The notes under the pieces: generated by a model
What the model saw: only the letters and a program-made list of their open reading frames with translations
What the model was told of the DNA's origin: nothing
Database searches by the model: none
Shown here: piece by piece, positions 1 to 64,000 of the stretch
Layout of the letters: each line of letters starts with the position of its first letter
How positions within the stretch are numbered: position 1 is the first letter of the stretch
Source of the DNA: Tabrizicola sp.
GTDB lineage: Bacteria > Pseudomonadota > Alphaproteobacteria > Rhodobacterales > Rhodobacteraceae
NCBI RefSeq assembly: GCF_016793705.1
Contig: NZ_JAEULO010000035.1
Coordinates: 62,001-126,000, forward strand
Length of the DNA: 64,000 bases
Direction of reading: 5' to 3'
Position numbers and translations under genes: made by a program

Positions 1-517
1 GCCCCGCCTGCGCCCGCATCTGCCGCGCGCCCCAGACCATTTCGGAATAGATCGACGGCCCCTTGATCCTGCCGGTCAGCCCGTCCATCCGCGCCAGCAG
101 GTCGAAATCGACGAAACTGTCGTTGAGCGGAGTGATCAGCGTGTCGGCCAGCGTATGCGCGACTTGGGACAGGCGCGTGTGGCTGCCGGGGCAGTCGATG
201 ACGATATAATCCATCTCCCGGTCCATCGCCTCGATGGCGCGGGTCAGGCGCTGGTCCTGGGCGTTCTCGCCTTCGGCCAGGCTGGCGGCGTCGACCTCGG
301 GCAGGAGGCGATAGTCCGGCGTGGGCAGGGTCAGGCCCGACTGGTCGAGAAAGGCGCGGCGGTTCTCGATGTACCGGCCGAAGGAGCGCTGGCGGAGGTC
401 AAGGTCCAGTGCGCCGACCCTTTGCCCCAGCCGGGCGAGCGCGGTCGCGACATGCATGCAGGTGGTGGACTTGCCCGAGCCGCCCTTCTCGTTCCCGACG
501 ACGATGATCCGCGCCAT
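1..517 (-). CDS. mipZ: Division-plane positioning ATPase MipZ (C-terminus cut by window edge)
   Basis: ParA/MinD-superfamily ATPase that in alphaproteobacteria forms a gradient from the poles and inhibits FtsZ away from midcell. The deviant Walker A motif GNEKGGSGKSTT is at residues 8-19, followed by a DLDLRQRSFGRYIENR stretch typical of MipZ and an IVIDCPG Walker B-like strand. About 172 codons are visible and the gene continues beyond position 1, so the C-terminus is missing. The start is the ATG at 515-517. The gene lies downstream of the rplS-rpmE operon and is separated from it by a terminator, so it is probably transcribed on its own. The assignment to MipZ rather than a plasmid ParA rests on the motif and the chromosomal housekeeping context. 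Confidence 0.9.
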   Translation of the reverse strand, partial: MARIIVVGNEKGGSGKSTTCMHVATALARLGQRVGALDLDLRQRSFGRYIENRRAFLDQSGLTLPTPDYRLLPEVDAASLAEGENAQDQRLTRAIEAMDREMDYIVIDCPGSHTRLSQVAHTLADTLITPLNDSFVDFDLLARMDGLTGRIKGPSIYSEMVWGARQMRAQAG

Positions 518-602
518 GCTGTTCCCTGAATTGTCCCGGCGCTTTCTTATGCGGTGCGCTGGCGGGGGGGAAGCGGGATTTCGCCGAAGCGGCGGGAGCG
601 GA

Positions 603-634
603 AAAGCAAAGGGGCGCACCTTTCGGCGCGCCCC
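603..634 (-). terminator. Rho-independent terminator after rpmE
   Basis: On the minus strand a GC stem (ggggcgc at 611-617 pairing with gcgcccc at 628-634) is followed by TTTGCTTTT. It lies just past the rpmE stop codon and ends the long ffh-to-rpmE operon. Confidence 0.75.
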
Positions 635-656
635 AGAACCTTGGCGTCGGCGCGGA

Positions 657-878
657 TCAGAACCCGAGGCCGGCGTATTTGTTCTTGAACTTCGACACGC
701 GGCCGCCGGTGTCCAGGAGCTTGGCCTGCTGGCCGGTCCAAGCCGGGTGCGCCAGCGGGTCGATGTCGAGCGACATGGTGTCGCCGTCCTTGCCCCAGGT
801 CGAGCGCGTGGTGTAGGTCGAGCCGTCGGTCATCTTGACGGTGATCGTGTGGTAGTCGGGGTGAATTTCGGCTTTCAT
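657..878 (-). CDS. rpmE: 50S ribosomal protein L31
   Basis: A 73-residue L31 protein of the large ribosomal subunit. It starts [12 protein letters not shown] and ends KNKYAGLGF, as usual for the family. It lacks the CxxC zinc pair, so it is the zinc-independent form (C-minus; compare the YkgM/RpmE2 type). A good ribosome binding site (AGGAG, 8 bases before the ATG) sits in the 11-bp gap after rplS, so the two genes are co-transcribed. It is the last gene of the translation operon and is followed by a hairpin terminator. Confidence 0.95.
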
Positions 879-889
879 CGTCCCGCTCC

Positions 890-1264
890 TTATTCGGCTT
901 TGGCTTTGTAGGTGGAATCTTCCGCGATCCGGGCGGATTTGCCACGGCGCGAGCGGAGGTAGTAAAGCTTGGCGCGACGGACCTTGCCGCGACGGACGAC
1001 CTCGATCGAGTCGATGTTGGTCGAGTAGAGCGGGAACACACGTTCCACGCCTTCGCCGAAAGAAATCTTGCGGACGGTGAACGAGGCGCCGATGGTCAGC
1101 CCGCCGTTGCGGCCGATACAGACGCCTTCGTAGGCCTGCACGCGGCTGCGCGAGCCTTCGGTCACCTTGTAGCCGACGCGAACGGTGTCGCCGGCCTTGA
1201 AGTCCGGGATGGTCTTGCCGAGGGCGGCGATCTGCTCCGCCTCGATCTGCGCGATGAGATTCAT
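890..1264 (-). CDS. rplS: 50S ribosomal protein L19
   Basis: L19, 124 residues, a protein at the 30S-50S interface. The family signature [14 protein letters not shown] lies at residues 91-104. In most proteobacteria it is the last gene of rpsP-rimM-trmD-rplS; the same order is kept here, though 278 bp separate it from trmD. That spacer contains no credible gene and may hold a leader or internal promoter, for example for L19 autoregulation. rpmE follows after 11 bp. Confidence 0.96.
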
Positions 1265-1542
1265 CTCGCGGGTTCCTTTTCTGCCTGCGGTATTTTCCGC
1301 AGAGGTGATGCCGCGCCAGAGCTTCCGGTCTTCGTCCGGGTCCCCCTTGCTTGCGCAAGAAGCCCGCCGCAGGTGGCGCCTGCTTTGATATGGCCGTCCC
1401 GTCGCGATGACCCTGCGGAAGAAGGCAGGCAGGCAAAGGGAATCGGGTCCGACGGGCTGAACGCCCCGGACCGGGCGCGTATAGGAGGAAGGGGGGGTCC
1501 GGTCAAGAGGTGGGCCGCATCATGGTGCGCCTGAAGACCACC

Positions 1543-2343
1543 CTACTTTCGCTTCGCCCAAAGGTCCGGGCGGCGGGCGCGGGTCAGCGTCTCGGACTGT
1601 TCGCGGCGCCATTTCGCGATCTCGCCGTGATTGCCGGATTGCAGGATCGCGGGGATGTCCTGGCCCTCCCAAGTGGCGGGGCGAGTGTATTGCGGATGCT
1701 CCAGAAGGCCGTCGGAGAAGCTTTCCTCCTCGGTCGAGGCGGCATTGCCGAGGACGCCGGGGAGGAGGCGGACGGTGGCGTCCAGCATCGCTTGCGCCGC
1801 GATCTCGCCGCCGGTGAGGACGAAATCGCCGAGCGAGACTTCCTCGACCTGGTGGTGGTCGAGGACACGCTGGTCCACGCCTTCAAAGCGACCGCAGAGG
1901 AGGGTGATGCCCTCTGCGGCGGCGAAGCGGCGGGCGGTGTCTTGGCTGAAGGGATTTCCCCGCGGGGACAGGTAGACCACGGGCCAGCGGGCACGGTCGA
2001 CCGGGGTGCCCTGGCGCGCGTGGCGGAAGGCGGCGTCGACCACGTCGGGGCGCAGGACCATGCCCGCGCCACCCCCCGCCGGAGTGTCGTCAACGTTGCG
2101 GTGCTTGCCCTGACCGAAGTCGCGCAGATCGATGGTTTCCAGTTGCCAGAGCCCGAAATCCAGCGCCTTGCCGGTGAGCGACAGGCCCAATGTGCCGGGG
2201 AAGGCTTCCGGGAAGAGGGTGATGATCTTCGCGGTGAAGGCGCCCTTGACCAGCCGCGGCTCCTCGATCAGGTCGCGGGGTTTCAGGCTGGCGCGCATCG
2301 AGAGGCGGCCGTGGCTTTTCGGTTTGTCGTCAGGGTCGGACAT
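1543..2343 (-). CDS. trmD: tRNA (guanine-N1-)-methyltransferase TrmD
   Basis: SPOUT-class enzyme that methylates N1 of G37 in tRNAs reading CNN/CGG codons and so prevents +1 frameshifting. The 266-residue protein has the hallmark [16 protein letters not shown] (residues 85-100), the trefoil-knot SAM site [12 protein letters not shown] (148-159) and GDFVLTGGE (172-180), whose Asp173 corresponds to the catalytic Asp169 of the Haemophilus enzyme. About 35 residues precede the usual N-terminus ([11 protein letters not shown]), as in other Rhodobacteraceae. It lies between a membrane protein gene and rplS in the translation operon. Confidence 0.96.
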
Positions 2344-2388
2344 GGGCCGGGATTAGCGCAGAAGCGGGGCTGCGGAAAGCCCCGGGTC

Positions 2389-3366
2389 TCAGGCGGTGCG
2401 TCGGGTGATGACTGCCACGGGCGCGGGGCCTTGCGCCGCCACCGCCCGGTCCTCCGCACCGCCCAGGGCCGCCTCGACCGACCGGGCCAGCGCCCGCAGG
2501 CCGTCGCTGAGGTCGGCCTGAAGATGGGCGGGCAGGTCCGAATCGGGTGCAGGCTCTGCCTCGGCAATCTCGATCAGCCGGTCGGGCGGCGGAAAGTCCT
2601 CGGCCCGGTTCGGGAAGGCCGCGATCAGCGCGATGGCGCGCGGGACGTAGAGCCGCAGCAGGTCGAGATTCCCGCCCGCGATGTTGAAGGCGCTTGCCAT
2701 GCTGCCGGGAACGTGGCCGGGGGCGACGATCTCGGGCTCGGTCGCCCAGAGCACCAGCGCACGGCGCAGTGCGGCATGGCTGCGGTCGGGACGCGCCAGC
2801 GCAGCGGTAACCGCGTTCAGCCGCAGCTCGGCGGCGGGCACGTCCAGCGCGGCGGCGACCGCTTGCGCCACCTGGGCGTCCGGCGCGCTGTCGGGCAGGT
2901 TCAGCAGCGGAATGATCGCCGTCGCCGCCTGCCCGGCGGCATTGTCGGCATGGGCGAAGGCCGCCTCCTCATCCAGGAAATAGCCTTGGGCAGCGGCCTC
3001 GTTCGCGTCCCAGAGCATCCGGCAGAGCGGGATCGACAGGAAGGACACGGCCAGCGGCAGGATGGGGCTGACATCCAGCGCGCCGATGTTCGCCAGCCCG
3101 CCGAATCCACGCCCGACACCGAAAAGGACGCCGATCAGGAGGACCTGCGACAGGATCTGGGCCAGCGCGGCGAGCCAGGCCTGCCCGGTCAGCCATTCGC
3201 CGGGGGTGGTCGGCCATTGCTCGGGGCGCAGCACCATGAGCCAGACCACGAAGATGGCGGCAAACGGGGCGACCATGTCCCAGCCGAAACCGCAGAGACC
3301 GGCGATCAGCGGGCCGATGTACAGGAGCGCGGTCGCCCCCTTCACAAGGCGCATGCGGGTCAGCAT
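2389..3366 (-). CDS. Hypothetical membrane protein in the rimM-trmD interval
   Basis: A 325-residue protein not recognised as a characterised family. Four hydrophobic segments lie at about residues 11-28, 32-47, 63-85 and 97-115. The remainder is a soluble, Ala/Leu-rich helical region rich in Asp and Glu, which should be cytoplasmic or periplasmic. It is inserted between rimM (49 bp away) and trmD (45 bp away) on the same strand, so it is probably co-transcribed with the ribosome maturation genes, but nothing in the sequence ties it to translation. Start at the ATG giving MLTRMRLVKG. Confidence 0.8.
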   Translation of the reverse strand: MLTRMRLVKGATALLYIGPLIAGLCGFGWDMVAPFAAIFVVWLMVLRPEQWPTTPGEWLTGQAWLAALAQILSQVLLIGVLFGVGRGFGGLANIGALDVSPILPLAVSFLSIPLCRMLWDANEAAAQGYFLDEEAAFAHADNAAGQAATAIIPLLNLPDSAPDAQVAQAVAAALDVPAAELRLNAVTAALARPDRSHAALRRALVLWATEPEIVAPGHVPGSMASAFNIAGGNLDLLRLYVPRAIALIAAFPNRAEDFPPPDRLIEIAEAEPAPDSDLPAHLQADLSDGLRALARSVEAALGGAEDRAVAAQGPAPVAVITRRTA

Positions 3367-3414
3367 GGTCCCCCCTTTCTGTCCCTGCGCGCCTCGGATC
3401 TGCCCGAAACGCGA

Positions 3415-3921
3415 CTATTCGCCGGACTCGTCCGGCAGGTTCACGACAATCCGGCCCGCCGTCACATCGACATTGGGCACGATTGCCGTGGTAAAGGGCA
3501 AAAGCAGGGCCGATTTATGACGAGTGGGCGATATTTCGACGATATCCCCCGCGCCATGATTGTAGATGGCAGTGACCTTGCCGATCAGTTCCCCCCCGGT
3601 GTCATAGGCGGAAAGGCCGATCAGATCGGCATGGTAGAACTCGTCATCGGGGAGCGAGGGCAGCCGGTCGCGCGGGACATAGAGGCTGGTGCCACGCAGG
3701 GCATCGGCCTGTTCCTTGGTCTTCACGCCCTCGATCCGCGCGCCGAGGCCCCCGGCGACGGGGCGGGTCAGGGTGATGTGGAAGCTGCGGCTGCCGTCTT
3801 CGGTCGAGAGCGGGCCGTAGGTGCCGATGTCGGTCGGTTCCGAGCAGAAGCTCTTCAGCCGCACCTCGCCGCCGACGCCGAAGGCCCCGGCGATGGCGCC
3901 GATGCAGATCAGGTCGGACAT
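3415..3921 (-). CDS. rimM: Ribosome maturation factor RimM
   Basis: RimM binds S19 and is needed for 30S head maturation. The 168-residue protein has the N-terminal RimM barrel (ICIGAIAGAFGVGGEVRLKS) and the C-terminal PRC-barrel (YHADLIGLSAYD...GKVTAIYNHGAGDIVEI), ending in LLPFT and VNLPDE motifs typical of the family. I chose the ATG at 3921 (MSDLICIGA) over a start 14 codons upstream because the upstream residues are not family-like and the chosen start overlaps the bluB stop codon by one base (TGATG), the same coupling seen elsewhere in this operon. Confidence 0.95.
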   Translation of the reverse strand: MSDLICIGAIAGAFGVGGEVRLKSFCSEPTDIGTYGPLSTEDGSRSFHITLTRPVAGGLGARIEGVKTKEQADALRGTSLYVPRDRLPSLPDDEFYHADLIGLSAYDTGGELIGKVTAIYNHGAGDIVEISPTRHKSALLLPFTTAIVPNVDVTAGRIVVNLPDESGE

Positions 3922-4553
3922 CAGCGGGTCTCCAGATGCAGGGCGGGGGCGCGGCTCTCCCATCCGGCGCGTTCCAGTTCGGGCACGGTATCCTCCTTCT
4001 CCGGCCAGCCGATGCAGAGATAGCCGATGAAACGCCAGCTGTCGGGAACGTCAAGGTCGCGATGAAGGCGGTCCTGGTCAAGGATCGAGACCCAGCCGAG
4101 GCCGAGACCTTCGGCGCGGAGGGCAAGCCAGAGGTGGGTGATCGCGCCGACCACGGACCAGGCGCGGGTCTCGGGCATGGTCGCGGCGCCGAGGCCGTGG
4201 CCCTTCGGCGTGCTGTCGTCGCAGAAGGCGGCAAGGTGGACGGGCGCTTCGGCCATGCCCGAGAGTTTCAGGCGGCTGTAGGTCGCGGCGCGGTCGCCGT
4301 CGAAGCCGTTCAGGGCCCGGGCGTTGCAGTCGCTGAAATTGGCAAGGCAGGCGGCCCGGGCGGAGGCGGAGTCGATCCGGAGAAGGCGCCAGGGTTCGGA
4401 AAGGCCCACCGAGGGGGCGAGCGTGAAGGCGTGCAGGGCGCGCGCGAGGCTGTCCTCGGGCACGGGGTCGGTGCGGAAGCGGCGCACGTCGCGCCGCCAC
4501 CGCATGAGCGCGGCCAGCTCCTCCCGGAAGGCAGGGCTGAACTGGCCGGTCAC
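3921..4553 (-). CDS. bluB: 5,6-dimethylbenzimidazole synthase BluB
   Basis: A flavin-destructase of the nitroreductase fold that cleaves reduced FMN with oxygen to make 5,6-dimethylbenzimidazole, the lower ligand of cobalamin. The GTG start at 4551-4553, four bases past the rpsP stop, gives 210 residues, the normal length. RRDVRRF (residues 20-26) and APSVGLSEPWR match BluB, and TRAWSVVGAITHLWLALRAE matches the C-terminal helix. Longer in-frame starts overlap rpsP and encode only low-complexity Pro/Arg sequence. The gene is embedded between rpsP and rimM, away from the cob cluster that begins 8 kb downstream, and no riboswitch precedes it, so its expression should follow ribosomal genes rather than B12 level. 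Confidence 0.9.
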   Translation of the reverse strand: MTGQFSPAFREELAALMRWRRDVRRFRTDPVPEDSLARALHAFTLAPSVGLSEPWRLLRIDSASARAACLANFSDCNARALNGFDGDRAATYSRLKLSGMAEAPVHLAAFCDDSTPKGHGLGAATMPETRAWSVVGAITHLWLALRAEGLGLGWVSILDQDRLHRDLDVPDSWRFIGYLCIGWPEKEDTVPELERAGWESRAPALHLETR

Positions 4554-4557
4554 AGGG

Positions 4558-4911
4558 TCACTCGGCAGCCGGCTCGGTGGCGCGGGCGGCCTTCTTGGCG
4601 GCGCGCTCGGCCATCGCCTTGCCGGGGGTGCCGGTTTTCGGGTTGTTGCGGGCGGCCTTCGGGCGGGCACCGGCGGCTTCGAGGAATCGCGCAACGCGGT
4701 CGGTCGGCTGGGCGCCCTGGCTCAGCCAGTGCTGCACGCGTTCCATGTTCATCACGACGCGCTTTTCGTCGTCCTTGGCGAGCAGCGGATTATAGGTGCC
4801 GAGCTTTTCCAGGAAGCGGCCGTCGCGGGGCATCCGCGAGTCGGTCGCAACGATGGAATAGAACGGGCGCTTCTTGGAACCACCGCGCGCAAGACGGATC
4901 TTCATAGCCAT
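4558..4911 (-). CDS. rpsP: 30S ribosomal protein S16
   Basis: S16, 117 residues. The conserved core [37 protein letters not shown] and [17 protein letters not shown] is complete. The Ala/Lys-rich tail after residue 85 is longer than in E. coli (82 residues) but common in alphaproteobacteria. A strong AAAGGAG site lies 9 bases before the ATG. It follows the chorismate mutase gene by 42 bp and is followed by bluB. Confidence 0.96.
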
Positions 4912-4953
4912 GATGTTACTCCTTTGGATGGCTGGGTGCCGGGATGATCCCGG

Positions 4954-5247
4954 TCATTTCTGGAAGGTTTCGTGGTGCCTGATGACTTCGGAAATGATGA
5001 AGTTCAGGAATTTCCTGGCAAATTCCGGATCGAGGTCGGCCTCTTCGGCCAGGCGCTGCAACCGTTCGATCTGCCGTGCTTCGCGCGCCGGGTCCGACGG
5101 CGGAAGGGCGTGTTCGGCCTTGAGTTTCCCCACGGCCTGGGTGTGCTTGAACCGTTCGGCAAGCGTGAAGACAAGGATCGCGTCCAGCCGGTCGATCGAC
5201 TCGCGGTGGTCCTTCAGCAGGGTGGCGGCATGGGTGGCGGTGTCCAT
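4954..5247 (-). CDS. Chorismate mutase (AroQ class, monofunctional)
   Basis: Converts chorismate to prephenate for Phe/Tyr synthesis. The 97-residue all-helical protein matches a free-standing AroQ mutase: RESIDRLDAILVFTLAERF carries the conserved Arg and Asp, with Lys/Arg in the second helix and EFARKFLNFIISEVIRHHE in the last helix. The start ATG overlaps the stop of the upstream GNAT gene (TGATG), which favours translational coupling. It precedes rpsP by 42 bp in the same operon. Confidence 0.9.
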   Translation of the reverse strand: MDTATHAATLLKDHRESIDRLDAILVFTLAERFKHTQAVGKLKAEHALPPSDPAREARQIERLQRLAEEADLDPEFARKFLNFIISEVIRHHETFQK

Positions 5248-5846
5248 CAGTCCCCTCTTTTCGACGTCTGGAAAGCGTATGGCTTCGGTATGGAAACCGT
5301 ATGGGCGTCGGTCTGGCCTGGGTTCCGCACCTCCGGGGCCGGGTGCCGCCAGACGGTGATGGCATGGTCGTGGAAGACGGCTTCGCGTTCGGGCACCGCG
5401 CCCAGACGTTCTGCCAATGCCTGCGACCGGCGGTTTGCCGGGTCGATGTAGCTGATCGGCGGGTGGTTGCTGATCCGGGCGTGGTAGTCGGCGCGGGCAG
5501 CCAGCGCGGCTTCCAGCGCATAGCCCTTGCCCTCGAACCCGTCGAACAGGTGCCAGCCGAGTTCGGGCTCGTCCCAGCCGTCGTGGAAGATCACCCCGAC
5601 GCGGCCGATGAAATCGCCGTCGCGGGTGTCGACCGAGAAGAAACCATAGCCGCGCAACGCCCAGTGGCCGATGTTGGCGAGGATGCCGCGCCAGATCCAG
5701 CGGCGTTCCAGCGTGCCGCCGACGAATGCAGCACGGGGGCTGTCGTTGAAGGCGAGCATGGCGGGGAAATCCGCCTCGCGCGGTTCGCGCAGGGTGAGGC
5801 GGTCGGTTTGCAGGGTGGGGATTGCGAGGGGGAGGGCGTAGGTCAT
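5247..5846 (-). CDS. GNAT-family N-acetyltransferase
   Basis: A 199-residue acetyltransferase of the RimJ/RimL-like group (Acetyltransf_3). The beginning PTLQTDRLTLREPREADFPAM is characteristic, and FEGKGYALEAALAARADY carries the acetyl-CoA loop (Q/R-x-x-G-x-G/A variant). The residues after about 165 are extended and not conserved. It overlaps coq7 upstream (ATGA) and the chorismate mutase gene downstream (TGATG). The substrate is unknown; the location among ribosomal genes makes a ribosomal-protein or tRNA-related substrate possible, but this is inference. Confidence 0.88.
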   Translation of the reverse strand: MTYALPLAIPTLQTDRLTLREPREADFPAMLAFNDSPRAAFVGGTLERRWIWRGILANIGHWALRGYGFFSVDTRDGDFIGRVGVIFHDGWDEPELGWHLFDGFEGKGYALEAALAARADYHARISNHPPISYIDPANRRSQALAERLGAVPEREAVFHDHAITVWRHPAPEVRNPGQTDAHTVSIPKPYAFQTSKRGD

Positions 5847-6409
5847 GCGGCCCCCGAGAGGTCGCGACGCATTCGGGTAGAGTCGCCCCAGGTTGACAGC
5901 CAGATGACCACTTCAACGCTACCCCGGATTACGGTCTCGAAAGCGCGGGTCAGCCACGTGGTGCGGGTCTTCTCTTGCCGTGCGAGGGACAAATGGCCTT
6001 CTTCCTCAGCGCGGATGCTTTCGATCAGCCGGTGCAGCCCGGCATCCCGGCTATGCAGGAAGGCGAGCTGGTCGGTCATGTGGTGGTGGACCGTATCCTC
6101 GACCGCCTCGGTGCAGGCCCAGATCATGTTAGGGCCAAAAAGAGTGGAGGCGGCGCCTAGAACCCAACCCCCCGCGCTCCACAGATACATGGCGCGGCAA
6201 GGGCGCCCGCCGCGTTCGGCAAGCGACTGTGCGAAAAGGCGGCAATGGGTGACCTCATGCGCCTTCAACTCGGCCAGCCGGTCGGCAAGCCGTGGCCAGA
6301 ACCAGCGACTGATCGCGATTTGCGCACCATATATCCGTATCGCGCCGTATTCCCCGGCATGATTGACCTTGGCGATGCGGATCGCTGAGAGGCGCTCGGC
6401 CTGAGTCAT
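5843..6409 (-). CDS. coq7: Demethoxyubiquinone hydroxylase, COQ7 family
   Basis: Di-iron oxygenase of the last hydroxylation in ubiquinone synthesis. The 188-residue protein keeps the ferritin-like ligand set: Glu20 (HAGEYGA), Glu52 and His55 (AHEVTH), Glu101/104 (EAVEDTVHHH) and Glu136-x-x-His139 (EEEGH). It overlaps ffh upstream and the GNAT gene downstream by ATGA junctions, so it lies in the ffh operon. C-terminal hydrophobic segments fit peripheral membrane attachment. COQ7-family membership is clear; whether it is the main quinone hydroxylase of this strain cannot be told here. Confidence 0.9.
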   Translation of the reverse strand: MTQAERLSAIRIAKVNHAGEYGAIRIYGAQIAISRWFWPRLADRLAELKAHEVTHCRLFAQSLAERGGRPCRAMYLWSAGGWVLGAASTLFGPNMIWACTEAVEDTVHHHMTDQLAFLHSRDAGLHRLIESIRAEEEGHLSLARQEKTRTTWLTRAFETVIRGSVEVVIWLSTWGDSTRMRRDLSGAA

Positions 6410-7923
6410 TTCTTCCGCATCAGCCCCGAGAGGCCCGCTGGCAAAGTGATCCCGCGCGGCAGGCCGCCGAGGCCGGGGTGCAGGCCGCCGCCCATGCCGC
6501 CAAGCCCGCCGCCCTGTTGCATGCCCTTGGCCATCTCTGCCAGCTGTTCGGGCGACATCTTCGACGGGTCGGGCATCCCGCCCTTGCCGAGGAACTGCTT
6601 GACGAGATTTTTCATCATCCCGCCCTTGCCCATCTTCTTCATCATGTCCGCCATCTGCTTGTGCTGCTTCAGGAGGCGGTTGAGATCGGCAACGTCGAGG
6701 CCTGACCCGGCGGCGATGCGTTTCTTGCGGCTGGCGGCGAGAAGGTCGGGGTTCGCGCGTTCCTTCTTGGTCATCGAGTTGATGAGCGCGATCTGGTGAT
6801 GCAGCATCTTGTCGTTGATGCCCGCGGCCTCGGCCTGACCGGCCATCTTGCCCATGCCGGGCATCATGCCCATCAGGCCCTGCATCCCGCCCATCTTCAG
6901 CATCTGGTCGAGCTGCATCTTCAGGTCGTTCATGTTGAACAGGCCCTTGGCGAAGCGCTTGGCCATGCGTTCGGCCTGCTCGGCCTCGAACGTCTCTTGC
7001 GCCTTTTCGACCAGCGCCACGATGTCGCCCATGCCGAGGATGCGGCCCGCCACACGCTCGGCCTCGAAGGGCTCGATCGCGTCCATCTTCTCGCCCAGAC
7101 CGACAAAGCGGATCGGCTTGCCGGTGATCGCGCGCATGGAAAGCGCCGCGCCGCCACGACCGTCGCCGTCCATCCGGGTCAGGACGACGCCCGAGATGCC
7201 GACCTTGCCGTCGAACTCGGTGGCGACGTTCACCGCGTCCTGGCCGGTGAGGCCGTCGACGACCAGCAGGGTTTCGCGCGGCTGGGCGATGTCGCGGACG
7301 GACTGGACCTCGTCCATCAGGACTTCGTCGATGTGGAGACGCCCGGCGGTGTCGAGGAAGACGACGTCATAGCCGCCGAGGTTGGCCTGTGTCTTCGCCC
7401 GCTTGGCGATCTGGACGGCAGTTTCGCCCTTGACGATGGGCAGCGAGTCCACGCCGATCTGGGTGCCGAGGATCGCCAGCTGTTCCATCGCCGCGGGGCG
7501 GTTGGTGTCGAGCGAGGCGAGAAGGACCTTCTTGCCGTTCTTTTCCTTCAGGCGTTTCGCCAGCTTGGCCGTGGTGGTGGTCTTGCCCGAGCCTTGCAGG
7601 CCGACCATCAGGATCGTGGCGGGCGGGTTGTCGATCTTCAGCGCTTCCGGAGCATCGTCTCCGGCCAGCACCCGGATCAGCTCGTCATGGACGATCTTCA
7701 CGACCATCTGGCCGGGGGTGATCGACTTGGTCACGGCGGCGCCGGTGGCCTTTTCGGTGACGCGCCTGATGAAGTCGCGGGCGACGGGCAGCGAAACGTC
7801 GGCTTCCAGCAGGGCGACGCGAACCTCGCGCAGTGCGGTGACAACGTCAGCCTCGGTCAGGGCACCGGCCTTGGTCAGGCGGTCGAAGACGCCGCCAAGG
7901 CGTTCGGAGAGGCTTTCGAACAT
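6406..7923 (-). CDS. ffh: Signal recognition particle protein Ffh
   Basis: SRP54-type GTPase that binds 4.5S RNA and signal peptides and targets ribosomes to FtsY and SecYEG. In 505 residues it has an N domain, the G domain with GLQGSGKTTT at 108-117, the DTAGR motif and TRMDGDGRGGAAL, then the Met-rich M domain (MKMGGMQGLMGMMPGMGKM region) and the GSGLDVADLNRLLKQ RNA-binding helix-turn-helix. A Gly/Met-rich C-terminal tail is normal. It is the first gene of the translation operon; about 195 bp without a gene lies upstream and should hold the promoter. Confidence 0.97.
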   Translation of the reverse strand: MFESLSERLGGVFDRLTKAGALTEADVVTALREVRVALLEADVSLPVARDFIRRVTEKATGAAVTKSITPGQMVVKIVHDELIRVLAGDDAPEALKIDNPPATILMVGLQGSGKTTTTAKLAKRLKEKNGKKVLLASLDTNRPAAMEQLAILGTQIGVDSLPIVKGETAVQIAKRAKTQANLGGYDVVFLDTAGRLHIDEVLMDEVQSVRDIAQPRETLLVVDGLTGQDAVNVATEFDGKVGISGVVLTRMDGDGRGGAALSMRAITGKPIRFVGLGEKMDAIEPFEAERVAGRILGMGDIVALVEKAQETFEAEQAERMAKRFAKGLFNMNDLKMQLDQMLKMGGMQGLMGMMPGMGKMAGQAEAAGINDKMLHHQIALINSMTKKERANPDLLAASRKKRIAAGSGLDVADLNRLLKQHKQMADMMKKMGKGGMMKNLVKQFLGKGGMPDPSKMSPEQLAEMAKGMQQGGGLGGMGGGLHPGLGGLPRGITLPAGLSGLMRKK

Positions 7924-8118
7924 CGCGTCACCCTTTCAGTCGTGTTCGCCCCGATATGGGGCGGCGAAACCCTGCTGCAAAGCGGAAGGGCACCCGTGGG
8001 CGCAGACGCGCTGACGGATGGCGATCCCGGGAAATGCCCAAGGGACCGGAAGCGCATGCCTCCGGGGAATTCACGGGCGGATACGCCTGCGGGTCGCCCG
8101 AGTCAAGCGGGAAGGCGG

Positions 8119-9003
8119 TCAGCCGACCGGAGGCAGGTCGGCCATGCCCCTGATCGCCAGGCTTTCGCCCAGAAGCCCGTCCAGCCGCTCTCGCGTGAGG
8201 AAGGGATAATGCTGCGCGAGCATCGCCTCGACCGCCGTGGTGTAGCGACCGGCACGGCGGCTGAATCTTTCCCGCTGAAGCCCGCTTACGATCCGGTCCT
8301 GCTTTGCCGCGGTATCATTCGCGAAATGCTGCGTGCGGATGAAAGCGGGGAAGCTGGGGTCCGAGATGACAGGCCAGCGGGTCCAGACATTGCTGTGCAT
8401 CATCTGGAAGGGGTTCTTGGTGAACCTTGCGCTGTTCACCGTCGCCAGCCCGATCGCGGTCAGAAACCGCTGGTGCGGCATGGAGGCGCCGGAGGGCTCG
8501 TCCCGGCCGGAGGGAAACAGCATGATCCCGGAGGGAAAGCAGATATGCGTGCTGGGCGGCAGGGTCTGCGAGATCTGCCGGAGCCGGGCGATATAGGACA
8601 TGGCAAGGGCGTCATCATCGTCCAGCCGGAAATGGACTGCGGTTCCGCTCATCCTGGGCGCCAGCGACTCCGCGATGAACTTGCGGAAGGCGAGATCGCC
8701 GCGGCGCGAGGCCGAGAACTCCACGACGGCGCCGGGAAGCCGGGCTGCCAGCGCGACCAGCCGGTCCTTGAACCTGTCGGGCATCACGTCCGAGGACATG
8801 AGGACGGTGGTGAAGTCGCGGTCGGTCTGGGCGATCAGGCTGGGCAGCGTCAGGTTCTCGAACAGGAAGAACCGCCGCGCCATCCGCGTCTCGTCGTAAA
8901 GCTCGGCCAGCGCGCTGTCGTCAGGGTCCGGCTTCAGACGGGTGTCGGTGAAACCGTAGAAGGAAAACCGGATATGCCCGTAGATGGGCCGATGATCGAA
9001 CAC
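8119..9003 (-). CDS. Putative rhamnosyltransferase-type glycosyltransferase
   Basis: A 294-residue protein resembling the 'putative rhamnosyl transferase' family. RRFFLFENLTLPSLIAQTDRDF is characteristic, and a DDDD cluster at residues 128-131 (HFRLDDDDAL) is the likely nucleotide-sugar/metal site. There is no membrane segment, so it should act in the cytoplasm on a surface-polysaccharide or glycolipid precursor. It stands alone, divergent from the LysR gene at 9156 across a 152-bp gap. The substrate cannot be inferred. Confidence 0.78.
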   Translation of the reverse strand: MFDHRPIYGHIRFSFYGFTDTRLKPDPDDSALAELYDETRMARRFFLFENLTLPSLIAQTDRDFTTVLMSSDVMPDRFKDRLVALAARLPGAVVEFSASRRGDLAFRKFIAESLAPRMSGTAVHFRLDDDDALAMSYIARLRQISQTLPPSTHICFPSGIMLFPSGRDEPSGASMPHQRFLTAIGLATVNSARFTKNPFQMMHSNVWTRWPVISDPSFPAFIRTQHFANDTAAKQDRIVSGLQRERFSRRAGRYTTAVEAMLAQHYPFLTRERLDGLLGESLAIRGMADLPPVG

Positions 9004-9155
9004 GCGCGCCTCGTTCTTGTCTCGAGGTGCCAGAAAGGACCGGGCGTCGCGGCGCTGTCAAGGAACCCGGTCGCGGAAATCCGTAAGAGCGCCCCTTGTG
9101 TTGCGCCGGAATGCAAGGTTTCCTGTGCATCCCCGCACAGTGGAAAGGGCCGGGC

Positions 9156-10040
9156 ATGGAGAACTGGGACGAAATCCGCACGGCCTTCCAGGTGGCCCGG
9201 CTGGGCACGGTGTCAGGCGCGGCCGAGGTGCTGGGGGTGCATCATGCCACGGTGATCCGCCATATCGACGCGCTGGAGAAGCGGCTGGGGGTGAAGCTCT
9301 TCCAGCGCCATGCGCGGGGCTACACGCCGACGGAATCGGGCCGCGACCTTCTGGCGGTGGCGCAGACCACCGAGGAGCAGTTCGCCCATCTGGTCAGCCG
9401 GATCAAGGGCCAGGGCGAGACGGTCTCGGGCGAGCTGGTCGTGACCTCGATCGCGGGGATCGCCGATCTCTTGACCCCGGTGATGGTGGGGTTCCAGGAG
9501 AAGTTCCCGGAGGTGCGGGTGCGGTTCCTGACCGACATGCGGGTGTTCCGGCTGGACTACGGCGAGGCGCATGTGGCGCTGCGGGCGGGCAACGGGCCGG
9601 AGGAGCCGGACAATGTGGTGCAGCCCCTGGTGCGGATGAAGGTGGGGCTTTACGCCGCGCAGTCCTATGTCGACCGCTTCGGCAAGCCTGCGTCCGAGGC
9701 GGAGTTCGCGGGACATCGTTTCGTCTGCACCGATGCCGAGGTGACGCGCGCGCCCTTCCACCGCTGGCTGCGGGCGACCGTGCATCCCGAGCAGGTCGCC
9801 TATGCCGCGACCGAACCCGCCGCGCTGGAACAGGCGGTGCGGCAGGGGGCGGGGATCGGTTTCATGATGCGCTTCCGCGCCTCGGAGGATGCGGGTCTGG
9901 CCGAGGTGCTGCCGCCGCGGCCCGAGTGGGAATCGGCGCTGCGGATCGTCACCCATGTCGACCTGCACCGGACCCGGAAGGTGCAGGCCTTCCTGACCCA
10001 TCTGAAGGACGCCGCGAAGGAGTGGAAGTTCTGCACCTGA
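9156..10040 (+). CDS. LysR-family transcriptional regulator
   Basis: A 294-residue LysR regulator. The N-terminal winged helix-turn-helix (residues 4-65) contains FQVARLGTVSGAAEVLGVH and EKRLGVKLFQRHARGY; the rest is the two-lobed effector domain. The ATG at 9156 (MENWDEIRTAF) with an AAAGGG site upstream is preferred over in-frame starts further upstream that add non-conserved sequence. It overlaps the following EamA exporter gene (TGATG), so regulator and exporter are translationally coupled, suggesting control of efflux of an unidentified metabolite. Confidence 0.9.
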   Translation: MENWDEIRTAFQVARLGTVSGAAEVLGVHHATVIRHIDALEKRLGVKLFQRHARGYTPTESGRDLLAVAQTTEEQFAHLVSRIKGQGETVSGELVVTSIAGIADLLTPVMVGFQEKFPEVRVRFLTDMRVFRLDYGEAHVALRAGNGPEEPDNVVQPLVRMKVGLYAAQSYVDRFGKPASEAEFAGHRFVCTDAEVTRAPFHRWLRATVHPEQVAYAATEPAALEQAVRQGAGIGFMMRFRASEDAGLAEVLPPRPEWESALRIVTHVDLHRTRKVQAFLTHLKDAAKEWKFCT

Positions 10041-10927
10041 TGCTGGCGGGCCTGAGCCAATCCGCGCGCGGGCACCTAGCGATGCTGGCGTTTTCGGCGC
10101 TGGTGGCGGGGTCGTTCTCGCTGGGGGTGCTGGCCGCGCCGCATATCGACCCCGGCGCGCTGTCGGTGGCACGCTTCGTGCTGGCGGGGGTGCTGGTCGG
10201 TGCGGCGGCGGTGGCGACGACAGGTATCCCGCGCAGCGCCTGGGTGGCGCCCTGGCGCTATCTGGTGCTGGGCGGCCTCTTGGGCGCCTATTTCGTGCTG
10301 ATGTTCGAGGGGTTGAAGACGGCGCCCCCGGTCTCGGCGGCGGCGGTGTTCACCCTGACGCCGCTGATGGCGGCAGGGTTCGGCTGGCTGTTCCTGCGCC
10401 AGCGGCTGACCGGGCGGATGGCCGTGGCGCTGGGGATCGGCGGGGTGGGGGCGCTGTGGGTGATCTTCCGCGCTGACCTTGCCGCGCTGAAGGCGATGGC
10501 GATCGGGCGGGGCGAGGTGATCTATTTCGTCGGCTGCGTGGCCCATGCCGCCTATGCGCCCTTGGTGCGCAAGCTGAACCGGGGCGAGCCGGCGGTGGTC
10601 TTCACCTTCGGGATGATGCTGGCCGGGACGGTCCTGCTGGCGCTTTATGCCGGACCTGCGGTGCTGGCGACCGACTGGGCGACGCTGCCCTGGGTGGTCT
10701 GGGTGACGCTGGTCTATGTGGCGGTGGCGGCGAGCGCGCTGACCTTCGTCCTGCTGCAATACGCCAGCCTGCGGCTGCCCGCGGCGAAGGTCATGGCCTA
10801 TACCTATCTGGTCCCGAGTTGGGTGATCCTGTGGGAGATCATCCTGCATGGGTCCGTGCCGCCGGGGCTGGTGCTGGTGGGCGTGGCGCTGACGGTGCTG
10901 GCGCTGGGGTTGCTGCTGGAGGAATGA
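10040..10927 (+). CDS. EamA/DMT-family transporter
   Basis: A 295-residue inner-membrane protein with about ten hydrophobic helices in two EamA repeats; GLKTAPPVSAAAVFTLTPLMAA in the first half and YASLRLPAAKVMAYTYLVPSWV in the second are the matching ends of helices 3-4 and 8-9. The family exports amino acids, nucleosides or drugs; the substrate is unknown. The ATG overlaps the stop of the LysR gene. The gene ends 4 bp before a perfect 32-bp palindrome that should terminate transcription. Confidence 0.9.
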   Translation: MLAGLSQSARGHLAMLAFSALVAGSFSLGVLAAPHIDPGALSVARFVLAGVLVGAAAVATTGIPRSAWVAPWRYLVLGGLLGAYFVLMFEGLKTAPPVSAAAVFTLTPLMAAGFGWLFLRQRLTGRMAVALGIGGVGALWVIFRADLAALKAMAIGRGEVIYFVGCVAHAAYAPLVRKLNRGEPAVVFTFGMMLAGTVLLALYAGPAVLATDWATLPWVVWVTLVYVAVAASALTFVLLQYASLRLPAAKVMAYTYLVPSWVILWEIILHGSVPPGLVLVGVALTVLALGLLLEE

Positions 10928-10931
10928 GCGA

Positions 10932-10963
10932 AGCCTAAAAATTTTCTAGAAAATTTTTAGGCT
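10932..10963. terminator. Perfect 32-bp palindrome, bidirectional terminator
   Basis: Two 16-bp arms (agcctaaaaattttct and its exact reverse complement) with no loop bases. It lies between convergent genes; the stop codon of the minus-strand phosphotransferase gene falls inside it. The A/T-rich centre gives T-runs on both strands, so it can terminate both transcripts. Confidence 0.8.
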
Positions 10964-11907
10964 GCGGGGCGAAACGCGACAAGGCCGTCGGTCAGGTAGC
11001 GGTCGGCCAGTTGCAGCGTGCCTTGCGTGTACGCCGGTCCGCCGAAGCCCTGCGCGGTGTCGCTGTCGGCGCGGGTGGCGAGCCATGCGGTGAGCAGCAC
11101 CCGGCGCAGGAAGATCAGTGACGGGATCATCGCGCGATCCTCGGGGCGCAAGGGGGAGATGCCGGTGTAGCCCTCGCACCAGCGGGCGATCAGATCGGGC
11201 AGCCGCGGGTCGGTCTCGTAGAAGGACAAGGCGGCGGCGAGGTCGTAGGCCCACCAACTGAGCCCGCAATCGTCGAAGTCGAGGACGGTGAGCGCGTCGC
11301 CGTCGACCATCAGGTTGGCAAGCCGCAGGTCGGCGTGGATCAGGCCGAAGACTTCCGGCCCGGTGCCGTAGGCGGCAAGCCTTGCGGCAAGGGCCTCTGT
11401 CGCGCGGGCGAGAAGCGTGGCACCCGGCTGGTCGAGGCCCTGCGCCTGGTGCCAGTGGCCCCAGTGCGGATCGGGGCCGAGGATCGTCTCCACATCCCAG
11501 CGCTTGCGGGTGAAGCCCGGCGGCGGGGTCCATTGCCGGGTGTGCAGATGCAGGCGGGCGGTGATCTCTCCCAGCGGCGCGAACCAGCGGGCGAGGTCGT
11601 CGCCAGGTTGCAGTTCCTGGCCGGGGATCGGGGCGAAGGCGACGAGGAAGCGTTCATCCACCTCGGTGACGAGGCCCTGCGCACCGGGAACGGGGCGGAC
11701 AGTGTTCAGGCCGGGCAGGTCTTGCAAGGTGCCAAGCCAGGCGAGTTCGGAGGCGATTTCGGGTCTGGTATGATAGCCTTGGCGATGCAGGCGGAGAACC
11801 AGCGGCCCGGCCCTCCAGGTCTCGTTTTCCGAACGGTTGAGCAGGGTGAGGGGCGTATCCGGTGGCAGCCCGTAGATCGGCAGCGCGCGGGCGATCAGGT
11901 CAGACAT
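10957..11907 (-). CDS. Aminoglycoside-phosphotransferase-fold kinase (homoserine kinase II/SrkA-like)
   Basis: A 316-residue kinase of the APH/choline-kinase fold. The Brenner loop HADLRLAN lies at residues 191-198 and the metal-binding DFDDCG at 210-215; WWAYDLAAALSFYE follows as in ThrB/SrkA-type enzymes. The ATG at 11907 is used because it overlaps the cobF stop by 8 bases; the upstream in-frame extension lies in cobF and is not family-like. Co-transcription with cobF is odd: no such kinase is required for B12 synthesis, so a link to the pathway (for example threonine or aminopropanol phosphate) would be speculation. Confidence 0.8.
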   Translation of the reverse strand: MSDLIARALPIYGLPPDTPLTLLNRSENETWRAGPLVLRLHRQGYHTRPEIASELAWLGTLQDLPGLNTVRPVPGAQGLVTEVDERFLVAFAPIPGQELQPGDDLARWFAPLGEITARLHLHTRQWTPPPGFTRKRWDVETILGPDPHWGHWHQAQGLDQPGATLLARATEALAARLAAYGTGPEVFGLIHADLRLANLMVDGDALTVLDFDDCGLSWWAYDLAAALSFYETDPRLPDLIARWCEGYTGISPLRPEDRAMIPSLIFLRRVLLTAWLATRADSDTAQGFGGPAYTQGTLQLADRYLTDGLVAFRPAA

Positions 11908-12646
11908 CGGTGCCGCGGCGCAGGAGATAGATGTCCATGATCCAGCCGTGTTCGGCGCGAAGGCGGGCACGGGTCGCGAGGATCTCTTGCGCGACGGCGG
12001 CAAGGGGGCCGTGGATCAGGGTCTCCTCGGGCATGCCGACATAGGCGCCCCACCAGATATGCGTGTCTGCGGGGTCGAGAGCGGTGAAGGCGCCGCCCTT
12101 GTCCAGCATGACGGCCAGCGTCGTGGCTCCTTCCGGCCAGCCGTGATCGCGAACCTGTCGCCCGGTGGTGATGGTGACGGGGGCGGCGAGGGTGTTCAGA
12201 GGAATCGCATGGGCTGCGGTCAGCACCTGAAGCGAGGTGATGCCGGGGATCACCTTGACCGTCAGACCGGGCAACCGGGCGGCGATGCGCAGCGTGCTGT
12301 CGTAGAGCGAGGGGTCGCCCCAGACCAGCAGCGCGACATTGGCCGCACCGGGTCTGTGGGCGGCGATGGTCTCGGCCCAGACTTGTGCAATGGCGTCGTG
12401 CCAGTCGTTCACCGCGCCGAGGTAATCATCCCGGTCGGCGCGCTGCGGCACGTCGTAGTCCGCCACCAAGACCGGGGCGGTCAGCACCTGCGCAAGAATC
12501 AGGCGGCGCAGGTCGGCGAGGTCGGACTTCGCTTCGCCCTTGCGCGGGATCAGGATCAGGTCGGCCGCGTTCAGCGCGCGGATGGCCTGGCCGGTCACAT
12601 GGTCCGGATTGCCGGTGCCGATGCCGATGAGGGAAAGGGTGGTCAT
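11900..12646 (-). CDS. cobF: Precorrin-6A synthase (deacetylating) CobF
   Basis: SAM-dependent methyltransferase of the aerobic B12 pathway that methylates C1 of precorrin-5 and releases acetate. The 248-residue protein has the tetrapyrrole-methylase fold: LIGIGTGNPDHVT at the N-terminus, LLVWGDPSLYDST in the middle and VIPGITSLQVL after it. Found only in oxygen-dependent producers. It is separated from the other cob methylases and lies after cbiM with a 55-bp gap, in the unit that begins at the cbtB riboswitch or at a promoter of cbiM. It overlaps the phosphotransferase gene downstream. Confidence 0.95.
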   Translation of the reverse strand: MTTLSLIGIGTGNPDHVTGQAIRALNAADLILIPRKGEAKSDLADLRRLILAQVLTAPVLVADYDVPQRADRDDYLGAVNDWHDAIAQVWAETIAAHRPGAANVALLVWGDPSLYDSTLRIAARLPGLTVKVIPGITSLQVLTAAHAIPLNTLAAPVTITTGRQVRDHGWPEGATTLAVMLDKGGAFTALDPADTHIWWGAYVGMPEETLIHGPLAAVAQEILATRARLRAEHGWIMDIYLLRRGTDV

Positions 12647-12701
12647 GGCAGCGCCATAGAAAGAGGCGCCGCCCTTTGCAAGGCCGCGCCGCGGGAACGG
12701 G

Positions 12702-13376
12702 TCAGATCGCCGTGTAGAGGCGCGGTGTCACGAAGGCTGATCCGTGAGCCCTGATCGCCTTGGCGGCCGCCAGCACCGCAAGGTCAGCCAGCGGTTCAAT
12801 CAGGACAACAGCCATGTAGGCGATGCCGAAAGTGCCGATCGCAGCAAGGTTCGAGGCCGCGAAGCCCTGACCGTAGATCGCCCAGAAGGCGACCCAGGCC
12901 ACCACGCCGCCCTGATAGACCAGCGACAGCGCCAGCACCTGACGGTATTGCAGATCGACATAGGCCGTGCCCTGCGCGATGACGCGCTTGGCCACTTCAT
13001 GCAGGGCGAAGAGCGGGACCAGAAGCGTGGTCAGGTTCATCCCGTATTGCGGCAAGTCGAAGGGCGCGAAGAAAAGCCCCTGGATCAGCAGACCCAGCGC
13101 CAGCCCGATGGCGGCCGGACCGGCACCAAGGATCAGGAACAGGGTCGAGCCGAGGATGAAGTGGACCTCCGACACTCCGACAGGGAAATGCGGCATCACC
13201 TCGAAGAAGATGAAGACGCCGAGGGTGGCGATGACCGCGCGGGCGGCGAGCGAGGCGATGCCCTGCTCCCGCGCGGTGGTGGCGATGTGGAAAAGCGCGA
13301 CCCCGCCCGCCGCAGCGGCGGTGGCATAGCTGAGCGCGATCTTTGCCTCGCTGACGAGGCCCGGTTCGATATGCAT
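12702..13376 (-). CDS. cbiM: Cobalt ECF-type uptake protein CbiM (solitary)
   Basis: A 224-residue integral membrane protein of the CbiM/NikM metal-specificity (S) component family with about seven helices. The chosen ATG (13376) has AGGAG 7 bases upstream and makes the protein begin Met-His, which matters because the free N-terminus and His2 are metal ligands in CbiM. FEVMPHFPVGVSEVHFILGS resembles the core of the family. No CbiN, CbiQ or CbiO gene is adjacent, so the energising module must be encoded elsewhere, be shared, or be absent. It lies between cbtA and cobF. Confidence 0.85.
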   Translation of the reverse strand: MHIEPGLVSEAKIALSYATAAAAGGVALFHIATTAREQGIASLAARAVIATLGVFIFFEVMPHFPVGVSEVHFILGSTLFLILGAGPAAIGLALGLLIQGLFFAPFDLPQYGMNLTTLLVPLFALHEVAKRVIAQGTAYVDLQYRQVLALSLVYQGGVVAWVAFWAIYGQGFAASNLAAIGTFGIAYMAVVLIEPLADLAVLAAAKAIRAHGSAFVTPRLYTAI

Positions 13377-13469
13377 TTGGTGCTCCTGTCCGTCCTGTGC
13401 GACGGCGGTTGAAGTGGACTCGGGGAAGCGCGGGCGGCAGGCAGGTTTCCCGCAAACCGCAGCCACGCT

Positions 13470-13492
13470 CCGCAACCCCGACGGGGTTGCGG
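13470..13492. terminator. Strong hairpin after cbtA
   Basis: A perfect 10-bp stem (ccgcaacccc pairing with ggggttgcgg) with a 3-base loop, located 15 bp past the cbtA stop and about 95 bp before the cbiM start. There is no T-run, so it may only attenuate transcription or protect the mRNA end. Confidence 0.5.
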
Positions 13493-13506
13493 TACTATGT
13501 GCAGGG

Positions 13507-14280
13507 TCAGGCCAGAGTGCCGGTGTCTCGCGCCCAGACCAAGCCCGCGACCCAGCCCATCAGAGCCCAGACCGCAAGGCCGACGCCCAGGACCCGGGCC
13601 GAGAAGGCCCCGGCGACCTCGGGCGGGGCGACGCCGCTGAAGCCGTCCAGTTCAGGCGCGCCGATGACATGCGGCAGGGCCAGCAGGACGATGGCGAGCC
13701 CGGCAGTCACGAGGCTGCGGCCATAGCCGAGGAGTCCAAGGGCTGCGACCGTCGCGGCGACCGTGCCCCACCACCAGAGCTGACGCGCGCCCAGATCGGC
13801 GGCAAGCGTACCGGGCAGTTCGGGCGCAAGGCCCATGGCGGGAACCATCTGGAAGGCGGCAAAGCCCGCGATGCCCCAGAGCAGACCCTCGCGCGCGGTG
13901 ACGACCTTGCCGTAGACCCGGGCAAGGCCGAAGCCCGCGACCAGGATCAGGGCATAGGCGACATAGACGAGGCCGAAGAACACCGTCGTCCACAGGTTGC
14001 GGGTGAAGGTCGAGACCTCTTCGCCGTCCCCGTGGTCATGGGCTGCTTCGGCCCCGTCATGGCTGTGACCCGCTTCGGCGGCGGCATCGTCGTGGCTGTG
14101 CGCCTCCTCTGCCACGGCATCGGTCGCGGGGGCGACACCGGCATAATGCACGGCTGCCCCGGTTTCATATTCCTCGCCCAGAAGGATGTACTTCTGCACG
14201 AAAGCGAAATGCAGCACGACCGCAAGCAGCCATGCCGCACAACCAGCGACAAGCGCGCTGGTCAGCATCCGTTGGATCAT
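13507..14280 (-). CDS. cbtA: Cobalt transporter subunit CbtA
   Basis: A 257-residue membrane protein of the CbtA family, a predicted cobalt transporter that accompanies CbtB and is B12-regulated in many bacteria. There are five to seven hydrophobic helices. A His-rich loop follows the first helix: His61, 63, 72, 74, 81 and 83 in AHSHDD/GHSHDG/AHDHGDG repeats, a likely metal-collecting loop. It lies 12 bp downstream of cbtB, both under the B12 riboswitch at about 14500-14715. The direction of transport (import) is inferred from genomic context in the literature, not from the sequence. Confidence 0.9.
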   Translation of the reverse strand: MIQRMLTSALVAGCAAWLLAVVLHFAFVQKYILLGEEYETGAAVHYAGVAPATDAVAEEAHSHDDAAAEAGHSHDGAEAAHDHGDGEEVSTFTRNLWTTVFFGLVYVAYALILVAGFGLARVYGKVVTAREGLLWGIAGFAAFQMVPAMGLAPELPGTLAADLGARQLWWWGTVAATVAALGLLGYGRSLVTAGLAIVLLALPHVIGAPELDGFSGVAPPEVAGAFSARVLGVGLAVWALMGWVAGLVWARDTGTLA

Positions 14281-14292
14281 GGGATCAAGGCG

Positions 14293-14475
14293 TCAGTGGC
14301 AGGGGAAGCCGGTCGCGTGACGCACGTCATGGGCGGCGTCATGCAGGGTGGCCGATTGCGCGTGACCGGCGGCGAACAGGATCACCATGCCCAGCATCAG
14401 CATGCCCAGAACGGACAGCAGGGCGGTGGTCTTTTCCGAGGCGCGGGTCGAGGTGGTGGTCGTCATGTTCATCAT
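14293..14475 (-). CDS. cbtB: Cobalt transporter subunit CbtB
   Basis: A 60-residue protein with one membrane helix (about residues 18-38) and the conserved C-terminal His motif HDAAHDVRHATGFPCH that defines CbtB and probably binds cobalt. The start may be the ATG at 14475 or, better spaced (6 bases) from the AAGGAG at 14479-14484, the next ATG at 14472. It is the first gene after the B12 riboswitch; cbtA follows after 12 bp. Confidence 0.92.
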   Translation of the reverse strand: MMNMTTTTSTRASEKTTALLSVLGMLMLGMVILFAAGHAQSATLHDAAHDVRHATGFPCH

Positions 14476-14499
14476 ATGCTCCTTGCCGTCACACCCGAC

Positions 14500-14715
14500 G
14501 GCAGTTCGGGTTTCCTTCGCCTGGCCGGTCTCCTGACTCGCGGGTCGAAGCTGCTTTCCGCCTTCCCAGCCCGAAAGGGGCCAGTGGCCGATGGAAAGCC
14601 GCTCTCCGCATACAGTCGCGGGGGCGGTCGGGGTTCAAGGCGCTGTGATCAGTACGCTTGGTCCCATTCCCGTTTCAGTCCGAACGCTTTGCGTCTTGCC
14701 GGACACCATGCCCGT
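14500..14715 (-). promoter_or_regulatory. Cobalamin (B12) riboswitch upstream of cbtB-cbtA
   Basis: On the minus strand the B12 box (gagtcaggagaccggcc, within 14523-14540) is preceded by the conserved gccactgg (14580-14588), ggaagg and a 5' part with aaacgggaa near 14670-14683. Downstream, two mutually exclusive hairpins (14494-14498 with 14506-14510, and 14485-14490 with 14497-14502) abut the AAGGAG site of cbtB, which suggests control of translation initiation. High adenosylcobalamin should lower cobalt uptake. The element fills most of the 307-bp gene-free stretch 14476-14782; edges are approximate. Confidence 0.92.
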
Positions 14716-14782
14716 TCAGTTGCCACCATGACTGGCGCCGGGTCAAGGCGATTTGCGTCCCTCTCGGGCGGTTTGCGACCGA

Positions 14783-15100
14783 TCAGCCGGGAATCCGCGC
14801 GATGGCCTTCATCCGCAGCCCGCCCAGTACCCGCGCATCGGGCAGGTTGCCATCGGGCGAGGCCGCGTAATGGCGGGCGAAGGTCAGGAGGTCGGGCAGG
14901 TCGTCGGCGGTAAGGTCGCCGAAGAGATAGGCGGTCTTGCCCGGCGCGCGGAAGGCACAGGTCGAGGGGCGGGTGCAGCCGGACATGCAGTCCACAGTGG
15001 CGACGCGGGCGGTCAGGCCCTCGGCGGTCAGTGCGGCTTGCAAGGGGGTGGCAAAGCCGGTGCGTCCAAGCGCGCAACCGGCGCAGAGGGTGACGATCAC
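14783..15100 (-). CDS. DUF1636 protein (putative [2Fe-2S] ferredoxin-like), copy 1
   Basis: A 105-residue protein of the DUF1636 family, recurrent in alphaproteobacterial B12 clusters. The Cys pattern is Cys6-x2-Cys9 ... Cys38-x3-Cys42-x5-Cys48, like a thioredoxin-fold ferredoxin or metal-binding protein. It overlaps the cobA stop (ATGA) and ends the cobL-E-M-B-A unit. Function is unproven: a metal carrier or an electron donor for a cob enzyme fits the location. A paralogue is at 28478. Confidence 0.8.
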   Translation of the reverse strand: MIVTLCAGCALGRTGFATPLQAALTAEGLTARVATVDCMSGCTRPSTCAFRAPGKTAYLFGDLTADDLPDLLTFARHYAASPDGNLPDARVLGGLRMKAIARIPG

Positions 15101-15834
15101 AGCGACCCCTCGGCCAGCGCGCCCAGGATGATCAGGCCGGGGCGGGGCGAGCGGTCTTCAGCCAGCGACGCGGCCAGCCCGGCGATGGTGGTGCGGTGCA
15201 GGTATTGCTCGGGGGTAGAGACGGCCTCGGCCAAGAGCGCGGGGGTGTCGGGCGACAGGCCTGCCGCGATCAGGAGGGTTGCGAGCGCTGGAAAGGTGCG
15301 CTTGCCCATGTAGATGACGGTCGTCGCCTGCGGGTCGGCAAGGGCCGGGATGTTCAGGCCGGGGGGCAGGTTGCCGGTCACGTCGGCGGCGGTGATGAAC
15401 TGGATCCGTTGGGCATGCTGGCGGCGGGTCAGCGGGATGCCCGCGGCGGCGGCGGCGGCGGCGGCCGAGGTCACGCCGGGGATGATCTCGCAACTGATTC
15501 CGGCGGCGCGGACGGCGGTCAGCTCTTCCTCCAGCCGACCGAAGATGCCGCTGTCGCCGGATTTCAGCCGCACCACGTTGGAGCCTGTAAGGGCGTAGTC
15601 CACCAAGAGCCGGCTGACATGATCCTGCTTGGGCGAGGCACGACCGGCCCGCTTGCCCACGCCCACCATGTCGGCCCCCGGCCTTGCCAGCGCCAGGATG
15701 GGGCCAGAGGAGAGGTCGTCGTAAAGCACGGCATCGGCGGCGGCCAAGGCCTTCACCGCCTTGACGGTCAAGAGGTCCGGGTCGCCGGGACCGGCGGAGA
15801 CGAAGGTGACATGGCCCTTGGTGCTGCCGGTCAT
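15097..15834 (-). CDS. cobA: Uroporphyrinogen-III C-methyltransferase CobA
   Basis: Makes precorrin-2 by two SAM-dependent methylations of uroporphyrinogen III at C2 and C7, the branch point to B12 and siroheme. The 245-residue protein has the class III methylase motifs FVSAGPGDPDLLTVKA, VVRLKSGDSGIFGRLEEE and EIIPGVTSAAAAAA, then RRQHAQRIQFITA. There is no fused CysG dehydrogenase/ferrochelatase part, so it is the B12-type enzyme. The ATG at 15834 overlaps the cobB stop (ATGA) and the stop overlaps the DUF1636 start. Confidence 0.95.
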   Translation of the reverse strand: MTGSTKGHVTFVSAGPGDPDLLTVKAVKALAAADAVLYDDLSSGPILALARPGADMVGVGKRAGRASPKQDHVSRLLVDYALTGSNVVRLKSGDSGIFGRLEEELTAVRAAGISCEIIPGVTSAAAAAAAAGIPLTRRQHAQRIQFITAADVTGNLPPGLNIPALADPQATTVIYMGKRTFPALATLLIAAGLSPDTPALLAEAVSTPEQYLHRTTIAGLAASLAEDRSPRPGLIILGALAEGSL

Positions 15835-17150
15835 GATGCGCCCGCGATCAGGTGGAAGAAGGTGCCGGTCGATAGCCCGCCCCCCGGCTGGAGTCGAGTG
15901 CTGCCGGTCTCCGGGACCGGGTCGCCATTGGCGTCGATCACCTCGGCAAGCGGCGCATCGGGTTGGCTGAGGATGGTGGAATAGTGGAACTCGTGCCCCC
16001 GGAGACTGCTGCCACTGGTGTGGCCCGGAATCGGCTGCGCCAGGCGCGCCAGCCGGTAGCCGAGATGCATCTTCCGCTTCTCGTAGCTTGTCACCAGACT
16101 CAGAAGCCCCACCATCGGATGCCGGATACCGTCCTTGTCGATGATCGCCTCGCCCATCGCCATGTAGCCCCCGCATTCGCCGTGGACGGGCTTGGTTTCG
16201 GCAAAGGCCCTGAGCCCGGTGCGGAAGTTGTTGGCATCGGCAAGGGTTGCCCCATGCAGTTCCGGATAGCCGCCGGGCAACCAGCAGACGTCGGCGGAGG
16301 GGTCGGGGGTTTCGTTGGCGAGGGGCGAGAAGGGCAGAACTTCCGCCCCCGCATCGCGCCAGCCTTGCAGGAGATGCGGATAGACGAAGGAAAACGCGGC
16401 ATCGCGGGCAAGGGCGATGCGCTGGCCGGGGGGCGCGATCCTCGGCGGCGCTGCGGGGGCGGCCGTGCTGGCGGCGGCGGCGATCAGGGCGTCGAGATCG
16501 ACATTCTCGCGCACAAGCTGGCCGGCGTCGGAGATCAGCGCCTGCAGGGCGGGCTGTTCCTCGGCCTGCACCAGCCCCAGATGACGCTCTGGCATGGCGA
16601 TCGCCCCGCGCTTGGGCAGGACGCCGAGCACCGGCAACCCCGCCTCGGCCATGCCCGCGCGGACCAGCGCCTCGTGCCGGGGCGAGGCGACGCGGTTCAC
16701 GATCACCCCCGCCACGCGCACATCCGTCCGGAACCGCGCCAATCCCAGCGCCACCGCCGCCGCCGTCTGCGCCTGCCCGCTCGCGTCAATCACCAGCACC
16801 ACCGGCCAACCCATCAGCGCCGCGAGGTCCGCCCCCGCGCCGGTGCCCGTGGCCCCCTTGCGCGCCACCCCGTCGAAAAGGCCCATCGAGCCTTCCGCCA
16901 GCACCAGATCCGCCCCCTGCCCTGCCGAGGCCAGCCCCGCCAGCATCGAAGGCCCCATCGCCCAGGTGTCGAGGTTGACCGAAGGGCGCCCCGAGGCGAC
17001 ACGGTGGAAGGCCGGGTCGATGTAGTCCGGCCCGTTCTTGAAGGGCTGCACCGTCAGCCCCCGGTCGCGCAGCGCGGCCAGGAGCCCCAGCATGACCGTG
17101 GTCTTGCCAGTGCCCGAGGCCGGGGCAGCGATGATCAGGCCGGGGGTCAC
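15831..17150 (-). CDS. cobB: Hydrogenobyrinic acid a,c-diamide synthase CobB
   Basis: ATP- and glutamine-dependent amidation of the a and c side chains of hydrogenobyrinic acid (aerobic pathway). In 439 residues the N-terminal P-loop [11 protein letters not shown] (9-19) and [14 protein letters not shown] are followed by a C-terminal triad glutaminase domain with the nucleophile Cys in [13 protein letters not shown] and a later His in GHEFHYST. It overlaps cobM upstream and cobA downstream by ATGA junctions. Confidence 0.95.
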
Positions 17151-17932
17151 CTGCCCGTTCCCGGAAAGCGCGGATGGGTGCCGACCGGGCGGTAGCGACG
17201 GTCGTAGTCGCCGGCGTAGAGGCGGCTTTCGTCGAACCCCTCCTGCGCCAGCGAGGGGCCGACGAGGATCAGCGCGGTGCGCTCCACTTCGGGCGGAACG
17301 CTGGCAGCAAGCGTGGCGAGGGTCGCGCGGATGATCCGCTGGTCGGGCCAGCTGGCGCGCCAGACAACGGCCACCGGGCAGTCGGGGCCGTAGTGGGGGA
17401 TCAGCTCGGCAGTCAGCTTGTCGATCAGGTGGATCGAGAGGTGCAGCGCCAGCGTCGCCCCGGTGGCGGCGAAGGCGGGAAGATTTTCACGGGACGGCAT
17501 CTGTGTAGCCCGGCCCTCGGTGCGGGTCAGGACGACCGACTGGGCGAGGCCGGGCAGCGTGAGTTCCACCCCCAGCGCCGCCGCCGCCGCCGCGAAGGAG
17601 GGCACGCCGGGCGTCACGTCATAGGGGATGCCGAGGTCGCGCAGGCGGCGCAGCTGCTCGCCCATCGCCGACCAGACCGAGAGGTCGCCGGAGTGAAGCC
17701 GCGCCACATCCTGCCCGGCGGCATGGGCCGCCTGGATTTCGGCGACGATCTCGTCAAGCGACAGCGGGGCGGTGTTCACGATCCGGCAGCCGGGGGGGCA
17801 GTGCGACAGAACGCCCTCGGGCACCAGCGATCCGGCGTACAGGCAGACCGGCGCGGCGGCGATCAGGTCGCGCCCGCGCAAGGTCAGCAGATCCGGCGCG
17901 CCCGGTCCGGCTCCGATGAAATGAACGGTCAT
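17147..17932 (-). CDS. cobM: Precorrin-4 C11-methyltransferase CobM
   Basis: Methylates C11 of precorrin-4 to give precorrin-5. The 261-residue class III methylase begins [18 protein letters not shown] and has [17 protein letters not shown] and [18 protein letters not shown], all diagnostic of CobM/CbiF. It follows cobE after a 67-bp gap that contains a copy of the ccaaatatcc repeat, and it overlaps cobB. Confidence 0.95.
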
Positions 17933-17959
17933 CGCTTCTCCATGCAGAGGTGCACCCCT

Positions 17960-17996
17960 GCCCTTTCACATTGGCCCAAATATCCCCGCCGGAGGC
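17960..17996 (+). repeat. Intergenic 'AAATATCCCCGCCGGAGG' repeat, copy 1
   Basis: The 21-bp string at 17976-17996 (ccaaatatccccgccggagg plus c) recurs exactly, inverted, at 23718-23738. It lies in the gap between cobE and cobM. A related copy is at 61231-61278. See findings. Confidence 0.7.
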
Positions 17997-17999
17997 TCT

Positions 18000-18359
18000 T
18001 CATCCAGAGCCCTCCGCAATCGCCGCTGTCGCCGTCCCATCCGCCGATACGGCCCGAGGCCCCCGCAGCCGCGCCCCCGGCCCTGCCGCTGCCAAAGCTG
18101 CCGCCTCGGCGACCGAACCCGTGCCGAAGAGCGCTTCGATGCGGTCGGAACGGGTGAGTGTCGGGATACCGCGCAAGGCGTCTGGCTCCAGCGCCACGAC
18201 CGGCAGGACCAGCGCCTGCGCCAGGGATCGCAATCCCTCGACCCTGGCGGCGAGGGTAGCCAGATGGGTCACGCCCTCCGGCCCCCCGGCTTTCACCAGC
18301 GCGTCCAGAAGCGCGGCCAGTGTCGCGCCCGAGCGGAACCCAAAGCCCGCGACGATCAT
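18000..18359 (-). CDS. cobE: Cobalamin biosynthesis protein CobE
   Basis: A 119-residue protein matching the CobE/CbiG C-terminal domain: VAGFGFRSGATLAALLDAL at the N-terminus and the TRSDRIEALFGTGSVAEAAAL/A block near the end. CobE is required for aerobic B12 synthesis but its exact role (possibly binding an intermediate) is not settled. The ATG at 18359 overlaps the cobL stop (ATGA). The C-terminal ALAAAGPGARL-RGPRAVSADGTATAAIAE segment fits the family's end. Confidence 0.88.
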   Translation of the reverse strand: MIVAGFGFRSGATLAALLDALVKAGGPEGVTHLATLAARVEGLRSLAQALVLPVVALEPDALRGIPTLTRSDRIEALFGTGSVAEAAALAAAGPGARLRGPRAVSADGTATAAIAEGSG

Positions 18360-19531
18360 CGGGTGGTGCTCCATTGCAGGATCGGGAGCGCCGCTTTCCA
18401 GCCGCGTTTGCGACCGATGGGGGCGGTTTCCGAAAGCTCGACCTTCAGGAGATGGCCGCCGTGGCGGGCGGACCAGTCGAGGACGAGGGCCTCGGTTTCC
18501 AGCGTGACGGCGTTCATCACCAAGCGGGTGCCGGGGGGGATCAGGGTCCAGAGGTGGGTGAGGAGGGCGTCCGAAGCGCCACCGCCGATGAAGACGGCGT
18601 CGGGGGTGGGCAGGGTGGACAGTCCTTCGGGTGCGCGGGCCTCGTGCAGGCGGTGGCGGTGGCTGAGGCCGAAGCTTTCGACGTTTAAGCGGGCGCGGGC
18701 GGCGCGGGTGGGGTCGGCCTCCAGCGCCTCGACGCGGGCGCCCCCGGCCAGCAGCCATTCGATGCCGATGGAGCCGGAGCCAGCGCCGATGTCCCACAGC
18801 GTCTCGCCGGGGCGGGGGGCGAGGGCGGAGAGGGTGAGGGCGCGGACCGGGCGCTTGGTGAGCTGGCCGTCGTGCTGGAAGAGGTCATCGGGCAGGCCGG
18901 AGGCTTGGGGCAGGCCGGGGTCGTGCCCCTCGATGGCGAGGGCGACGGGGGCGGCGATGTCCTGTGGGGGTTCGCCGGTGATCGGGCGGATGCGTTCGTG
19001 CGGGCCGCCGAGGCGTTCGAGGACGGTCAGGCGGGCGTTGGGGTGGCCGTTGTCGCTCAGCCATTCAGTGATTTCACCGACCGCCGCCCCGTCGCGGACC
19101 GTGCAGATGGCGCGGATGCCCTTGCCCAGCACGGGGCGAAGGCGGGCGAAGGGGGCGGCGTGGAGGCCGAGGGTCAGCGTCTCCTCAAGCCGCCAGCCGA
19201 GGCGGTTTGCGGCGAGCTGGAAGGTGGAGGGGGCAGGGTGCGAGATCCATTCGCCGGGGGAGAGACGGGCCATGAGGCTGCCGCCCGCGCCGAACCAGAA
19301 CGGGTCGCCGGAGGCGAGGACGACGGCGGGTGCGCCCCGGTGAGCGAGGACGGGGGTGGGGTCGAAGGGGATGGGCCAGGGCTGGCCTCTCTCTCCGGCG
19401 CCGACAAGGGACAGGTGACGCGGGCCGCCGAAGATGGCCGTTGCGGCGGCGAGTGCTTCGCGGCTTGCGGGCGACAGGGCCTCCGGTCCATCTTCGCCCA
19501 GACCGATGATCGTGAGCCAAGGATCAGCCAT
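18356..19531 (-). CDS. cobL: Precorrin-6Y C5,15-methyltransferase (decarboxylating) CobL
   Basis: Bifunctional enzyme that methylates C5 and C15 and decarboxylates the acetate at C12, giving precorrin-8. In 391 residues an N-terminal CbiE-type methylase (LTIIGLGEDGPEAL, VVLASGDPFWFGAGG) is fused to a C-terminal CbiT-type class I methylase (DIGAGSGSIGIEWLLAGG). The ATG at 19531 is the family start (MADPWLTIIG) and is preceded by AGGA; it shares two bases with the divergent cobK start codon. The stop overlaps cobE. Confidence 0.95.
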   Translation of the reverse strand: MADPWLTIIGLGEDGPEALSPASREALAAATAIFGGPRHLSLVGAGERGQPWPIPFDPTPVLAHRGAPAVVLASGDPFWFGAGGSLMARLSPGEWISHPAPSTFQLAANRLGWRLEETLTLGLHAAPFARLRPVLGKGIRAICTVRDGAAVGEITEWLSDNGHPNARLTVLERLGGPHERIRPITGEPPQDIAAPVALAIEGHDPGLPQASGLPDDLFQHDGQLTKRPVRALTLSALAPRPGETLWDIGAGSGSIGIEWLLAGGARVEALEADPTRAARARLNVESFGLSHRHRLHEARAPEGLSTLPTPDAVFIGGGASDALLTHLWTLIPPGTRLVMNAVTLETEALVLDWSARHGGHLLKVELSETAPIGRKRGWKAALPILQWSTTR

Positions 19532-20261
19532 GACCCGCGTCCTGCTTCTGGGCGGAACCACCGAGGCCGCGGCCATGGCCCGTGCCCTGGCCGAGGCGGG
19601 GGTGGATGCGGTCTATTCCTATGCGGGCCGGACCGAGGCTCCGGTCGCGCAGCCGCTGCCGGTGCGGGTTGGGGGCTTCGGCGGGGTGGCGGGGCTGGCG
19701 GCCTACCTGAAGGCCGAAGGGATCAGCCATGTGATCGACGCCACCCACCCTTTCGCCGCGCAGATGAGCCGGAACGCGGTAGAGGCCTGTGCCGAAGTGG
19801 GCTTTCCCCTGATCGCGCTGGAGCGGGAGCCGTGGCAGGCGGGCGAGGGCGACCGCTGGACCCATGTGCCGGATCTCGCCGCCGCCGTCGCCGCCTTGGG
19901 AGAGGCTCCGCGCCGGGTGTTCCTTGCCATCGGGCGGCAGAACCTGAGCGCCTTCGCGGGGGCGCCACAGCATCACTATCTTCTCCGACTCGTGGACCCG
20001 CCCATCGAGCCGCTGCCCCTGCCCCACGCCGAGGCGGTGATCGCGCGCGGGCCGTTCGAGGTGGCCGGGGATCTGGCGTTGCTCAAGGATCGCCGGATCG
20101 AGGTGATCGTCGCCAAGAATGCGGGCGGCGCGGGGGCCGAGGCGAAGCTGGTCGCGGCGCGGGAATTGAAGCTGCCGGTGGTGCTGATCGACCGGCCCTT
20201 GGTGCCGGAGCGACGGGTGGCGCGGACGGTGGGCGAGGTCATGGGCTGGCTGGGGCGCTGA
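19530..20261 (+). CDS. cobK: Precorrin-6A reductase CobK
   Basis: NADPH-dependent reduction of precorrin-6A to precorrin-6B. The 243-residue protein begins RVLLLGGTTEAAAMARALAE and has IDATHPFAAQMSRNA and YLLRLVDPP, diagnostic of CobK/CbiJ. The ATG at 19530 has AAGGA 8 bases upstream. It is the only cob gene between the two riboswitches read on the plus strand, divergent from cobL with overlapping start codons and convergent with cobJ. Confidence 0.95.
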   Translation: MTRVLLLGGTTEAAAMARALAEAGVDAVYSYAGRTEAPVAQPLPVRVGGFGGVAGLAAYLKAEGISHVIDATHPFAAQMSRNAVEACAEVGFPLIALEREPWQAGEGDRWTHVPDLAAAVAALGEAPRRVFLAIGRQNLSAFAGAPQHHYLLRLVDPPIEPLPLPHAEAVIARGPFEVAGDLALLKDRRIEVIVAKNAGGAGAEAKLVAARELKLPVVLIDRPLVPERRVARTVGEVMGWLGR

Positions 20262-20268
20262 CGGAGGG

Positions 20269-20333
20269 CTCGTCGGGCACTTCGTTGCCTCCTCGCTTGG
20301 CGCCTCCGAGGAGGACACGAAGTGAACGACGAG
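20269..20333. terminator. Long imperfect inverted repeat between convergent cobK and cobJ
   Basis: Arms 20269-20295 and 20307-20333 (27 bases each, 23 pairing) with an 11-base loop. The only intergenic DNA between the convergent genes is this stem-loop, so it probably separates both transcripts, although there is no T-run. Confidence 0.65.
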
Positions 20334-20341
20334 GGGCCGGG

Positions 20342-21076
20342 TCATCGCACGCTCCGGGGGGAGTAGACCCAGCGCCCGACACGGTGGGTGGCGGAGTTGC
20401 CGAGGATGACCACGGTGCGCATGTCGGCCATCTCGGGCGTGGCCTCGCCGAGGGTGACGGTTGTGAGGTGCTGGTCGGGGGTGGAGACGGCGCGGGCGAA
20501 GGTGATCAGGCGGTCGGGTCCGCATTCCTGAAGCAGGGTGGCGAGGGCCTTGGCGAAGCCTTCGGGGCGGGAGGCAGAGCGGGGGTTGTAGAAGGCCATC
20601 GCGAAATCGGCGCGGGCGGCGTGGCGGAGGCGGGTTTCGATCACCTCCCAGGGTTTCAGGTTGTCGGAGAGGTTGATGCAGCAGAAATCGTGGCCGAGCG
20701 GCGCTCCGGCGGCGGCGGCGGCGGCGAGCATCGCGGTGATGCCAGGCAACACGCGGATGTCGAGCGCCTGCCAGTCGAGGCGGCCCTCCAGCGCCTCGAA
20801 GACGGCCGAGGCCATGGCGAAGACGCCGGGGTCGCCGGAGGAGACGATAACGACGCGGTGACCCGCGGCGGCCATCTCCAGCGCGGCGCGGGCGCGGTCC
20901 AGCTCGACGCGGTTGTCGGAGGGGTGGAGGGCGAGGCCCTCACGCGGGGCGATGCGGGCGACATAGGGGATGTAGCCGACGACATCGGTCGCTTCGGCCA
21001 ACACGGCCTGCACTTCCGGCGTTACCAGCCGGTCATCTCCCGGCCCGAGGCCCGCGATGGCAAGCCAGCCGGTCAT
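20342..21076 (-). CDS. cobJ: Precorrin-3B C17-methyltransferase CobJ
   Basis: Ring contraction and C17 methylation of precorrin-3B to precorrin-4. The 244-residue methylase contains LAIAGLGPGDDRLVTPEV, VVIVSSGDPGVFAMASAV, IRVLPGITAMLAAAAAAG, GHDFCCINLSDNLKPWEVIE and MAFYNPRS, all diagnostic of CobJ/CbiH. The ATG at 21076 overlaps the cobI stop (ATGA). It is the last gene of the riboswitch-2 operon and is followed by the inverted repeat. Confidence 0.96.
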   Translation of the reverse strand: MTGWLAIAGLGPGDDRLVTPEVQAVLAEATDVVGYIPYVARIAPREGLALHPSDNRVELDRARAALEMAAAGHRVVIVSSGDPGVFAMASAVFEALEGRLDWQALDIRVLPGITAMLAAAAAAGAPLGHDFCCINLSDNLKPWEVIETRLRHAARADFAMAFYNPRSASRPEGFAKALATLLQECGPDRLITFARAVSTPDQHLTTVTLGEATPEMADMRTVVILGNSATHRVGRWVYSPRSVR

Positions 21077-21822
21077 TCGGCGATTTCCGGGCGGCGGCCA
21101 TGGCCGTGGACCAGCACGATCGCGAAATACGGGCAGTCGTGGTCCTGAACCTCGCTGAGGCGCGCGACCCTTTGTCCCGGCATGGTGCCGCGCTCCACCA
21201 GCCAGGCGGTATCCAGCCGCCCGGTCCGTTCCAGCGCGCGGCGGACGCGGGGCAGGTTGCGGCCGGTCTTCATCACCACCAGCGCATCGGCCTGTTCCAT
21301 GTGGCGGACCAGATCCTCCTCGGGCAGGGTGCCCATCAGCACGGTCAGCACGTCGTCGCCCCAGGTGATCGGCGTGCCGGTGGCATTCCAGCAGCCGGTC
21401 ATCCCGGTGATGCCGGGGATCACCTCGACGGGGACGCGGCCTTGCAGGCGGGAGTGGAGGTGCATGAACGAGCCGTAGAAGAACGGGTCGCCCTCGCAGA
21501 GCACGAGGATGTCGTCGGTCGCGGCCAGGGTGGCGAGGCGGTCGGCCCAGTCGTCGTAGAAATGCGCCAGCGCCTGCGTGTAATCGGGGCTGTCGAACGG
21601 AAGCTCGGTCGTGACCGGGTATTCCATCGGGTATTCGGTGGCCGAGGGGTTCAGCATCCCTTCCACGATCCGCCGCGCCTGACCGGCCCTCCCGGCCTTG
21701 CGGAAATAGGCGACATGGCGGGCTTCGCCGATGGCCCGGGCGGCGCGGAGGCTCATCAGGTCGGGGTCGCCGGGGCCGAGGCCTGCGCAGATCACCTTGC
21801 CGGTTGTCGGGGCCATGATCAT
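21073..21822 (-). CDS. cobI: Precorrin-2 C20-methyltransferase CobI
   Basis: Methylates C20 of precorrin-2 to precorrin-3A. The protein has VICAGLGPGDPDLMSLRAA, ILVLCEGDPFFYGSFMHL and VEVIPGITGMTGCWNATG, the CobI signature. The ATG at 21822 overlaps the cobH stop, but the ribosome site GGAAGGA touches it; the ATG at 21816 is better spaced and may be the true start (247 instead of 249 residues). Confidence 0.95.
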   Translation of the reverse strand: MIMAPTTGKVICAGLGPGDPDLMSLRAARAIGEARHVAYFRKAGRAGQARRIVEGMLNPSATEYPMEYPVTTELPFDSPDYTQALAHFYDDWADRLATLAATDDILVLCEGDPFFYGSFMHLHSRLQGRVPVEVIPGITGMTGCWNATGTPITWGDDVLTVLMGTLPEEDLVRHMEQADALVVMKTGRNLPRVRRALERTGRLDTAWLVERGTMPGQRVARLSEVQDHDCPYFAIVLVHGHGRRPEIAE

Positions 21823-22448
21823 TCCTTCCGGGAGGCAAGCGCGTTGACGGCGGCCACGGTGATCGCGGACCCGCCGAGGCGGCCCTGGACGATGAGGCTG
21901 GGGACGGGGGGGGCGGCCATGAGGGCGTCCTTCGACTCGGCGGCGCCGACGAAGCCCACGGGACAGCCGATGATCGCGGCGGGGCGGGGGCAGGCGGGGT
22001 CTTCCAGCATGTTCAGAAGGTGGAAGAGGGCGGTCGGGGCGTTGCCGATGGCGACGATGGACCCGGCGAGGTGCGGGCGCCAGAGTTCGAGGGCGGCGGC
22101 GGAGCGGGTGTTCTGCATCTCCTTCGCCAGCGCGGGGATCTGCGGGTCGTGCAGGGTGCAGATGACCTCGTTGTTTCGCGGCAGGCGGGCGCGGGTGATG
22201 CCTTCGCTGACCATGCGGGCGTCGCAGAGGATGGGGGCGCCGTCCTCCAGGGCCGCGCGGGCTTGGGTGGCCATGCCGGGGGTGAAGCGGATGTGCGGGG
22301 CAAGTTCGACCATCCCGGCGGCGTGGATCATGCGGACGGCGACGATCTCTTCTTCGGGCGTGAAGCGGGCAAGATCGGCCTCGGCCCGGATCATGGCGAA
22401 GCTTTGCAGATAGATCGCGGCGCCGTCGGTTTCATAAGCGTGGGGCAT
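21819..22448 (-). CDS. cobH: Precorrin-8X methylmutase CobH
   Basis: Moves the methyl group from C11 to C12 to form hydrogenobyrinic acid. In 209 residues His42 in VRMIHAAGMVEL corresponds to the catalytic histidine of the Pseudomonas denitrificans enzyme, and AIIGCPVGFVGAAESK and GRLGGSAITVAAVNAL are conserved. It overlaps the end of cobG by 17 bases and cobI by 4. Confidence 0.96.
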   Translation of the reverse strand: MPHAYETDGAAIYLQSFAMIRAEADLARFTPEEEIVAVRMIHAAGMVELAPHIRFTPGMATQARAALEDGAPILCDARMVSEGITRARLPRNNEVICTLHDPQIPALAKEMQNTRSAAALELWRPHLAGSIVAIGNAPTALFHLLNMLEDPACPRPAAIIGCPVGFVGAAESKDALMAAPPVPSLIVQGRLGGSAITVAAVNALASRKE

Positions 22449-23616
22449 CGGGGGCTTTCAGGTAGGTCAGGATCGCCTCGGGCGTCAGGCCCGTCAGGCT
22501 GGGGGTGTCATGGGCGGTGCCGTGCCGGATCAGGTCGTAGCCCTGGCCGGTGGCGGTGAGGGTGGTCTCGGCGGGGCCGGGATGGGCACAGCCCTTGGCG
22601 CAGCCGGAGAGGTGGAGGGTCTGGTTTTCCGCAAGGTGCGGGGCAAGCCGGCGGGCGAGGTGTCGCGTGTCGCCCTGGGCCTGCGGGCAGCCGGGAGCGC
22701 CGGTGCAGGCGGTGATGCGGAGGATCGGATCGGCGGGATCGGTGATCAGGCCGGGGAGGTCCGGGACCGTCGTCGCGCCGACGAGGAGGAGCATCCGCCA
22801 GGGGGTCGGGCGGATTTCATGGCCAAGCGCGGCGAGGGTCTGGAGCGTTTCGGCCCGCATCTGGCCAAAGGCGAGGGCGACGATGGCTCCGTCGGGGTGG
22901 AGGCCGGGGGAAGGCTTTGGCAGCGGCTCGGCAGGAGCGAGGGTGCAGCCGGGCGGGATGCTGCCCCTGGCGATGAGGGCGGCCATGCGGCCCCGGCCGT
23001 CGCTGATGCCGCCATGGGCGACGAACCAGCCTGCCATGGCGATGGCATCGCGGGCCAGGTCGGCGACGGGCTGGCCGAGCGGGTGGCCCTCGGGGCGCAG
23101 GATCAGGCTTCCGTCAGCGGCGCGCTCGACGCGGATGTCGACTGAGGCGGCGGTCAGGACGGGGCGGGGGCCGGTATCCAGCGCAAAGCCGAACTTGCCG
23201 GGAAGGCGGGGCATTCTCGCCAGCGCGGCAGTGAGGGTGGCGGCGAGGGTGTCGGTGTCGTCAGGCGCCTGTCTGACCGGAGAGCTTCCCGACGCGAAGG
23301 GGCTTCTGCGAAACGGGGTGACGATAAGGTTCCGCAGCGATTCGGTCTCGATGTTGGGGTCGATCAGGCCTTGCGCGCGAAGGTCGTCGATCAGCGGGCC
23401 GTGGCTGGCCTCGGTCACGCCGCGCAGTTGCAGGTTGGCGCGGGCGGAGAGGTCGATGACGCCGTTGCCGTGGGTCGCGGCGGCTTGGGCGATGCCCTGT
23501 GCCTGCGCCGAGGTCAGGCGGCCCAGGGGCGGGCGGATGCGGACAACGAGGCCGTCGCCCGACTGCATCGGTCGCAGGGCTCCGGGGCACCAGCCCTTGA
23601 TCTTCCAGGCGGTCAT
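22432..23616 (-). CDS. cobG: Precorrin-3B synthase CobG
   Basis: Mono-oxygenase with a [4Fe-4S] centre that hydroxylates precorrin-3A and forms the gamma-lactone of precorrin-3B; its presence defines the oxygen-dependent route. The 394-residue protein resembles nitrite/sulfite reductases: KGWCPGALRPMQSGDGLVVR at the start and cluster ligands Cys304, Cys310, Cys339 and Cys343 (CTGAPGC ... CAKGC). The ATG at 23616 is chosen because the upstream in-frame residues are not family-like. A 142-bp gap containing the ccaaatatcc repeat separates it from cobN. Confidence 0.93.
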   Translation of the reverse strand: MTAWKIKGWCPGALRPMQSGDGLVVRIRPPLGRLTSAQAQGIAQAAATHGNGVIDLSARANLQLRGVTEASHGPLIDDLRAQGLIDPNIETESLRNLIVTPFRRSPFASGSSPVRQAPDDTDTLAATLTAALARMPRLPGKFGFALDTGPRPVLTAASVDIRVERAADGSLILRPEGHPLGQPVADLARDAIAMAGWFVAHGGISDGRGRMAALIARGSIPPGCTLAPAEPLPKPSPGLHPDGAIVALAFGQMRAETLQTLAALGHEIRPTPWRMLLLVGATTVPDLPGLITDPADPILRITACTGAPGCPQAQGDTRHLARRLAPHLAENQTLHLSGCAKGCAHPGPAETTLTATGQGYDLIRHGTAHDTPSLTGLTPEAILTYLKAPDAPRL

Positions 23617-23717
23617 GCGGAGCGCCCTTGGGTTGGGGCGGGTGTTGAATCGAGCGGCTGCGCCGCAAGCCTTTTGTCTCGCCTCTGCGCGCGAAGGGCG
23701 CGCAACCGGCTCGGGCG

Positions 23718-23750
23718 GCCTCCGGCGGGGATATTTGGCGACAGAAAATG
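23718..23750 (-). repeat. Intergenic 'AAATATCCCCGCCGGAGG' repeat, copy 2
   Basis: On the minus strand this reads cattttctgtcgcc followed by aaatatccccgccggaggc. The last 21 bases equal copy 1 (17976-17996) and the front resembles copy 3 (61231-61250). It lies between cobN and cobG. Confidence 0.7.
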
Positions 23751-23758
23751 AACGGGCG

Positions 23759-26700
23759 TCATGCGGCACCGTCCAGCCTTGCGGCGATGGAGTTGCGGCG
23801 GGTCTGCCAGAGGCCCGCGTCGCGCAGGCGGCGGAAGAGGTCTTCCATCGCGGCCAGCGCGGCAGGGTTCTCGCGGGCGAGGAAGTCGCGGACCTCGTCG
23901 CGGCCGAGCGTGGCCTCGTGGTAGAGGTCGAAGAGATGCGGCGGGACGACCTGCGCCAGATGGGCGAATGCGGCCATGTGGTCGAGCGTTGCCGCGATCT
24001 CGGCGCCGCCGCGGAAGCCGTGGGTCATCATGCCCTGCGCCCAGTCGGGGTTGGCGGCGCGGGCGCGGGTGACGCGGGCGATTTCCTCGGTCAGGGTACG
24101 GGCGTGGGGGGTGTCGGGACGGGTGGCGTCGAGGTGGTAGAGGGTGGGTTTCGTGCCACCGAGCTTTGCCACGGCGGCGGCGAACCCGGCTTCATGCGCG
24201 GCGTAGTCGGCGGCGATGAGGACATCGGTTTCCGGCAAGTCCTGGGCGTGGACGAAGGCCTCGGCGCTGAGGACGCGCTGTTCGAGGGCTTCGCGGGCCT
24301 CGGTCGACCCGCCGTCGGGGCCGATGGCCCAGCTTGAGGCGGCGAGCCAGGCCTCTCCCGCGGCCTGGCGGGCCTCGTCGGTGAATGTGTCGGCGGCGGT
24401 GCCCATGCCGAGACCGTAGAGGCCGGGTCTGGGGCCGAAGACCCTTGCGCTGAGGGTGGTGTAGGGGTTGTCCTCGGGGGTTTCTTCGCGGTGCGACAGG
24501 GCCACGGCGCCGGCTTCGAAGAGTTGTGCGAGGGTGGGGAACACATCGCGGAAGAGGCCGGAGACGCGGAGGGTGACGTCTATGCGTGGCCTGCCGAGGA
24601 GGGCGAGGGGGAGGATGTCGAAGCCGGAGACGCGGGCGGAACCTTCGTCCCATTTCGGCGAAAGGCCTGCGAGGTGGAGGGCCATGGCGAATTCCTCGCC
24701 CGCCGTGCGCATGGTGGCGCTGCCCCAGAGGTCGACCACCAGCCCGCGCGGGTAGTCGCCGTGGTCCTGCAGGTGGCGGCGGACCAGCTCCTCGGCCAGC
24801 TTTACGCCTTGCGCATGGGCGTTGCGCGAGGGCACGGCGCGGGGGTCGACGGAGAAGAGGTTTCTTCCCGTCGGCAGCACATCGCTGCGGCCCCGGTTGG
24901 GGGAACCGGCCGGGCCGGGGGCGACCTTGTGGCCGTTCAGGGCGGCGAGGAGGCCTTCGCGTTCGCCTTGGCCGTCGCCGAAGATGTGCAGGCCTTGGCC
25001 GAACTGGCTTTCCTTCAGGTCGCAGACGAAGCGGTCGATCCGGGTGATCGCTTCCGCCGGGGTGGCATTGGCGGCGAGGCCGAGGTCGGCGGCGACGCCG
25101 GAGGCGCTGGCCTCATCCCGGATGCTGGAGATGAGGCGGGTGCGGCGGGCGGGGTCGAGGCCATCGGCGGTGGAATATTCGTCGAGCAGGCGTTCGAGGC
25201 GGAGAAGCTCGGGCGGGACCTGGCTTTGCGCCATCGGTGGCGGCAGGTGGCCGAGGGTGACGGCCCCGATGCGGCGCTTGGCTTGCGCTGCTTCGCCGGG
25301 ATCGTTGACGATGAAGGGGTAGATCACCGGGGTGGGGCCGATCAGGGCCTCGGGCCAGCAGGTTTCCGACAGGGCGACGGACTTGCCGGGGAGCCATTCC
25401 AGCGTGCCATGCGCGCCCATGTGGATCAGGGCGTGGAGGGATTGCGCGCGGAGCCAGAGGTAGAAGGCGACATAGGCGTGGCGCGGGGTGCGGGAAAGGT
25501 CGTGGTAGTCGCTGTCCCTTTGGGCGACATCGCCGCGCTCGGGTTGCAGGGCGATGAGCGCGTTGCCCCGGCGGGTGGCGGGGAAGTGGAACTGGCCCTG
25601 GTGGACGGAAGGGTCGGAGGCGGGGTCGCCCCAGGCTTGGGTGAGGTCGGCGCGGAGGGGGTCCGGCAGGGTGGCGAGGGCGGCTTCATAAGCTGGGAGG
25701 GGCCAGGTGAGGGTTTCCGTCAGGGCATCCGGGAGAGGTGCGCCTTGGGTGGTGGTATAGCCCTCGGCGGCGAGGGTTTCGATGAGCGCCTCGGTCGAGG
25801 CGAGCGCGTCGAGGCCGACGGCATGGGCCATCTGGTGCGCGCGTCCGGGGTAGGTGGAGAGGATCACCGCCAGTTGCTGGTCGGCGGCGGGGGTGGCGGC
25901 GAGGCGGTGCCAGTGGGTGATGCGGTCGACCACGGCCTTGATCCGGCCTGCGTCGGGGCGATGGGCGAAGCGGGAAAATTGCAGGTCGGGGTCGCGGCTG
26001 CCGGGGGATTTGTGGCTGACGAGGCCTGCGAGGATGCGGCCGTCGACCTCGGGAAGGACGACGTGCATGGCGAGGTCGGCGGGGGAGAGGCCGCGGTCGG
26101 AGGCCAGCCAGTCGCGGCGGCGGGCTCCGGAGAGGGCGACCTGGAAGACCGGGCAGGTGGCGGCGTCGAAGGGGGTGGAGCCGTCGTCGGACTTGGCGGA
26201 GAAGGCGGTGGCGTTGAGGATGGCGACCGGGGGGTTGGTCGTCAGGTGCGGGGCCAGCCAGGTGGCGAAGCCGGGGGATTTCAGGCTGGGGGCGAAGACG
26301 CCGTGGGCGGGGAAGCCCTCGGCGCGCAGGGCGTGGATCAGGGCGTCGATCGGGGCGGTATCGCCGGAAGTGAGGTAGCTGCGGTAGAAGGTGACGAGGA
26401 CGGCGCCTTTTGGCTCGGGCGCTCCCCCCACCCCATCCCTCCCCCACGAAGGGGGGAGGGAGGCGCGGGTTGTGGTGTCGGGATGATCCTGCGGCGTCGC
26501 ATTTGTGGAACTGGCGGCAGCCTGGTGCCTCCCCTCCCCCTCTGTGGGGAGGGGTGGGGGGTGGGGGGCTTCCGGGGCGGGAATGACGCCCCGGTCGGGG
26601 TCGTAGAACCCCATCTGCGGGACCGTCTTGTCGCCGGTGACGGGCGGGACATAGAGGCCAGCGGCCAGTGCCAGTTGCGCCAGCGCGGCATGGGCAGCCA

Positions 26701-27151
26701 CCGCCCCGCCTTCGTCGCACAAGGCCTGCAAGCGGCGGAGGGTGGAGACGGGGAGGGTGGAAAGCTGGTCAAGCCTTTCGTCGGGGCGGCCGTCGGCGGG
26801 GAGGATCGCCAGTGCGGTGCCATTGCGGCGGGCGAGGTCTTGCAGCGTGGCGAGGCCGTAGGGCCAGTAGGCCTCGCCGCCGATCAGTCTCACCAGAATG
26901 GCTTTCGCCCCGGAGAGGGTGCGCTCGGCATAGGTGTCGACCGAGACGGGATGCTTCAGGGCGACGATGTTGGCGAGGCGGACGGTCGGGGTCGCGGTGC
27001 CCGCGCGGCGCATCCGTTCATAACCCGCTGCAAAAGCGCCGAGGTCGCTGTCGGAGAAGGACAGCACGATGAGATCGGCCGGGTCCTGACCCAGGTCGAA
27101 GGGGGTTTCGGTTTCTTCGAGGCCGTGGCTTTCGCGGAAGACGACGTGCAT
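23759..27151 (-). CDS. cobN: Cobaltochelatase subunit CobN, with an in-frame repeat insertion
   Basis: Large subunit of the ATP-dependent aerobic cobalt chelatase (CobN-CobS-CobT), which inserts cobalt into hydrogenobyrinic acid a,c-diamide. It is 1130 residues with the expected conserved blocks (HMGAHGTLEWLPGKSVALSE, YPRGLVVDLWGSATMRTAGE, GVKLAEELVRRHLQDHGDYP). Residues about 193-245 are Pro/Gly-rich and are encoded by a REPIN-like palindromic element (26423-26570), absent from the normal join between DPDRGVIPAP and AVLVTFYRSYL. cobS and cobT are not in the window. It is 295 bp downstream of cobW and that gap holds three more repeat units. Confidence 0.95.
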   Translation of the reverse strand: MHVVFRESHGLEETETPFDLGQDPADLIVLSFSDSDLGAFAAGYERMRRAGTATPTVRLANIVALKHPVSVDTYAERTLSGAKAILVRLIGGEAYWPYGLATLQDLARRNGTALAILPADGRPDERLDQLSTLPVSTLRRLQALCDEGGAVAAHAALAQLALAAGLYVPPVTGDKTVPQMGFYDPDRGVIPAPEAPHPPPLPTEGEGRHQAAASSTNATPQDHPDTTTRASLPPSWGRDGVGGAPEPKGAVLVTFYRSYLTSGDTAPIDALIHALRAEGFPAHGVFAPSLKSPGFATWLAPHLTTNPPVAILNATAFSAKSDDGSTPFDAATCPVFQVALSGARRRDWLASDRGLSPADLAMHVVLPEVDGRILAGLVSHKSPGSRDPDLQFSRFAHRPDAGRIKAVVDRITHWHRLAATPAADQQLAVILSTYPGRAHQMAHAVGLDALASTEALIETLAAEGYTTTQGAPLPDALTETLTWPLPAYEAALATLPDPLRADLTQAWGDPASDPSVHQGQFHFPATRRGNALIALQPERGDVAQRDSDYHDLSRTPRHAYVAFYLWLRAQSLHALIHMGAHGTLEWLPGKSVALSETCWPEALIGPTPVIYPFIVNDPGEAAQAKRRIGAVTLGHLPPPMAQSQVPPELLRLERLLDEYSTADGLDPARRTRLISSIRDEASASGVAADLGLAANATPAEAITRIDRFVCDLKESQFGQGLHIFGDGQGEREGLLAALNGHKVAPGPAGSPNRGRSDVLPTGRNLFSVDPRAVPSRNAHAQGVKLAEELVRRHLQDHGDYPRGLVVDLWGSATMRTAGEEFAMALHLAGLSPKWDEGSARVSGFDILPLALLGRPRIDVTLRVSGLFRDVFPTLAQLFEAGAVALSHREETPEDNPYTTLSARVFGPRPGLYGLGMGTAADTFTDEARQAAGEAWLAASSWAIGPDGGSTEAREALEQRVLSAEAFVHAQDLPETDVLIAADYAAHEAGFAAAVAKLGGTKPTLYHLDATRPDTPHARTLTEEIARVTRARAANPDWAQGMMTHGFRGGAEIAATLDHMAAFAHLAQVVPPHLFDLYHEATLGRDEVRDFLARENPAALAAMEDLFRRLRDAGLWQTRRNSIAARLDGAA
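26423..26570. repeat. REPIN-like inverted palindromic pair inside cobN
   Basis: Two GC-rich palindromic units in opposite orientation: 26423-26464 (cccaccccatccctccccca core) and 26525-26570 (cctccccctctgtggggagg core), separated by about 60 bases. The same units occur at 27185-27408 and 58391-58515. In the cobN frame it has no stop codon and adds about 50 residues. Confidence 0.85.
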
Positions 27152-27184
27152 CGGTCAGGCCCCCTTGCGGGGTGCTTGGGGAAC

Positions 27185-27408
27185 GCCCCCCCACCCCGAC
27201 CCTCCCCCACGAAGGGGGGAGGGAGGTGCGGGGCGGAAGTGGCGGGACCGACTGGCGGCGAAAAGCCTTGCACGAAGGGCGGCGGTCGGGCGCCTCCCCT
27301 CCCCCGCGTGGGGAGGGGTCGGGGGCGGGGGGAGCTTGCCGAAAGTCGCGCCAGATGCCAGGCGTGCCCCCCCACCCCATCCCTCCCCCACCGGGGGGGA
27401 GGGTGGCT
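27185..27408. repeat. Three REP-like palindromes between cobW and cobN
   Basis: Units at 27185-27227 (forward), 27291-27334 (inverted) and 27366-27408 (forward) share the ccaccccatccctcccccac / gggggagggaggg core. The first two form a pair like those in cobN and lptE. They fill most of the 295-bp gap 27152-27446, where I see no gene. Confidence 0.85.
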
Positions 27409-27446
27409 CCATGCGGCCAGGGTTGGACAGGGCACGGATCACGCTG

Positions 27447-28481
27447 TCAGGCCCCCAGCACCTTGCGGATCGCCGGTTCGTCGATGTCGTCATGTTCCGC
27501 GATGACGACAAGCTGCGACCGGCGCGGGGCGCTGCCCCAGGGTTTGTCGAACTGGGTCCGCACCCGCGCACCCACGGCCTGCACCAGGAGGCGCAGCGGC
27601 TTGCCGGTCACGGCGACATGGCCCTTGACCCGCAGGATGCGGTTCTCGCGGGCGAGGCGCTGGATCGAGGCGGTCAGGGCGTCAATGTCGGACACCTCGG
27701 GCAGGTCGATCACCACAGAGTCGAAATCGTCATGCTCGTGGTCGTCGGCCCCGTCATGGTGCGAGGGGCGTTGGGCAAGATCATCCTCGGCAGCGGCGGC
27801 AAGGCCCAGCACGACGCGGGGGTCGATCACGCCTTCGGTCATCGGCAGCATCGGGACCGGGCGGTTCAGCTCGGCGGCAATGACCTCGCGGGCGGCTTGC
27901 AGGCCCGTTTCCCCAGCGAGGTCGGCTTTCGACAGCAGGATCAGGTCGGCGCAGAGGATCTGGTCCTCGAAGACCTCGGATAGCGGCGTTTCGTGGTCGA
28001 GACTGGCGTCGGCGGCGCGTTGGGCTTCCACCGCCTCCACGTCCGGGGCGAAGCGACCGGCGGCAACCGCCTCGGCATCGGCCAGCGCGATCACGCCATC
28101 GACGGTGATGCGGCTGCGGATCGCGGGCCAGTCGAAGGCTTTCAGGAGCGGTTTCGGCAGAGCCAGCCCCGAGGTCTCGATCAGGATATGGTCCGGGCGC
28201 TGCGGCATGGCCATCAGCGTCTCGATGGTGGGGATGAAATCGTCGGCGACGGTGCAGCAGATGCAGCCGTTGGCGAGTTCAACGATGTTTTCCACCGGGC
28301 AGTTCTCATCCGCGCAGGATTTCAGGATGTCGCCGTCGACGCCCACGGTGCCGAATTCGTTGACCAGAATGGCCAGTCGCTTGCCCTGCGGGTTCTGCAT
28401 CAGGTGGCGGATCAGAGTGGTCTTTCCGGCGCCAAGGAAGCCGGTGATCACGGTCACGGGGATTTTTGTCAGGTCGGTCAT
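27447..28481 (-). CDS. cobW: Cobalamin biosynthesis GTPase CobW
   Basis: COG0523 G3E-family metallochaperone GTPase, thought to deliver cobalt to CobN. In 344 residues the P-loop GFLGAGKTT lies at 14-22, the metal-binding CxCC motif (NGCICC, Cys73, Cys75, Cys76) is intact, and a His/Asp-rich segment (SHHDGADDHEHDD) precedes the C-terminal CobW_C domain. The start overlaps the DUF1636 stop (ATGA). It stands directly after the riboswitch-controlled DUF1636 gene and before cobN. Confidence 0.94.
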   Translation of the reverse strand: MTDLTKIPVTVITGFLGAGKTTLIRHLMQNPQGKRLAILVNEFGTVGVDGDILKSCADENCPVENIVELANGCICCTVADDFIPTIETLMAMPQRPDHILIETSGLALPKPLLKAFDWPAIRSRITVDGVIALADAEAVAAGRFAPDVEAVEAQRAADASLDHETPLSEVFEDQILCADLILLSKADLAGETGLQAAREVIAAELNRPVPMLPMTEGVIDPRVVLGLAAAAEDDLAQRPSHHDGADDHEHDDFDSVVIDLPEVSDIDALTASIQRLARENRILRVKGHVAVTGKPLRLLVQAVGARVRTQFDKPWGSAPRRSQLVVIAEHDDIDEPAIRKVLGA

Positions 28482-28852
28482 TCGGCGGCCTCTTCATGGG
28501 GCGGATGGGGGGGAATGCGGGCAATGCTTTGCTTGCGAAAGACGGTCGGGCGGTCGCGCCAGGGGACGATGCCGTCGGCGCTGGCGGCATATTTCCCGGC
28601 GCCTTCCAGGATCGCGGGAACGTCGTCAAGGGTCAGGCGACCGTAGACATAGGACCAGGCGCCGGGCTTGGTCAGCGAGACCGCACAGCCGGTGTTGCAG
28701 GCCGACAGACACTCCACCCCGACGATCCGCACCCCTTCCGGCGCGCCTGCGCGTTTCAGGGCGGCATAGAGGTGCAGGCCGGGGGGGAGTTCCCCCTCGG
28801 GCACCGGCAGGCCGGCCTTGCAGGTGGTGCAGACGTAGAGGGTCGCGCCCAT
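28478..28852 (-). CDS. DUF1636 protein (putative [2Fe-2S] ferredoxin-like), copy 2
   Basis: A 124-residue paralogue of the protein at 14783. Its Cys pattern is Cys8-x2-Cys11 ... Cys48-x3-Cys52-x3-Cys56 (CTTCKAG, ECLSACNTGC). It is the first gene after the second B12 riboswitch and overlaps cobW (ATGA), so it is made with the cobalt-insertion machinery. A GGAAGG ribosome site is 5 bases before the ATG at 28852. Longer in-frame starts run into the riboswitch and were rejected. Role unproven: metal handling or electron transfer. Confidence 0.82.
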   Translation of the reverse strand: MGATLYVCTTCKAGLPVPEGELPPGLHLYAALKRAGAPEGVRIVGVECLSACNTGCAVSLTKPGAWSYVYGRLTLDDVPAILEGAGKYAASADGIVPWRDRPTVFRKQSIARIPPHPPHEEAAE

Positions 28853-28944
28853 CGAAGCCTTCCAAGTGGCATGGGGGGGGCAGGGGCCAGCGAGGGCGCT
28901 TCCACCCTCACCCGGTCGCGGAACACCCCGTCCGCCGGTTTCTT

Positions 28945-29125
28945 CCGTCGCGCTGGCAGGTCTCCCGGCTTGCGGATACTGGGTTGCCCCAACGGACCCC
29001 GCCTTCCCGGCTGACGCCAGTGGCCTTGGGACCTCTCCGGTCACGGTCGCGGGGGCGGCTGCCTGGGTCGATTCCGACCTGTCGCATTCCCTCTTCGCCT
29101 GTCATAAACAGGAACCAGCGCCAGC
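28945..29125 (-). promoter_or_regulatory. Cobalamin (B12) riboswitch upstream of DUF1636-cobW-cobN-cobGHIJ
   Basis: The minus strand shows the B12 box (gccgggagacctgccagcg, 28954-28972), the conserved gccactgg (29015-29023), gggaaggcgg just after it and gagggaatgcgacagg (29080-29095) in the 5' part. It lies in the 318-bp gap between DUF1636 and the divergent cobO; the rest of the gap should contain promoters for both directions. It is predicted to repress the chelatase and methylase operon when adenosylcobalamin is plentiful. Edges are approximate. Confidence 0.9.
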
Positions 29126-29170
29126 CCACCTGAGGCAAGCAGCCCCCCCTTGTCAAGGACACGACCGACC

Positions 29171-29803
29171 ATGACCGAGCATGTTGCGACACCCGAGACC
29201 GACGAGCTTGCCCGGCACGCCCAGAAGATGGCCAAGAAGAAGGCCGCGCGGGACAAGATCATGGCGGGGAAGGAAGGCGAGAAGGGGCTGATCATCGTCC
29301 ACACCGGGGCGGGGAAGGGGAAGTCCTCCAGCGGATTCGGGATGATCCTGCGCTGCGTCGCGCACGGGATGCCCTGCGCGGTAGTGCAGTTCATCAAGGG
29401 GGCCTGGGATACGGGCGAACGGCGGCTGATCACCGGGCATTTCAGCAACCTCTGCCAGTTCCACGCGATGGGCGAGGGCTTCACCTGGGAAACGCAGGAC
29501 AAGACCCGCGACATCGCCGCCGCAAGGGCGGGGTGGGAGAAGGCGAAGGAGCTGATCCGGAACCCGGAGATCAGGATGGTGTTGTTGGACGAGATCAACA
29601 TCGCGCTGCGGTATGATTACCTGGACATCGGCGAGGTGCTAGAGTTCCTGAAGGCCGAAAAACCGCCCTTGACGCATGTGGTGCTGACCGGGCGGAATGC
29701 GAAGGAAGAGCTGATCGAGGCGGCGGATCTGGTGACGGAGATGACGCTGGTGAAGCATCCGTTCCGGGCAGGCGTCAAGGGCCAGCCGGGGGTGGAGTTC
29801 TGA
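29171..29803 (+). CDS. cobO: Cob(I)yrinic acid a,c-diamide adenosyltransferase CobO
   Basis: Transfers the adenosyl group from ATP to cob(I)yrinic acid diamide (BtuR/CobA-type). The 210-residue protein has the P-loop IIVHTGAGKGKSSSGFG (41-57), VQFIKGAWDTGER, VLLDEINIALRYDY and VVLTGRNAKEELIEAADLVTEM, the family's defining blocks. The ATG at 29171 is preferred to an in-frame TTG seven codons upstream. It is divergent from the riboswitch-2 operon. Confidence 0.95.
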   Translation: MTEHVATPETDELARHAQKMAKKKAARDKIMAGKEGEKGLIIVHTGAGKGKSSSGFGMILRCVAHGMPCAVVQFIKGAWDTGERRLITGHFSNLCQFHAMGEGFTWETQDKTRDIAAARAGWEKAKELIRNPEIRMVLLDEINIALRYDYLDIGEVLEFLKAEKPPLTHVVLTGRNAKEELIEAADLVTEMTLVKHPFRAGVKGQPGVEF

Positions 29804-29822
29804 TCTGTCCACGGTGGACAGA
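29804..29822. promoter_or_regulatory. 19-bp palindrome with core TGTCCACGGTGGACA
   Basis: A perfect dyad just past the cobO stop and 78 bp before the small lipoprotein start. The same 15-bp core (central base C instead of G) occurs at 63914-63928. Possibly an operator for the lipoprotein gene; the cognate regulator is not known to me. Confidence 0.45.
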
Positions 29823-29899
29823 ATTTCAGCGTCAATGATATCAATATGTTGGTCGCGGACGTTAACGGATTGGCAAGATCTGCAACAGGAGAGACGAGG

Positions 29900-30040
29900 A
29901 TGAGCAAGACAGGTCTGATGCTGGCGGCGCTTCTGGTGCTGACCACGGCGGGTTGTGCCCCCCTGCTGGTCGGTGGCGCTGCGGCGGTGGTGGCCGACGA
30001 AGCGGTCGAGCAGGACAAGGGCGGCGACGGGCTGTTCTGA
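29900..30040 (+). CDS. Small lipoprotein (46 residues)
   Basis: A 46-residue protein with a classical lipoprotein signal: MSKTGLMLAALLVLTTAGC, lipobox Cys19, followed by APLLVGGAAAVVADEAVE and an acidic tail. AGGAGAGACGAGG precedes the ATG. Its mature part is only about 28 residues, similar to other small alphaproteobacterial entericidin-like lipoproteins, although I cannot name the family. An AT-richer 96-bp leader with the TGTCCAC palindrome lies upstream and a hairpin lies downstream. Confidence 0.75.
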   Translation: MSKTGLMLAALLVLTTAGCAPLLVGGAAAVVADEAVEQDKGGDGLF

Positions 30041-30046
30041 GGGAGA

Positions 30047-30064
30047 GTCGGGGCAAGCCCCGAC
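30047..30064. terminator. Hairpin between convergent genes
   Basis: gtcggggc (30047-30054) pairs with gccccgac (30057-30064) across an AA loop. It lies 7 bp after the lipoprotein stop and directly next to the end of the convergent hydrolase gene. Confidence 0.6.
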
Positions 30065-30646
30065 CTACGGGTCTTGCGCGACGCGACCCAGCGTCGCGAG
30101 GAAGGCGCCGAGGTGGACGAGGCCGGCAGGCCAGAGCCCGAGGTTGGCCGCATTGCCCATGTGGCCGGACATGCCCATATCGACCAGGGTCGCCCGCCAG
30201 GCTGCGGCGAAGGTCCGGGCGCGGTCGAAGGCGACATAGGGGTCGTCGCGGCTGGCAAGGACCATCGCCGGGAAGGGCAGGGGTTGCAGCACCATCGGCG
30301 CGAAGCCGCTGTCCGCAGCCTCGGGCCAGATGTCGGCGGGACCACGGTCGGAGGGCGCGACCATGAAGGCCCCCGCAATGCGTGAGGTATTCCCGCGCAA
30401 GACCCAATGCATGATGAGCGATGTCCCCAGACTGTGCGCGATCAGCACGACGGGCCGCCGCGCCCGGGCGACATGGTCGTCCAGCCGCGCCGCCCAGGGG
30501 CCGAGCTTCGGCGAGATCCATTCGTCCTGCTCGACCCGGGTCATGTTGGGAAGCGCTGCCTGCCAGTGGCTTTGCCAGTGACCCGGACCCGCATTGTCGC
30601 GGCAGGGAAGCAGCAGGAAGTCGAAGGCGTGCAGGAGGTCTGGCAT
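30065..30646 (-). CDS. RBBP9/YdeN-family alpha/beta hydrolase
   Basis: A 193-residue serine hydrolase of the RBBP9/YdeN group. The nucleophile Ser72 is in IAHSLGTSL, the acid is Asp134 or Asp135 in ASRDDPYVAF, and His162 is in MSGHMGNAA. LLLPCRDNAGPGHWQSHWQ near the start is typical of the family. Substrate unknown. The ATG at 30646 gives the usual length; upstream extensions are non-conserved. Confidence 0.85.
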   Translation of the reverse strand: MPDLLHAFDFLLLPCRDNAGPGHWQSHWQAALPNMTRVEQDEWISPKLGPWAARLDDHVARARRPVVLIAHSLGTSLIMHWVLRGNTSRIAGAFMVAPSDRGPADIWPEAADSGFAPMVLQPLPFPAMVLASRDDPYVAFDRARTFAAAWRATLVDMGMSGHMGNAANLGLWPAGLVHLGAFLATLGRVAQDP

Positions 30647-30834
30647 GGCCGGGTCTTCACCGTGAAAGCGGGAGCACCACGCGCCCGGCCGCGCGTGGAG
30701 CGTAAAGCGGAAGCGCCGAGGGGCGCAAGGCGGGGATGCCCCTGCCGGAGGTGCGGGCCCGACGCTTCGCGAGATCATGGTCGGCTGCGGTGGCGAGACC
30801 TGCCCGGCCGGAAGGAAGCCCGGGCGCAGACTGG

Positions 30835-30863
30835 TGATCCGACAGCGCTCGACCGGCGTATCA
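30835..30863 (+). promoter_or_regulatory. Candidate RpoE-dependent promoter of rpoE-chrR
   Basis: TGATCC at 30835-30840 equals the -35 element of the R. sphaeroides RpoE consensus. Exactly 18 bases later TATCA (30859-30863) partly matches the -10 TAAGA. It lies 111 bp before the rpoE start, in the otherwise gene-free stretch 30647-30974 (328 bp), and fits autoregulation. Confidence 0.55.
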
Positions 30864-30974
30864 CGGACCATGATGCTTGACGCCGATTGCGCCGCCATGA
30901 CAGGCAAGACCGGGCCACCGCACTGGATCGGGGTGATTGCATGCTGTGGCAGGTCATGGTCGAGGGAAGGATCG

Positions 30975-31520
30975 GTGGCGACGCCGGAAGACGAGACTGA
31001 CTGGGCAGGTCTCCTGCAACGGGTGCGCGACGATGCGGACCCGGCGGCCTTCGCACAGCTGTTCCGGCATTTCGCGCCGCGGGTGAAGGCCTTCCTGATG
31101 AAGTCCGGCGCGGGGGCTGCGCTGGCCGAGGAATGCGCGCAGGACGTGATGGCGGTCTTGTGGCAGAAGGCGCAGCTCTTCGACCCCGCACGGGCCAGCG
31201 TGGCCACCTGGGTCTACACCATCGCCCGCAACCGGAGAATCGACGCGCTGCGCAAGGCGCGCCGGGCCGAGCCGGAAGAGCTGGACTGGGGGCCGGAGCC
31301 CGCGCCCGACCAGGCCGAGGCGTTGGCGGCACAGGAAGAAACCGAGCGGTTGGCCCGCGCGCTGGGGGCGCTACCTGCCCCGCAGAGGACATTGATCGAG
31401 CGCGCCTTCTACGGCGACCTCTCGCACAGCGAGATCGCGGCGGAGACCGGGCTGCCGCTGGGGACGATCAAGTCACGGATACGGCTGGCGCTGGAGAAGC
31501 TGCGCCGCCAGATGAGCTAG
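30975..31520 (+). CDS. rpoE: ECF sigma factor RpoE (singlet-oxygen response)
   Basis: Group IV sigma factor of the ECF11-type RpoE-ChrR system. The 181-residue product has region 2 (FRHFAPRVKAFLMKSG, CAQDVMAVLWQKA, WVYTIARNRRIDALRK) and region 4 (ERAFYGDLSHSEIAAETGLPLGTIKSRIRLALEKL). The GTG at 30975, with GGAAGG 6 bases upstream, gives the normal length; earlier in-frame starts extend into the promoter region. It is followed after 15 bp by chrR. In R. sphaeroides this sigma factor drives the response to singlet oxygen. Confidence 0.92.
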   Translation: MATPEDETDWAGLLQRVRDDADPAAFAQLFRHFAPRVKAFLMKSGAGAALAEECAQDVMAVLWQKAQLFDPARASVATWVYTIARNRRIDALRKARRAEPEELDWGPEPAPDQAEALAAQEETERLARALGALPAPQRTLIERAFYGDLSHSEIAAETGLPLGTIKSRIRLALEKLRRQMS

Positions 31521-31535
31521 GGACTGCGGAAGCGA

Positions 31536-32177
31536 ATGACGATACGCCACCATCTTTCCGACCAGCTGTTGATGGCCTATGCGGCCGGCCGGTTGCCCGA
31601 GGCGTTCAGCCTGGTCGTGGCCACGCATCTGTCGCTGTGTGACGACTGCCGGGCGCAGGCCGGGTCCTTCGACGCGCTGGGTGGCGCGCTTCTGGAAGAG
31701 GCCGGGGAGAGTGCCATGGGCGAGGATGCCCTGGCACAGGCGCTGGCACGGATCGAAGGCCTGCCGCAGGCGCGGACCGAGGGGCCGAAGCCGGCGGGCA
31801 TCTTCCCCGCGCCGCTGGCCGGTCATGTGGGCGGCGGCCCGGATGCGGTGCGCTGGCGGCGGGTCGGCGGGGGCGTGAAGCAGGCGATCCTGCCGACCGG
31901 CAAGGGGGCGACAGCGCGGCTTCTGTTCATCCCGGCGGGAATGGCGGTGCCCGACCACGGCCACCGGGGGATGGAGCTGACGCTGGTCCTGCAAGGCGCC
32001 TTCGCCGACCGGGACGAAAGCTTCGGCCCCGGCGATGTGGAGATTTCCGACGAGACGGTCGAGCACACACCGACGGTCCTTGCCGGGCAGGATTGCATCT
32101 GCCTTGCGGCGACCGATGCTCCCTTGCGGTTCCGGGGGCTGATCGCTCGGCTGGCGCAGCCCTTCCTGCGGATCTGA
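31536..32177 (+). CDS. chrR: Anti-sigma factor ChrR
   Basis: Zinc-binding anti-sigma factor that holds RpoE inactive until singlet oxygen triggers its degradation. In 213 residues the anti-sigma domain has His6, His31, Cys35 and Cys38, and the C-terminal cupin has His141, His143, Glu147 and His177. All eight match the residue numbers known for R. sphaeroides ChrR. It is encoded directly after rpoE, as expected for the stoichiometric partner. Confidence 0.93.
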   Translation: MTIRHHLSDQLLMAYAAGRLPEAFSLVVATHLSLCDDCRAQAGSFDALGGALLEEAGESAMGEDALAQALARIEGLPQARTEGPKPAGIFPAPLAGHVGGGPDAVRWRRVGGGVKQAILPTGKGATARLLFIPAGMAVPDHGHRGMELTLVLQGAFADRDESFGPGDVEISDETVEHTPTVLAGQDCICLAATDAPLRFRGLIARLAQPFLRI

Positions 32178-32182
32178 CGGGT

Positions 32183-32716
32183 TCAGACGCCGGAATAGCT
32201 GACGACGATCACCGGCCCGTCGCCTGTGAGGCTTACGGGTCCGGCGGTCAGGATCAGATCGTCCTGCGCAGCGGCTGCACCGTCGACCCGGCAGCGACCA
32301 AGGACATAGAGCGCCAATCGCCCTTCCCCATCGAACCTGTCATTCTGCGCCACGATCACCCGCGGCCGGGGCAGGTGCCGTGCTGTCATCACGTTGAAAT
32401 CGTCACTTTGCCGACCCTGGGTTTCGCTGGCCATGACTTGCACATCGCCGGGGAAGGCGACCGGGACCAGAGGGTCGCAGCGGAGGTTGAGGCCGGGGCC
32501 AGTCAGGCGGAAGCCCGGGCCGGAGAGGACGGTCAGGTTCCGCTCGATGCCGGGGAAGAGCGAGAAGGGGCCGTCCTCGACCACGCTGGCCCGGGACAGG
32601 CGGAGAAGCGTGGCGCCGCTCGCGGGGTCGCGGAGGTGCAGCAATTCGACGGTCGTGCCGCGCCCGTTCTTCCAGGGCTGGCGGACGTAGTCCTTGGCGG
32701 TGAGGTGGATCATCAT
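32183..32716 (-). CDS. HutD-family cupin protein
   Basis: A 177-residue protein of the HutD family. The start MIHLTAKDYVRQPWKNGRGT followed by LLRLSRASVVEDGPFSLFPG is diagnostic (W-K-N-G-x-G-x-T and ...GPFS-FPG). HutD is a bicupin often linked to histidine use, with a proposed role in limiting the pathway. No hut genes are adjacent here. It is convergent with chrR (5 bp apart) and starts 10 bp after the PLP decarboxylase gene. ATG at 32716 or the next at 32713. Confidence 0.88.
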   Translation of the reverse strand: MMIHLTAKDYVRQPWKNGRGTTVELLHLRDPASGATLLRLSRASVVEDGPFSLFPGIERNLTVLSGPGFRLTGPGLNLRCDPLVPVAFPGDVQVMASETQGRQSDDFNVMTARHLPRPRVIVAQNDRFDGEGRLALYVLGRCRVDGAAAAQDDLILTAGPVSLTGDGPVIVVSYSGV

Positions 32717-32726
32717 GCCGCCAAGC

Positions 32727-34154
32727 CTAGCCCGCCTCCCGCAGCGCCGCCAGCAACTCCTCCACCAGCACGTCGATGTCGGCCCGGTCGGTGGCATGGT
32801 TGCTGATCGAGCAGCGGATGATCTTGCGACCGCGCCAGAGGCCATGGCTGGGGTAGACGCGGCCCCTGGTCTGGACGCGGTCCAGCACGGCTTGCGTCGT
32901 CGCGTCGTCGGCGCAGGCCAGCGCGACCTGGTTGCTGACGACCTCGTTCAGCACGGTTATCCCCGGATCGGACGCAAGCCGGTCGGCCAGATAGCGGGCC
33001 AGCGCGCAGTGCCGGGCGATCATGTCGCGCACCCCCGAGGCGCCGAGGTGTCTCAGGATCGCATAGCTTGGCACCCCGCGGGCGCGGCGGCTGAGTTCCA
33101 GGGTGGAATCGCTCGGCTCCCAGGTCTTGCCGGGCTCGGGCAGATAGGCGCCGCGCGCGGTCATCGCGGCGACCAGTGCCGCCCGGTCGCGCACGATAGA
33201 GAGGCCCGCGTCATAAGGGGCGTTGAGCCATTTGTGCAGGTCGACCGCCCAGCTGTCGGCCTGCGCGACCCCTTTCAGCCGGTCGCGCAGGGCGGGGACG
33301 GCATGGAGCCAGAGGCCGAAAGCCCCGTCCACATGCGCCCAGCCGTGGTGGCGATGGATCAGCGGGATCGCTTCTGCGAAGGGGTCGGACGCGCCGGTGT
33401 TGATCTGTCCGGCTTGCAGAACCACCAGAGGCGGGTTGGCGCAGTCGTTCAGCGCGTTTTCCAGCGCCTCGAGGCGGATGCGGCCTTGGCCGTCGGTGTC
33501 CAGCCGGATCGCCCGGCCCGGGCCGAAGCCCGCATAGCGCAGGGCGGCCAGCGGGGCGGAATGCGCGTCGGCGCCGATCAGCACCGGGATTTCGGGGGCG
33601 CCGAACAGGCCGCGCTCGCCCGCGTCCCAGCCCTGCCGGGCGAGGAGCGCATCGCGGGCGGCCATGATGCCTTGGGTGTTGGCCACGGTCGCGCCGGTGA
33701 CGATGCCCACGCCGCTGTCCGCAGGCAGGCCGAGGAGGTCGAGGCACCAGCGGCAGACGGTCTGTTCGATCACCGCGACCGCGGGGCTTTCCCAGGAGGA
33801 GGCCGCATTCTGGCCCCAGGCGGAGACCAGGAAATCCGCCGCCGTGCCCACCGGCATCGACCCGCCGATGACATAGCCGAAGAAGCGCGGCGAGAGGTGG
33901 GGGTGGATGCCGTCCCGTGCTTCGGTGGCAAGGGCTTCGATCACCGCAGGGGCCGGTTCGCCCGTTTCCGGCAGCGGGCCACTGAACCGGTCGACCAGAT
34001 CGGCGGGCCGCAGCTTCGGTCTGGCCGGGCCGCCGTCGATGCCTTCGCGAAAGGCGATGGCATGGCGAAGGGCGGCCTCCATCGCCTGCCGGTCTTCGGG
34101 ATCAAGCGCAAGACGGCTCTGGCTGAGGAATGGATTGCTCTCGGTCATAGGCAT
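32727..34154 (-). CDS. PLP-dependent group II decarboxylase (aromatic amino acid decarboxylase-like)
   Basis: Fold-type I PLP enzyme of the pyridoxal-dependent decarboxylase family (DDC/glutamate decarboxylase-like), 475 residues. The PLP lysine is Lys308 in VDLHKWLN, the ring-nitrogen Asp276 is in HVDGAFG, and TGATVANTQGIMAAR contacts the phosphate. HPHLSPRFFGYVIGGSMP near residue 85 is typical of the group. Whether it decarboxylates or is an aldolase-like member cannot be told. It precedes hutD by 10 bp. Confidence 0.85.
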   Translation of the reverse strand: MPMTESNPFLSQSRLALDPEDRQAMEAALRHAIAFREGIDGGPARPKLRPADLVDRFSGPLPETGEPAPAVIEALATEARDGIHPHLSPRFFGYVIGGSMPVGTAADFLVSAWGQNAASSWESPAVAVIEQTVCRWCLDLLGLPADSGVGIVTGATVANTQGIMAARDALLARQGWDAGERGLFGAPEIPVLIGADAHSAPLAALRYAGFGPGRAIRLDTDGQGRIRLEALENALNDCANPPLVVLQAGQINTGASDPFAEAIPLIHRHHGWAHVDGAFGLWLHAVPALRDRLKGVAQADSWAVDLHKWLNAPYDAGLSIVRDRAALVAAMTARGAYLPEPGKTWEPSDSTLELSRRARGVPSYAILRHLGASGVRDMIARHCALARYLADRLASDPGITVLNEVVSNQVALACADDATTQAVLDRVQTRGRVYPSHGLWRGRKIIRCSISNHATDRADIDVLVEELLAALREAG

Positions 34155-34209
34155 GTCCGGGTTCTCCTGCGAAAGAACCAGCTTGCGCCTTTCGAAGCGG
34201 TCGGTCGAG

Positions 34210-35370
34210 TCACTCTGCCGCTGTCGCGCCGATCACCTTGGCGGGGCTGTCCGGGGCCAGTTCCTCGAAGTCGAAATTGTCGAGCCGGCGGGCGCGTTTC
34301 GTCGCCTTGTCAGAGGAGATCTTGATCTCCTCGATGTCCTTCGCCGCCTGGCCGAAATGGCGGTCGAGGTTTTCAACCCGCGCCCCAAGGCGTTCGACGT
34401 CCGAGTAGAGGAGCGAGAGTTCCCTGCGGATCGCCCCCGCCTGTTCGCGCATCCGCGCGTCCTTCAGCACGGCGCGCATCGTGTTCAGCGTCGCCATGCA
34501 GGTGGTGGGCGAGACGATCCACACCTTCGCCGCAAAGCCCTCGCGCACGAGGTCGGGGAAGTTGGCGTGCAGTTCGGCGTAGACCGCTTCCGAGGGCAGG
34601 AACATCAGCGCGCCATCTGCCGTTTCGCCCTCGAGGATGTAGCGCTCGGCAATGGCGCGGATATGGGCGCGGACGGCGGCGCGCATCTGCTGGGCGGCCT
34701 CTTGCGCCAGACGGGGGGTGTCGGCGCGGCGGAGCGCCTCATAGGCTTCCAACGGGAACTTGGCGTCGATGACGATGGGGCCCGGGGGGTTGGGCAGGTG
34801 GATCAGGCAGTCGGCACGTTTGCCGTTCGAAAGCGTGGCCTGCATGGAATAGGCGTCCTTCGGCAGGGCCTTCTGCACGATGTCATGGAGCTGGATCTCC
34901 CCGAAGGCGCCCCGGGTCTGCTTGTTCGACAGGATGTCCTGGAGCGACAGGACGTTGCCGGACAGCTTTTCGATGTTGGCCTGCGCCTTGTCGATGGTTT
35001 CGAGGCGTTGGTGGAGTTCCCCCAGGGACCGCGCCGTGCGGGTGGAGGTGCCGTGCAGCGCCTCGGTCATCTGGCGCTGCACTTCGGCGAGGCGTTGTTC
35101 CATCACCTGAAGCATGGCGGTCTGGCTGACGGCCTGCGCTTCGGAAACATGGTGCAGCCCCCCCGCCAGCCTTTCCTGCCCGTCGTTCAGCGTCTGGACG
35201 CGGGAGGCGAGCCAGGACACCTCCCGCAAGAGCGGCTCGGCGGTGGAGGAGGCGCGTCCGGCGGCGCGGAGGATGAGGATCAGGAGGGCAAGCAGGATGA
35301 GGGCCGCCCCGCCGAGAAGGAGCATCTCGGGCGCGTTCCAGGCGTAGGTCTGGCCGAAAAGGGTGATCAT
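34210..35370 (-). CDS. rmuC: DNA recombination protein RmuC
   Basis: A 386-residue RmuC-family protein. There is an N-terminal membrane helix (about 15-37), a coiled coil (about 40-140), then the nuclease-like core: KQTRGAFGEIQLHDIVQKAL, VIDAKFPLEAYEAL, ALMFLPSEAVYAEL and WIVSPTTCMATLNTMRAVLKD. It limits inversions at short inverted repeats in E. coli. The ATG at 35370 overlaps the mutL stop (ATGA), coupling two genome-maintenance genes. Confidence 0.93.
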   Translation of the reverse strand: MITLFGQTYAWNAPEMLLLGGAALILLALLILILRAAGRASSTAEPLLREVSWLASRVQTLNDGQERLAGGLHHVSEAQAVSQTAMLQVMEQRLAEVQRQMTEALHGTSTRTARSLGELHQRLETIDKAQANIEKLSGNVLSLQDILSNKQTRGAFGEIQLHDIVQKALPKDAYSMQATLSNGKRADCLIHLPNPPGPIVIDAKFPLEAYEALRRADTPRLAQEAAQQMRAAVRAHIRAIAERYILEGETADGALMFLPSEAVYAELHANFPDLVREGFAAKVWIVSPTTCMATLNTMRAVLKDARMREQAGAIRRELSLLYSDVERLGARVENLDRHFGQAAKDIEEIKISSDKATKRARRLDNFDFEELAPDSPAKVIGATAAE

Positions 35371-37178
35371 CGGCGGCCGAAGAGGCGTTCGATGTCGTGG
35401 AGGCTGAGTTCCACATAGGTGGGTCGGCCGTGGTTGCACTGGCCGGAAAGCGGCGTCGCCTCCATCTCGCGGAGAAGCGCGTTCATCTCCTCCGCGCGCA
35501 TCTGGCGACCGGAGCGGACGGAGCCGTGGCAGGCCATGCGGGAGAGGATGGCGTCGATCTTCGTCTGGATGAGCTGGCTGTCCCCGGAGTCGGCCAGTTC
35601 GTCGAGGATGTCGCGGAGCAGCGCCGCGCCGTTGACCGGGCCAAGGATGGCGGGGGTTTCGCGGATGGCGATGGCAGAGCCGCCGAAGGGTTCGATGGCG
35701 AGGCCGATCCCCGCCAGCGCAGAGGCGGCGTCGAGGATGCGGGCGGCGTCGGTGGGGGAGAGGTCGACGATCTCGGGGATCAGCGGGGCCTGCGCGCGGA
35801 TGCCGGTCTCGGCCATCTGGCGCTTCAGGCGCTCGTAGACGAGGCGTTCGTGGGCGGCGTGCTGGTCGACGATGACGATGCCGGTTGCGGTCTGGGCGAC
35901 GATCCAGTTCTCGTGCAGCTGCGCGCGGGCGGCGCCCAGCGGATGCTCCTCGTTCGCCTGCGGCTCCTCCTCGCGGGGGGGCGCGAAGGCGGGGGCTTGG
36001 GGGGCCTCGGCGAAGCCGGGCGACTGGAAGGCGAAGGCGCGGGAGAGGGCTGGCTGGCTGGGGCGCTCCATCTGGTAGACGGGACGAAACGCCTGCAAGG
36101 TCGCCGCGCCGACGGTGGAGGAGGCGCGGTGCCCGGCTCCGGTCAGCGCCGATTTCAGCGCGGTGATGATCAGGCTGCGGGCGGCGTCGGGCTCGCGGAA
36201 GCGGACTTCGGCCTTGGCAGGATGGACGTTCACATCGACGCGCTGGGGGTCGGCGATCAGGTTCAGCACCGCCGCCGGGTGGCGGTCGCGGGAGAGGACG
36301 TCGAAATAGGCGGCGCGGAGGGCGCCATAGAGCATCCGGTCCAGGACCGGGCGGCCGTTGACGAAGAGGTATTGCTGCGCCGAGGAGCCGCGCGAATAGG
36401 TGGGCAGCGCGGCATAACCCTGCAGGCGCAACCCCTCGCGTTCGGCGTCGATGCGCAGCGCGTTGTCGGTGAAGTCGCGGCCGATGACGGTGGCAAGGCG
36501 GGATTGCAGGGCGTCGAAGAGGTCGCCCGATTGCGGGTCGGCGCGGAACAGGGTGCGGGCCTCGCCCCCGGTCACGTCGCGCAGGGTGAAGCCTGTCTGC
36601 GGCTCGGCCATCGCCAGACGGCGGATGACCTCGGTCACGGCCTGCATTTCGGCGCGGTCGGAGCGGAGGAATTTCAGCCGGGCGGGGGTGGCGAAGAACA
36701 GGTCGCGGAGTTCGACCACCGTGCCACGGGTCAGGGCAGCGGGGCGGACCGGGGTGATCCGGCTGCCCTCGCAGGCGATCTGCGCGGCCTCGCCTTCGGC
36801 GCGAGAGGTGATGGTCAGGCGACCGACCGCTCCCAAAGAGGGCAGCGCCTCGCCCCGGAAGCCGAAGCTGCGGATGTCGAGAAGATCGGAGCCGTCGATC
36901 TTCGAGGTGGCATGGCGCGACAGGGCCAAGGGCAGGTCCTCTGCGCCCATCCCGCAGCCGTCATCCGTCACCCGGATCAGTGTCTTGCCGCCATCGGCGA
37001 TATCGACCTGGATGCGCCCCGCGCCCGCGTCGAGCGCGTTCTCCACCAGTTCCTTCACGGCAGAGGCCGGACGCTCCACCACCTCGCCTGCGGCAATGCG
37101 GTTGATCGCGGCCTCATCCAGTTGCCGGATCACCGGGCGGCCGGAAGCGCCCGTTATCTTGGGGGTGTGAAGCGTCAT
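35367..37178 (-). CDS. mutL: DNA mismatch repair protein MutL
   Basis: GHKL ATPase matchmaker of mismatch repair, 603 residues. The ATP site shows ENALDAGAG, DDGCGM, RHATSKI and GFRGEALPSLG. The C-terminal dimerisation/endonuclease domain carries DQHAAHERLVYERLK near residue 435 and CHGSVRSGRQMRAEEM near 558. The DQHAAHER sequence, where endonuclease-type MutLs have DQHA(X)2E(X)4E, suggests a latent nuclease, in agreement with the lack of MutH in alphaproteobacteria. Overlaps rmuC downstream. Confidence 0.96.
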   Translation of the reverse strand: MTLHTPKITGASGRPVIRQLDEAAINRIAAGEVVERPASAVKELVENALDAGAGRIQVDIADGGKTLIRVTDDGCGMGAEDLPLALSRHATSKIDGSDLLDIRSFGFRGEALPSLGAVGRLTITSRAEGEAAQIACEGSRITPVRPAALTRGTVVELRDLFFATPARLKFLRSDRAEMQAVTEVIRRLAMAEPQTGFTLRDVTGGEARTLFRADPQSGDLFDALQSRLATVIGRDFTDNALRIDAEREGLRLQGYAALPTYSRGSSAQQYLFVNGRPVLDRMLYGALRAAYFDVLSRDRHPAAVLNLIADPQRVDVNVHPAKAEVRFREPDAARSLIITALKSALTGAGHRASSTVGAATLQAFRPVYQMERPSQPALSRAFAFQSPGFAEAPQAPAFAPPREEEPQANEEHPLGAARAQLHENWIVAQTATGIVIVDQHAAHERLVYERLKRQMAETGIRAQAPLIPEIVDLSPTDAARILDAASALAGIGLAIEPFGGSAIAIRETPAILGPVNGAALLRDILDELADSGDSQLIQTKIDAILSRMACHGSVRSGRQMRAEEMNALLREMEATPLSGQCNHGRPTYVELSLHDIERLFGRR

Positions 37179-37240
37179 GCCCCCATCTGTAGCAGCCGCC
37201 CGTGAGTCGGGGAAGAACGAAACGTGGCCTCTGTCCTCGC

Positions 37241-37831
37241 TTAGCGCGGGGCGAAGACGTAGAGGCAGCGGCAGGTTTCCGGCCCGGATTTCAGGCAGGC
37301 ATGCGGCATCGTTCCGTCGAAATGCACCGTGTCGCCGGGGTGTAGGGTGGCGGGGGCGTAGCCTTCGGTATGCAGGACCAAGGTGCCGGAGAGGACATGC
37401 AGGAGGTCGTCGGTGTCATGCCGGTTCCAGTCGCCGAAAGCGGCAAGGTCGGCTTGGGTGAACTCCACCAGCATCGACTGGAACGGTCGCCCTTTCAGCG
37501 CCGAGCCCAGCGGCCAGAGGCTTGTGTTGGGGTTGGTGATCGCCTCACTCGGCGCGCCCCGGTCAATGACCATGCGGCCCACGAGGCTGGGGGTTTCGGC
37601 GCGCACGAGGTCGGCCAGATCACAGCCGAAGCCCTGCGCCAGTTTCAGGAGGATTTCGAAGGTTGGCGAGAGAAGCCCGTTCTCGATCTTCGACAGGGTG
37701 GAGCGGGCGAACCCTGCCCTCTCGGCCAGAGCCTGCTGGTTCCAGCCCCGCGCCTCGCGCCAGCGCTTGATGCGGCTCGCCAGTTCCTGATGCGGTTCCA
37801 CAGCGCGGGGGCGGTCGGTGAGCGGCGGCAT
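37241..37831 (-). CDS. XRE-family regulator with C-terminal cupin domain
   Basis: A 196-residue regulator. The helix-turn-helix (residues 19-72; WNQQALAERAGFARSTLSKIENGLLSPTFEIL) is joined to a cupin sensor (about 120-190; DDLLHVLSGTLVLHTEGY, LHPGDTVHFDGTMPHACL). Such proteins commonly control amino acid or polyamine catabolism. It is divergent from the class III aminotransferase gene, sharing a 67-bp region with a palindrome at 37854-37869, so that gene is the likely target. Confidence 0.9.
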   Translation of the reverse strand: MPPLTDRPRAVEPHQELASRIKRWREARGWNQQALAERAGFARSTLSKIENGLLSPTFEILLKLAQGFGCDLADLVRAETPSLVGRMVIDRGAPSEAITNPNTSLWPLGSALKGRPFQSMLVEFTQADLAAFGDWNRHDTDDLLHVLSGTLVLHTEGYAPATLHPGDTVHFDGTMPHACLKSGPETCRCLYVFAPR

Positions 37832-37853
37832 GATGTTCCGTTTGACGGCAGGA

Positions 37854-37869
37854 TGTTCTTATAATAACA
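37854..37869. promoter_or_regulatory. Palindrome in the divergent promoter of XRE-cupin and aminotransferase
   Basis: tgttcttataataaca is a 16-bp dyad with a single mismatched pair, in unusually AT-rich DNA. It overlaps a TATAAT hexamer (37860-37865). It is the likely operator of the XRE-cupin protein. Confidence 0.5.
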
Positions 37870-37898
37870 ATCACCGCAGCAATCACAAGGGGCATCAG

Positions 37899-39221
37899 AT
37901 GGCCGGTCCGAAATCGCAAAGCTTGTTCGAACGGGGCCAGAAGGTGCTGGTCGAGGGGGTCTCTTCCGCCTCTCGTGGACCCGCGACCTTTGGCGGGGCG
38001 CCGCGCTACATGAGCCACGGGGAAGGCGCCCGGCTCTATGACGTGGACGGGCGCGAGTATATCGACTGGATGATGGCCTTCGGCGCGCTGCCGCTGGGCC
38101 ATGCGCATCCGAAGGTAGTTGAGGTCATCGCCCGCGAAGCCGCGCGGGGCACCCATTTCGCCACCGCGCTGGAGGTCGAGGTCGAGGTGGCCGAGATGCT
38201 GGTCGCCCTCCTCCCGCATGTCGACAAGGTGCGCTTCGCCAATACCGGGACCGAGGCCGCGATGGCCGCCTTCCGGCTGGCGCGGGGGCATACCGGGCGG
38301 CGCAAGATCATCAAGTTCGAGGGGCATTACCACGGCTGGTGGGATTCGGTGCTGATCAACACCAACCCCTATCCGCCGACCCTCTTGGGCCATCCGAACG
38401 ACCCGATCCGCATTCCGGATTCGTCCGGCATCCCCGAAGAGGCCTGGAAGGACACCATCGTCGTGCGCTGGAACGACTTTGACGCGCTGGAACGGGCGAT
38501 GGCGCTGCATGGGGATCAGGCGGCTTGCGTCGTGACCGAAGGCGTCATGTCCAACATGGGGGTGATCCCGCCGAAGCCGGGCTACCTGAACCGGATGCAG
38601 GAGCTGTGCCGGACGCATGGGGCGCTGTTCTATCTGGACGAGACGGTGACGGGCTTCCGGCTGGCGGCGGGCGGTTGTGCGGAACTCTATGGCCTGACCC
38701 CGGACATCGTCACCTATGGCAAGGCGCTTGGCGGGGGCCTGCCGATGGCGATGATCGGCGGGCGGGCCGAGGTGATGGCGGGCCTCGAATGGGGCAAGGT
38801 GCTGCATTTCGGCACTCACAACGCGGGCCGTCTGGCGCTGCATGTGACCAAGGTGATGCTGGAGACGATGCTGGCGGACGATCAGGCCGGGTTCCGGCGG
38901 ATCAAGAACCTCGGCAAGGCGATGACGGACGAAATCCGCAATCTCGCCAAGCATTCCAACCGGCACGGGATGGTGGTGCAGGGGGTGAACTCGATGTTCC
39001 AGATCTTCTTCACCGACCGGCCCGAGATCAGCGACTACCGCGATTTCTGCACCCATGTCGACCGGATGAAGTTCCGCGACTTCGCGCTGCGGCTGATGGA
39101 GAAGGGGGTCTACATGAACCCCTCGGCGACGCTGCATTCGCTGTCCTCCATCGTCCATACCGAGGCCGACATCGCCGCCACCGCCTCTGCGATGGCCGAG
39201 GTGCTGGAGGAAATGCCGTGA
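37899..39221 (+). CDS. Class III PLP-dependent aminotransferase (glutamate-1-semialdehyde mutase-like)
   Basis: A 440-residue aspartate-aminotransferase-superfamily class III enzyme. The PLP lysine is Lys275 (TYGKALGGGLP), Asp247 (YLDETVTGFR) binds the pyridine nitrogen and ANTGTEAAMAAFRLARG (114-130) holds the phosphate. FEGHYHGWWDS is common to GSA-aminomutase relatives, but the flanking genes suggest amino acid catabolism rather than heme synthesis. AAGGGG lies 8 bases before the ATG. Its stop overlaps the next gene (GTGA). Confidence 0.88.
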   Translation: MAGPKSQSLFERGQKVLVEGVSSASRGPATFGGAPRYMSHGEGARLYDVDGREYIDWMMAFGALPLGHAHPKVVEVIAREAARGTHFATALEVEVEVAEMLVALLPHVDKVRFANTGTEAAMAAFRLARGHTGRRKIIKFEGHYHGWWDSVLINTNPYPPTLLGHPNDPIRIPDSSGIPEEAWKDTIVVRWNDFDALERAMALHGDQAACVVTEGVMSNMGVIPPKPGYLNRMQELCRTHGALFYLDETVTGFRLAAGGCAELYGLTPDIVTYGKALGGGLPMAMIGGRAEVMAGLEWGKVLHFGTHNAGRLALHVTKVMLETMLADDQAGFRRIKNLGKAMTDEIRNLAKHSNRHGMVVQGVNSMFQIFFTDRPEISDYRDFCTHVDRMKFRDFALRLMEKGVYMNPSATLHSLSSIVHTEADIAATASAMAEVLEEMP

Positions 39222-39973
39222 CCACCATCGGCATCCTCGGGGTCGGGCATCTGGCCGAACTGATGGTGCGGGGGCTGGCGGGGTCGGGCTACCGGCTGGT
39301 GCTGTCGCCCCGCAATGCCGGGGTCGCGGCGCGGCTGGCGGCGGAGCAGGGCTGCGAAGTTGCGGTGAGCAATCAGGCGGTGGTCGATGCGGTGGAGGGG
39401 GTGTTCGTCTCGCTGCCTGCGGCCACCGGGGCGGAGGAGTTGGCTGGCCTGCGCTTCCGCCCCGGCCAGCCGGTGCTGTCGGCGATGGCGGGCACCGGAC
39501 TTGCCCGGCTTCAATCGCTGATCGGCCCGGGCCGCGCGGCGGTGACGATGATGCCGGGCTATGCCAATGCCTATGGCGTCGGCCCGTCGATCCTGTGCCC
39601 GGAGGACGGGTTCTGGCGCGATTTCCTGTCGAAGACCGGCCCGGTGATCGCCTTCGACGACGAGGCGCAATTCACCATCGCCGCGACCTTCGGCGGGTTC
39701 TCGGGCGCCACTTTCGGCTGGATGGCGCATGTCATCGGCTGGTTCGAGGGTCAGGGCCTGCCGCCCGAGACCGCCCGAACCCTGATCGCCGCCACCCTGC
39801 GCGGCAATGCCGAAGTGCTGCTGCGCGAGGACCGGCCGCTGGAGGACATTGCCCGCAGCGTGGTGACGAAGGGCGGGATCAGCGAGATGGTGCTGGCAGC
39901 GCTGGCCAATAGGGGCGCGCTGGCGGCCTGGGACGAAGGGCTGGACCGGGTGCTGAAGCGGATCGGCGGGTAG
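39218..39973 (+). CDS. NAD(P)-binding oxidoreductase, pyrroline-5-carboxylate-reductase-like
   Basis: A 251-residue protein with an N-terminal Rossmann motif (TIGILGVGHLAELMVRGLAG) and a P5CR-like dimerisation half (TKGGISEMVLAALANRGALAAWDEGLDRVL; compare the TPGGTT...L...G motif of ProC). TMMPGYANAYGVGPSILC resembles the MPN.P...G.G region of P5CR. The GTG start overlaps the aminotransferase stop and has GGAGG 7 bases upstream. It may reduce a cyclic imine such as piperideine carboxylate; this is inference from neighbours. Confidence 0.8.
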   Translation: MTTIGILGVGHLAELMVRGLAGSGYRLVLSPRNAGVAARLAAEQGCEVAVSNQAVVDAVEGVFVSLPAATGAEELAGLRFRPGQPVLSAMAGTGLARLQSLIGPGRAAVTMMPGYANAYGVGPSILCPEDGFWRDFLSKTGPVIAFDDEAQFTIAATFGGFSGATFGWMAHVIGWFEGQGLPPETARTLIAATLRGNAEVLLREDRPLEDIARSVVTKGGISEMVLAALANRGALAAWDEGLDRVLKRIGG

Positions 39974-40028
39974 GCCCGCCCCGGAAGCCGTCACGAGCCC
40001 AGACAGGCTCCGTGACGGGATGCCCCGC

Positions 40029-41108
40029 TCAGGCGTGGCGGCTGCGGTGGCCGATGTTGTAGTAGTTGCCGGTCCGCGTCTTGAGGTAAGGCTCCAGCGG
40101 GATCGCCTCCTGCTTCAGGAAGCCCTGCTGCGGCAGGTGGCCGCCGCGGACCATCTCGATCACGCCCACCACCGAAGCCGAGGTCGTCCAGGCAATCGCG
40201 GTGCGCATCTTGCCGCCGATCTCGATCGGGTAATAGGACCGCACGAATTCCTTGCGGCGCAGCTGCCCGCCCTGCCAGCCTTCGGCGGCGACATGGACAT
40301 AGACCACGTCCTCGTCGACCGGGGGCTTGGCATTGGTCAGGATGCGGCCCGCCTCGGCCCGGTTCTCGCGCATCAGAAGCTCGTGGAAGAAGAAATTCAT
40401 CAGCTTCACATGGCCCGGATAGCGCATGGTCTTGTAGTCGAGGTTCTCGATCTTGTCGGCATAGGTTTCGCACATCGTGCCAAGCCCGCCCGAGGTGGTG
40501 AAGGCCTCCAGCTGCATGCCGTCGATGTAGATCGTCTCCAGCCATTCCATCGCCGAGACGGTCTTCAGCACGCCTTCCTCGATCACCTCGCAGTCGTTGA
40601 GGTATTCGTTGACCACGCCTTCCGGCGACCAGTTGAACGCATAGCCCAGAAGCCCGGTCGGGTTCTGCGGCAGGGCGCCGACGCGCAGGCGGATCGAGCG
40701 GACCTTGTCGAACTGTTCGGCCAGATGCGCGCCGACAATGCCGACAAAGCCGGGGGCAAGGCCGCATTGCGGGGCCATCAGGCCCTTGGAGGTGGTGGAA
40801 AGCTCGCGGATGTGCTTGGTCGTCGGCACGTCCTCGGTCAGGTCGAAGTAGTGCAGGCCAAGAGAATGCGCCACGGTCGAGACGCCGATGTTCAGGTGGA
40901 AGGGCAGGCAGGACAGGACGGCTTCCTGGCCTTTCAGCAGATCGGCGATGGCGGTCTGGTCCTGCAGGTCGACGGTTCGGGTCGGGAAGGGGGCGTTGAC
41001 CTTGCGGGCGTCGACGCCGGTCACCTCGAAGCCCGATTCCACCAGAAGCTCGGCAGCGAGATGGCCGACTTTGCCAAGGCCAAGCACGGCCACTTTCCTG
41101 AACGACAT
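40029..41108 (-). CDS. Saccharopine dehydrogenase-family protein, probable lysine 6-dehydrogenase
   Basis: A 359-residue oxidoreductase with Rossmann motif VLGLGKVGHLAAELL (8-22) and the C-terminal saccharopine dehydrogenase domain (LAPGFVGIVGAHLAEQFDKV, LLGYAFNWSPEGVVNEYL, LDYKTMRYPGHVKLMNFF). Length and layout resemble bacterial L-lysine 6-dehydrogenase, which deaminates lysine to aminoadipate semialdehyde/piperideine-6-carboxylate. The ALDH7-type enzyme next door would oxidise that product, which supports the assignment. It has its own upstream region with an 11-bp inverted repeat, separated by a terminator from the ALDH gene. Confidence 0.82.
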   Translation of the reverse strand: MSFRKVAVLGLGKVGHLAAELLVESGFEVTGVDARKVNAPFPTRTVDLQDQTAIADLLKGQEAVLSCLPFHLNIGVSTVAHSLGLHYFDLTEDVPTTKHIRELSTTSKGLMAPQCGLAPGFVGIVGAHLAEQFDKVRSIRLRVGALPQNPTGLLGYAFNWSPEGVVNEYLNDCEVIEEGVLKTVSAMEWLETIYIDGMQLEAFTTSGGLGTMCETYADKIENLDYKTMRYPGHVKLMNFFFHELLMRENRAEAGRILTNAKPPVDEDVVYVHVAAEGWQGGQLRRKEFVRSYYPIEIGGKMRTAIAWTTSASVVGVIEMVRGGHLPQQGFLKQEAIPLEPYLKTRTGNYYNIGHRSRHA

Positions 41109-41220
41109 GGGTATTTCCTTTCTCAGCCGCAGTTCCTGCGCGGCGATCTTCTTACGGCGGAAGGCTATCCGCGGAGGCTGCCGGTTGCGCCGGGCCGTTC
41201 GGCGAAATCACTGGCAATAC

Positions 41221-41255
41221 CTGACAGAATGACGGCGCTTTCGGCATTCTATCAG
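41221..41255. promoter_or_regulatory. Inverted repeat upstream of the lysine dehydrogenase gene
   Basis: ctgacagaatg (41221-41231) and cattctatcag (41245-41255) form an 11-bp inverted repeat with one mismatch and 13-base spacing, 113 bp before the start codon. The spacing suggests a dimeric regulator such as an Lrp or LysR protein. Confidence 0.5.
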
Positions 41256-41272
41256 TGCCGGTCGACAGGCTG

Positions 41273-41310
41273 AAAATGGAAAGGCGCGCCGGTCGGAACC
41301 GGCGCGCCTT
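41273..41310 (-). terminator. Terminator of the E1-acyltransferase-ALDH operon
   Basis: A perfect 13-bp stem (41281-41293 with 41298-41310; aaggcgcgccggt) with a 4-base loop, followed on the minus strand by TTTCCATTTTC. It separates the ALDH gene (ending at 41330) from the lysine dehydrogenase gene. Confidence 0.8.
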
Positions 41311-41329
41311 GGTCCTGTCTGTCCCGGAC

Positions 41330-42823
41330 TCAGACCGGGAATTCAACGCCCTGCGCCAGCGGCAGCTTGGCGGAATAGTTCACCGTCGAGGTCTGCCGCC
41401 GCATATAGCCCTTCCAGGCGTCCGAGCCGCTTTCGCGCCCGCCGCCAGTTTCCTTCTCGCCCCCGAAAGCCCCGCCGATCTCGGCGCCCGAAGGCCCGAT
41501 GTTGACGTTGGCGATCCCGCAGTCCGAGCCGGAGGCGGAGAGGAAGGTCTCCGCTTCGCGCAGGTTCAGGGTGAAGATGCAGGAGGACAGGCCCTGCGGC
41601 ACTTCGTTCTGCAGCGCGATGGCCTCGTCCAGCGTGTCATAGGTCAGGACATAGAGGATCGGCGCGAAGCATTCCTCGCAGACCGTGGCGGTCTGGCCCG
41701 GCATCTCGACCAGGGCCGGGGTGACATAGGCCCCGCCCTTGACGCCGTCGACCGCCTTGCCGCCGTGGACGGTGCCGCCCTCGGCGCGGGCCTTGTCAAG
41801 TTGCTTGAGCATCCGGTCACGCGAGCCTGCGTCGATCAGCGGGCCGATCAGCGTGCCCGCCTTGCGCGGGTCGCCCACCGGCAGGTTGGCGTAGACCTTC
41901 GCCAGCCGCTTGACCAGATCGTCGCGGACCGAGCGATGCACGATCAGCCGCCGCAAGGAGGTGCAGCGCTGGCCCGCCGTGCCCACCGCGCCGAAGGCGA
42001 TGGCGCGGACGGCCATTTCCAGATCGGCCGAGGGCGCGACGATCATCGCGTTGTTGCCGCCGAGTTCAAGGATCGCCCGGCCCCAGCGCGCGGCGACCTT
42101 CGGGCCGACCACGCTGCCCATCCGGGTGGAGCCGGTAGCCGAGAGGATCGGCACATCCTTCGACGACACCAGCGCGTCGCCGACGGCAGGCCCGCCGATG
42201 ACCAGTTGGCACAGGCCTTCCGGCGCGTCGCCGAAGCGGGCCAGCGCCTTTTCCAGGATTTTCTGCGTCGCCATCGCGGTCAGCGGGGTCTTTTCCGACG
42301 GTTTCCAGATCACCGGGTTGCCGCAGACGAGCGCCAGCGCGGCGTTCCACGACCAGACGGCGACGGGGAAGTTGAAGGCGGAAATCACGCCGACCGGCCC
42401 CACCGGAAGCCAGGTTTCCGCCATCCGGTGCCCGGCGCGTTCTGAGGCGATGGTCAGGCCGTACAGCTGGCGCGACAGGCCGACGGCGAAGTCGCAGATG
42501 TCGATCATCTCCTGCACTTCGCCCAGGCCCTCGCTGGTGATCTTGCCGACCTCCAGCGTCACCAGCGCGCCAAGTTCGGCCTTCGCCGCGCGCAGTTCTT
42601 CGCCCAGCAGGCGGACGAGTTCGCCCCGGCGCGGGGCGGGAACGTCGCGCCACTGGCGGAAGGCGGCTCGCGCGCGGGCGATGATCGCGGGCATCGCCTC
42701 GGCCTTCGTCTCGGCCACCCGCGCGATTTCGGCGCCGTCGATGGGCGAATGGACGGCAAGCGTCCCCCCGGTCAGGTCGGCCTTGGTCAGCCCGGCGGCG
42801 GCAAGGATTTCGGCATGGGTCAT
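41330..42823 (-). CDS. ALDH7-type aldehyde dehydrogenase (probable L-piperidine-6-carboxylate/aminoadipate semialdehyde dehydrogenase)
   Basis: A 497-residue aldehyde dehydrogenase. Catalytic Cys287 is in GQRCTSLRRL and general base Glu253 in LELGGNN. NNAMIVAPSADLEM, VNIGPSGAEIGGAFGGEKETGGGRESGSD and the tail WKGYMRRQTSTVNYS are characteristic of the antiquitin/AmaB group, which oxidises aminoadipate semialdehyde to 2-aminoadipate in lysine breakdown. The ATG at 42823 overlaps the upstream acyltransferase stop (ATGA). The neighbouring lysine dehydrogenase supplies its substrate in the proposed pathway. Confidence 0.88.
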   Translation of the reverse strand: MTHAEILAAAGLTKADLTGGTLAVHSPIDGAEIARVAETKAEAMPAIIARARAAFRQWRDVPAPRRGELVRLLGEELRAAKAELGALVTLEVGKITSEGLGEVQEMIDICDFAVGLSRQLYGLTIASERAGHRMAETWLPVGPVGVISAFNFPVAVWSWNAALALVCGNPVIWKPSEKTPLTAMATQKILEKALARFGDAPEGLCQLVIGGPAVGDALVSSKDVPILSATGSTRMGSVVGPKVAARWGRAILELGGNNAMIVAPSADLEMAVRAIAFGAVGTAGQRCTSLRRLIVHRSVRDDLVKRLAKVYANLPVGDPRKAGTLIGPLIDAGSRDRMLKQLDKARAEGGTVHGGKAVDGVKGGAYVTPALVEMPGQTATVCEECFAPILYVLTYDTLDEAIALQNEVPQGLSSCIFTLNLREAETFLSASGSDCGIANVNIGPSGAEIGGAFGGEKETGGGRESGSDAWKGYMRRQTSTVNYSAKLPLAQGVEFPV

Positions 42824-43851
42824 TGGGTGTCTCCGGTGACAAGCTTGCGCTGATCGGGCAGCGCCATCGAGATAAGGAAGGGGTCGTCGGCCTGCAACCG
42901 CTGGAAGTCGGCCTTGTTGGACAACCCGCGCCAGTTGGCGCGGATCAGGCTTTGCGCCACCGCCCCGCCCAAAGTGGTGCCGGGGCCGGGGACGATGAAG
43001 TAGTCCGGCGCGAATTCGCGGGCGGCGGTGCGGATGGCAGCGGTGAAGTCGTAGGGCTCCACCACCTGATGCCCCAGCGTATAGTCGCGGAGCGCGCCGG
43101 TGGTGGCCGAACCGGGCCACCAGACATGGCCGCGACCGTCGATCAGCGGGGTCTTCGGCTGGGTGAACAGGCTTTCCGGCAGCGCCGCGCGCCCCTTCGC
43201 TGCGACCGGGGCTTGGAGGGCGGTATGGAAGGCGGCGTGGTTGCCGAGCCGCAGCGGGAAGCGGCCCTGCACCGGGGGAACGGCAGCCTCGAAAGCCTTG
43301 AGGCCAGCCTCGTTCCCGGCGATGACCAGCATCCCGCCGAGGTCGATGGACAGCGCAAGGTCATGTCCGGGCCGGTCGCCGATGTCCTCGACCAGCGCCA
43401 GAAGCTCGGCGCGGCGGGTGGGGGCGTCCTGCCAGTCCTCGGCCATGAACGGATAGACCAGCTGCCCGCCGATCAGGGCCTCCTGCATCAGGGTGCCCAT
43501 CGTGTTGACCAGGGTGAAGCCGTCCATCGGCGACACGGCCCCGGCGCAGGCGAGCGCGGAATACCAGCCCATCGAATTGCCGGTGACGGCGACCAGTTCC
43601 ACGCCCTGCAACGAGCGCGCGTCGCCCAGCGTGCAGGCGTAGATCAGGGCGCTGGCATTGTCGCCGCGCGAATGGCGGGAAACGGAATAGCTTTGCGCCC
43701 CGTCCAGCGCGGTCAGCGTCTCCTGCCCCAGCCGGGCGCGCTCAGTGTCGAAGCGGGACAGGAGTGCCGCGTCGGGGAACTTCGCCAGCGAGCCGAGTTC
43801 GGTCTTGGTATAGGTCCCGCGACCGGGGCAGATCAGGACGGCGGTTTTCAT
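42820..43851 (-). CDS. ACP S-malonyltransferase-like acyltransferase
   Basis: A 343-residue protein of the malonyl-CoA:ACP transacylase fold. The nucleophile elbow is VTGNSMGWYSAL with Ser93, and the catalytic His is probably His209 (NHAAFHTAL). The usual N-terminal PGQG is PGRG here. It is not in a fatty acid cluster but overlaps both the E1 gene and the ALDH gene (ATGA), so it should act in the same pathway, possibly moving an acyl group made by the E1 enzyme. The acyl donor and acceptor cannot be deduced. Confidence 0.78.
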   Translation of the reverse strand: MKTAVLICPGRGTYTKTELGSLAKFPDAALLSRFDTERARLGQETLTALDGAQSYSVSRHSRGDNASALIYACTLGDARSLQGVELVAVTGNSMGWYSALACAGAVSPMDGFTLVNTMGTLMQEALIGGQLVYPFMAEDWQDAPTRRAELLALVEDIGDRPGHDLALSIDLGGMLVIAGNEAGLKAFEAAVPPVQGRFPLRLGNHAAFHTALQAPVAAKGRAALPESLFTQPKTPLIDGRGHVWWPGSATTGALRDYTLGHQVVEPYDFTAAIRTAAREFAPDYFIVPGPGTTLGGAVAQSLIRANWRGLSNKADFQRLQADDPFLISMALPDQRKLVTGDTQ

Positions 43852-46031
43852 TTGGCCAGCCCTTTCGCCGCCGCCACGATTCCCGCCGAGGACGGCATGG
43901 TCGCCGCATAGGCCGGGCCGGTGGCGATGAAACTGTCCTCGGCGGTCAGGCGGGCCAAGGACACCCCCGGCGCGGCTTCGTGGAAGTGGGCCATCAGCGC
44001 CTCGGCCACGCCGCCGGAATGGCGGGTTTCGTCGACGATGAGGATATTGCGGCAGCCTTCGACCGCCGCCGTCAGCGCCGCTTTCGGCAGGGGAGAGAGC
44101 CAGCGGGTATCGACGATCCGGGCCTTGATCCCCGCCTTTGCAATCTCGGGCAGCGCTTGGTTGGACAGGTAGACACCATTGCCGAAGGTCACGATGGCAA
44201 GGTCGGCCCCCTCGCCGCTGATGCCCACTTCGCCCAGCCCGATCCGCTCGGAGGGGTCGGGGTAGCGGGTCATCCACAGCCCGTCCTTGTCCCCATGCAG
44301 ATCGCGCATCGGGTAGAGCGCGATCGGCTCCAGGAAGACCACCACCCGTTGCTCCTCGCGCGCCAGACGGACGCATTCGCGCACCATCCGCGCGGCGTCG
44401 GCCCCGTTCGAGGGCACGGCAAGGATCAGCCCCGGAATGTCGCGCAGCACGGCCACCGAGTTGTCGTTGTGGAAATGCCCGCCGAAGCCTTTCTGGTAGC
44501 CGAGGCCAGCGATCCGCAGCACCATCGGGTTGGTGAAGGCGCCCTTGGAGAAGAAGGACAGCGTTGCCGCCTCGCCGCGAAGCTGGTCCTCGGCATTGTG
44601 CAGATAGGCGAGGAACTGGATTTCCGGCATCGGCACGAAGCCGTTCTGCGCCATGCCGATGGCGAGGCCGAGGATCGACTGTTCGTCCAGAAGCGTGTCG
44701 ATCATCCGGTCAGGCCCGAAGCGCTGGGTCAGCTTCTGGGTGACGCCATAGACGCCCCCCTTGCGGCCCACATCCTCGCCCATCATCACGATCTCGCGGT
44801 GGGCGAGCATCAGGTCGGTCAGCGCCCAGTTGATGATCCGCGACATGATCTGCGGCTCGTCCATCGCCTTGAGGTCGGCACCGAAGGCTTCGGCCCGCGC
44901 CTCGGGCGTCGGCCCGTTGGTCGGCTTGCAGACCCGTGCGGGCGGGATCAGCGAGGCCATCACCTCGGGGGCCGTCTTCAGCCGGGGCCGCTTGGCCGCA
45001 TCGCCCGCCACCCGTTCGACACGCGCACAGGTGTCGCGATAGACAGTCAGCGCGTCCTCCGGGGACATCACTCCCGCCTGATCCAGAAGCCGCACGGAAT
45101 GGAGCAGCGGATCCTGCGCCTCCTCGGCCTCTACCTCGTCGCGCGGCAGGTAGGTCGTCGGCACATCCGCCCCCGCATGGCCATACAGCCGGATCGTGCG
45201 CAGATGCAGGAAGGCGGGCTTCTTCCGGGTTCGGACAAAGTCAGCCGCCTCCGCCGCCACGCGGTAGGTGTCGTAAAGGTCGAGGCCATCGGCCTTGAAA
45301 TAGGTCAGGCCGGGGCGGGCGCTGAACGTCGCCTCGATCCAGCCCTTCGGGGTCTTGGTGGAAATGCCGATCCCGTTGTCCTCGCAGACGAAGAGGAGCG
45401 GCAGCGGCACCGACTGGTAGCTGGTCCACTGCGCGGTGTTGAACGCCCCCTGCGCGGTGGAGTGGTTGGCAGAGGCATCGCCGAAGCTGCACATGACCAG
45501 CGCGTCTTCCGGCAGGATCGCGTGTTCGGGCCGGTGGCGGCGCGCCGCGCCGATGGAATAGGCGGCGCCGACCGCCTTCGGCAGATGCGAGGCGATGGTC
45601 GAGGTCTGCGGCGGGATCATCAGCTTGCGCGACCCCAGAACCTTGTGCCTGCCGCCGGAGATCGGGTCATCGGTCGAGGAGGCGAAGGACAGGAGCATGT
45701 CCCAGGCCGGATTTTCCCCCGGAACCTGCCCCGCCCGCGCGATCTGGAAGGCGGCGTCGCGGTAATGCAGGAAGGCCATGTCGGTCGGCCGCAGCGCCAG
45801 GGCCACCGGCGCCAGCCCCTCATGCCCGGACGAGCCGATGGTGTAGAACCCCTGCCCCGCCCGCTGCATCGCGCGGCTCTGCCGGTCCAGCGCCCGGGTC
45901 AGGCAGCCCGCGCGGAAGGCCTGCACGGCAAGCTCCGCCGTCAGCGGCCCGCTGGGCGCTTTCCCCACGGGGAAATCCCGCGCCGCCACGCGGCACAGGA
46001 AATTGTCATGCACGATCTCGCAACGGTCCAC
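43848..46031 (-). CDS. Fused alpha-beta E1 component of a 2-oxoacid dehydrogenase
   Basis: A 727-residue thiamine-diphosphate enzyme in which E1 alpha (about 1-370) is fused to E1 beta (about 385-727). The alpha half has the ThDP motif FGDASANH (183-190) through CEDNG (216-220) and SSGHEGLAPVALALRP; the beta half has IVMMGEDVGRKGGVYGVT, DTLLDEQSILGLAIGMA and VDTRWLSPLP. It resembles branched-chain/acetoin-type E1. No E2 or E3 gene is near. GTG at 46031 with GGAG 9 bases upstream is used. The substrate could be 2-oxoadipate if the lysine interpretation is right. Confidence 0.85.
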   Translation of the reverse strand: MDRCEIVHDNFLCRVAARDFPVGKAPSGPLTAELAVQAFRAGCLTRALDRQSRAMQRAGQGFYTIGSSGHEGLAPVALALRPTDMAFLHYRDAAFQIARAGQVPGENPAWDMLLSFASSTDDPISGGRHKVLGSRKLMIPPQTSTIASHLPKAVGAAYSIGAARRHRPEHAILPEDALVMCSFGDASANHSTAQGAFNTAQWTSYQSVPLPLLFVCEDNGIGISTKTPKGWIEATFSARPGLTYFKADGLDLYDTYRVAAEAADFVRTRKKPAFLHLRTIRLYGHAGADVPTTYLPRDEVEAEEAQDPLLHSVRLLDQAGVMSPEDALTVYRDTCARVERVAGDAAKRPRLKTAPEVMASLIPPARVCKPTNGPTPEARAEAFGADLKAMDEPQIMSRIINWALTDLMLAHREIVMMGEDVGRKGGVYGVTQKLTQRFGPDRMIDTLLDEQSILGLAIGMAQNGFVPMPEIQFLAYLHNAEDQLRGEAATLSFFSKGAFTNPMVLRIAGLGYQKGFGGHFHNDNSVAVLRDIPGLILAVPSNGADAARMVRECVRLAREEQRVVVFLEPIALYPMRDLHGDKDGLWMTRYPDPSERIGLGEVGISGEGADLAIVTFGNGVYLSNQALPEIAKAGIKARIVDTRWLSPLPKAALTAAVEGCRNILIVDETRHSGGVAEALMAHFHEAAPGVSLARLTAEDSFIATGPAYAATMPSSAGIVAAAKGLAK

Positions 46032-46193
46032 GGGTCACACTCCCACAAATGCGGGATGATCGCCACCGGGGGCGGGGCGGCACGGGAAGGCGGACAAGTT
46101 CATCTGCGGACCGATCGGTGTTTTGAGCAGTGTATCTGAAGAAAAACTCCAGTAGAACCGACGAAATGTCGCCAATATGTGAGCTTTCCGCAC

Positions 46194-47075
46194 ATGATCG
46201 CCCCGCGCCGCTTCCTGCCCTCGGTCAGCTCGCTTCTGGCATTGGAGGCGGTGGAACGGCTGGGGTCCGCCACCCTCGCGGCGGGGGAGCTGTCGCTGAC
46301 CCATTCCGCCATCTCGCGCCAGCTGCGGCACCTGGAGGACCAGATCGGCGTCACCCTCTTCGAACGCACCGGCCGCGCGCTGGCGCTGACGCCCGCGGGC
46401 CGGGACTATGCCGCTACCGCGCGCGGCTACCTGCAGGACTTGGCCCGCTCCAGCCTGAAACTGCGCGCCGCCGGGGCGCGGATGTCCCTCAACCTCGCCG
46501 TCCTGCCCGCCTTCGGGACGCATTGGCTGCTGCCGCGCCTGAAGGCCTTCACCGACGCGCATCCCGAGGTGACGGTGAACCTCTCCACCCGCCTCGCCTC
46601 CTTCGACTTCGCCCGCGACCCGTTCGACGCCGCCGTACATTTCGGCACCGGCGACTGGCAGGGCGTGGAGTATCTGCCCCTGATGCGCGAACGGGTCATT
46701 CCCGCCGGATCCCCATCCCTTCTTCCCGACGGCCCGCTGCCGCCCGGCCGACTGCTGGGCTTCCCCCTCCTCCACCTCGAAAGCCGCCCCGGCGCCTGGG
46801 AGGACTGGTTCGCCCGCCGCAAGGTCCCGGTCGACCGGCTGCGGGGGATGCTGTTCGACACCTTCGCGCATATGTCCGAAGCGGCGGCGCTCGGCTTCGG
46901 CCTGGCGCTGCTGCCGTCGTTCCTCTTCGAGGCCGAGGCGTCTCGCGGCAGGCTGGTGGCCGCGGTGGAAGGGTTCGAGGAGCTGGAGGGCAGCTACTCG
47001 CTGGTCTGGCCGAAGGGGCGGGCGGTCAGCAGGCCGCTGGGGATGTTGTTGGAGTGGTTGGGGAAATCGCCATAG
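46194..47075 (+). CDS. LysR-family regulator (GcvA-like)
   Basis: A 293-residue LysR protein with a GcvA-type N-terminus (RRFLPSVSSLLALEAVERLGS, SLTHSAISRQLRHLEDQIGV, LFERTGRALALTPAG). It is divergent from the E1 operon across about 160 bp, the standard arrangement for a LysR protein controlling its neighbour. The ATG at 46194 fits family alignments; a GTG at 46179 would add five residues. Confidence 0.88.
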   Translation: MIAPRRFLPSVSSLLALEAVERLGSATLAAGELSLTHSAISRQLRHLEDQIGVTLFERTGRALALTPAGRDYAATARGYLQDLARSSLKLRAAGARMSLNLAVLPAFGTHWLLPRLKAFTDAHPEVTVNLSTRLASFDFARDPFDAAVHFGTGDWQGVEYLPLMRERVIPAGSPSLLPDGPLPPGRLLGFPLLHLESRPGAWEDWFARRKVPVDRLRGMLFDTFAHMSEAAALGFGLALLPSFLFEAEASRGRLVAAVEGFEELEGSYSLVWPKGRAVSRPLGMLLEWLGKSP

Positions 47076-47102
47076 TGGATTTGCAGCAGGCGGAGTGACC
47101 CC

Positions 47103-47437
47103 ATGAGCAATGCGATGAATTACAAGGGCTATTCGGCGCGGGTCGAATATGACGACGACGATGGCATTTTCACCGGACGGCTGGCTGGGATTCGGGACGG
47201 GGTGGGGTTCCATGCCGACACGGTCGGGGGGTTGCGCGAGGCCTTCCACGAGGCGGTGGAGGATTACCTGGAAACCTGTGCGAAGATCGGGAAGGACCCG
47301 CAGCGGGCCTATTCCGGCCAGATGATGTGTCCTTCGTGAACCCCGAGGTCCACCGCAAGGCCGCGCTCGCGGCGGAACTGGCGGGGAAAAGCCTGAACCA
47401 ATGGGCGGAAGAGGTGCTGGGGAAGGCGGCGGGGTGA
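47103..47437 (+). pseudogene. HicB-family antitoxin, frameshifted
   Basis: The first frame (47103-47339) encodes 78 residues: MNYKGYSARVEYDDDDGIFTGRLAG..., the HicB/UPF0150 fold, up to YSGQMMCPS and a stop. The expected C-terminal ribbon-helix-helix follows in another frame from about 47333 (FVNPEVHRKAALAAELAGKSLNQWAEEVLGKAAG, in two overlapping pieces) to a TGA at 47435-47437. The break is between ATGATG (47322-47327) and GTGAAC (47336). No HicA toxin gene is adjacent. It is either a decayed orphan antitoxin or a sequencing error. Confidence 0.75.
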
Positions 47438-47500
47438 TGGCTTGCAGTGCCTGATGATTGCTGCCTAAGTTTGGCGATCATTCGTTTGAGGCCATAGAGC

Positions 47501-47926
47501 TTGAGTTCACTCGCAATTCTGAATCCGCTCACCGGCCTTCAGTCTTTCGGCATCGTGCCAAGTTTGAAGCTTTCGGGTGTCATGTTGCCGGAAGCGCCGA
47601 TTCATTTGCCTCTTCGCCGTCACATCGGTCCGAACAAGGGATTTGGTGCAAGGCATATCTGGGCGGAGCACAGGATTGAGATGGAAAGGTCAGGTCACAT
47701 CTCAGAAGCGGATGTGCCGCTCTATGTTCTGTCCATTATTCGGGTTGGAACGCCGCTATATTTTGAAGGCGCAATTTGGCAGCAGACCCGACTTATGGCA
47801 GTCCGATCTGCCACGGGAACGGCGGTCGTTGAATTCAGAGAGCGACGCGACGCATCCGTCTGGTCAGTGGTCACCGCATTCTCAGGAACAAAAACGCACG
47901 GCTCCCGCGTGGGAACCGTGCGCTGA
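47501..47926 (+). CDS. Possible BECR-fold RNase-toxin-like protein, lower GC than neighbours
   Basis: An ORF of up to 141 residues (TTG start; an internal ATG at 47582 gives 114). Codon use is much less G/C-biased in third positions than in the flanking genes. RHIWAEHRIEMERSGHISEADV, then LYVLSIIRVGTPLYFEG and a C-terminal SVVTAFSGTKTH resemble the barnase/EndoU/colicin E5-D/RelE-like nuclease layout (early His, late TAF motif). The first 35 residues look unrelated, so it could be a fragment of a larger toxin. Its last codons overlap the terminator of the minus-strand RNA. Function is a hypothesis. Confidence 0.5.
   Translation: MSSLAILNPLTGLQSFGIVPSLKLSGVMLPEAPIHLPLRRHIGPNKGFGARHIWAEHRIEMERSGHISEADVPLYVLSIIRVGTPLYFEGAIWQQTRLMAVRSATGTAVVEFRERRDASVWSVVTAFSGTKTHGSRVGTVR
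47890..47922 (-). terminator. Intrinsic terminator of the non-coding RNA
   Basis: A 12-bp stem with one mismatch (cgcacggctccc 47895-47906 with gggaaccgtgcg 47911-47922), loop GCGT, followed on the minus strand by TTTTTG. The T-run exists only on the minus strand and so fixes the direction of the transcript. Confidence 0.85.
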
Positions 47927-48078
47927 TGCTGTGCTTGCAGTAGCAGCGTTCCCTTAGCTCATCGGGGTCGGGAACCACCCTTGCGTGTCCTACAAATGAT
48001 CCCCCTGCAAGGATCACCTTCCACATGAGCGGGCCGATTCACAGGTGAAGCCGACTCAAAATGCTCTTTAAGGCACAG
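47890..48078 (-). ncRNA. Structured non-coding RNA, candidate 6S-like RNA
   Basis: Read on the minus strand: a TTGACT -35-like box (48106-48111), a predicted start near 48076, a closing stem CTGTGC/GCACAG (48073-48078 with 47929-47934), a large internal bubble, a second stem GCTCAT/ATGAGC, and an apical CCTTGC/GCAAGG hairpin. It ends in a strong terminator. About 190 bases long with a bubble-in-rod outline, it resembles 6S RNA, but I cannot confirm the family from memory. No protein fits the stretch 47927-48136. Confidence 0.5.
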
Positions 48079-48136
48079 GTGATAGGTGCTTACCCCACAC
48101 CAAAAAGTCAAGGGTCATGACCCGTGACCGCCCCCC

Positions 48137-49567
48137 TCACCCATGCTTCACCATAACATGCCGCACCACCGTATAATCCTCCAGCGCATAGGCGCTCATG
48201 TCCTTGCCGTAGCCGCTTTGCTTCAGCCCGCCGTGCGGCATCTCGTTGGTCAGCATGAAATGGGTGTTGATCCAGGTGCAGCCGTAGCGCAGCCGCGCGG
48301 CGGTGGCCATTGCGCGGCCCACGTCGCGGGTCCAGACAGATGAGGCGAGGCCGTAATCGCTGTCGTTGGCCCAGGTCACCGCATCCTCCACATCGGAGAA
48401 TGGCGTGACCGAGACGACCGGGCCGAAGACCTCGCGCCTTACGATTTCGTCATCCTGTTTGGCACCCACCACCACCGTCGGGCGGTAGTAGAAGCCCTGG
48501 TCCATCGCCTCGCCGCCGGTCGTGACCTGCACATGGTTCAGCTCGCGGGCGCGGTTGACGAAGCTTGCCACCCGGTCGCGCTGGCGCTGGCTGATCAGGG
48601 GGCCGATCTCGTTGGTGGTGTCGTCCTCGGCGCCAAGCGTGATCGAGGCGGCGGCGGAGGTGAGGTCGGCAACGAGATTGTCGTAGACCTTCTTCCCGGC
48701 ATAGACCCGGCAGGCGGCGGTGCAGTCCTGTCCGGCGTTGTAGAAGCTGAAGGCGCGCAGACCCTCGACCACTTCCGACACATCGGCGTCGTCGAACACG
48801 ATCACCGGGGCCTTGCCGCCCAGTTCCAGATGGGTGCGCTTCACGGTCTTGGCGGCGGCGTCCAGCATCTTCTTGCCGGTCGCCACATCGCCGGTGAGGG
48901 AGATCATATCGACGCCCGGATGGTTGATCAGATAACTGCCCACCGTCTGCCCGCGGCCCGCGATCACGTTGACCACGCCTTCGGGCAGCACCTCGGCCAG
49001 GATATGCGCCATCTTCAGGGCAGTGAGGGGCGTCTGCTCGCTGGGCTTGAACACCACGGTGTTGCCGCCGCCGATCGCGGGGCCGAGCTTCCAGGCCATC
49101 ATCATCAGCGGGTAGTTCCAGGGGGCGATGGAGGCCACCACGCCCACCGGGTCGCGGCGGATCATGCTGGTATGGCCCGAGAGATATTCCCCGGCCACGG
49201 TCCCGGTCATGCAGCGCACCGCGCCCGCGAAATAGCGGAAACAGTCGACGATGGCGGGGATCTCGTCATTCCGCGCAGCGTTGATCGGCTTGCCGCAGTT
49301 CAGCGCCTCCAAGGCGGCGAAGGCATCCGCCTCGGCCTCGATCCGGTCGGCGATGGTCAGGAGCGCGGCGGAGCGTTCGGCGGGCGTGGTGCGCGACCAG
49401 CCCTCGAAGGCCTTGCGCGCCGCCGCCACCGCCCGGTCAACCTGCGCGGTCGAGGCTTCCGGGACCTCCAGGATCAGCGCGCCGGTGCGCGGGTTCAGGA
49501 CGGATTCCTTCGCCTCCTGCCCCGCCTCGAAAGCGGAACCGATCAGGAGTTGCGTCTGGATGGTCAT
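48137..49567 (-). CDS. Aldehyde dehydrogenase, gamma-aminobutyraldehyde dehydrogenase-like (YdcW/PatD)
   Basis: A 476-residue NAD-dependent aldehyde dehydrogenase. Glu248 (LELGGKAP) and Cys282 ([11 protein letters not shown]) are the catalytic pair, and [28 protein letters not shown] matches the YdcW group that oxidises 4-aminobutyraldehyde from putrescine. It is last in an operon with a polyamine-type ABC importer, the same order as E. coli ydcSTUVW, which supports the substrate. The upstream permease gene ends 12 bp before the start. Confidence 0.88.
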
Positions 49568-49579
49568 ACGGAGGTCTCC

Positions 49580-50398
49580 TTATTTGCCCATGCCGGCGGT
49601 CTCGGAGCCGCCGCGGGTCAGGTAGTAGGCTGCAAGGATGGGGAAGAAGGTGGCGGCGAAGACCACGATGGCGACGACGTTCGTCACCGGCCGCTGGCGC
49701 GGTCGGATCAGCTCGTCCAGCATCCAGATCGGCAGGGTCTTCGCCTCGGCGCCGGACCCTGCGGTGAAGATGGTGACGATGACCTCGTCGAAGGAAAGCG
49801 CGAAGGCCAGCATCCCGCCCGCCAGCAGGGCCGAGCCCATGTTGGGCAGAAGGACGTGGCGGAAGGTCTGGAAGGCGTTGGCGCCCAGGTCCGCCGACGC
49901 CTCCATGATGCCCCCGGACAGACGGCGCAACCGGGCGACGGCGTTGTTGTAGACGATGACGATGCAGAAGGTCGCGTGGCCAAGGACGATGGTCCAGACG
50001 CTGAACGGGATGTCCATGATCCCGAAGGCCGAGCGCAGCGCCATGCCGGTGATCACGCCGGGCAAGGCGATGGGCAGAAGGATCAGCAGCGAAATCTGGT
50101 CGCGCCCGAAGAAGGCGGTGCGGGTCATGGCGGCGGCAACGAGGGTGCCGAGGATCAATGCGATGGAGGTGGCGATGGTCGCGACCTTCAGCGACAGCCA
50201 GAGTGGCGGCCAGATGTCGGGCCGGTCGTACCAGGCGGTCGTGAACCATTGCGTCGTCAGGCCCGGCGGCGGGAACTGGAAGCTCCGCTCCTCGGTCGTG
50301 AAGGCATAAAGGAAGATCAACAGGATCGGCAGGTGCAGGAACAGCAGGCCCCCGATGGCCGCCGCGCGCAGGGACAGGGGAGAGCGTTCAGAGAGCAT
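49580..50398 (-). CDS. Polyamine-type ABC transporter permease (PotC/YdcV-like)
   Basis: A 272-residue inner-membrane permease with about six helices. The coupling EAA loop reads [23 protein letters not shown]. The N-terminus ([26 protein letters not shown]) and [16 protein letters not shown] are typical of PotC-type proteins. It overlaps the end of the other permease gene by 11 bases. Confidence 0.9.
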
Positions 50399-51329
50399 CG
50401 AAGGCCCCCATCCGACGCGCCAGCCAGAGATAGACCAGCATGATCAGGATCGGCACCACGGCGAAGGCGGCGGCCAGCGGGATGTTCCCGGCGGTGCCCT
50501 GCAACTGGTAGACCGCCATGCCGATGAAATTGGCCGAATTGCCGATGATCTGGGGAATGATGTAGTCGCCCAGCGTCAGGGAAAACGTGAAGATCGACCC
50601 GGCGATCACCCCCGGCAGCGCCAGCGGCAGGATCACCGTGCGGAAGGTCTGCGCCCTTGTGGCCCCCAGATCTGCCGAGGCTTCCAGCATGGAATTCGGC
50701 ACCCGCTCCAGCGCCGCCTGCATCGGCAGGATCATGTAGGGCAGCCAGATGTAGACGAAGACCGCGAAGGTCCCAAGCGGCGAGGTCGACAGCGACGACC
50801 CCTCAAGCCCCGGGATCGACAACAGGCCGTCGATGATCCAGGAGGTATGCGTCCGCTCTGCCGCCCAGCCGATGATTCCTTCCTTGGCCAGGATCAGCTT
50901 CCAGGCATAGACCTTGACCAGATAGCTTGACCACAGGGGCAGCATGACGCCCAGGTAGAAGGCGGCCTTCCAGTGCCCCTTGGCATAGCGGGCGGCGTAA
51001 TAGGCGATGGGGAAGGCCAGCACCGCGCAGGCCAGCGTCACCGAAGCGGCCATGATCACGGTGCGGACGAGGATGTCGAAGTTCGAGGGGCGCAGCAGCT
51101 CGGCATAGGTCTTCAGCGTGAATTCCTGCTTCACCACGCCCGAGAATTCGTCGATCGAATAGAAGCTTTGCAGCAGGAGGGCGGCGAGCGACCCGAGGTA
51201 GACCACACCCAGCCAGAGCAGGGGCGGGGTCAGCAGGATCGCCAGCAGTACGCGCGGATGACGCCAGAAGGTCGCGGTCAACCGGTCGGCAAGGCTGCGC
51301 GCCGGCAGGATGGCCGGGGCGGCGGTCAT
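50388..51329 (-). CDS. Polyamine-type ABC transporter permease (PotB/YdcU-like)
   Basis: A 313-residue permease with about six helices and the EAA loop [51 protein letters not shown] at the N-terminus is a PotB-type first helix and periplasmic loop. The start overlaps the ATPase gene stop (ATGA). Confidence 0.9.
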
Positions 51330-52312
51330 GCGGCCCCCATCAGGTGCAGGTCCTTCGGATCGAAGCCGATGGCAGAGGTCGCGCCTTCCGCCGGAACCGG
51401 CTGGCCGGCAGGCACCAGCGCCGCAACCTCGGTGCCCTTGAGGTCAAGGACGACGCGCGTCCCCGAGCCAAGGTAGCGCAGCGCCGTCACCGGGCCGGAG
51501 ACCGGGCCGCTGGCCGCAAGCCGCGTTGCCTCGGGCCGCAGGCTGGCCCATTCCGGCGGGCCGCCCAGCGCCCGGGTCAGGTCGGGCGGCAGCACGTTGG
51601 ACGACCCTACGAAATCCGCCACGAAGCGGGTTGCGGGGCGATCGTAGATGTCCTGTGGAGAGCCGATCTGGGCGATCTTGCCCTCGTTGAACACCGCCAG
51701 GCTGTCGGCCATCGACAGGGCCTCGTGCTGATCGTGGGTGACGAAGACGAAGGTCAGGCCCAGCTTGTGCTGCAATGCCTTCAGTTCATCCTGCATCGCC
51801 TCGCGCAGCTTCAGGTCCAGCGCGCCCAGCGGTTCATCCAGAAGCAGCACCCGGGGTTCGTTCACCAGCGCCCGCGCCAGGGCCACGCGCTGTCGCTGCC
51901 CGCCCGACAACTGCGCAGGCTTGCGGCCGCCATAGGCGTCGAGCTTGACCAGCGCCAACATCTCCTCGGCCTTGGCATGGCGCTGGCTGCGGCCCATGCC
52001 CTTGACCATCAGCCCGTAGGCCACGTTGTCGCGCACGTTCATGTGCGGGAAGAGGGCATAGTCCTGAAAGACGGTATTCACGTTGCGCAGATGCGGCGGC
52101 GTGTTCGACACATCCTCGCCGAAGATGCGGATCGCACCGCCGGTCGGTTTCTCAAACCCCGAGATAAGCCGCAGGCAGGTGGTCTTGCCCGATCCGGACG
52201 GCCCGAGCATGGCGAAGAACGAGCCCTCGGCGATGGTGAGGTCGACGCCATCTACGGCCTTTACCGTGCCGAAATGGCGCGAGACGTTCTGGAAGGTGAC
52301 GGCTGTGGTCAT
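51326..52312 (-). CDS. Polyamine-type ABC transporter ATPase (PotA/YdcT-like)
   Basis: A 328-residue ATPase. Walker [10 protein letters not shown] (37-45), signature [15 protein letters not shown], Walker [13 protein letters not shown] and the switch His in [13 protein letters not shown] are intact; a TOBE domain follows ([12 protein letters not shown] onward). The ATG at 52312 ([15 protein letters not shown]) is chosen over an upstream start that would run into the palindromic repeat at 52322-52385. Confidence 0.93.
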
Positions 52313-52321
52313 GGGGCATCC

Positions 52322-52385
52322 GTAGGGTGCGCATTCATGGCGCACCACTGGCTGAAAGGAAGGTGCGCACGAATGCGCACCCTAC
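52322..52385. repeat. Palindromic GTAGGGTGCGCATTC element
   Basis: gtagggtgcgcattc (52322-52336) is matched exactly by its reverse complement at 52371-52385, with an inner partial pairing (ggcgcacc with ggtgcgc). It lies between the binding-protein and ATPase genes, where a stabilising hairpin commonly raises binding-protein mRNA over the rest of the operon. Confidence 0.75.
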
Positions 52386-52395
52386 AGGGATAGGC

Positions 52396-53556
52396 TTACC
52401 GCCCGCCGATCACGCCGATATAGTCGCTGACCCAGCGGTAATAGGGCACGCAGGCCCCGTCCCCCAGCGAGCAGTTCGACACCGGGGTGGTCCAGAACCG
52501 GATCTTGTCGAAATCGTCCATCCCGTTCGCGGTGCAGCTTTCCGCCGTCGACATACCCGACCCGTCGGTGCAGGCCGCCGGGACCGAGGGGTTCGCCCCG
52601 AACCAGACCGCGAGGTCGGATTGCAGGTTCGACGACAGCGTGTGTTCCATCCAAAGGTAGGCACAGGTCGGGTTCTGCGCATCGACATGCATCATCGTCG
52701 TGTCGGCCCAGCCAGTGGCGCCTTCTTCGGGAATCACGCTGGCGATGGGCAGGCCTTCCGACTTCAGGAGGTTGACCTGGAACGGCCAGGAACCCGAAGC
52801 AACGACGCCCTCGTTCTTGAAGTCATCCATCTGGATGAAGGCGTCGTGCCAGTAGCGGCTGACCAGTTCGCGCTGGGCGCGCAAGAGGTCTAGCGCGGCC
52901 TTGTACTGGTCTTCGTTCAACTCGTAGGGCGATTTGATGCCAAGCTCCGGCTTGTGCGCCATCAGGTATTGCGCGGCGTCGGCAATGTGGATCGGCCCGT
53001 CATAGGCTTGCACCCGACCCTTGTTCGACTTGCCGTCGGGCAGGGTCATCTCTTCGAACACCACGTTCCAGGATGTCGGCGGCGCGTCCTTGAACGCCTC
53101 GGTGTTGTACATCAGGACGTTCGGGCCCCACATGTAGGGCACGCCGTAGTGCACGCCGTCGACCGTATGCCAGGGCGCGCTCTGCAACCGCTCGTCCACG
53201 TTCTTCCACGACGGGATCAGGTCGGTGTTGATCGCCTGCACCCGGTCGCCCGCCACCAGCCGCAGCGAGGCATCGCCCGAGGCGGTCACCAGGTCGAACC
53301 CACCCTCGTTCATCAGCGCCACCATCTCGTCCGAGGTGTTCGCGGTCTTGACGTTGACCTTGCAGCCCGAAGCCGCCTCGAACTTCGTCACCCAGTCGAA
53401 GGCCTTGTCGGTCTCGCCCCGTTCGATATAGCCCGGCCAGGCGACGATGTTCACCTGTCCCTCCGGCTCGCCCAGCGCAGCGACCTGGGCAAGGGCGGGG
53501 GAGAGGCCGGTCAGGGCACACAATGCAGTCGTGGCCATCAGTTTCATGGTCTTCAT
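52396..53556 (-). CDS. Polyamine-type ABC transporter substrate-binding protein (PotD/YdcS-like)
   Basis: A 386-residue periplasmic protein. The signal peptide MKTMKLMATTALCALTGLSP/ALA is cleaved near residue 23. The mature part shows VNIVAWPGYIERGETDKAFDW, DLVTASGDASLRLVAGDRVQ and YGVPYMWGPNVLMYN, matching YdcS-type binding proteins. It is the first gene of the operon; the palindrome at 52322-52385 follows it. Confidence 0.92.
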   Translation of the reverse strand: MKTMKLMATTALCALTGLSPALAQVAALGEPEGQVNIVAWPGYIERGETDKAFDWVTKFEAASGCKVNVKTANTSDEMVALMNEGGFDLVTASGDASLRLVAGDRVQAINTDLIPSWKNVDERLQSAPWHTVDGVHYGVPYMWGPNVLMYNTEAFKDAPPTSWNVVFEEMTLPDGKSNKGRVQAYDGPIHIADAAQYLMAHKPELGIKSPYELNEDQYKAALDLLRAQRELVSRYWHDAFIQMDDFKNEGVVASGSWPFQVNLLKSEGLPIASVIPEEGATGWADTTMMHVDAQNPTCAYLWMEHTLSSNLQSDLAVWFGANPSVPAACTDGSGMSTAESCTANGMDDFDKIRFWTTPVSNCSLGDGACVPYYRWVSDYIGVIGGR

Positions 53557-53728
53557 CGCAAACTCCCTGTGGATGCACCGCGCAGGGCAGACCCGCTGCG
53601 CGACGAGCCGGTGTTCCGGTCATGTCCACAGGCTAAAGCGATCAGTAGGAATCGCAAATGCAAAACGCGAATGCGCGATATCGGAAAAGCCGATGGGTTG
53701 GTTTGTCCGCTTGCGTCCCCTCAGGCCT

Positions 53729-54454
53729 CTAGCGGCCAAATTTCACGTCGCAGCGAAAACGATCTGCCGTTTCGGTCCAGAACGCCGGCGCCGCGATCAG
53801 ATAAAGCCCCTTCGCGCGGTCCGCACCAAGAAGCTGCCCGTCCGCTGCAACGCCCCGGCCCGGTTCGGCATCGGCGAGAATGCAAACGCCGCCCGCCGTC
53901 GCGATGACCTCGCCACCAGAGCGGCCTGGCGGCTTGCCGTCGCCATCCACGCCGGTGACGGGTTCGCCACATCCGCCACCCTGGGCCCAGGCACCGCTCT
54001 TGGCGGTGTAGCGCAAGGTGCAACTGGCGTCGGCAAAGACCGGGGGCGGATCATCCTTGCGCAGACCTTCCGCCGACAGCACGATGCTGATCGAGCAGCC
54101 GACATCGCACAGGGCTTCCAGTGCCTTCTGGTCGATGGCGACGCTGGCGACCGTCTCGCGGCGGCGGGCACTGGTGGAAAACGTCGCGAGGACAAGATTG
54201 TCGCCGCCGGTGCGCGTGACCCGACCGTTCTCGTTGCGCAGTTCGCCGGGGAACCTGGAAAGCGCGGCCTGGATCGTCTCCAGCTCTTTCCTCAGCGCGG
54301 CGTTTTCACGTTCAAGGGCGGCCACCTTGTCGATCATGCATTCGGAGAAATCGATCAAACCACTGATTTCCCTGCCCTCCTTCTTGGGAGGCTCGCAATC
54401 TTTGGCCAATGACGGGCCGACCAGCAAGAGCAAGAAGACCAAAGCCAGGCGCAT
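53729..54454 (-). CDS. Secreted protein with coiled coil, unknown function
   Basis: A 241-residue protein not assigned to a family. A signal peptide (MRLALVFLLLLVGPSLAKD) precedes a short Cys-containing stretch and a coiled coil (about residues 38-60, AALERENAALRKELETIQAAL). The remainder is beta-rich with several Cys (CDVGCS, CTLRY, GGGCGEPV, GGVCILAD, RFRCDV) that may form disulfides. The ATG at 54454 is used because it starts the signal peptide. Expected to be periplasmic. It stands alone. Confidence 0.7.
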   Translation of the reverse strand: MRLALVFLLLLVGPSLAKDCEPPKKEGREISGLIDFSECMIDKVAALERENAALRKELETIQAALSRFPGELRNENGRVTRTGGDNLVLATFSTSARRRETVASVAIDQKALEALCDVGCSISIVLSAEGLRKDDPPPVFADASCTLRYTAKSGAWAQGGGCGEPVTGVDGDGKPPGRSGGEVIATAGGVCILADAEPGRGVAADGQLLGADRAKGLYLIAAPAFWTETADRFRCDVKFGR

Positions 54455-54577
54455 GGGGACCACCTTGGAATTGACAACCAGGAAACCGATCCTGGCAGGG
54501 ATCGGGAACATCTGGCTGGCAGCATAGACCGGATCGCCTGATCGGAACAGGATGACACAGGCGCTTCGCATCGCGCC

Positions 54578-55480
54578 TTATGGCAGGGCAACCCCGGTCT
54601 GTGCCGTGCGGACGAAGTTGTGCGCCGGGGCCGACAGTGGCGCGCCCTTGCGCCAGGCAAGGCCGACCTGCACCGTGGGCAGATCGCCCGACACGTCGCG
54701 AATCTCGATCCGGTCGCCTTCCAGCGACCAGGGCCGGTAGACCAGGCTCGGCAGGATCGCGAGCCCCGCCCCGGTGGCCACCAGGCTGCGCACCGCCTCC
54801 ACGCTGCGGGTGCGGAAGGTGATCTGCGGTTTCACCGGCAGGGCGGCGGTCAGACTGCGGGTCGATTCCTCAATCTCGTCCACCATCAGCTGAATGAGCG
54901 GCTGGCCCGCCAGTTCCTCCAGCGTGATCGTTTCCTGCTGGGCCAGCGGATGACCCAGCGGCATCCACAGCCGGTAGGGCGAGACAAGCAGCGTCTCGAC
55001 ATTCAGCGCGAGCCGGTCCTTGACCGACGAGGTCAGAAGCACCGCCACATCCAGTTCGCCCCCGATCAGCAGGTGTTGCAGATAGTCGCCGTTGTCCTCG
55101 ATCACGTTCAGCTCGATCTGCGGGAAGGCACGGCGATAGCGGGCCAGGATGTCCGACAGGACATAGCCTGCGACCAGGCTGGTCACGCCCAGCGACAGGC
55201 GGCCTGTCGCGGCTTCGGGTTCCGCCTGGAAGGCCGAGCGGGCAGAAGCCACATCGGCCAGAATCTTGCGCGCATGCCGCAGGAAGGCAGAACCCTTGTG
55301 GGTCAGCAGGATGCCCCGCGCCTGCCGGTCGAACAGCACGACACCCAGGTCGTCCTCCAGCCCGCGGATCGCCTCTGTCACCGAGGACTGGCTGATCGAC
55401 AGGGCCCGTGCGGCCCCCGAAACCGATCCGGCCTCGGCGGCGCCGACGAAGAACTGCAGCTGGCGCAAGGTGAAAGCCAT
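54578..55480 (-). CDS. LysR-family transcriptional regulator
   Basis: A 300-residue LysR protein: TLRQLQFFVGAAEAGSVSGA, LSISQSSVTEAIRGLEDDLG and LFDRQARGILLTHKG form the DNA-binding domain, and the C-terminal part is a LysR substrate-binding domain. The start at 55480 is the family start. It is divergent from the DMT transporter gene (114 bp between them), a likely target. Confidence 0.9.
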   Translation of the reverse strand: MAFTLRQLQFFVGAAEAGSVSGAARALSISQSSVTEAIRGLEDDLGVVLFDRQARGILLTHKGSAFLRHARKILADVASARSAFQAEPEAATGRLSLGVTSLVAGYVLSDILARYRRAFPQIELNVIEDNGDYLQHLLIGGELDVAVLLTSSVKDRLALNVETLLVSPYRLWMPLGHPLAQQETITLEELAGQPLIQLMVDEIEESTRSLTAALPVKPQITFRTRSVEAVRSLVATGAGLAILPSLVYRPWSLEGDRIEIRDVSGDLPTVQVGLAWRKGAPLSAPAHNFVRTAQTGVALP

Positions 55481-55594
55481 CGGAAGCACCGAAAGGAACC
55501 ATCGCCCAATGTGCCCGATTTCCAGGCTACGGCAAGGGTTGCCGCCCGACTCCCGGCATGGTGAGATGCGGAAAAACCGGACGGGGAGGCGTCG

Positions 55595-56029
55595 ATGTGG
55601 TGGATCGTGGCGGCGGTGGTGCTGGGCGGGACGGCGGTGGCCCTGCAGGCGCCGGTCAATGCGGCGCTGGCGCGCGAGCTTGGCGGCCCCGTCCCGGCCG
55701 CGGCGGTTTCCTTCGGGGTGGGCTTCGCGGTGCTGCTGGTGATCGCGCTGCTCCAGGGTCAGGGCGGCGCCTTTCTGAAACTGCCGCAAGTCCCCGCCTG
55801 GACGCTCATCGGCGGCTGCCTCGGCGCGTGGTACGTGCTGACCTCGGTCTGGGGCGTCTCGCAGCTGGGCGTCGTGACGCTGGTCGCCGCGCTTATCCTC
55901 GGCCAGATGACCGCCGCCATGGTGATCGACGCGACCGGGGCCCTGGGGGTCGCCGCGCGCGAGGTGACGCCGACCCGTATCGCCTCGGCCGTGCTGGTGA
56001 TGGCGGGGCTTCTGTTGTCCCGGGTCTAG
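55595..56029 (+). CDS. DMT-superfamily small transporter (DUF606/YdcZ)
   Basis: A 144-residue protein with five hydrophobic helices of the YdcZ type: GGTAVALQAPVNAALARELGG at the start and YVLTSVWGVSQLGVVTLVAALILGQM later. It is half the size of EamA exporters and may work as a dimer. GGGGAGG lies 7 bases before the ATG. It converges with the next gene, overlapping 4 bases. Confidence 0.88.
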   Translation: MWWIVAAVVLGGTAVALQAPVNAALARELGGPVPAAAVSFGVGFAVLLVIALLQGQGGAFLKLPQVPAWTLIGGCLGAWYVLTSVWGVSQLGVVTLVAALILGQMTAAMVIDATGALGVAAREVTPTRIASAVLVMAGLLLSRV

Positions 56030-56346
56030 GGCGCCCAGCGCGCACCATCGAGGCTCCGCCAGGGTGCCGCGACCGGCGGCGGCGGCTCGCCCTCCTGCCA
56101 GAAGCACAGGCGCAGATGGTCCGGAGACTCGCCCTCGCCCACCAGTGTCCAGTCCATGTGGAAGCCGTCGATCAGCAGCCCCTCGGCGTAGAAGGTGATC
56201 TCCTCCGCCTCCAGTGCCTCGGAGGGCGCAGGGTCCCAGCCCTCCGGCCCGCCCCAGAACACCAGCCCCTCGATCTCGCGATGCTGGCGCGCGATCCGCC
56301 CTAGGGGCACGAGGAAGGCCTCGACCGGGGTCAGTTCCTTCGCCAT
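56026..56346 (-). CDS. Hypothetical protein (106 residues)
   Basis: Not recognised. The sequence is acidic and has five Trp residues (LVFWGGPEGWDP, MDWTLVGEG, LCFWQEGE, PWRSLDGARW). It has neither membrane helix nor signal peptide. Its start overlaps the GAF gene stop (TGATG), so both are translated from one mRNA. Confidence 0.7.
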   Translation of the reverse strand: MAKELTPVEAFLVPLGRIARQHREIEGLVFWGGPEGWDPAPSEALEAEEITFYAEGLLIDGFHMDWTLVGEGESPDHLRLCFWQEGEPPPPVAAPWRSLDGARWAP

Positions 56347-56768
56347 CAGCGCAAATCCGCCGCCAGCGCCGGGGTCGCTTCGGTGACAAGAGCCTCATAG
56401 GCCGCCAGCCTTTCGGGCGTGAAATGCCCGGCTTCGGCCAGGATGTTCACCGTCCCCAGCACCCGCGTCCCGTCCACCACCGGCACGTTGATGCAGGACC
56501 CCAGGCCCAGCGAGACGATCAGCTCATGGTCGAAGAAATACTTGGCGAACTCCGGCGGCGTGTTGGCGACGAAGGTCCGCTTCCCCGCGATGGTCGTGTC
56601 ATACCAGCCGTCCTTCTCCATCGGCTTGGTGCCCGACACCGGATATTCCACCGGATGCGAGGTGAAGACCCGTGCAAACAGCGCCGCGCCCTCGTCCAGC
56701 TTGGTCACGGTGAACAACCGCGTGCCAAGTGCGGCGCAACGGGCGTGAAGGTCGGTGAATGCGGTCAC
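56346..56768 (-). CDS. GAF-domain protein
   Basis: A 140-residue protein consisting of one GAF domain (TRLFTVTKLDEGAALFARVFTS, GLGSCINVPVVDGTRVLGTVNIL). Stand-alone GAF proteins bind small ligands or act as sensors; related ones are annotated as free Met sulfoxide reductases, but the Cys pair expected of those is not clear here. Followed by the hypothetical gene with a TGATG overlap. Confidence 0.8.
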   Translation of the reverse strand: MTAFTDLHARCAALGTRLFTVTKLDEGAALFARVFTSHPVEYPVSGTKPMEKDGWYDTTIAGKRTFVANTPPEFAKYFFDHELIVSLGLGSCINVPVVDGTRVLGTVNILAEAGHFTPERLAAYEALVTEATPALAADLR

Positions 56769-56856
56769 GGAAGGGGCCTTTGCGCTTGACTGGGAGGATC
56801 ACTGTCGAAGGGCGCAGTCTGACTGTCAATGTCGGGCGCTTCCAGACCGTGGGACC

Positions 56857-56878
56857 CCGGAGCTTTCGAAAACTCCGG
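56857..56878. terminator. Hairpin after holA
   Basis: ccggagctttcg pairs with cgaaaactccgg (one mismatch) in the 135-bp gap between holA (minus, ending at 56904) and the GAF gene. No clear T-run, so only a possible terminator. Confidence 0.5.
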
Positions 56879-56903
56879 ACCGATGTCTTCGAAGAGATCG
56901 GCG

Positions 56904-57917
56904 CTACCGCCGCGTCATCGCGATGCGGATCAGCGCGCGTTCCATCAGGGCCATGCCCGGTGCCTTGCTGGCGGACCGCAGCGTCAGGTCGGTCTCCAGG
57001 AGCACCGCCACCGCCTGCTCCAGCGCGCGAGTGCCCCACTGCCCGGCCTGCCGCCCCATCGCGTCCTTCTGCTTGAAGTTGACCCGTGCCTTCTGGATGC
57101 CCACCCCCGGACCTGCCGGGTCGGTCGCGGCCGCGTGCAGGATGCGGAAATGCCGCAGCGCCCCGATGCAGATCGTCACCGGCAGCACGCCCTGCCCCTC
57201 CAGCCGCCGGAACAAGGGGCCGATGGCCGCACTCCGCGCCTCGGCCACCGCGTCGATCAGGTCATCCACCTCGGCCTCGATGGTCGCGGGGGCCATCGCC
57301 GCCACGTCTGCCGGGGTCAGGGGCGACGGATCGCCATGTTTGTAAAGCGCGATCTTCTCCAGCGTCTGCCGGAAATCGCCGGGGTCGAGCGCGCGCGCAA
57401 GGGTGTTGAGGTCGTTCATCGCCTCGCGGTCGATGTCGCGCAGCCCCGCCTTCTTCAGCGCATCCTCGATCTCTTCCCGGCTGGGCGGATCGTCGTACAG
57501 CCCGATCGAGACCGCATTCGGATGCTTGTCGAACAGGGTCTTCAGCGCCGACTTGCCCGTCAGGTTGCCCGCAGTGACCACGATCCCTGCATCGCCCGGT
57601 TTCCACTCCTTCAGCGCGACGGCCACCGTATCGGCCAACCCGTCGGTGGCCTCCTCCACGAAGGCCACCCGCGGGCCGGGGAAGAACCCCACCGCCTTGA
57701 TCGCATCCAGGAGCAGGCTGCCATCCTTGCGCAGATCGGCCCCCGACATCCGCGTGAGCCGCATCTCGGCCTCGCCCTCGGGACCGACCAGCGCGGCAAT
57801 CGCCTCTTGCCGCTTCAGCGCCACCCGCATCGCATCGGCGCCGAAGATCAGAAGGCCCGCCCGCGCAGGATCGGGCTTCGCGCAATACCGCGCGGCCTCG
57901 ACCCCCTTCAGGATCAT
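56904..57917 (-). CDS. holA: DNA polymerase III delta subunit
   Basis: Clamp-loader subunit that opens the beta sliding clamp. The 337-residue protein has the delta N-terminal AAA-like domain (LLIFGADAMRVALKRQEAIAAL, GFFPGPRVAFVEEATDGL) and the C-terminal collar. It overlaps lptE by an ATGA junction, in the conserved alphaproteobacterial leuS-lptE-holA order. Confidence 0.9.
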   Translation of the reverse strand: MILKGVEAARYCAKPDPARAGLLIFGADAMRVALKRQEAIAALVGPEGEAEMRLTRMSGADLRKDGSLLLDAIKAVGFFPGPRVAFVEEATDGLADTVAVALKEWKPGDAGIVVTAGNLTGKSALKTLFDKHPNAVSIGLYDDPPSREEIEDALKKAGLRDIDREAMNDLNTLARALDPGDFRQTLEKIALYKHGDPSPLTPADVAAMAPATIEAEVDDLIDAVAEARSAAIGPLFRRLEGQGVLPVTICIGALRHFRILHAAATDPAGPGVGIQKARVNFKQKDAMGRQAGQWGTRALEQAVAVLLETDLTLRSASKAPGMALMERALIRIAMTRR

Positions 57918-58552
57918 GGCAGGCTGGCCGAGGCCGCGATCAGCCGGGCGACGATCTGGTCGGCGAGGATGCGCATCAGCCGCAGGCTTGCGTCCTCTTC
58001 GGCGGCCAGCTGGGCGACCGTCGAGCCGGTGGCGGAATAGGCGGTGAAGCTCTGCACCCGGCCGCCCGTCACCTGCGCCCCGGTCGCCCGGTCGGTCAGC
58101 GCGTAGTCGACCACGCCTTTCAGGTTGTAGCGGGTGATCTTGTTATCCGGGGTGATTCCCACGCCCACGGTCTCGGTGGTGATCGTGTAGGCCAGATCAT
58201 AGCGGATCGACTCGGGGCGCCCCAGCCGTTCCTCCAGCCGCTCGACCAGGTCGAAGGCGTTCTTGTCGGTCGGGTCCTGCACCCAGACGGTTTCCGTCAG
58301 CTTGCCCGCGCTGCCGCCGGGACCGTAGGCCGGGGTGAAGCCGCAAGCGGCAAGGGCGAGGGAGGCGAGGATCATTGTCCGACGGGTCAGGCCCCCCCCA
58401 CCCCATCCCTCCCCCACCGGGGGGGAGGGAGGCGCCGGTCTTGAAGCGCTGCGCTCGATGACAGGCGCAACAGGTCCCCTCCCCCCTTCGTGGGGGAGGG
58501 TTAGGGTGGGGGGGCACCCTGTTGTGGAGGGGCTACGGTCAGACGACGACAT
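57914..58552 (-). CDS. lptE: LPS-assembly lipoprotein LptE, with repeat-derived N-terminal insertion
   Basis: Outer-membrane lipoprotein that plugs LptD in LPS export. The product from 58552 is 212 residues. MSSSDR is followed by about 51 Pro/Gly-rich residues encoded by a REPIN-like element (58391-58515 and flanks), then [21 protein letters not shown] with lipobox Cys70. Without the insert the Cys would be near residue 19, the normal place. The ATG at 58552 overlaps the leuS end by 14 bases, as expected of the original gene start. The alternative ATG at 58375 leaves only 10 residues before the lipobox Cys and no positive charge. Confidence 0.8.
58391..58515. repeat. REPIN-like inverted palindromic pair inside lptE
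   Basis: Left unit 58391-58433 (ccaccccatccctcccccac core) and inverted right unit 58473-58515 (gggggagggttagggtgggg core), separated by about 40 bases. It matches the units at 26423-26570 and 27185-27408. Open in the lptE frame. Confidence 0.85.
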
Positions 58553-61166
58553 TGATGATGCGGCCCGGCACGACGATGATCTTCTTCACCGGCTGCCCGG
58601 CAAGGAACCTGACCACATCCTCGTCCGACAGCGCCAGCTTTTCAACCTCGCCCGTGGCCATATCCTTCGGCACGCTGATTTCCGCCCGGCGCTTGCCGTT
58701 GATCTGGATCGGCAGGGTCACGGTGTCGTCGACCAGCAGCGCCGCGTCTGCCTTGGGCCAGCCCGCCTGCGCGCAAAGGCCCGCGCCGCCCTGCACAGAC
58801 CAGATTTCCTCAGCCAGATGCGGGGTCATCGGCGACATCAGCCGTGCCAGCGTGCGGATGGCCTCTTTCATCACCGCAGTCGAGGCATTGGCCTTGGCGA
58901 TGGTGTTGGTGAAGGCATAAAGGCTGGCAATCGCCTTGTTGAAGGCGAAACCCTCGATCCCCTTCGTCACCTCGTCGATGGCCTTGGCGGTGGCCTTCGC
59001 CAGGTCGGCATCGCCCTCGCCCTTGTGGTCCGCAGGCATCTCGCCGATGCGGGCCGACAGGCCCCAGACGCGGCTCAGATGCTTGAAGGCCGCCTCGGCA
59101 CCGGACGAGGTCCATTCCACATCGCGCTCCGGCGGGCTGTCCGACATGACGAACCAGCGGGCGGTATCCGCGCCGAAAGCCGCGATGATGTTCATCGGGT
59201 CGACCACGTTCTTCTTCGACTTCGACATCTTGGCCGAGGGGATGATCTCGACCAGAAGCCCCTCGTCGCTCAGGGCGCGGATAAAGGCATCGACATCATC
59301 CACCATGTCGAGCGGCGGCGGAACAGTCCCCCGCACGGCGATCCGGCGGTCTGCCAGCGTGAAGATGGTGACGTCTTCCGGCAGGTGATAGACCGGGCGG
59401 CCGTCGGCGTCGGTCGTCCGGTAGATCTCATGCGTCACCATGCCCTGCGTGAAGAGCGCGCTGAACGGCTCGATGGCCTTTGCGGGCAGGTGACCGGTCT
59501 TGTGCATCGCCCTTGCGAAGAAGCGGGAATAGAGGAGGTGCAGGATCGCATGCTCGATCCCGCCGATATACTGGTCGACGTTCATCCAGTACTCCGCGTC
59601 CTCCGCCACCGTGGGCGTCGTCGCGCGGGGGGCGGTGAAGCGTGCGTAGTACCAGGACGAATCGACGAAAGTGTCCATCGTATCCGTCTCGCGCCGCCCC
59701 TTCCCGCCGCAGCTCGGGCAGGTACAGTCGCGCCAGGTCGGATGCCGGTCCAAAGGGTTGCCCGGCACGTCGAAGCTGACGTCATAGGGCAGCTCGATGG
59801 GCAGGTTTTCCTTCTTCTCCGCCACCACCCCGCATTTGGCGCAATGGATCACCGGGATCGGGCATCCCCAATACCGCTGGCGGCTGACCCCCCAGTCGCG
59901 CAGCCGGTATTTCGTCACGCCCTGGCCGTAGCCCTTCGCCTCGGCATGGGCGATGGCCGCCGCCACGCCGTCGTCCCCGGTCTGCACCGCATCACCGGCA
60001 AAGCCGTCGACATAGCGCACCCGCTCCGACTTCATCGGCACGAAAGCCTCGTCCGCCGGGGCGTCGCCCTCGACCGGCGCGAAGACCGGCTTGATCGGCA
60101 GGCGGTATTTCGTGGCGAAGTCCCAGTCCCGCTGGTCATGCGCCGGGCAGCCGAAGATCGCCCCAGTGCCATAGTCCATCAGGATGAAGTTGGCGATCCA
60201 GACCGGCAGTTCCCAAGCCGGATCAAGCGGATGCTTCACCCTGATCCCCGTGTCATAGCCAATCTTCTCTGCCGTCTCGATTTCCTCGGCCGACGTCCCA
60301 CCCTTGCGGCATTCGGCGACGAAAGCCGCAACCTTCGGGTCGCCCTCCAGCGCCTTCGCCAGCGGATGATCCGGAGAAATCGCCGCGAAGGACGCCCCCA
60401 ACAGCGTGTCAGGCCGCGTCGTATAAACCTCCAGCTTCTCAAAGCCTTCCGGAGCCCCAACCGTCTCGAACGCGAACTGCAACCCGCGCGACTTCCCGAT
60501 CCAGTTGGCCTGCATCAGCCGCACCTTCTCGGGCCAATGCGTCAGCCCGTCCAGCGCCGACAGCAGCTCTTCCGAGTAATCGCTGATCCTGAAGAACCAC
60601 TGCGTCAGCTCGCGCCGCTCCACCGCCGCGCCCGACCGCCAGCCCTTGCCGTCGATCACCTGCTCGTTGGCCAGCACCGTCATGTCGACCGGGTCCCAGT
60701 TGACCACAGCCGCCTTGCGGTAGACCAGCCCGGCTTCCATCATGTCGATGAACATCGCCTGCTGCTGGCCGTAATACTCCGGGTCGCAGGTCGCCAGTTC
60801 GCGGCTCCAGTCGATCGACAGCCCCAGGGGCTTCATCTGCGCCTTCATGTCGGCGATGTTGCCGTAGGTCCAGTCCTTCGGATGGCCCCCCCGCTCCATC
60901 GCCGCATTCTCGGCGGGCATCCCGAAGGCATCCCAGCCCATCGGATGCAGCACGGAAAACCCCTGCGCCGCCTTGGTCCGCGCCACCACGTCGCCCATCG
61001 TGTAGTTGCGCACATGCCCCATGTGGATGCGCCCGGAAGGGTAGGGGAACATCTCCAGCACGTAATACTTGGGCTTCGACGGATCACGCCGCGCCGTGAA
61101 GGCCCCCGCCGCCTCCCAGGCTTCCTGCCATCTGGGTTCGATCACCGAAGGGTCATAGCGCGACAT
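58539..61166 (-). CDS. leuS: Leucyl-tRNA synthetase
   Basis: Class I synthetase, 875 residues. HIGH-type motif in [17 protein letters not shown], the CP1 editing domain ([34 protein letters not shown]), a zinc-type Cys pair ([10 protein letters not shown]) and KMSKSKKN are all present, followed by the anticodon-binding domain. Its last 14 bases overlap the lptE start. Confidence 0.97.
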
Positions 61167-61230
61167 CAGGGGCCTCTCACAACTTGCCGGGCGCAGTTAC
61201 ACGGAACGCGGCGAAAAGGTCCACCCCGCT

Positions 61231-61278
61231 CCATTTTCTGTCTGCAAATATCCCGGGGTCCGGGGCAGCGCCCCGGGG
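61231..61278 (+). repeat. Intergenic 'CATTTTCTGTC..CAAATATCC' repeat, copy 3
   Basis: ccattttctgtctgcaaata followed by tcccgg, then a hairpin-like ggggtccggggcagcgcccc. Similar to copy 2 (23718-23750). It lies between leuS and the DUF3576 gene. Confidence 0.6.
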
Positions 61279-61299
61279 TTGCCACAGGGCGCAACGCCC

Positions 61300-61821
61300 T
61301 TAAAGCTTGCTGTCGCGCACCCTGAGCTGCCGCGCGCGGGTCAGGATCGCATCCTCGACCGCCCGCACGGTTTCCGGCGCGACCGAGCCGCCGCCCTGGC
61401 CCTGCAAGGCCACCTTCAGGCTGCGCGCATCCAGCGCCGGGTCCTGCACATAGATCGTCGCGCGATAGGCCCGCCCGCCGCCGGGGGGCCGCCCGTAGCC
61501 CGTCACGATCACCCCGGTGAACGGGTCGACCGATTCGATGGGCAGGAAGTTCAGCACCTCAAGCGAAGCCTGCCAGATGTACTTGTTCACCTCGACCGTG
61601 GTGTTCGGGTCGTCCGACTTCTTGAACAGGCTCCAGATCGAGGTCTGGGCCCCCGCCTTGGTTGTCCCGTCCCGGTGGGCCGCGGCCGCCGCGTCGCGCT
61701 CGGCCCGCTGTTCGGCGGTCAGCGTGCCCTTGCCGAACAGGCCTCCGCCCCCCCCGCATGAGGACAGCGACAAGACCAGACCCGTGGCCAGAGCCATGCG
61801 TGCGAATTGGTGCAAGATCAT
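61300..61821 (-). CDS. DUF3576 lipoprotein
   Basis: A 173-residue alphaproteobacterial lipoprotein. The signal has lipobox LSLSSC with Cys22, then a Gly run; NKYIWQASLEVLNFLPIES and GVIVTGYG-PPGG-AYRATIYVQD are the family's conserved blocks (DUF3576). Function unknown; the conserved presence beside leuS-lptE-holA suggests a role in the cell envelope, which is inference. Confidence 0.87.
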   Translation of the reverse strand: MILHQFARMALATGLVLSLSSCGGGGGLFGKGTLTAEQRAERDAAAAAHRDGTTKAGAQTSIWSLFKKSDDPNTTVEVNKYIWQASLEVLNFLPIESVDPFTGVIVTGYGRPPGGGRAYRATIYVQDPALDARSLKVALQGQGGGSVAPETVRAVEDAILTRARQLRVRDSKL

Positions 61822-62085
61822 CCGGCCACCCTTTGAACCCTTGCCTGCTGTCTAACGCGGGGTTCGGGGCCTGCCAAGGCCTTTCACTCCCGGCAGGCGC
61901 ACGCGCCCGCGCATGAGCGGCCACGAGGCCGGATTCCCGACCTGTGGCTTTGCTGCACCAACTTCCTTCCGAATTCCCGCAGCCCGTTTGCAGTCGTTGC
62001 AATCCGGGGCGGCAAGGGTGAAATACGGTGCATTCCCCTGCGGATTCCCCTGCGGCGGGCTTACCTTGAAGAAAGAGGGAAAAAC

Positions 62086-63024
62086 ATGAAACAGGTTCTC
62101 TTGGCCTCGACCGCGCTGCTCGGCTTCGCTGGCATGGCCGCAGCCGACGTCACGCTCAGCGGCTCGGGCCGTTTCGGTCTGGTCTACACCGATGATGGCG
62201 CTGGCACGAGCGACACCGTCCTGTCCTACCGTATGCGCGTCAACATCGACGCTTCGACCGAAACCGACTCGGGCGTCAAGTTCGGTGGCCGGATCCGTCT
62301 GCAGTACGACAACGGCGACAACGACACCGTTGGCGGGCTCGCCGAACTCAACGCCGCGATGCTCTACGCTGAAACCGCTGGCTTCCGCTTCGAAATCGGT
62401 AACGTCAACACCGCCTTCGACTCGCTGGCGACCCTGTACAACGCGGAACTCGGCTTCATCTCGTCGACCACCGGCTCGTACTCGCTGTTCTCGTATGACT
62501 CGTACAGCTCGAGCCCGTATGAGCCCGGCCAGTTTGACCGCGTTGGCCTGTTCGCCAGCTACAGCACCGGCAACCTGGTGGCTCGTCTGTCGTACATCGA
62601 CTACGACCAGAACGTTTCGACCGACAACGAAGAACTCGGCATCTCGCTGGACTACACCGCTGGCGCCTACAAGCTGGGCTTCGGCTACGTGACCGACGCC
62701 GCTGGCATCGCTGACTACGACGTCTACGCTCTGCTCGGCGAATACGCGATGAACGACATGACCAACATCGGTCTGCAGTTCATCGGCGAAGACGGCGAAG
62801 AAAACGACCGCACCCTGACCCTCTACGGCAACACCAAGCTGGCGAGCGGCATGGGCGTCGGCGCCTTCATCTCGGGCGTTGACTCGGACGTGACCTATGC
62901 CAACGATTTCGCGATCGGTATCGGCGCGAACTACGACCTCGGCGGCGCGACCATCGCTGGCACCATCCAGCAAGGCTTCGACGACCAGACCTACGCCGAC
63001 CTCGGCATCAACTTCTCGTTCTGA
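62086..63024 (+). CDS. Major outer-membrane porin (Rhodobacter type)
   Basis: A 312-residue trimeric-porin family protein. Signal peptide MKQVLLASTALLGFAGMAAA is cleaved before DVTLSGSGRFGL. Alternating strands run through to a C-terminal Phe (LGINFSF), the outer-membrane sorting signal; an acidic loop typical of Rhodobacter porin is present. Codon use is strongly biased and differs from neighbours, the ribosome site is AGAGGG, and a perfect terminator follows, all consistent with very high expression. A 264-bp region to the divergent DUF3576 gene holds the promoter and a tandem attcccctgcgg duplication near 62032-62055. Confidence 0.95.
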   Translation: MKQVLLASTALLGFAGMAAADVTLSGSGRFGLVYTDDGAGTSDTVLSYRMRVNIDASTETDSGVKFGGRIRLQYDNGDNDTVGGLAELNAAMLYAETAGFRFEIGNVNTAFDSLATLYNAELGFISSTTGSYSLFSYDSYSSSPYEPGQFDRVGLFASYSTGNLVARLSYIDYDQNVSTDNEELGISLDYTAGAYKLGFGYVTDAAGIADYDVYALLGEYAMNDMTNIGLQFIGEDGEENDRTLTLYGNTKLASGMGVGAFISGVDSDVTYANDFAIGIGANYDLGGATIAGTIQQGFDDQTYADLGINFSF

Positions 63025-63048
63025 TCCTTCCGGGATCCGAACGGACGG

Positions 63049-63081
63049 AAAGAGCGGGCGAAAGCCCGCTCTTTTCTTTTT
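63049..63081 (+). terminator. Intrinsic terminator of the porin gene
   Basis: Stem aaagagcgggc (63049-63059) with gcccgctcttt (63064-63074), loop GAAA, followed by TCTTTTT. Confidence 0.93.
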
Positions 63082-63123
63082 GTGCCGCCCCCGGTTAGGT
63101 TTGCCCGAAGACGGGGGCGATGC

Positions 63124-63783
63124 ATGGCACTGACGGATATTCTGGCGCGACTGCGCAGCGCCGAGACAGCGGCGGGGCGGGCGGAAGGTTCGGTCACGCT
63201 CATCGCCGTCTCCAAGGTCCAGCCCCCCGAACGGGTAGAGGCCGTGCTGGAACAGGGCCACCGCGTCTTCGGCGAGAATTATGTGCAAGAGGCCGCCGGG
63301 AAGTGGCCCGCCTGGCGCGACAGGTTTCCCGGCGTGGCGCTTCACATGATCGGCCCCTTGCAGACCAACAAGGCCAGGCTGGCCGTCGACCTCTTCGACG
63401 CGATCCACACGCTCGACCGCCCCTCGCTCGCCGCGAAACTGGCCAGCCTCGCCCAGGCGCGCGGGTCGCTGCCGCAGCTTTTCGTGCAGGTGAACACGGG
63501 GGAAGAGCCGCAGAAGGCCGGCGTGCTGCCCGCCGACCTCACCGCCTTCCTGCGCGACTGCCGGGCACTGGACCTGACCCCCATCGGCCTGATGTGCATC
63601 CCGCCCGAGGGCGAGGATTCCACCCCGCATTTCGCGATGCTGGCCCGGATGGCCGCCGACCACGGACTTTCCGGCCTGTCGATGGGGATGAGCAGCGATT
63701 TCGAAGCCGCCGTGGCGCATGGCGCGACCCACATCCGCGTCGGCAGCGCGATCTTCGGCGCGCGGTCGTATTCCGCCCCTTAG
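63124..63783 (+). CDS. YggS-family pyridoxal phosphate homeostasis protein
   Basis: A 219-residue PLP-binding protein of the YggS/PROSC family (fold type III, no known catalytic activity) that buffers PLP and affects amino acid pools. The PLP lysine is Lys31 in LIAVSKVQPPE; FGENYVQEAAGKW, HMIGPLQTNKAR, FVQVNTGEEPQKAG, GLMCIPP and SMGMSSDFEAAVAHGATHIRVGSAIFG are conserved. The ATG at 63124 gives the normal length; a GTG at 63082 would extend into the terminator region. Confidence 0.94.
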   Translation: MALTDILARLRSAETAAGRAEGSVTLIAVSKVQPPERVEAVLEQGHRVFGENYVQEAAGKWPAWRDRFPGVALHMIGPLQTNKARLAVDLFDAIHTLDRPSLAAKLASLAQARGSLPQLFVQVNTGEEPQKAGVLPADLTAFLRDCRALDLTPIGLMCIPPEGEDSTPHFAMLARMAADHGLSGLSMGMSSDFEAAVAHGATHIRVGSAIFGARSYSAP

Positions 63784-63913
63784 GATGGGTGCCAACCCAC
63801 CATCCCATCCCTCCGCCCGGTCGATCCACAGGTTTCACCCGCCACCTCGGCGCCGGCTAACAAACCCCTAACGCCCACGCGCAACATTCTGGAATCATTC
63901 GGATAACCGAAAA

Positions 63914-63928
63914 TGTCCACCGTGGACA
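63914..63928. promoter_or_regulatory. Second copy of the TGTCCAC-S-GTGGACA palindrome
   Basis: tgtccaccgtggaca, identical to the core at 29806-29820 except for the central base. It starts 1 bp past the end of the glycosidase gene, in a 146-bp convergent gap otherwise without genes. Confidence 0.4.
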
Positions 63929-63929
63929 C

Positions 63930-64000
63930 TCAGGTCAGCCAGACTCGCGCATAGGGCGGCAACACGACCCGCCCGTGATGCGGCTCGACCCGCCGGTCAG
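63930..64000 (-). CDS. C-terminal end of a probable alpha-amylase-family glycoside hydrolase (cut by window edge)
   Basis: Only the last 23 codons are visible, ending RVEPHHGRVVLPPYARVWLT and a TGA at 63930-63932. The VVLPPYxxxWL end is common to GH13 enzymes such as amylosucrase or trehalose-type hydrolases. The gene continues beyond 64000; the assignment is tentative. Confidence 0.4.
   Translation of the reverse strand, partial: DRRVEPHHGRVVLPPYARVWLT

Follow-up and report, generated by a model that had tools for sequence, protein, structure and literature searches.

The window analyzed here is a stretch of 64,000 nucleotides from a contig of Tabrizicola sp., in which the end of leuS overlaps the start of an open reading frame for the lipoprotein LptE. 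The features of this junction are as follows.

57914-58552, minus strand: lptE open reading frame, 212 amino acids when read from the ATG that overlaps leuS; Pfam LptE (PF04390), E 2e-9
58539-61166, minus strand: leuS, whose stop codon TGA (58539-58541) lies within the first lptE codons
58550-58552, minus strand: lptE overlap start ATG, formed by a leuS Asn codon (AAT) plus G
58382-58534, minus strand: 51 inserted codons, a Pro/Gly-rich and stop-free leader
58343-58384, minus strand: twin arginine (RR), hydrophobic core, and lipobox LAAC (Cys codon 58343-58345), conserved in relatives
58473-58518, minus strand: first REP-like unit, in the lptE sense
58437-58472, minus strand: spacer between the two REP-like units
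58393-58436, plus strand: second REP-like unit, in the opposite orientation to the first

The overlap, counted from the lptE ATG to the end of the leuS stop, is 14 nucleotides, and the PF04390 domain follows the lipobox, which identifies the window gene as LptE. The insert of 153 nucleotides (exactly 51 codons) is placed between MSSSDR and R-T-M-I-L. The ORF coordinates agree with a preliminary description of this DNA, which had claimed that the MSSSDR start overlaps leuS by 14 bases and that about 51 stop-free codons of a palindromic pair separate it from the signal. Relatives without an insert begin with MSSSDRRTFL... or MSSFNRRF..., and the repeat of the window therefore lies inside an otherwise short lptE leader.

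The insert is composed of two inverted units of about 46 nucleotides and their spacer. The inverted arms, 58393-58425 and 58482-58514, are 33 nucleotides long and 85% complementary, and folding of the inserted stretch as RNA gives −106.4 kcal/mol (z −5.6), with none of 200 shuffles equally stable; that is, two inverted REP units make one long hairpin. An Rfam search of 58000-58900 returned 10 matches, all below the gathering scores and mostly to microRNA models that fit the hairpin. The window genome contains 29 matches to the insert at E ≤ 1e-3, self-matches included, and at least 37 to a covariance model of the unit (best 150 of 1846 candidates scored), so that the genome search for further copies proposed in the preliminary description was positive. 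Across 32 genomes of the genus the covariance model yields between at least 0 and at least 93 matches per genome, with a match in 31 of 32, these counts being lower bounds from the best 150 candidates per genome. The 21 genomes whose lptE has an insert contain more copies than the 9 that lack one (Mann-Whitney p 0.0014), in a comparison that leaves kinship in and counts the lptE copies themselves. No common CGTC or GTAG tag is apparent in an alignment of 23 units, whose flanks are only a few nucleotides long.

Sixteen other REP sites, in 13 stretches of the window genome, were placed relative to the ORFs predicted by a codon-usage script; 4 are inside coding ORFs and 12 outside, and 10 of these 12 lie 3-102 nucleotides past the 3′ end of a gene, a location that, like the arrangement of two short palindromes in opposite orientation around a spacer, resembles that of REPINs mobilized by a RAYT transposase. 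A REP cluster is also present in the window, beside cobN:

27186-27411, no strand assigned: REP cluster of three units, between cobN and cobW

However, a search for RAYT/Y1_Tnp gave no matches in the window genome and none over the cut-off in the 32 congeneric genomes, several of which are incomplete, with weak matches below the cut-off in 2 of 32. A strict REPIN, mobilized by a RAYT, is rejected because RAYT is missing over the cut-off in 32 of 32 genomes; the earlier label “REPIN-like” holds for the inverted pair and the hairpin, and the window repeat is REPIN-like in shape only.

LptE was found in 31 of the 32 genomes of the genus, and the leuS-lptE junction is readable in 30, a set that includes L242 and leaves out L033, which is cut by a contig end. 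An insert is present in 21 of these junctions, a five-codon extension in 2, and neither in 7; all 30 have the overlap ATG in phase, with an open frame. The distance from the leuS stop to the Cys codon takes 17 distinct values between 40 and 274 nucleotides, and therefore at least 16 length changes must have occurred on any tree; the chance that 16 frame-blind changes would all be in phase is (1/3)^16 = 2e-8. On a tree of 39 rows (the 30 congeners and 9 others), built from leuS and mature lptE with the leader excluded, at least 23 leader length changes are needed and all of the lengths leave a remainder of 1 on division by 3, although 12 of its 36 inner branches are unsupported and the rows share ancestry. 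Stops in the lptE frame are found in 0 of 23 inserted leaders (the 21 congeneric leaders with L040 and L049 from outside the genus), as against 17 of 46 in the other frames (Fisher p 3e-4). The inserted leaders are non-hydrophobic, the highest mean over 11 residues being −1.0 to 1.2 compared with 2.1-2.9 in the h-region, and the longest would add 78 residues to the n-region (L023). Seven pairs of leaders of the same length were compared by codon position, with the signal core included. Differences at third positions outnumber those at first and second positions in 6 of 7 pairs, but in 6 of 7 the nonsynonymous codon changes are at least as many as the synonymous ones, and the test is weak. Because the hairpin is weak in 14 of the 23 in-frame leaders and the peptide is poorly conserved, it is the frame, rather than peptide sequence or RNA shape, that appears to be constrained. 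The alignment of lptE 5′ ends that the preliminary description had proposed thus indicates that the leader is kept in frame and, by comparison with relatives, supports its claim that the repeat is read from the overlap start; the leader is probably translated.

In L033 (G012:C223), which lies at a contig end, repeat-like codons are in frame and RR is missing before the hydrophobic core, whereas the other 30 congeners have RR. The inserted lineages include, to judge by record titles, cultured isolates (Tabrizicola soli, T. flagellatus, T. thermarum, and Rhodobacter calidifons), so that proteomics is feasible.

With respect to the history of the insert, parsimony gives 9 changes between the inserted and uninserted states and an uninserted root. 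Of 14 other leaders, 4 (L017, L023, L024, and L242) match the window spacer, taken as 50 nucleotides with the unit ends, above all 300 shuffles, but no such match was found in the other 10, which points to an old insertion common to some lineages together with losses, transfers, or new insertions. G282 and G280 each belong to a genus with a single genome.

Outside the genus, LptE was found in 381 of 395 genomes of the family. The 108 loci that were read form a non-random sample (28 best family matches and 80 picked rows, some chosen for long open frames), of which 105 were parsed and L056, L063, and L136 were not. Of these 105, 103 have an overlap ATG in the frame of the lipobox, all but L087 and L130, and a typical leader places about 15-24 residues ahead of the Cys, e.g. 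MSSSDRRTFLLAALALAGC. The distance from the leuS stop to the Cys codon reaches 73 nucleotides or more in 5 of 105 (L040, L049, L058, L133, and L087): the leaders of L040 and L049 are REP-like, that of L133 is Pro/Arg-rich, and L087 has no overlap ATG. The locus L058 (G421, of another genus) has an in-phase leader of about 108 residues (d 310) that is not REP-like by eye, and long n-regions are therefore not special to the repeat; an equally long N terminus of different sequence, which the preliminary description had regarded as evidence against its interpretation, was encountered in this one case. In a set of named genomes that overlaps the congeners, 78 loci were parsed and 71 of them have an in-phase overlap ATG. 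Among the 7 exceptions, L191, L194, and L201 are out of phase, L223 has lost the ATG, and in L172 and L238 the leuS stop seems to have been misplaced; in the seventh, L237 (Pseudogemmobacter bohemicus), the overlap ATG and the lipobox are apparently in different frames (d 56), perhaps through a frameshift, a sequencing error, or a misparse.

The repeat family is also found in other genes. The four sites in coding ORFs of the window genome are in cobN, a P-type ATPase gene, waaA, and an Amidase_2 gene, the first of these being in the window.

26421-26570, minus strand: in-frame REP pair in the middle of cobN, about 50 codons; predicted ORF start 27151

Among 26 readable genomes of the genus, the window genome being one of them (27 were matched, one of them cut), the corresponding CobN linker has 12 residues in 11 and exceeds this length in 15, reaching as many as 87; the longer linkers are all multiples of three. 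Four of them (L256, L261, L262, and L272) contain a different repeat, RPGLDPGP, and two of these also hold the first kind. Of 29 genomes, the window genome among them, 6 carry an insert in the P-type ATPase gene, which we take to be ccoI and whose neighbor is ccoS-like; in the other 23 the stretch is constant at 16 residues. In waaA, 6 clear and 2 degenerate REP-like inserts are present among 26 readable of 28 matched genomes, own included, many of the remaining matches being to more distant waaA. In the window genome, the in-frame REP units occupy L250 1501-1542 (G000:C42) in the ATPase gene beside the ccoS-like gene, L247 1501-1545 (G000:C37) in waaA (Kdo transferase), and L005 1501-1548 (G000:C9) in the Amidase_2 gene, the product of which has an N terminus, LTHPSPNFGERRGG, that looks repeat-derived as well. 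The repeat-coded peptides, such as GEGWGGG, TEGEG, and WGGDGGGG, are encoded in more than one of the element's reading frames. Thus, the palindromic repeat stands in frame within several unrelated coding genes (lptE, cobN, ccoI, and waaA), and at the mid-gene positions in cobN, ccoI, and waaA the ambiguity of the start site is absent. Insertion is therefore recurrent and extends beyond lptE, which goes further than the preliminary description.

Three other readings of the lptE leader need to be considered. Tat signal peptides accept long n-regions, and if LptE of this family were exported by Tat a long n-region would be tolerated for that reason. An RR pair is present within 20 residues of the Cys in 97 of the 105 parsed loci from outside the genus, and S/T-R-R in 23 of 23 inserted leaders. 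However, RR is not obligatory, since KR, RK, RH, or one lone Arg takes its place in the other 8 of 105, and in the named set three Pseudorhodobacter have Lys only; moreover, Arg is favored in high-GC genomes. A twin arginine conserved across the family, as expected of a Tat lipoprotein, was thus not found among these loci, and export of LptE by Tat is considered unlikely.

A similarly low probability is assigned to the reading that the palindrome is kept for a function in RNA, in which a leuS-lptE hairpin would tune mRNA stability or coupling and the peptide would be a side effect. A very stable hairpin is predicted for 8 of 23 leaders (L009, L017, L023, L024, L026, L030, L038, and L242; z −5.0 to −9.4, 60 shuffles each), and REPs are described in the accessible part of PMC3733652 as lying mostly downstream of coding regions and as possibly acting as RNA. 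Against this, 14 of 23 leaders have z between −2.6 and +0.1 (L027 is intermediate, −3.6) and are still in frame, 7 of 30 congeners have no insert, and the same family occurs mid-gene in cobN, ccoI, and waaA. A conserved hairpin with an RNA role as the main constraint is rejected, because 14 of the 23 in-frame leaders are without a strong one. An RNA hairpin in the path of the ribosome could, on the other hand, hinder translation, a point against the reading of the leader in frame.

The third possibility is that the element is effectively extragenic, lptE starting internally near RR and the in-frame reading being an effect of annotation; in the accessible part of PMC3733652, many REPs at the N termini of ORFs are said to be possibly extragenic for such a reason. 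At least one in-frame ATG, GTG, or TTG is present within 20 of 23 inserted leaders, and in 9 of 23 a start codon stands exactly two codons ahead of RR (GTG in 7, ATG in 1, and TTG in 1), giving M[S/T]RR...; 3 of these 9 (L018, L025, and L242) have an SD-like tetramer upstream. In L191 and L194 (Cypionkella) and L201 (Rhodobacteraceae), a stretch separates leuS from lptE and a new ATG precedes the signal, e.g. MNATRLNRRLFLL, the old ATG being out of phase; this is an alternative solution to insertion at the leuS-lptE site. Internal initiation predicts, however, that the upstream frame should drift, whereas it is in phase in 30 of 30 junctions over 17 lengths. Furthermore, the codon two before RR is CTG, CTT, CTC, CTA, CCG, or GGA in 14 of 23 leaders, being CTG in the window, and 3 of 23 (L027, L031, and L040) have no in-frame ATG, GTG, or TTG between the overlap ATG and RR. 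The only in-frame internal candidates in the window are GTG 58417, which is within the hairpin and has no SD-like tetramer, and ATG 58375, which follows RR and would leave no positive charge; an internal start is therefore unlikely in the window, but may be used in some relatives because of the 9 leaders with a start codon two codons before RR. All 21 inserted congeners have AAT as the Asn codon that makes the overlap ATG, whereas AAT accounts for 66 of the 309 Asn codons counted in leuS bodies from 32 loci. This test is weak, however, because L191, L194, and L201 retain AAT although the old start is out of phase. As a general account of the inserts, the internal start is regarded as quite improbable. 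Among the three options offered by the preliminary description, tolerance of the element by the signal peptide fits best.

The interpretation that is favored, with good though not complete confidence, is that a transposase-less REP family enters coding DNA and that its lptE copy is read in frame from the overlap ATG as a long n-region. This rests on features of the DNA itself, namely position, palindrome, frame, absence of stops, recurrence, and like behavior in cobN, ccoI, and waaA. Transposase-less REP-type palindromes, in units of about 46 nucleotides that are often inverted pairs, would be scattered through Tabrizicola genomes, and one pair would have landed just after the leuS stop, a common location for REPs. 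There the element would have become coding because lptE already starts inside the end of leuS and leaves no intergenic space; since the usual place of a REP is at this site already lptE leader, only in-frame copies should survive. Ribosomes would initiate at the overlap ATG and translate through the palindrome, and the 51 codons would provide a long, non-hydrophobic n-region ahead of RR and the lipobox, which the signal peptide presumably tolerates. Signal peptidase II (Lsp) cleaves before the Cys and should remove the leader, so that the repeat-coded peptide would be absent from mature LptE. With the reading frame as the only strong constraint, inserts would arise, shrink, and vanish in multiples of three.

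In-frame palindromes are already known from Rickettsia and several other species. The Rickettsia palindromic elements (RPEs) are described, in the accessible parts of PMC3733652 and PMC10969869, as small palindromes in frame in unrelated alphaproteobacterial protein genes, and R. conorii proteins with an N-terminal RPE-1 are reported there to be expressed in vivo. The Tabrizicola repeat shares with them, as far as these parts describe them, in-frame palindromes inside several unrelated genes but differs in its high-GC host, its units of about 46 nucleotides often in inverted pairs, and its use of more than one reading frame; it differs also in its site in the n-region of a lipoprotein signal, which is variable across about 20 species. 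Intragenic REPs of the GTAG and CGTC types, e.g. those of O. terrae and Thauera, occur as in-frame singles and dimers that are sometimes N-terminal, and CGTC elements prevail in alphaproteobacteria without a dedicated transposase, according to the accessible part of PMC3733652, the main text of which has no occurrences of Rhodobacter, Tabrizicola, or Paracoccus. The likeness lies in the in-frame singles and dimers within genes, some of them N-terminal, whereas the Tabrizicola units show no standout tag (in 23 units with short flanks). The N-terminal cases were left ambiguous in that part of PMC3733652 since the start codon could be downstream, but in Tabrizicola the relatives give a test of the frame. 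No description of in-frame repeats in lptE or in Rhodobacteraceae was found in the open-access literature, as judged by titles and abstracts; the novelty of the present case lies in its host group, in sites that vary repeatedly from one species to another, and in the location in a signal-peptide n-region with a built-in test of translation.

The 30 related junctions thus constitute a natural frame test that favors translation of the leader. A broader and more tentative reading, which is considered possible rather than probable, is that Tabrizicola has its own RPE-like system, in which palindromes with no recognizable transposase repeatedly enter, and persist in, the housekeeping genes lptE, cobN, ccoI, and waaA in frame at disposable or linker sites across species and steadily supply new protein segments, the lptE n-region being a safe harbor. 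Should the in-frame reading at lptE hold, the n-region of a lipoprotein signal can be lengthened by as many as 78 residues, as in L023, and length alone would be no ground for trimming start-site calls at such loci.
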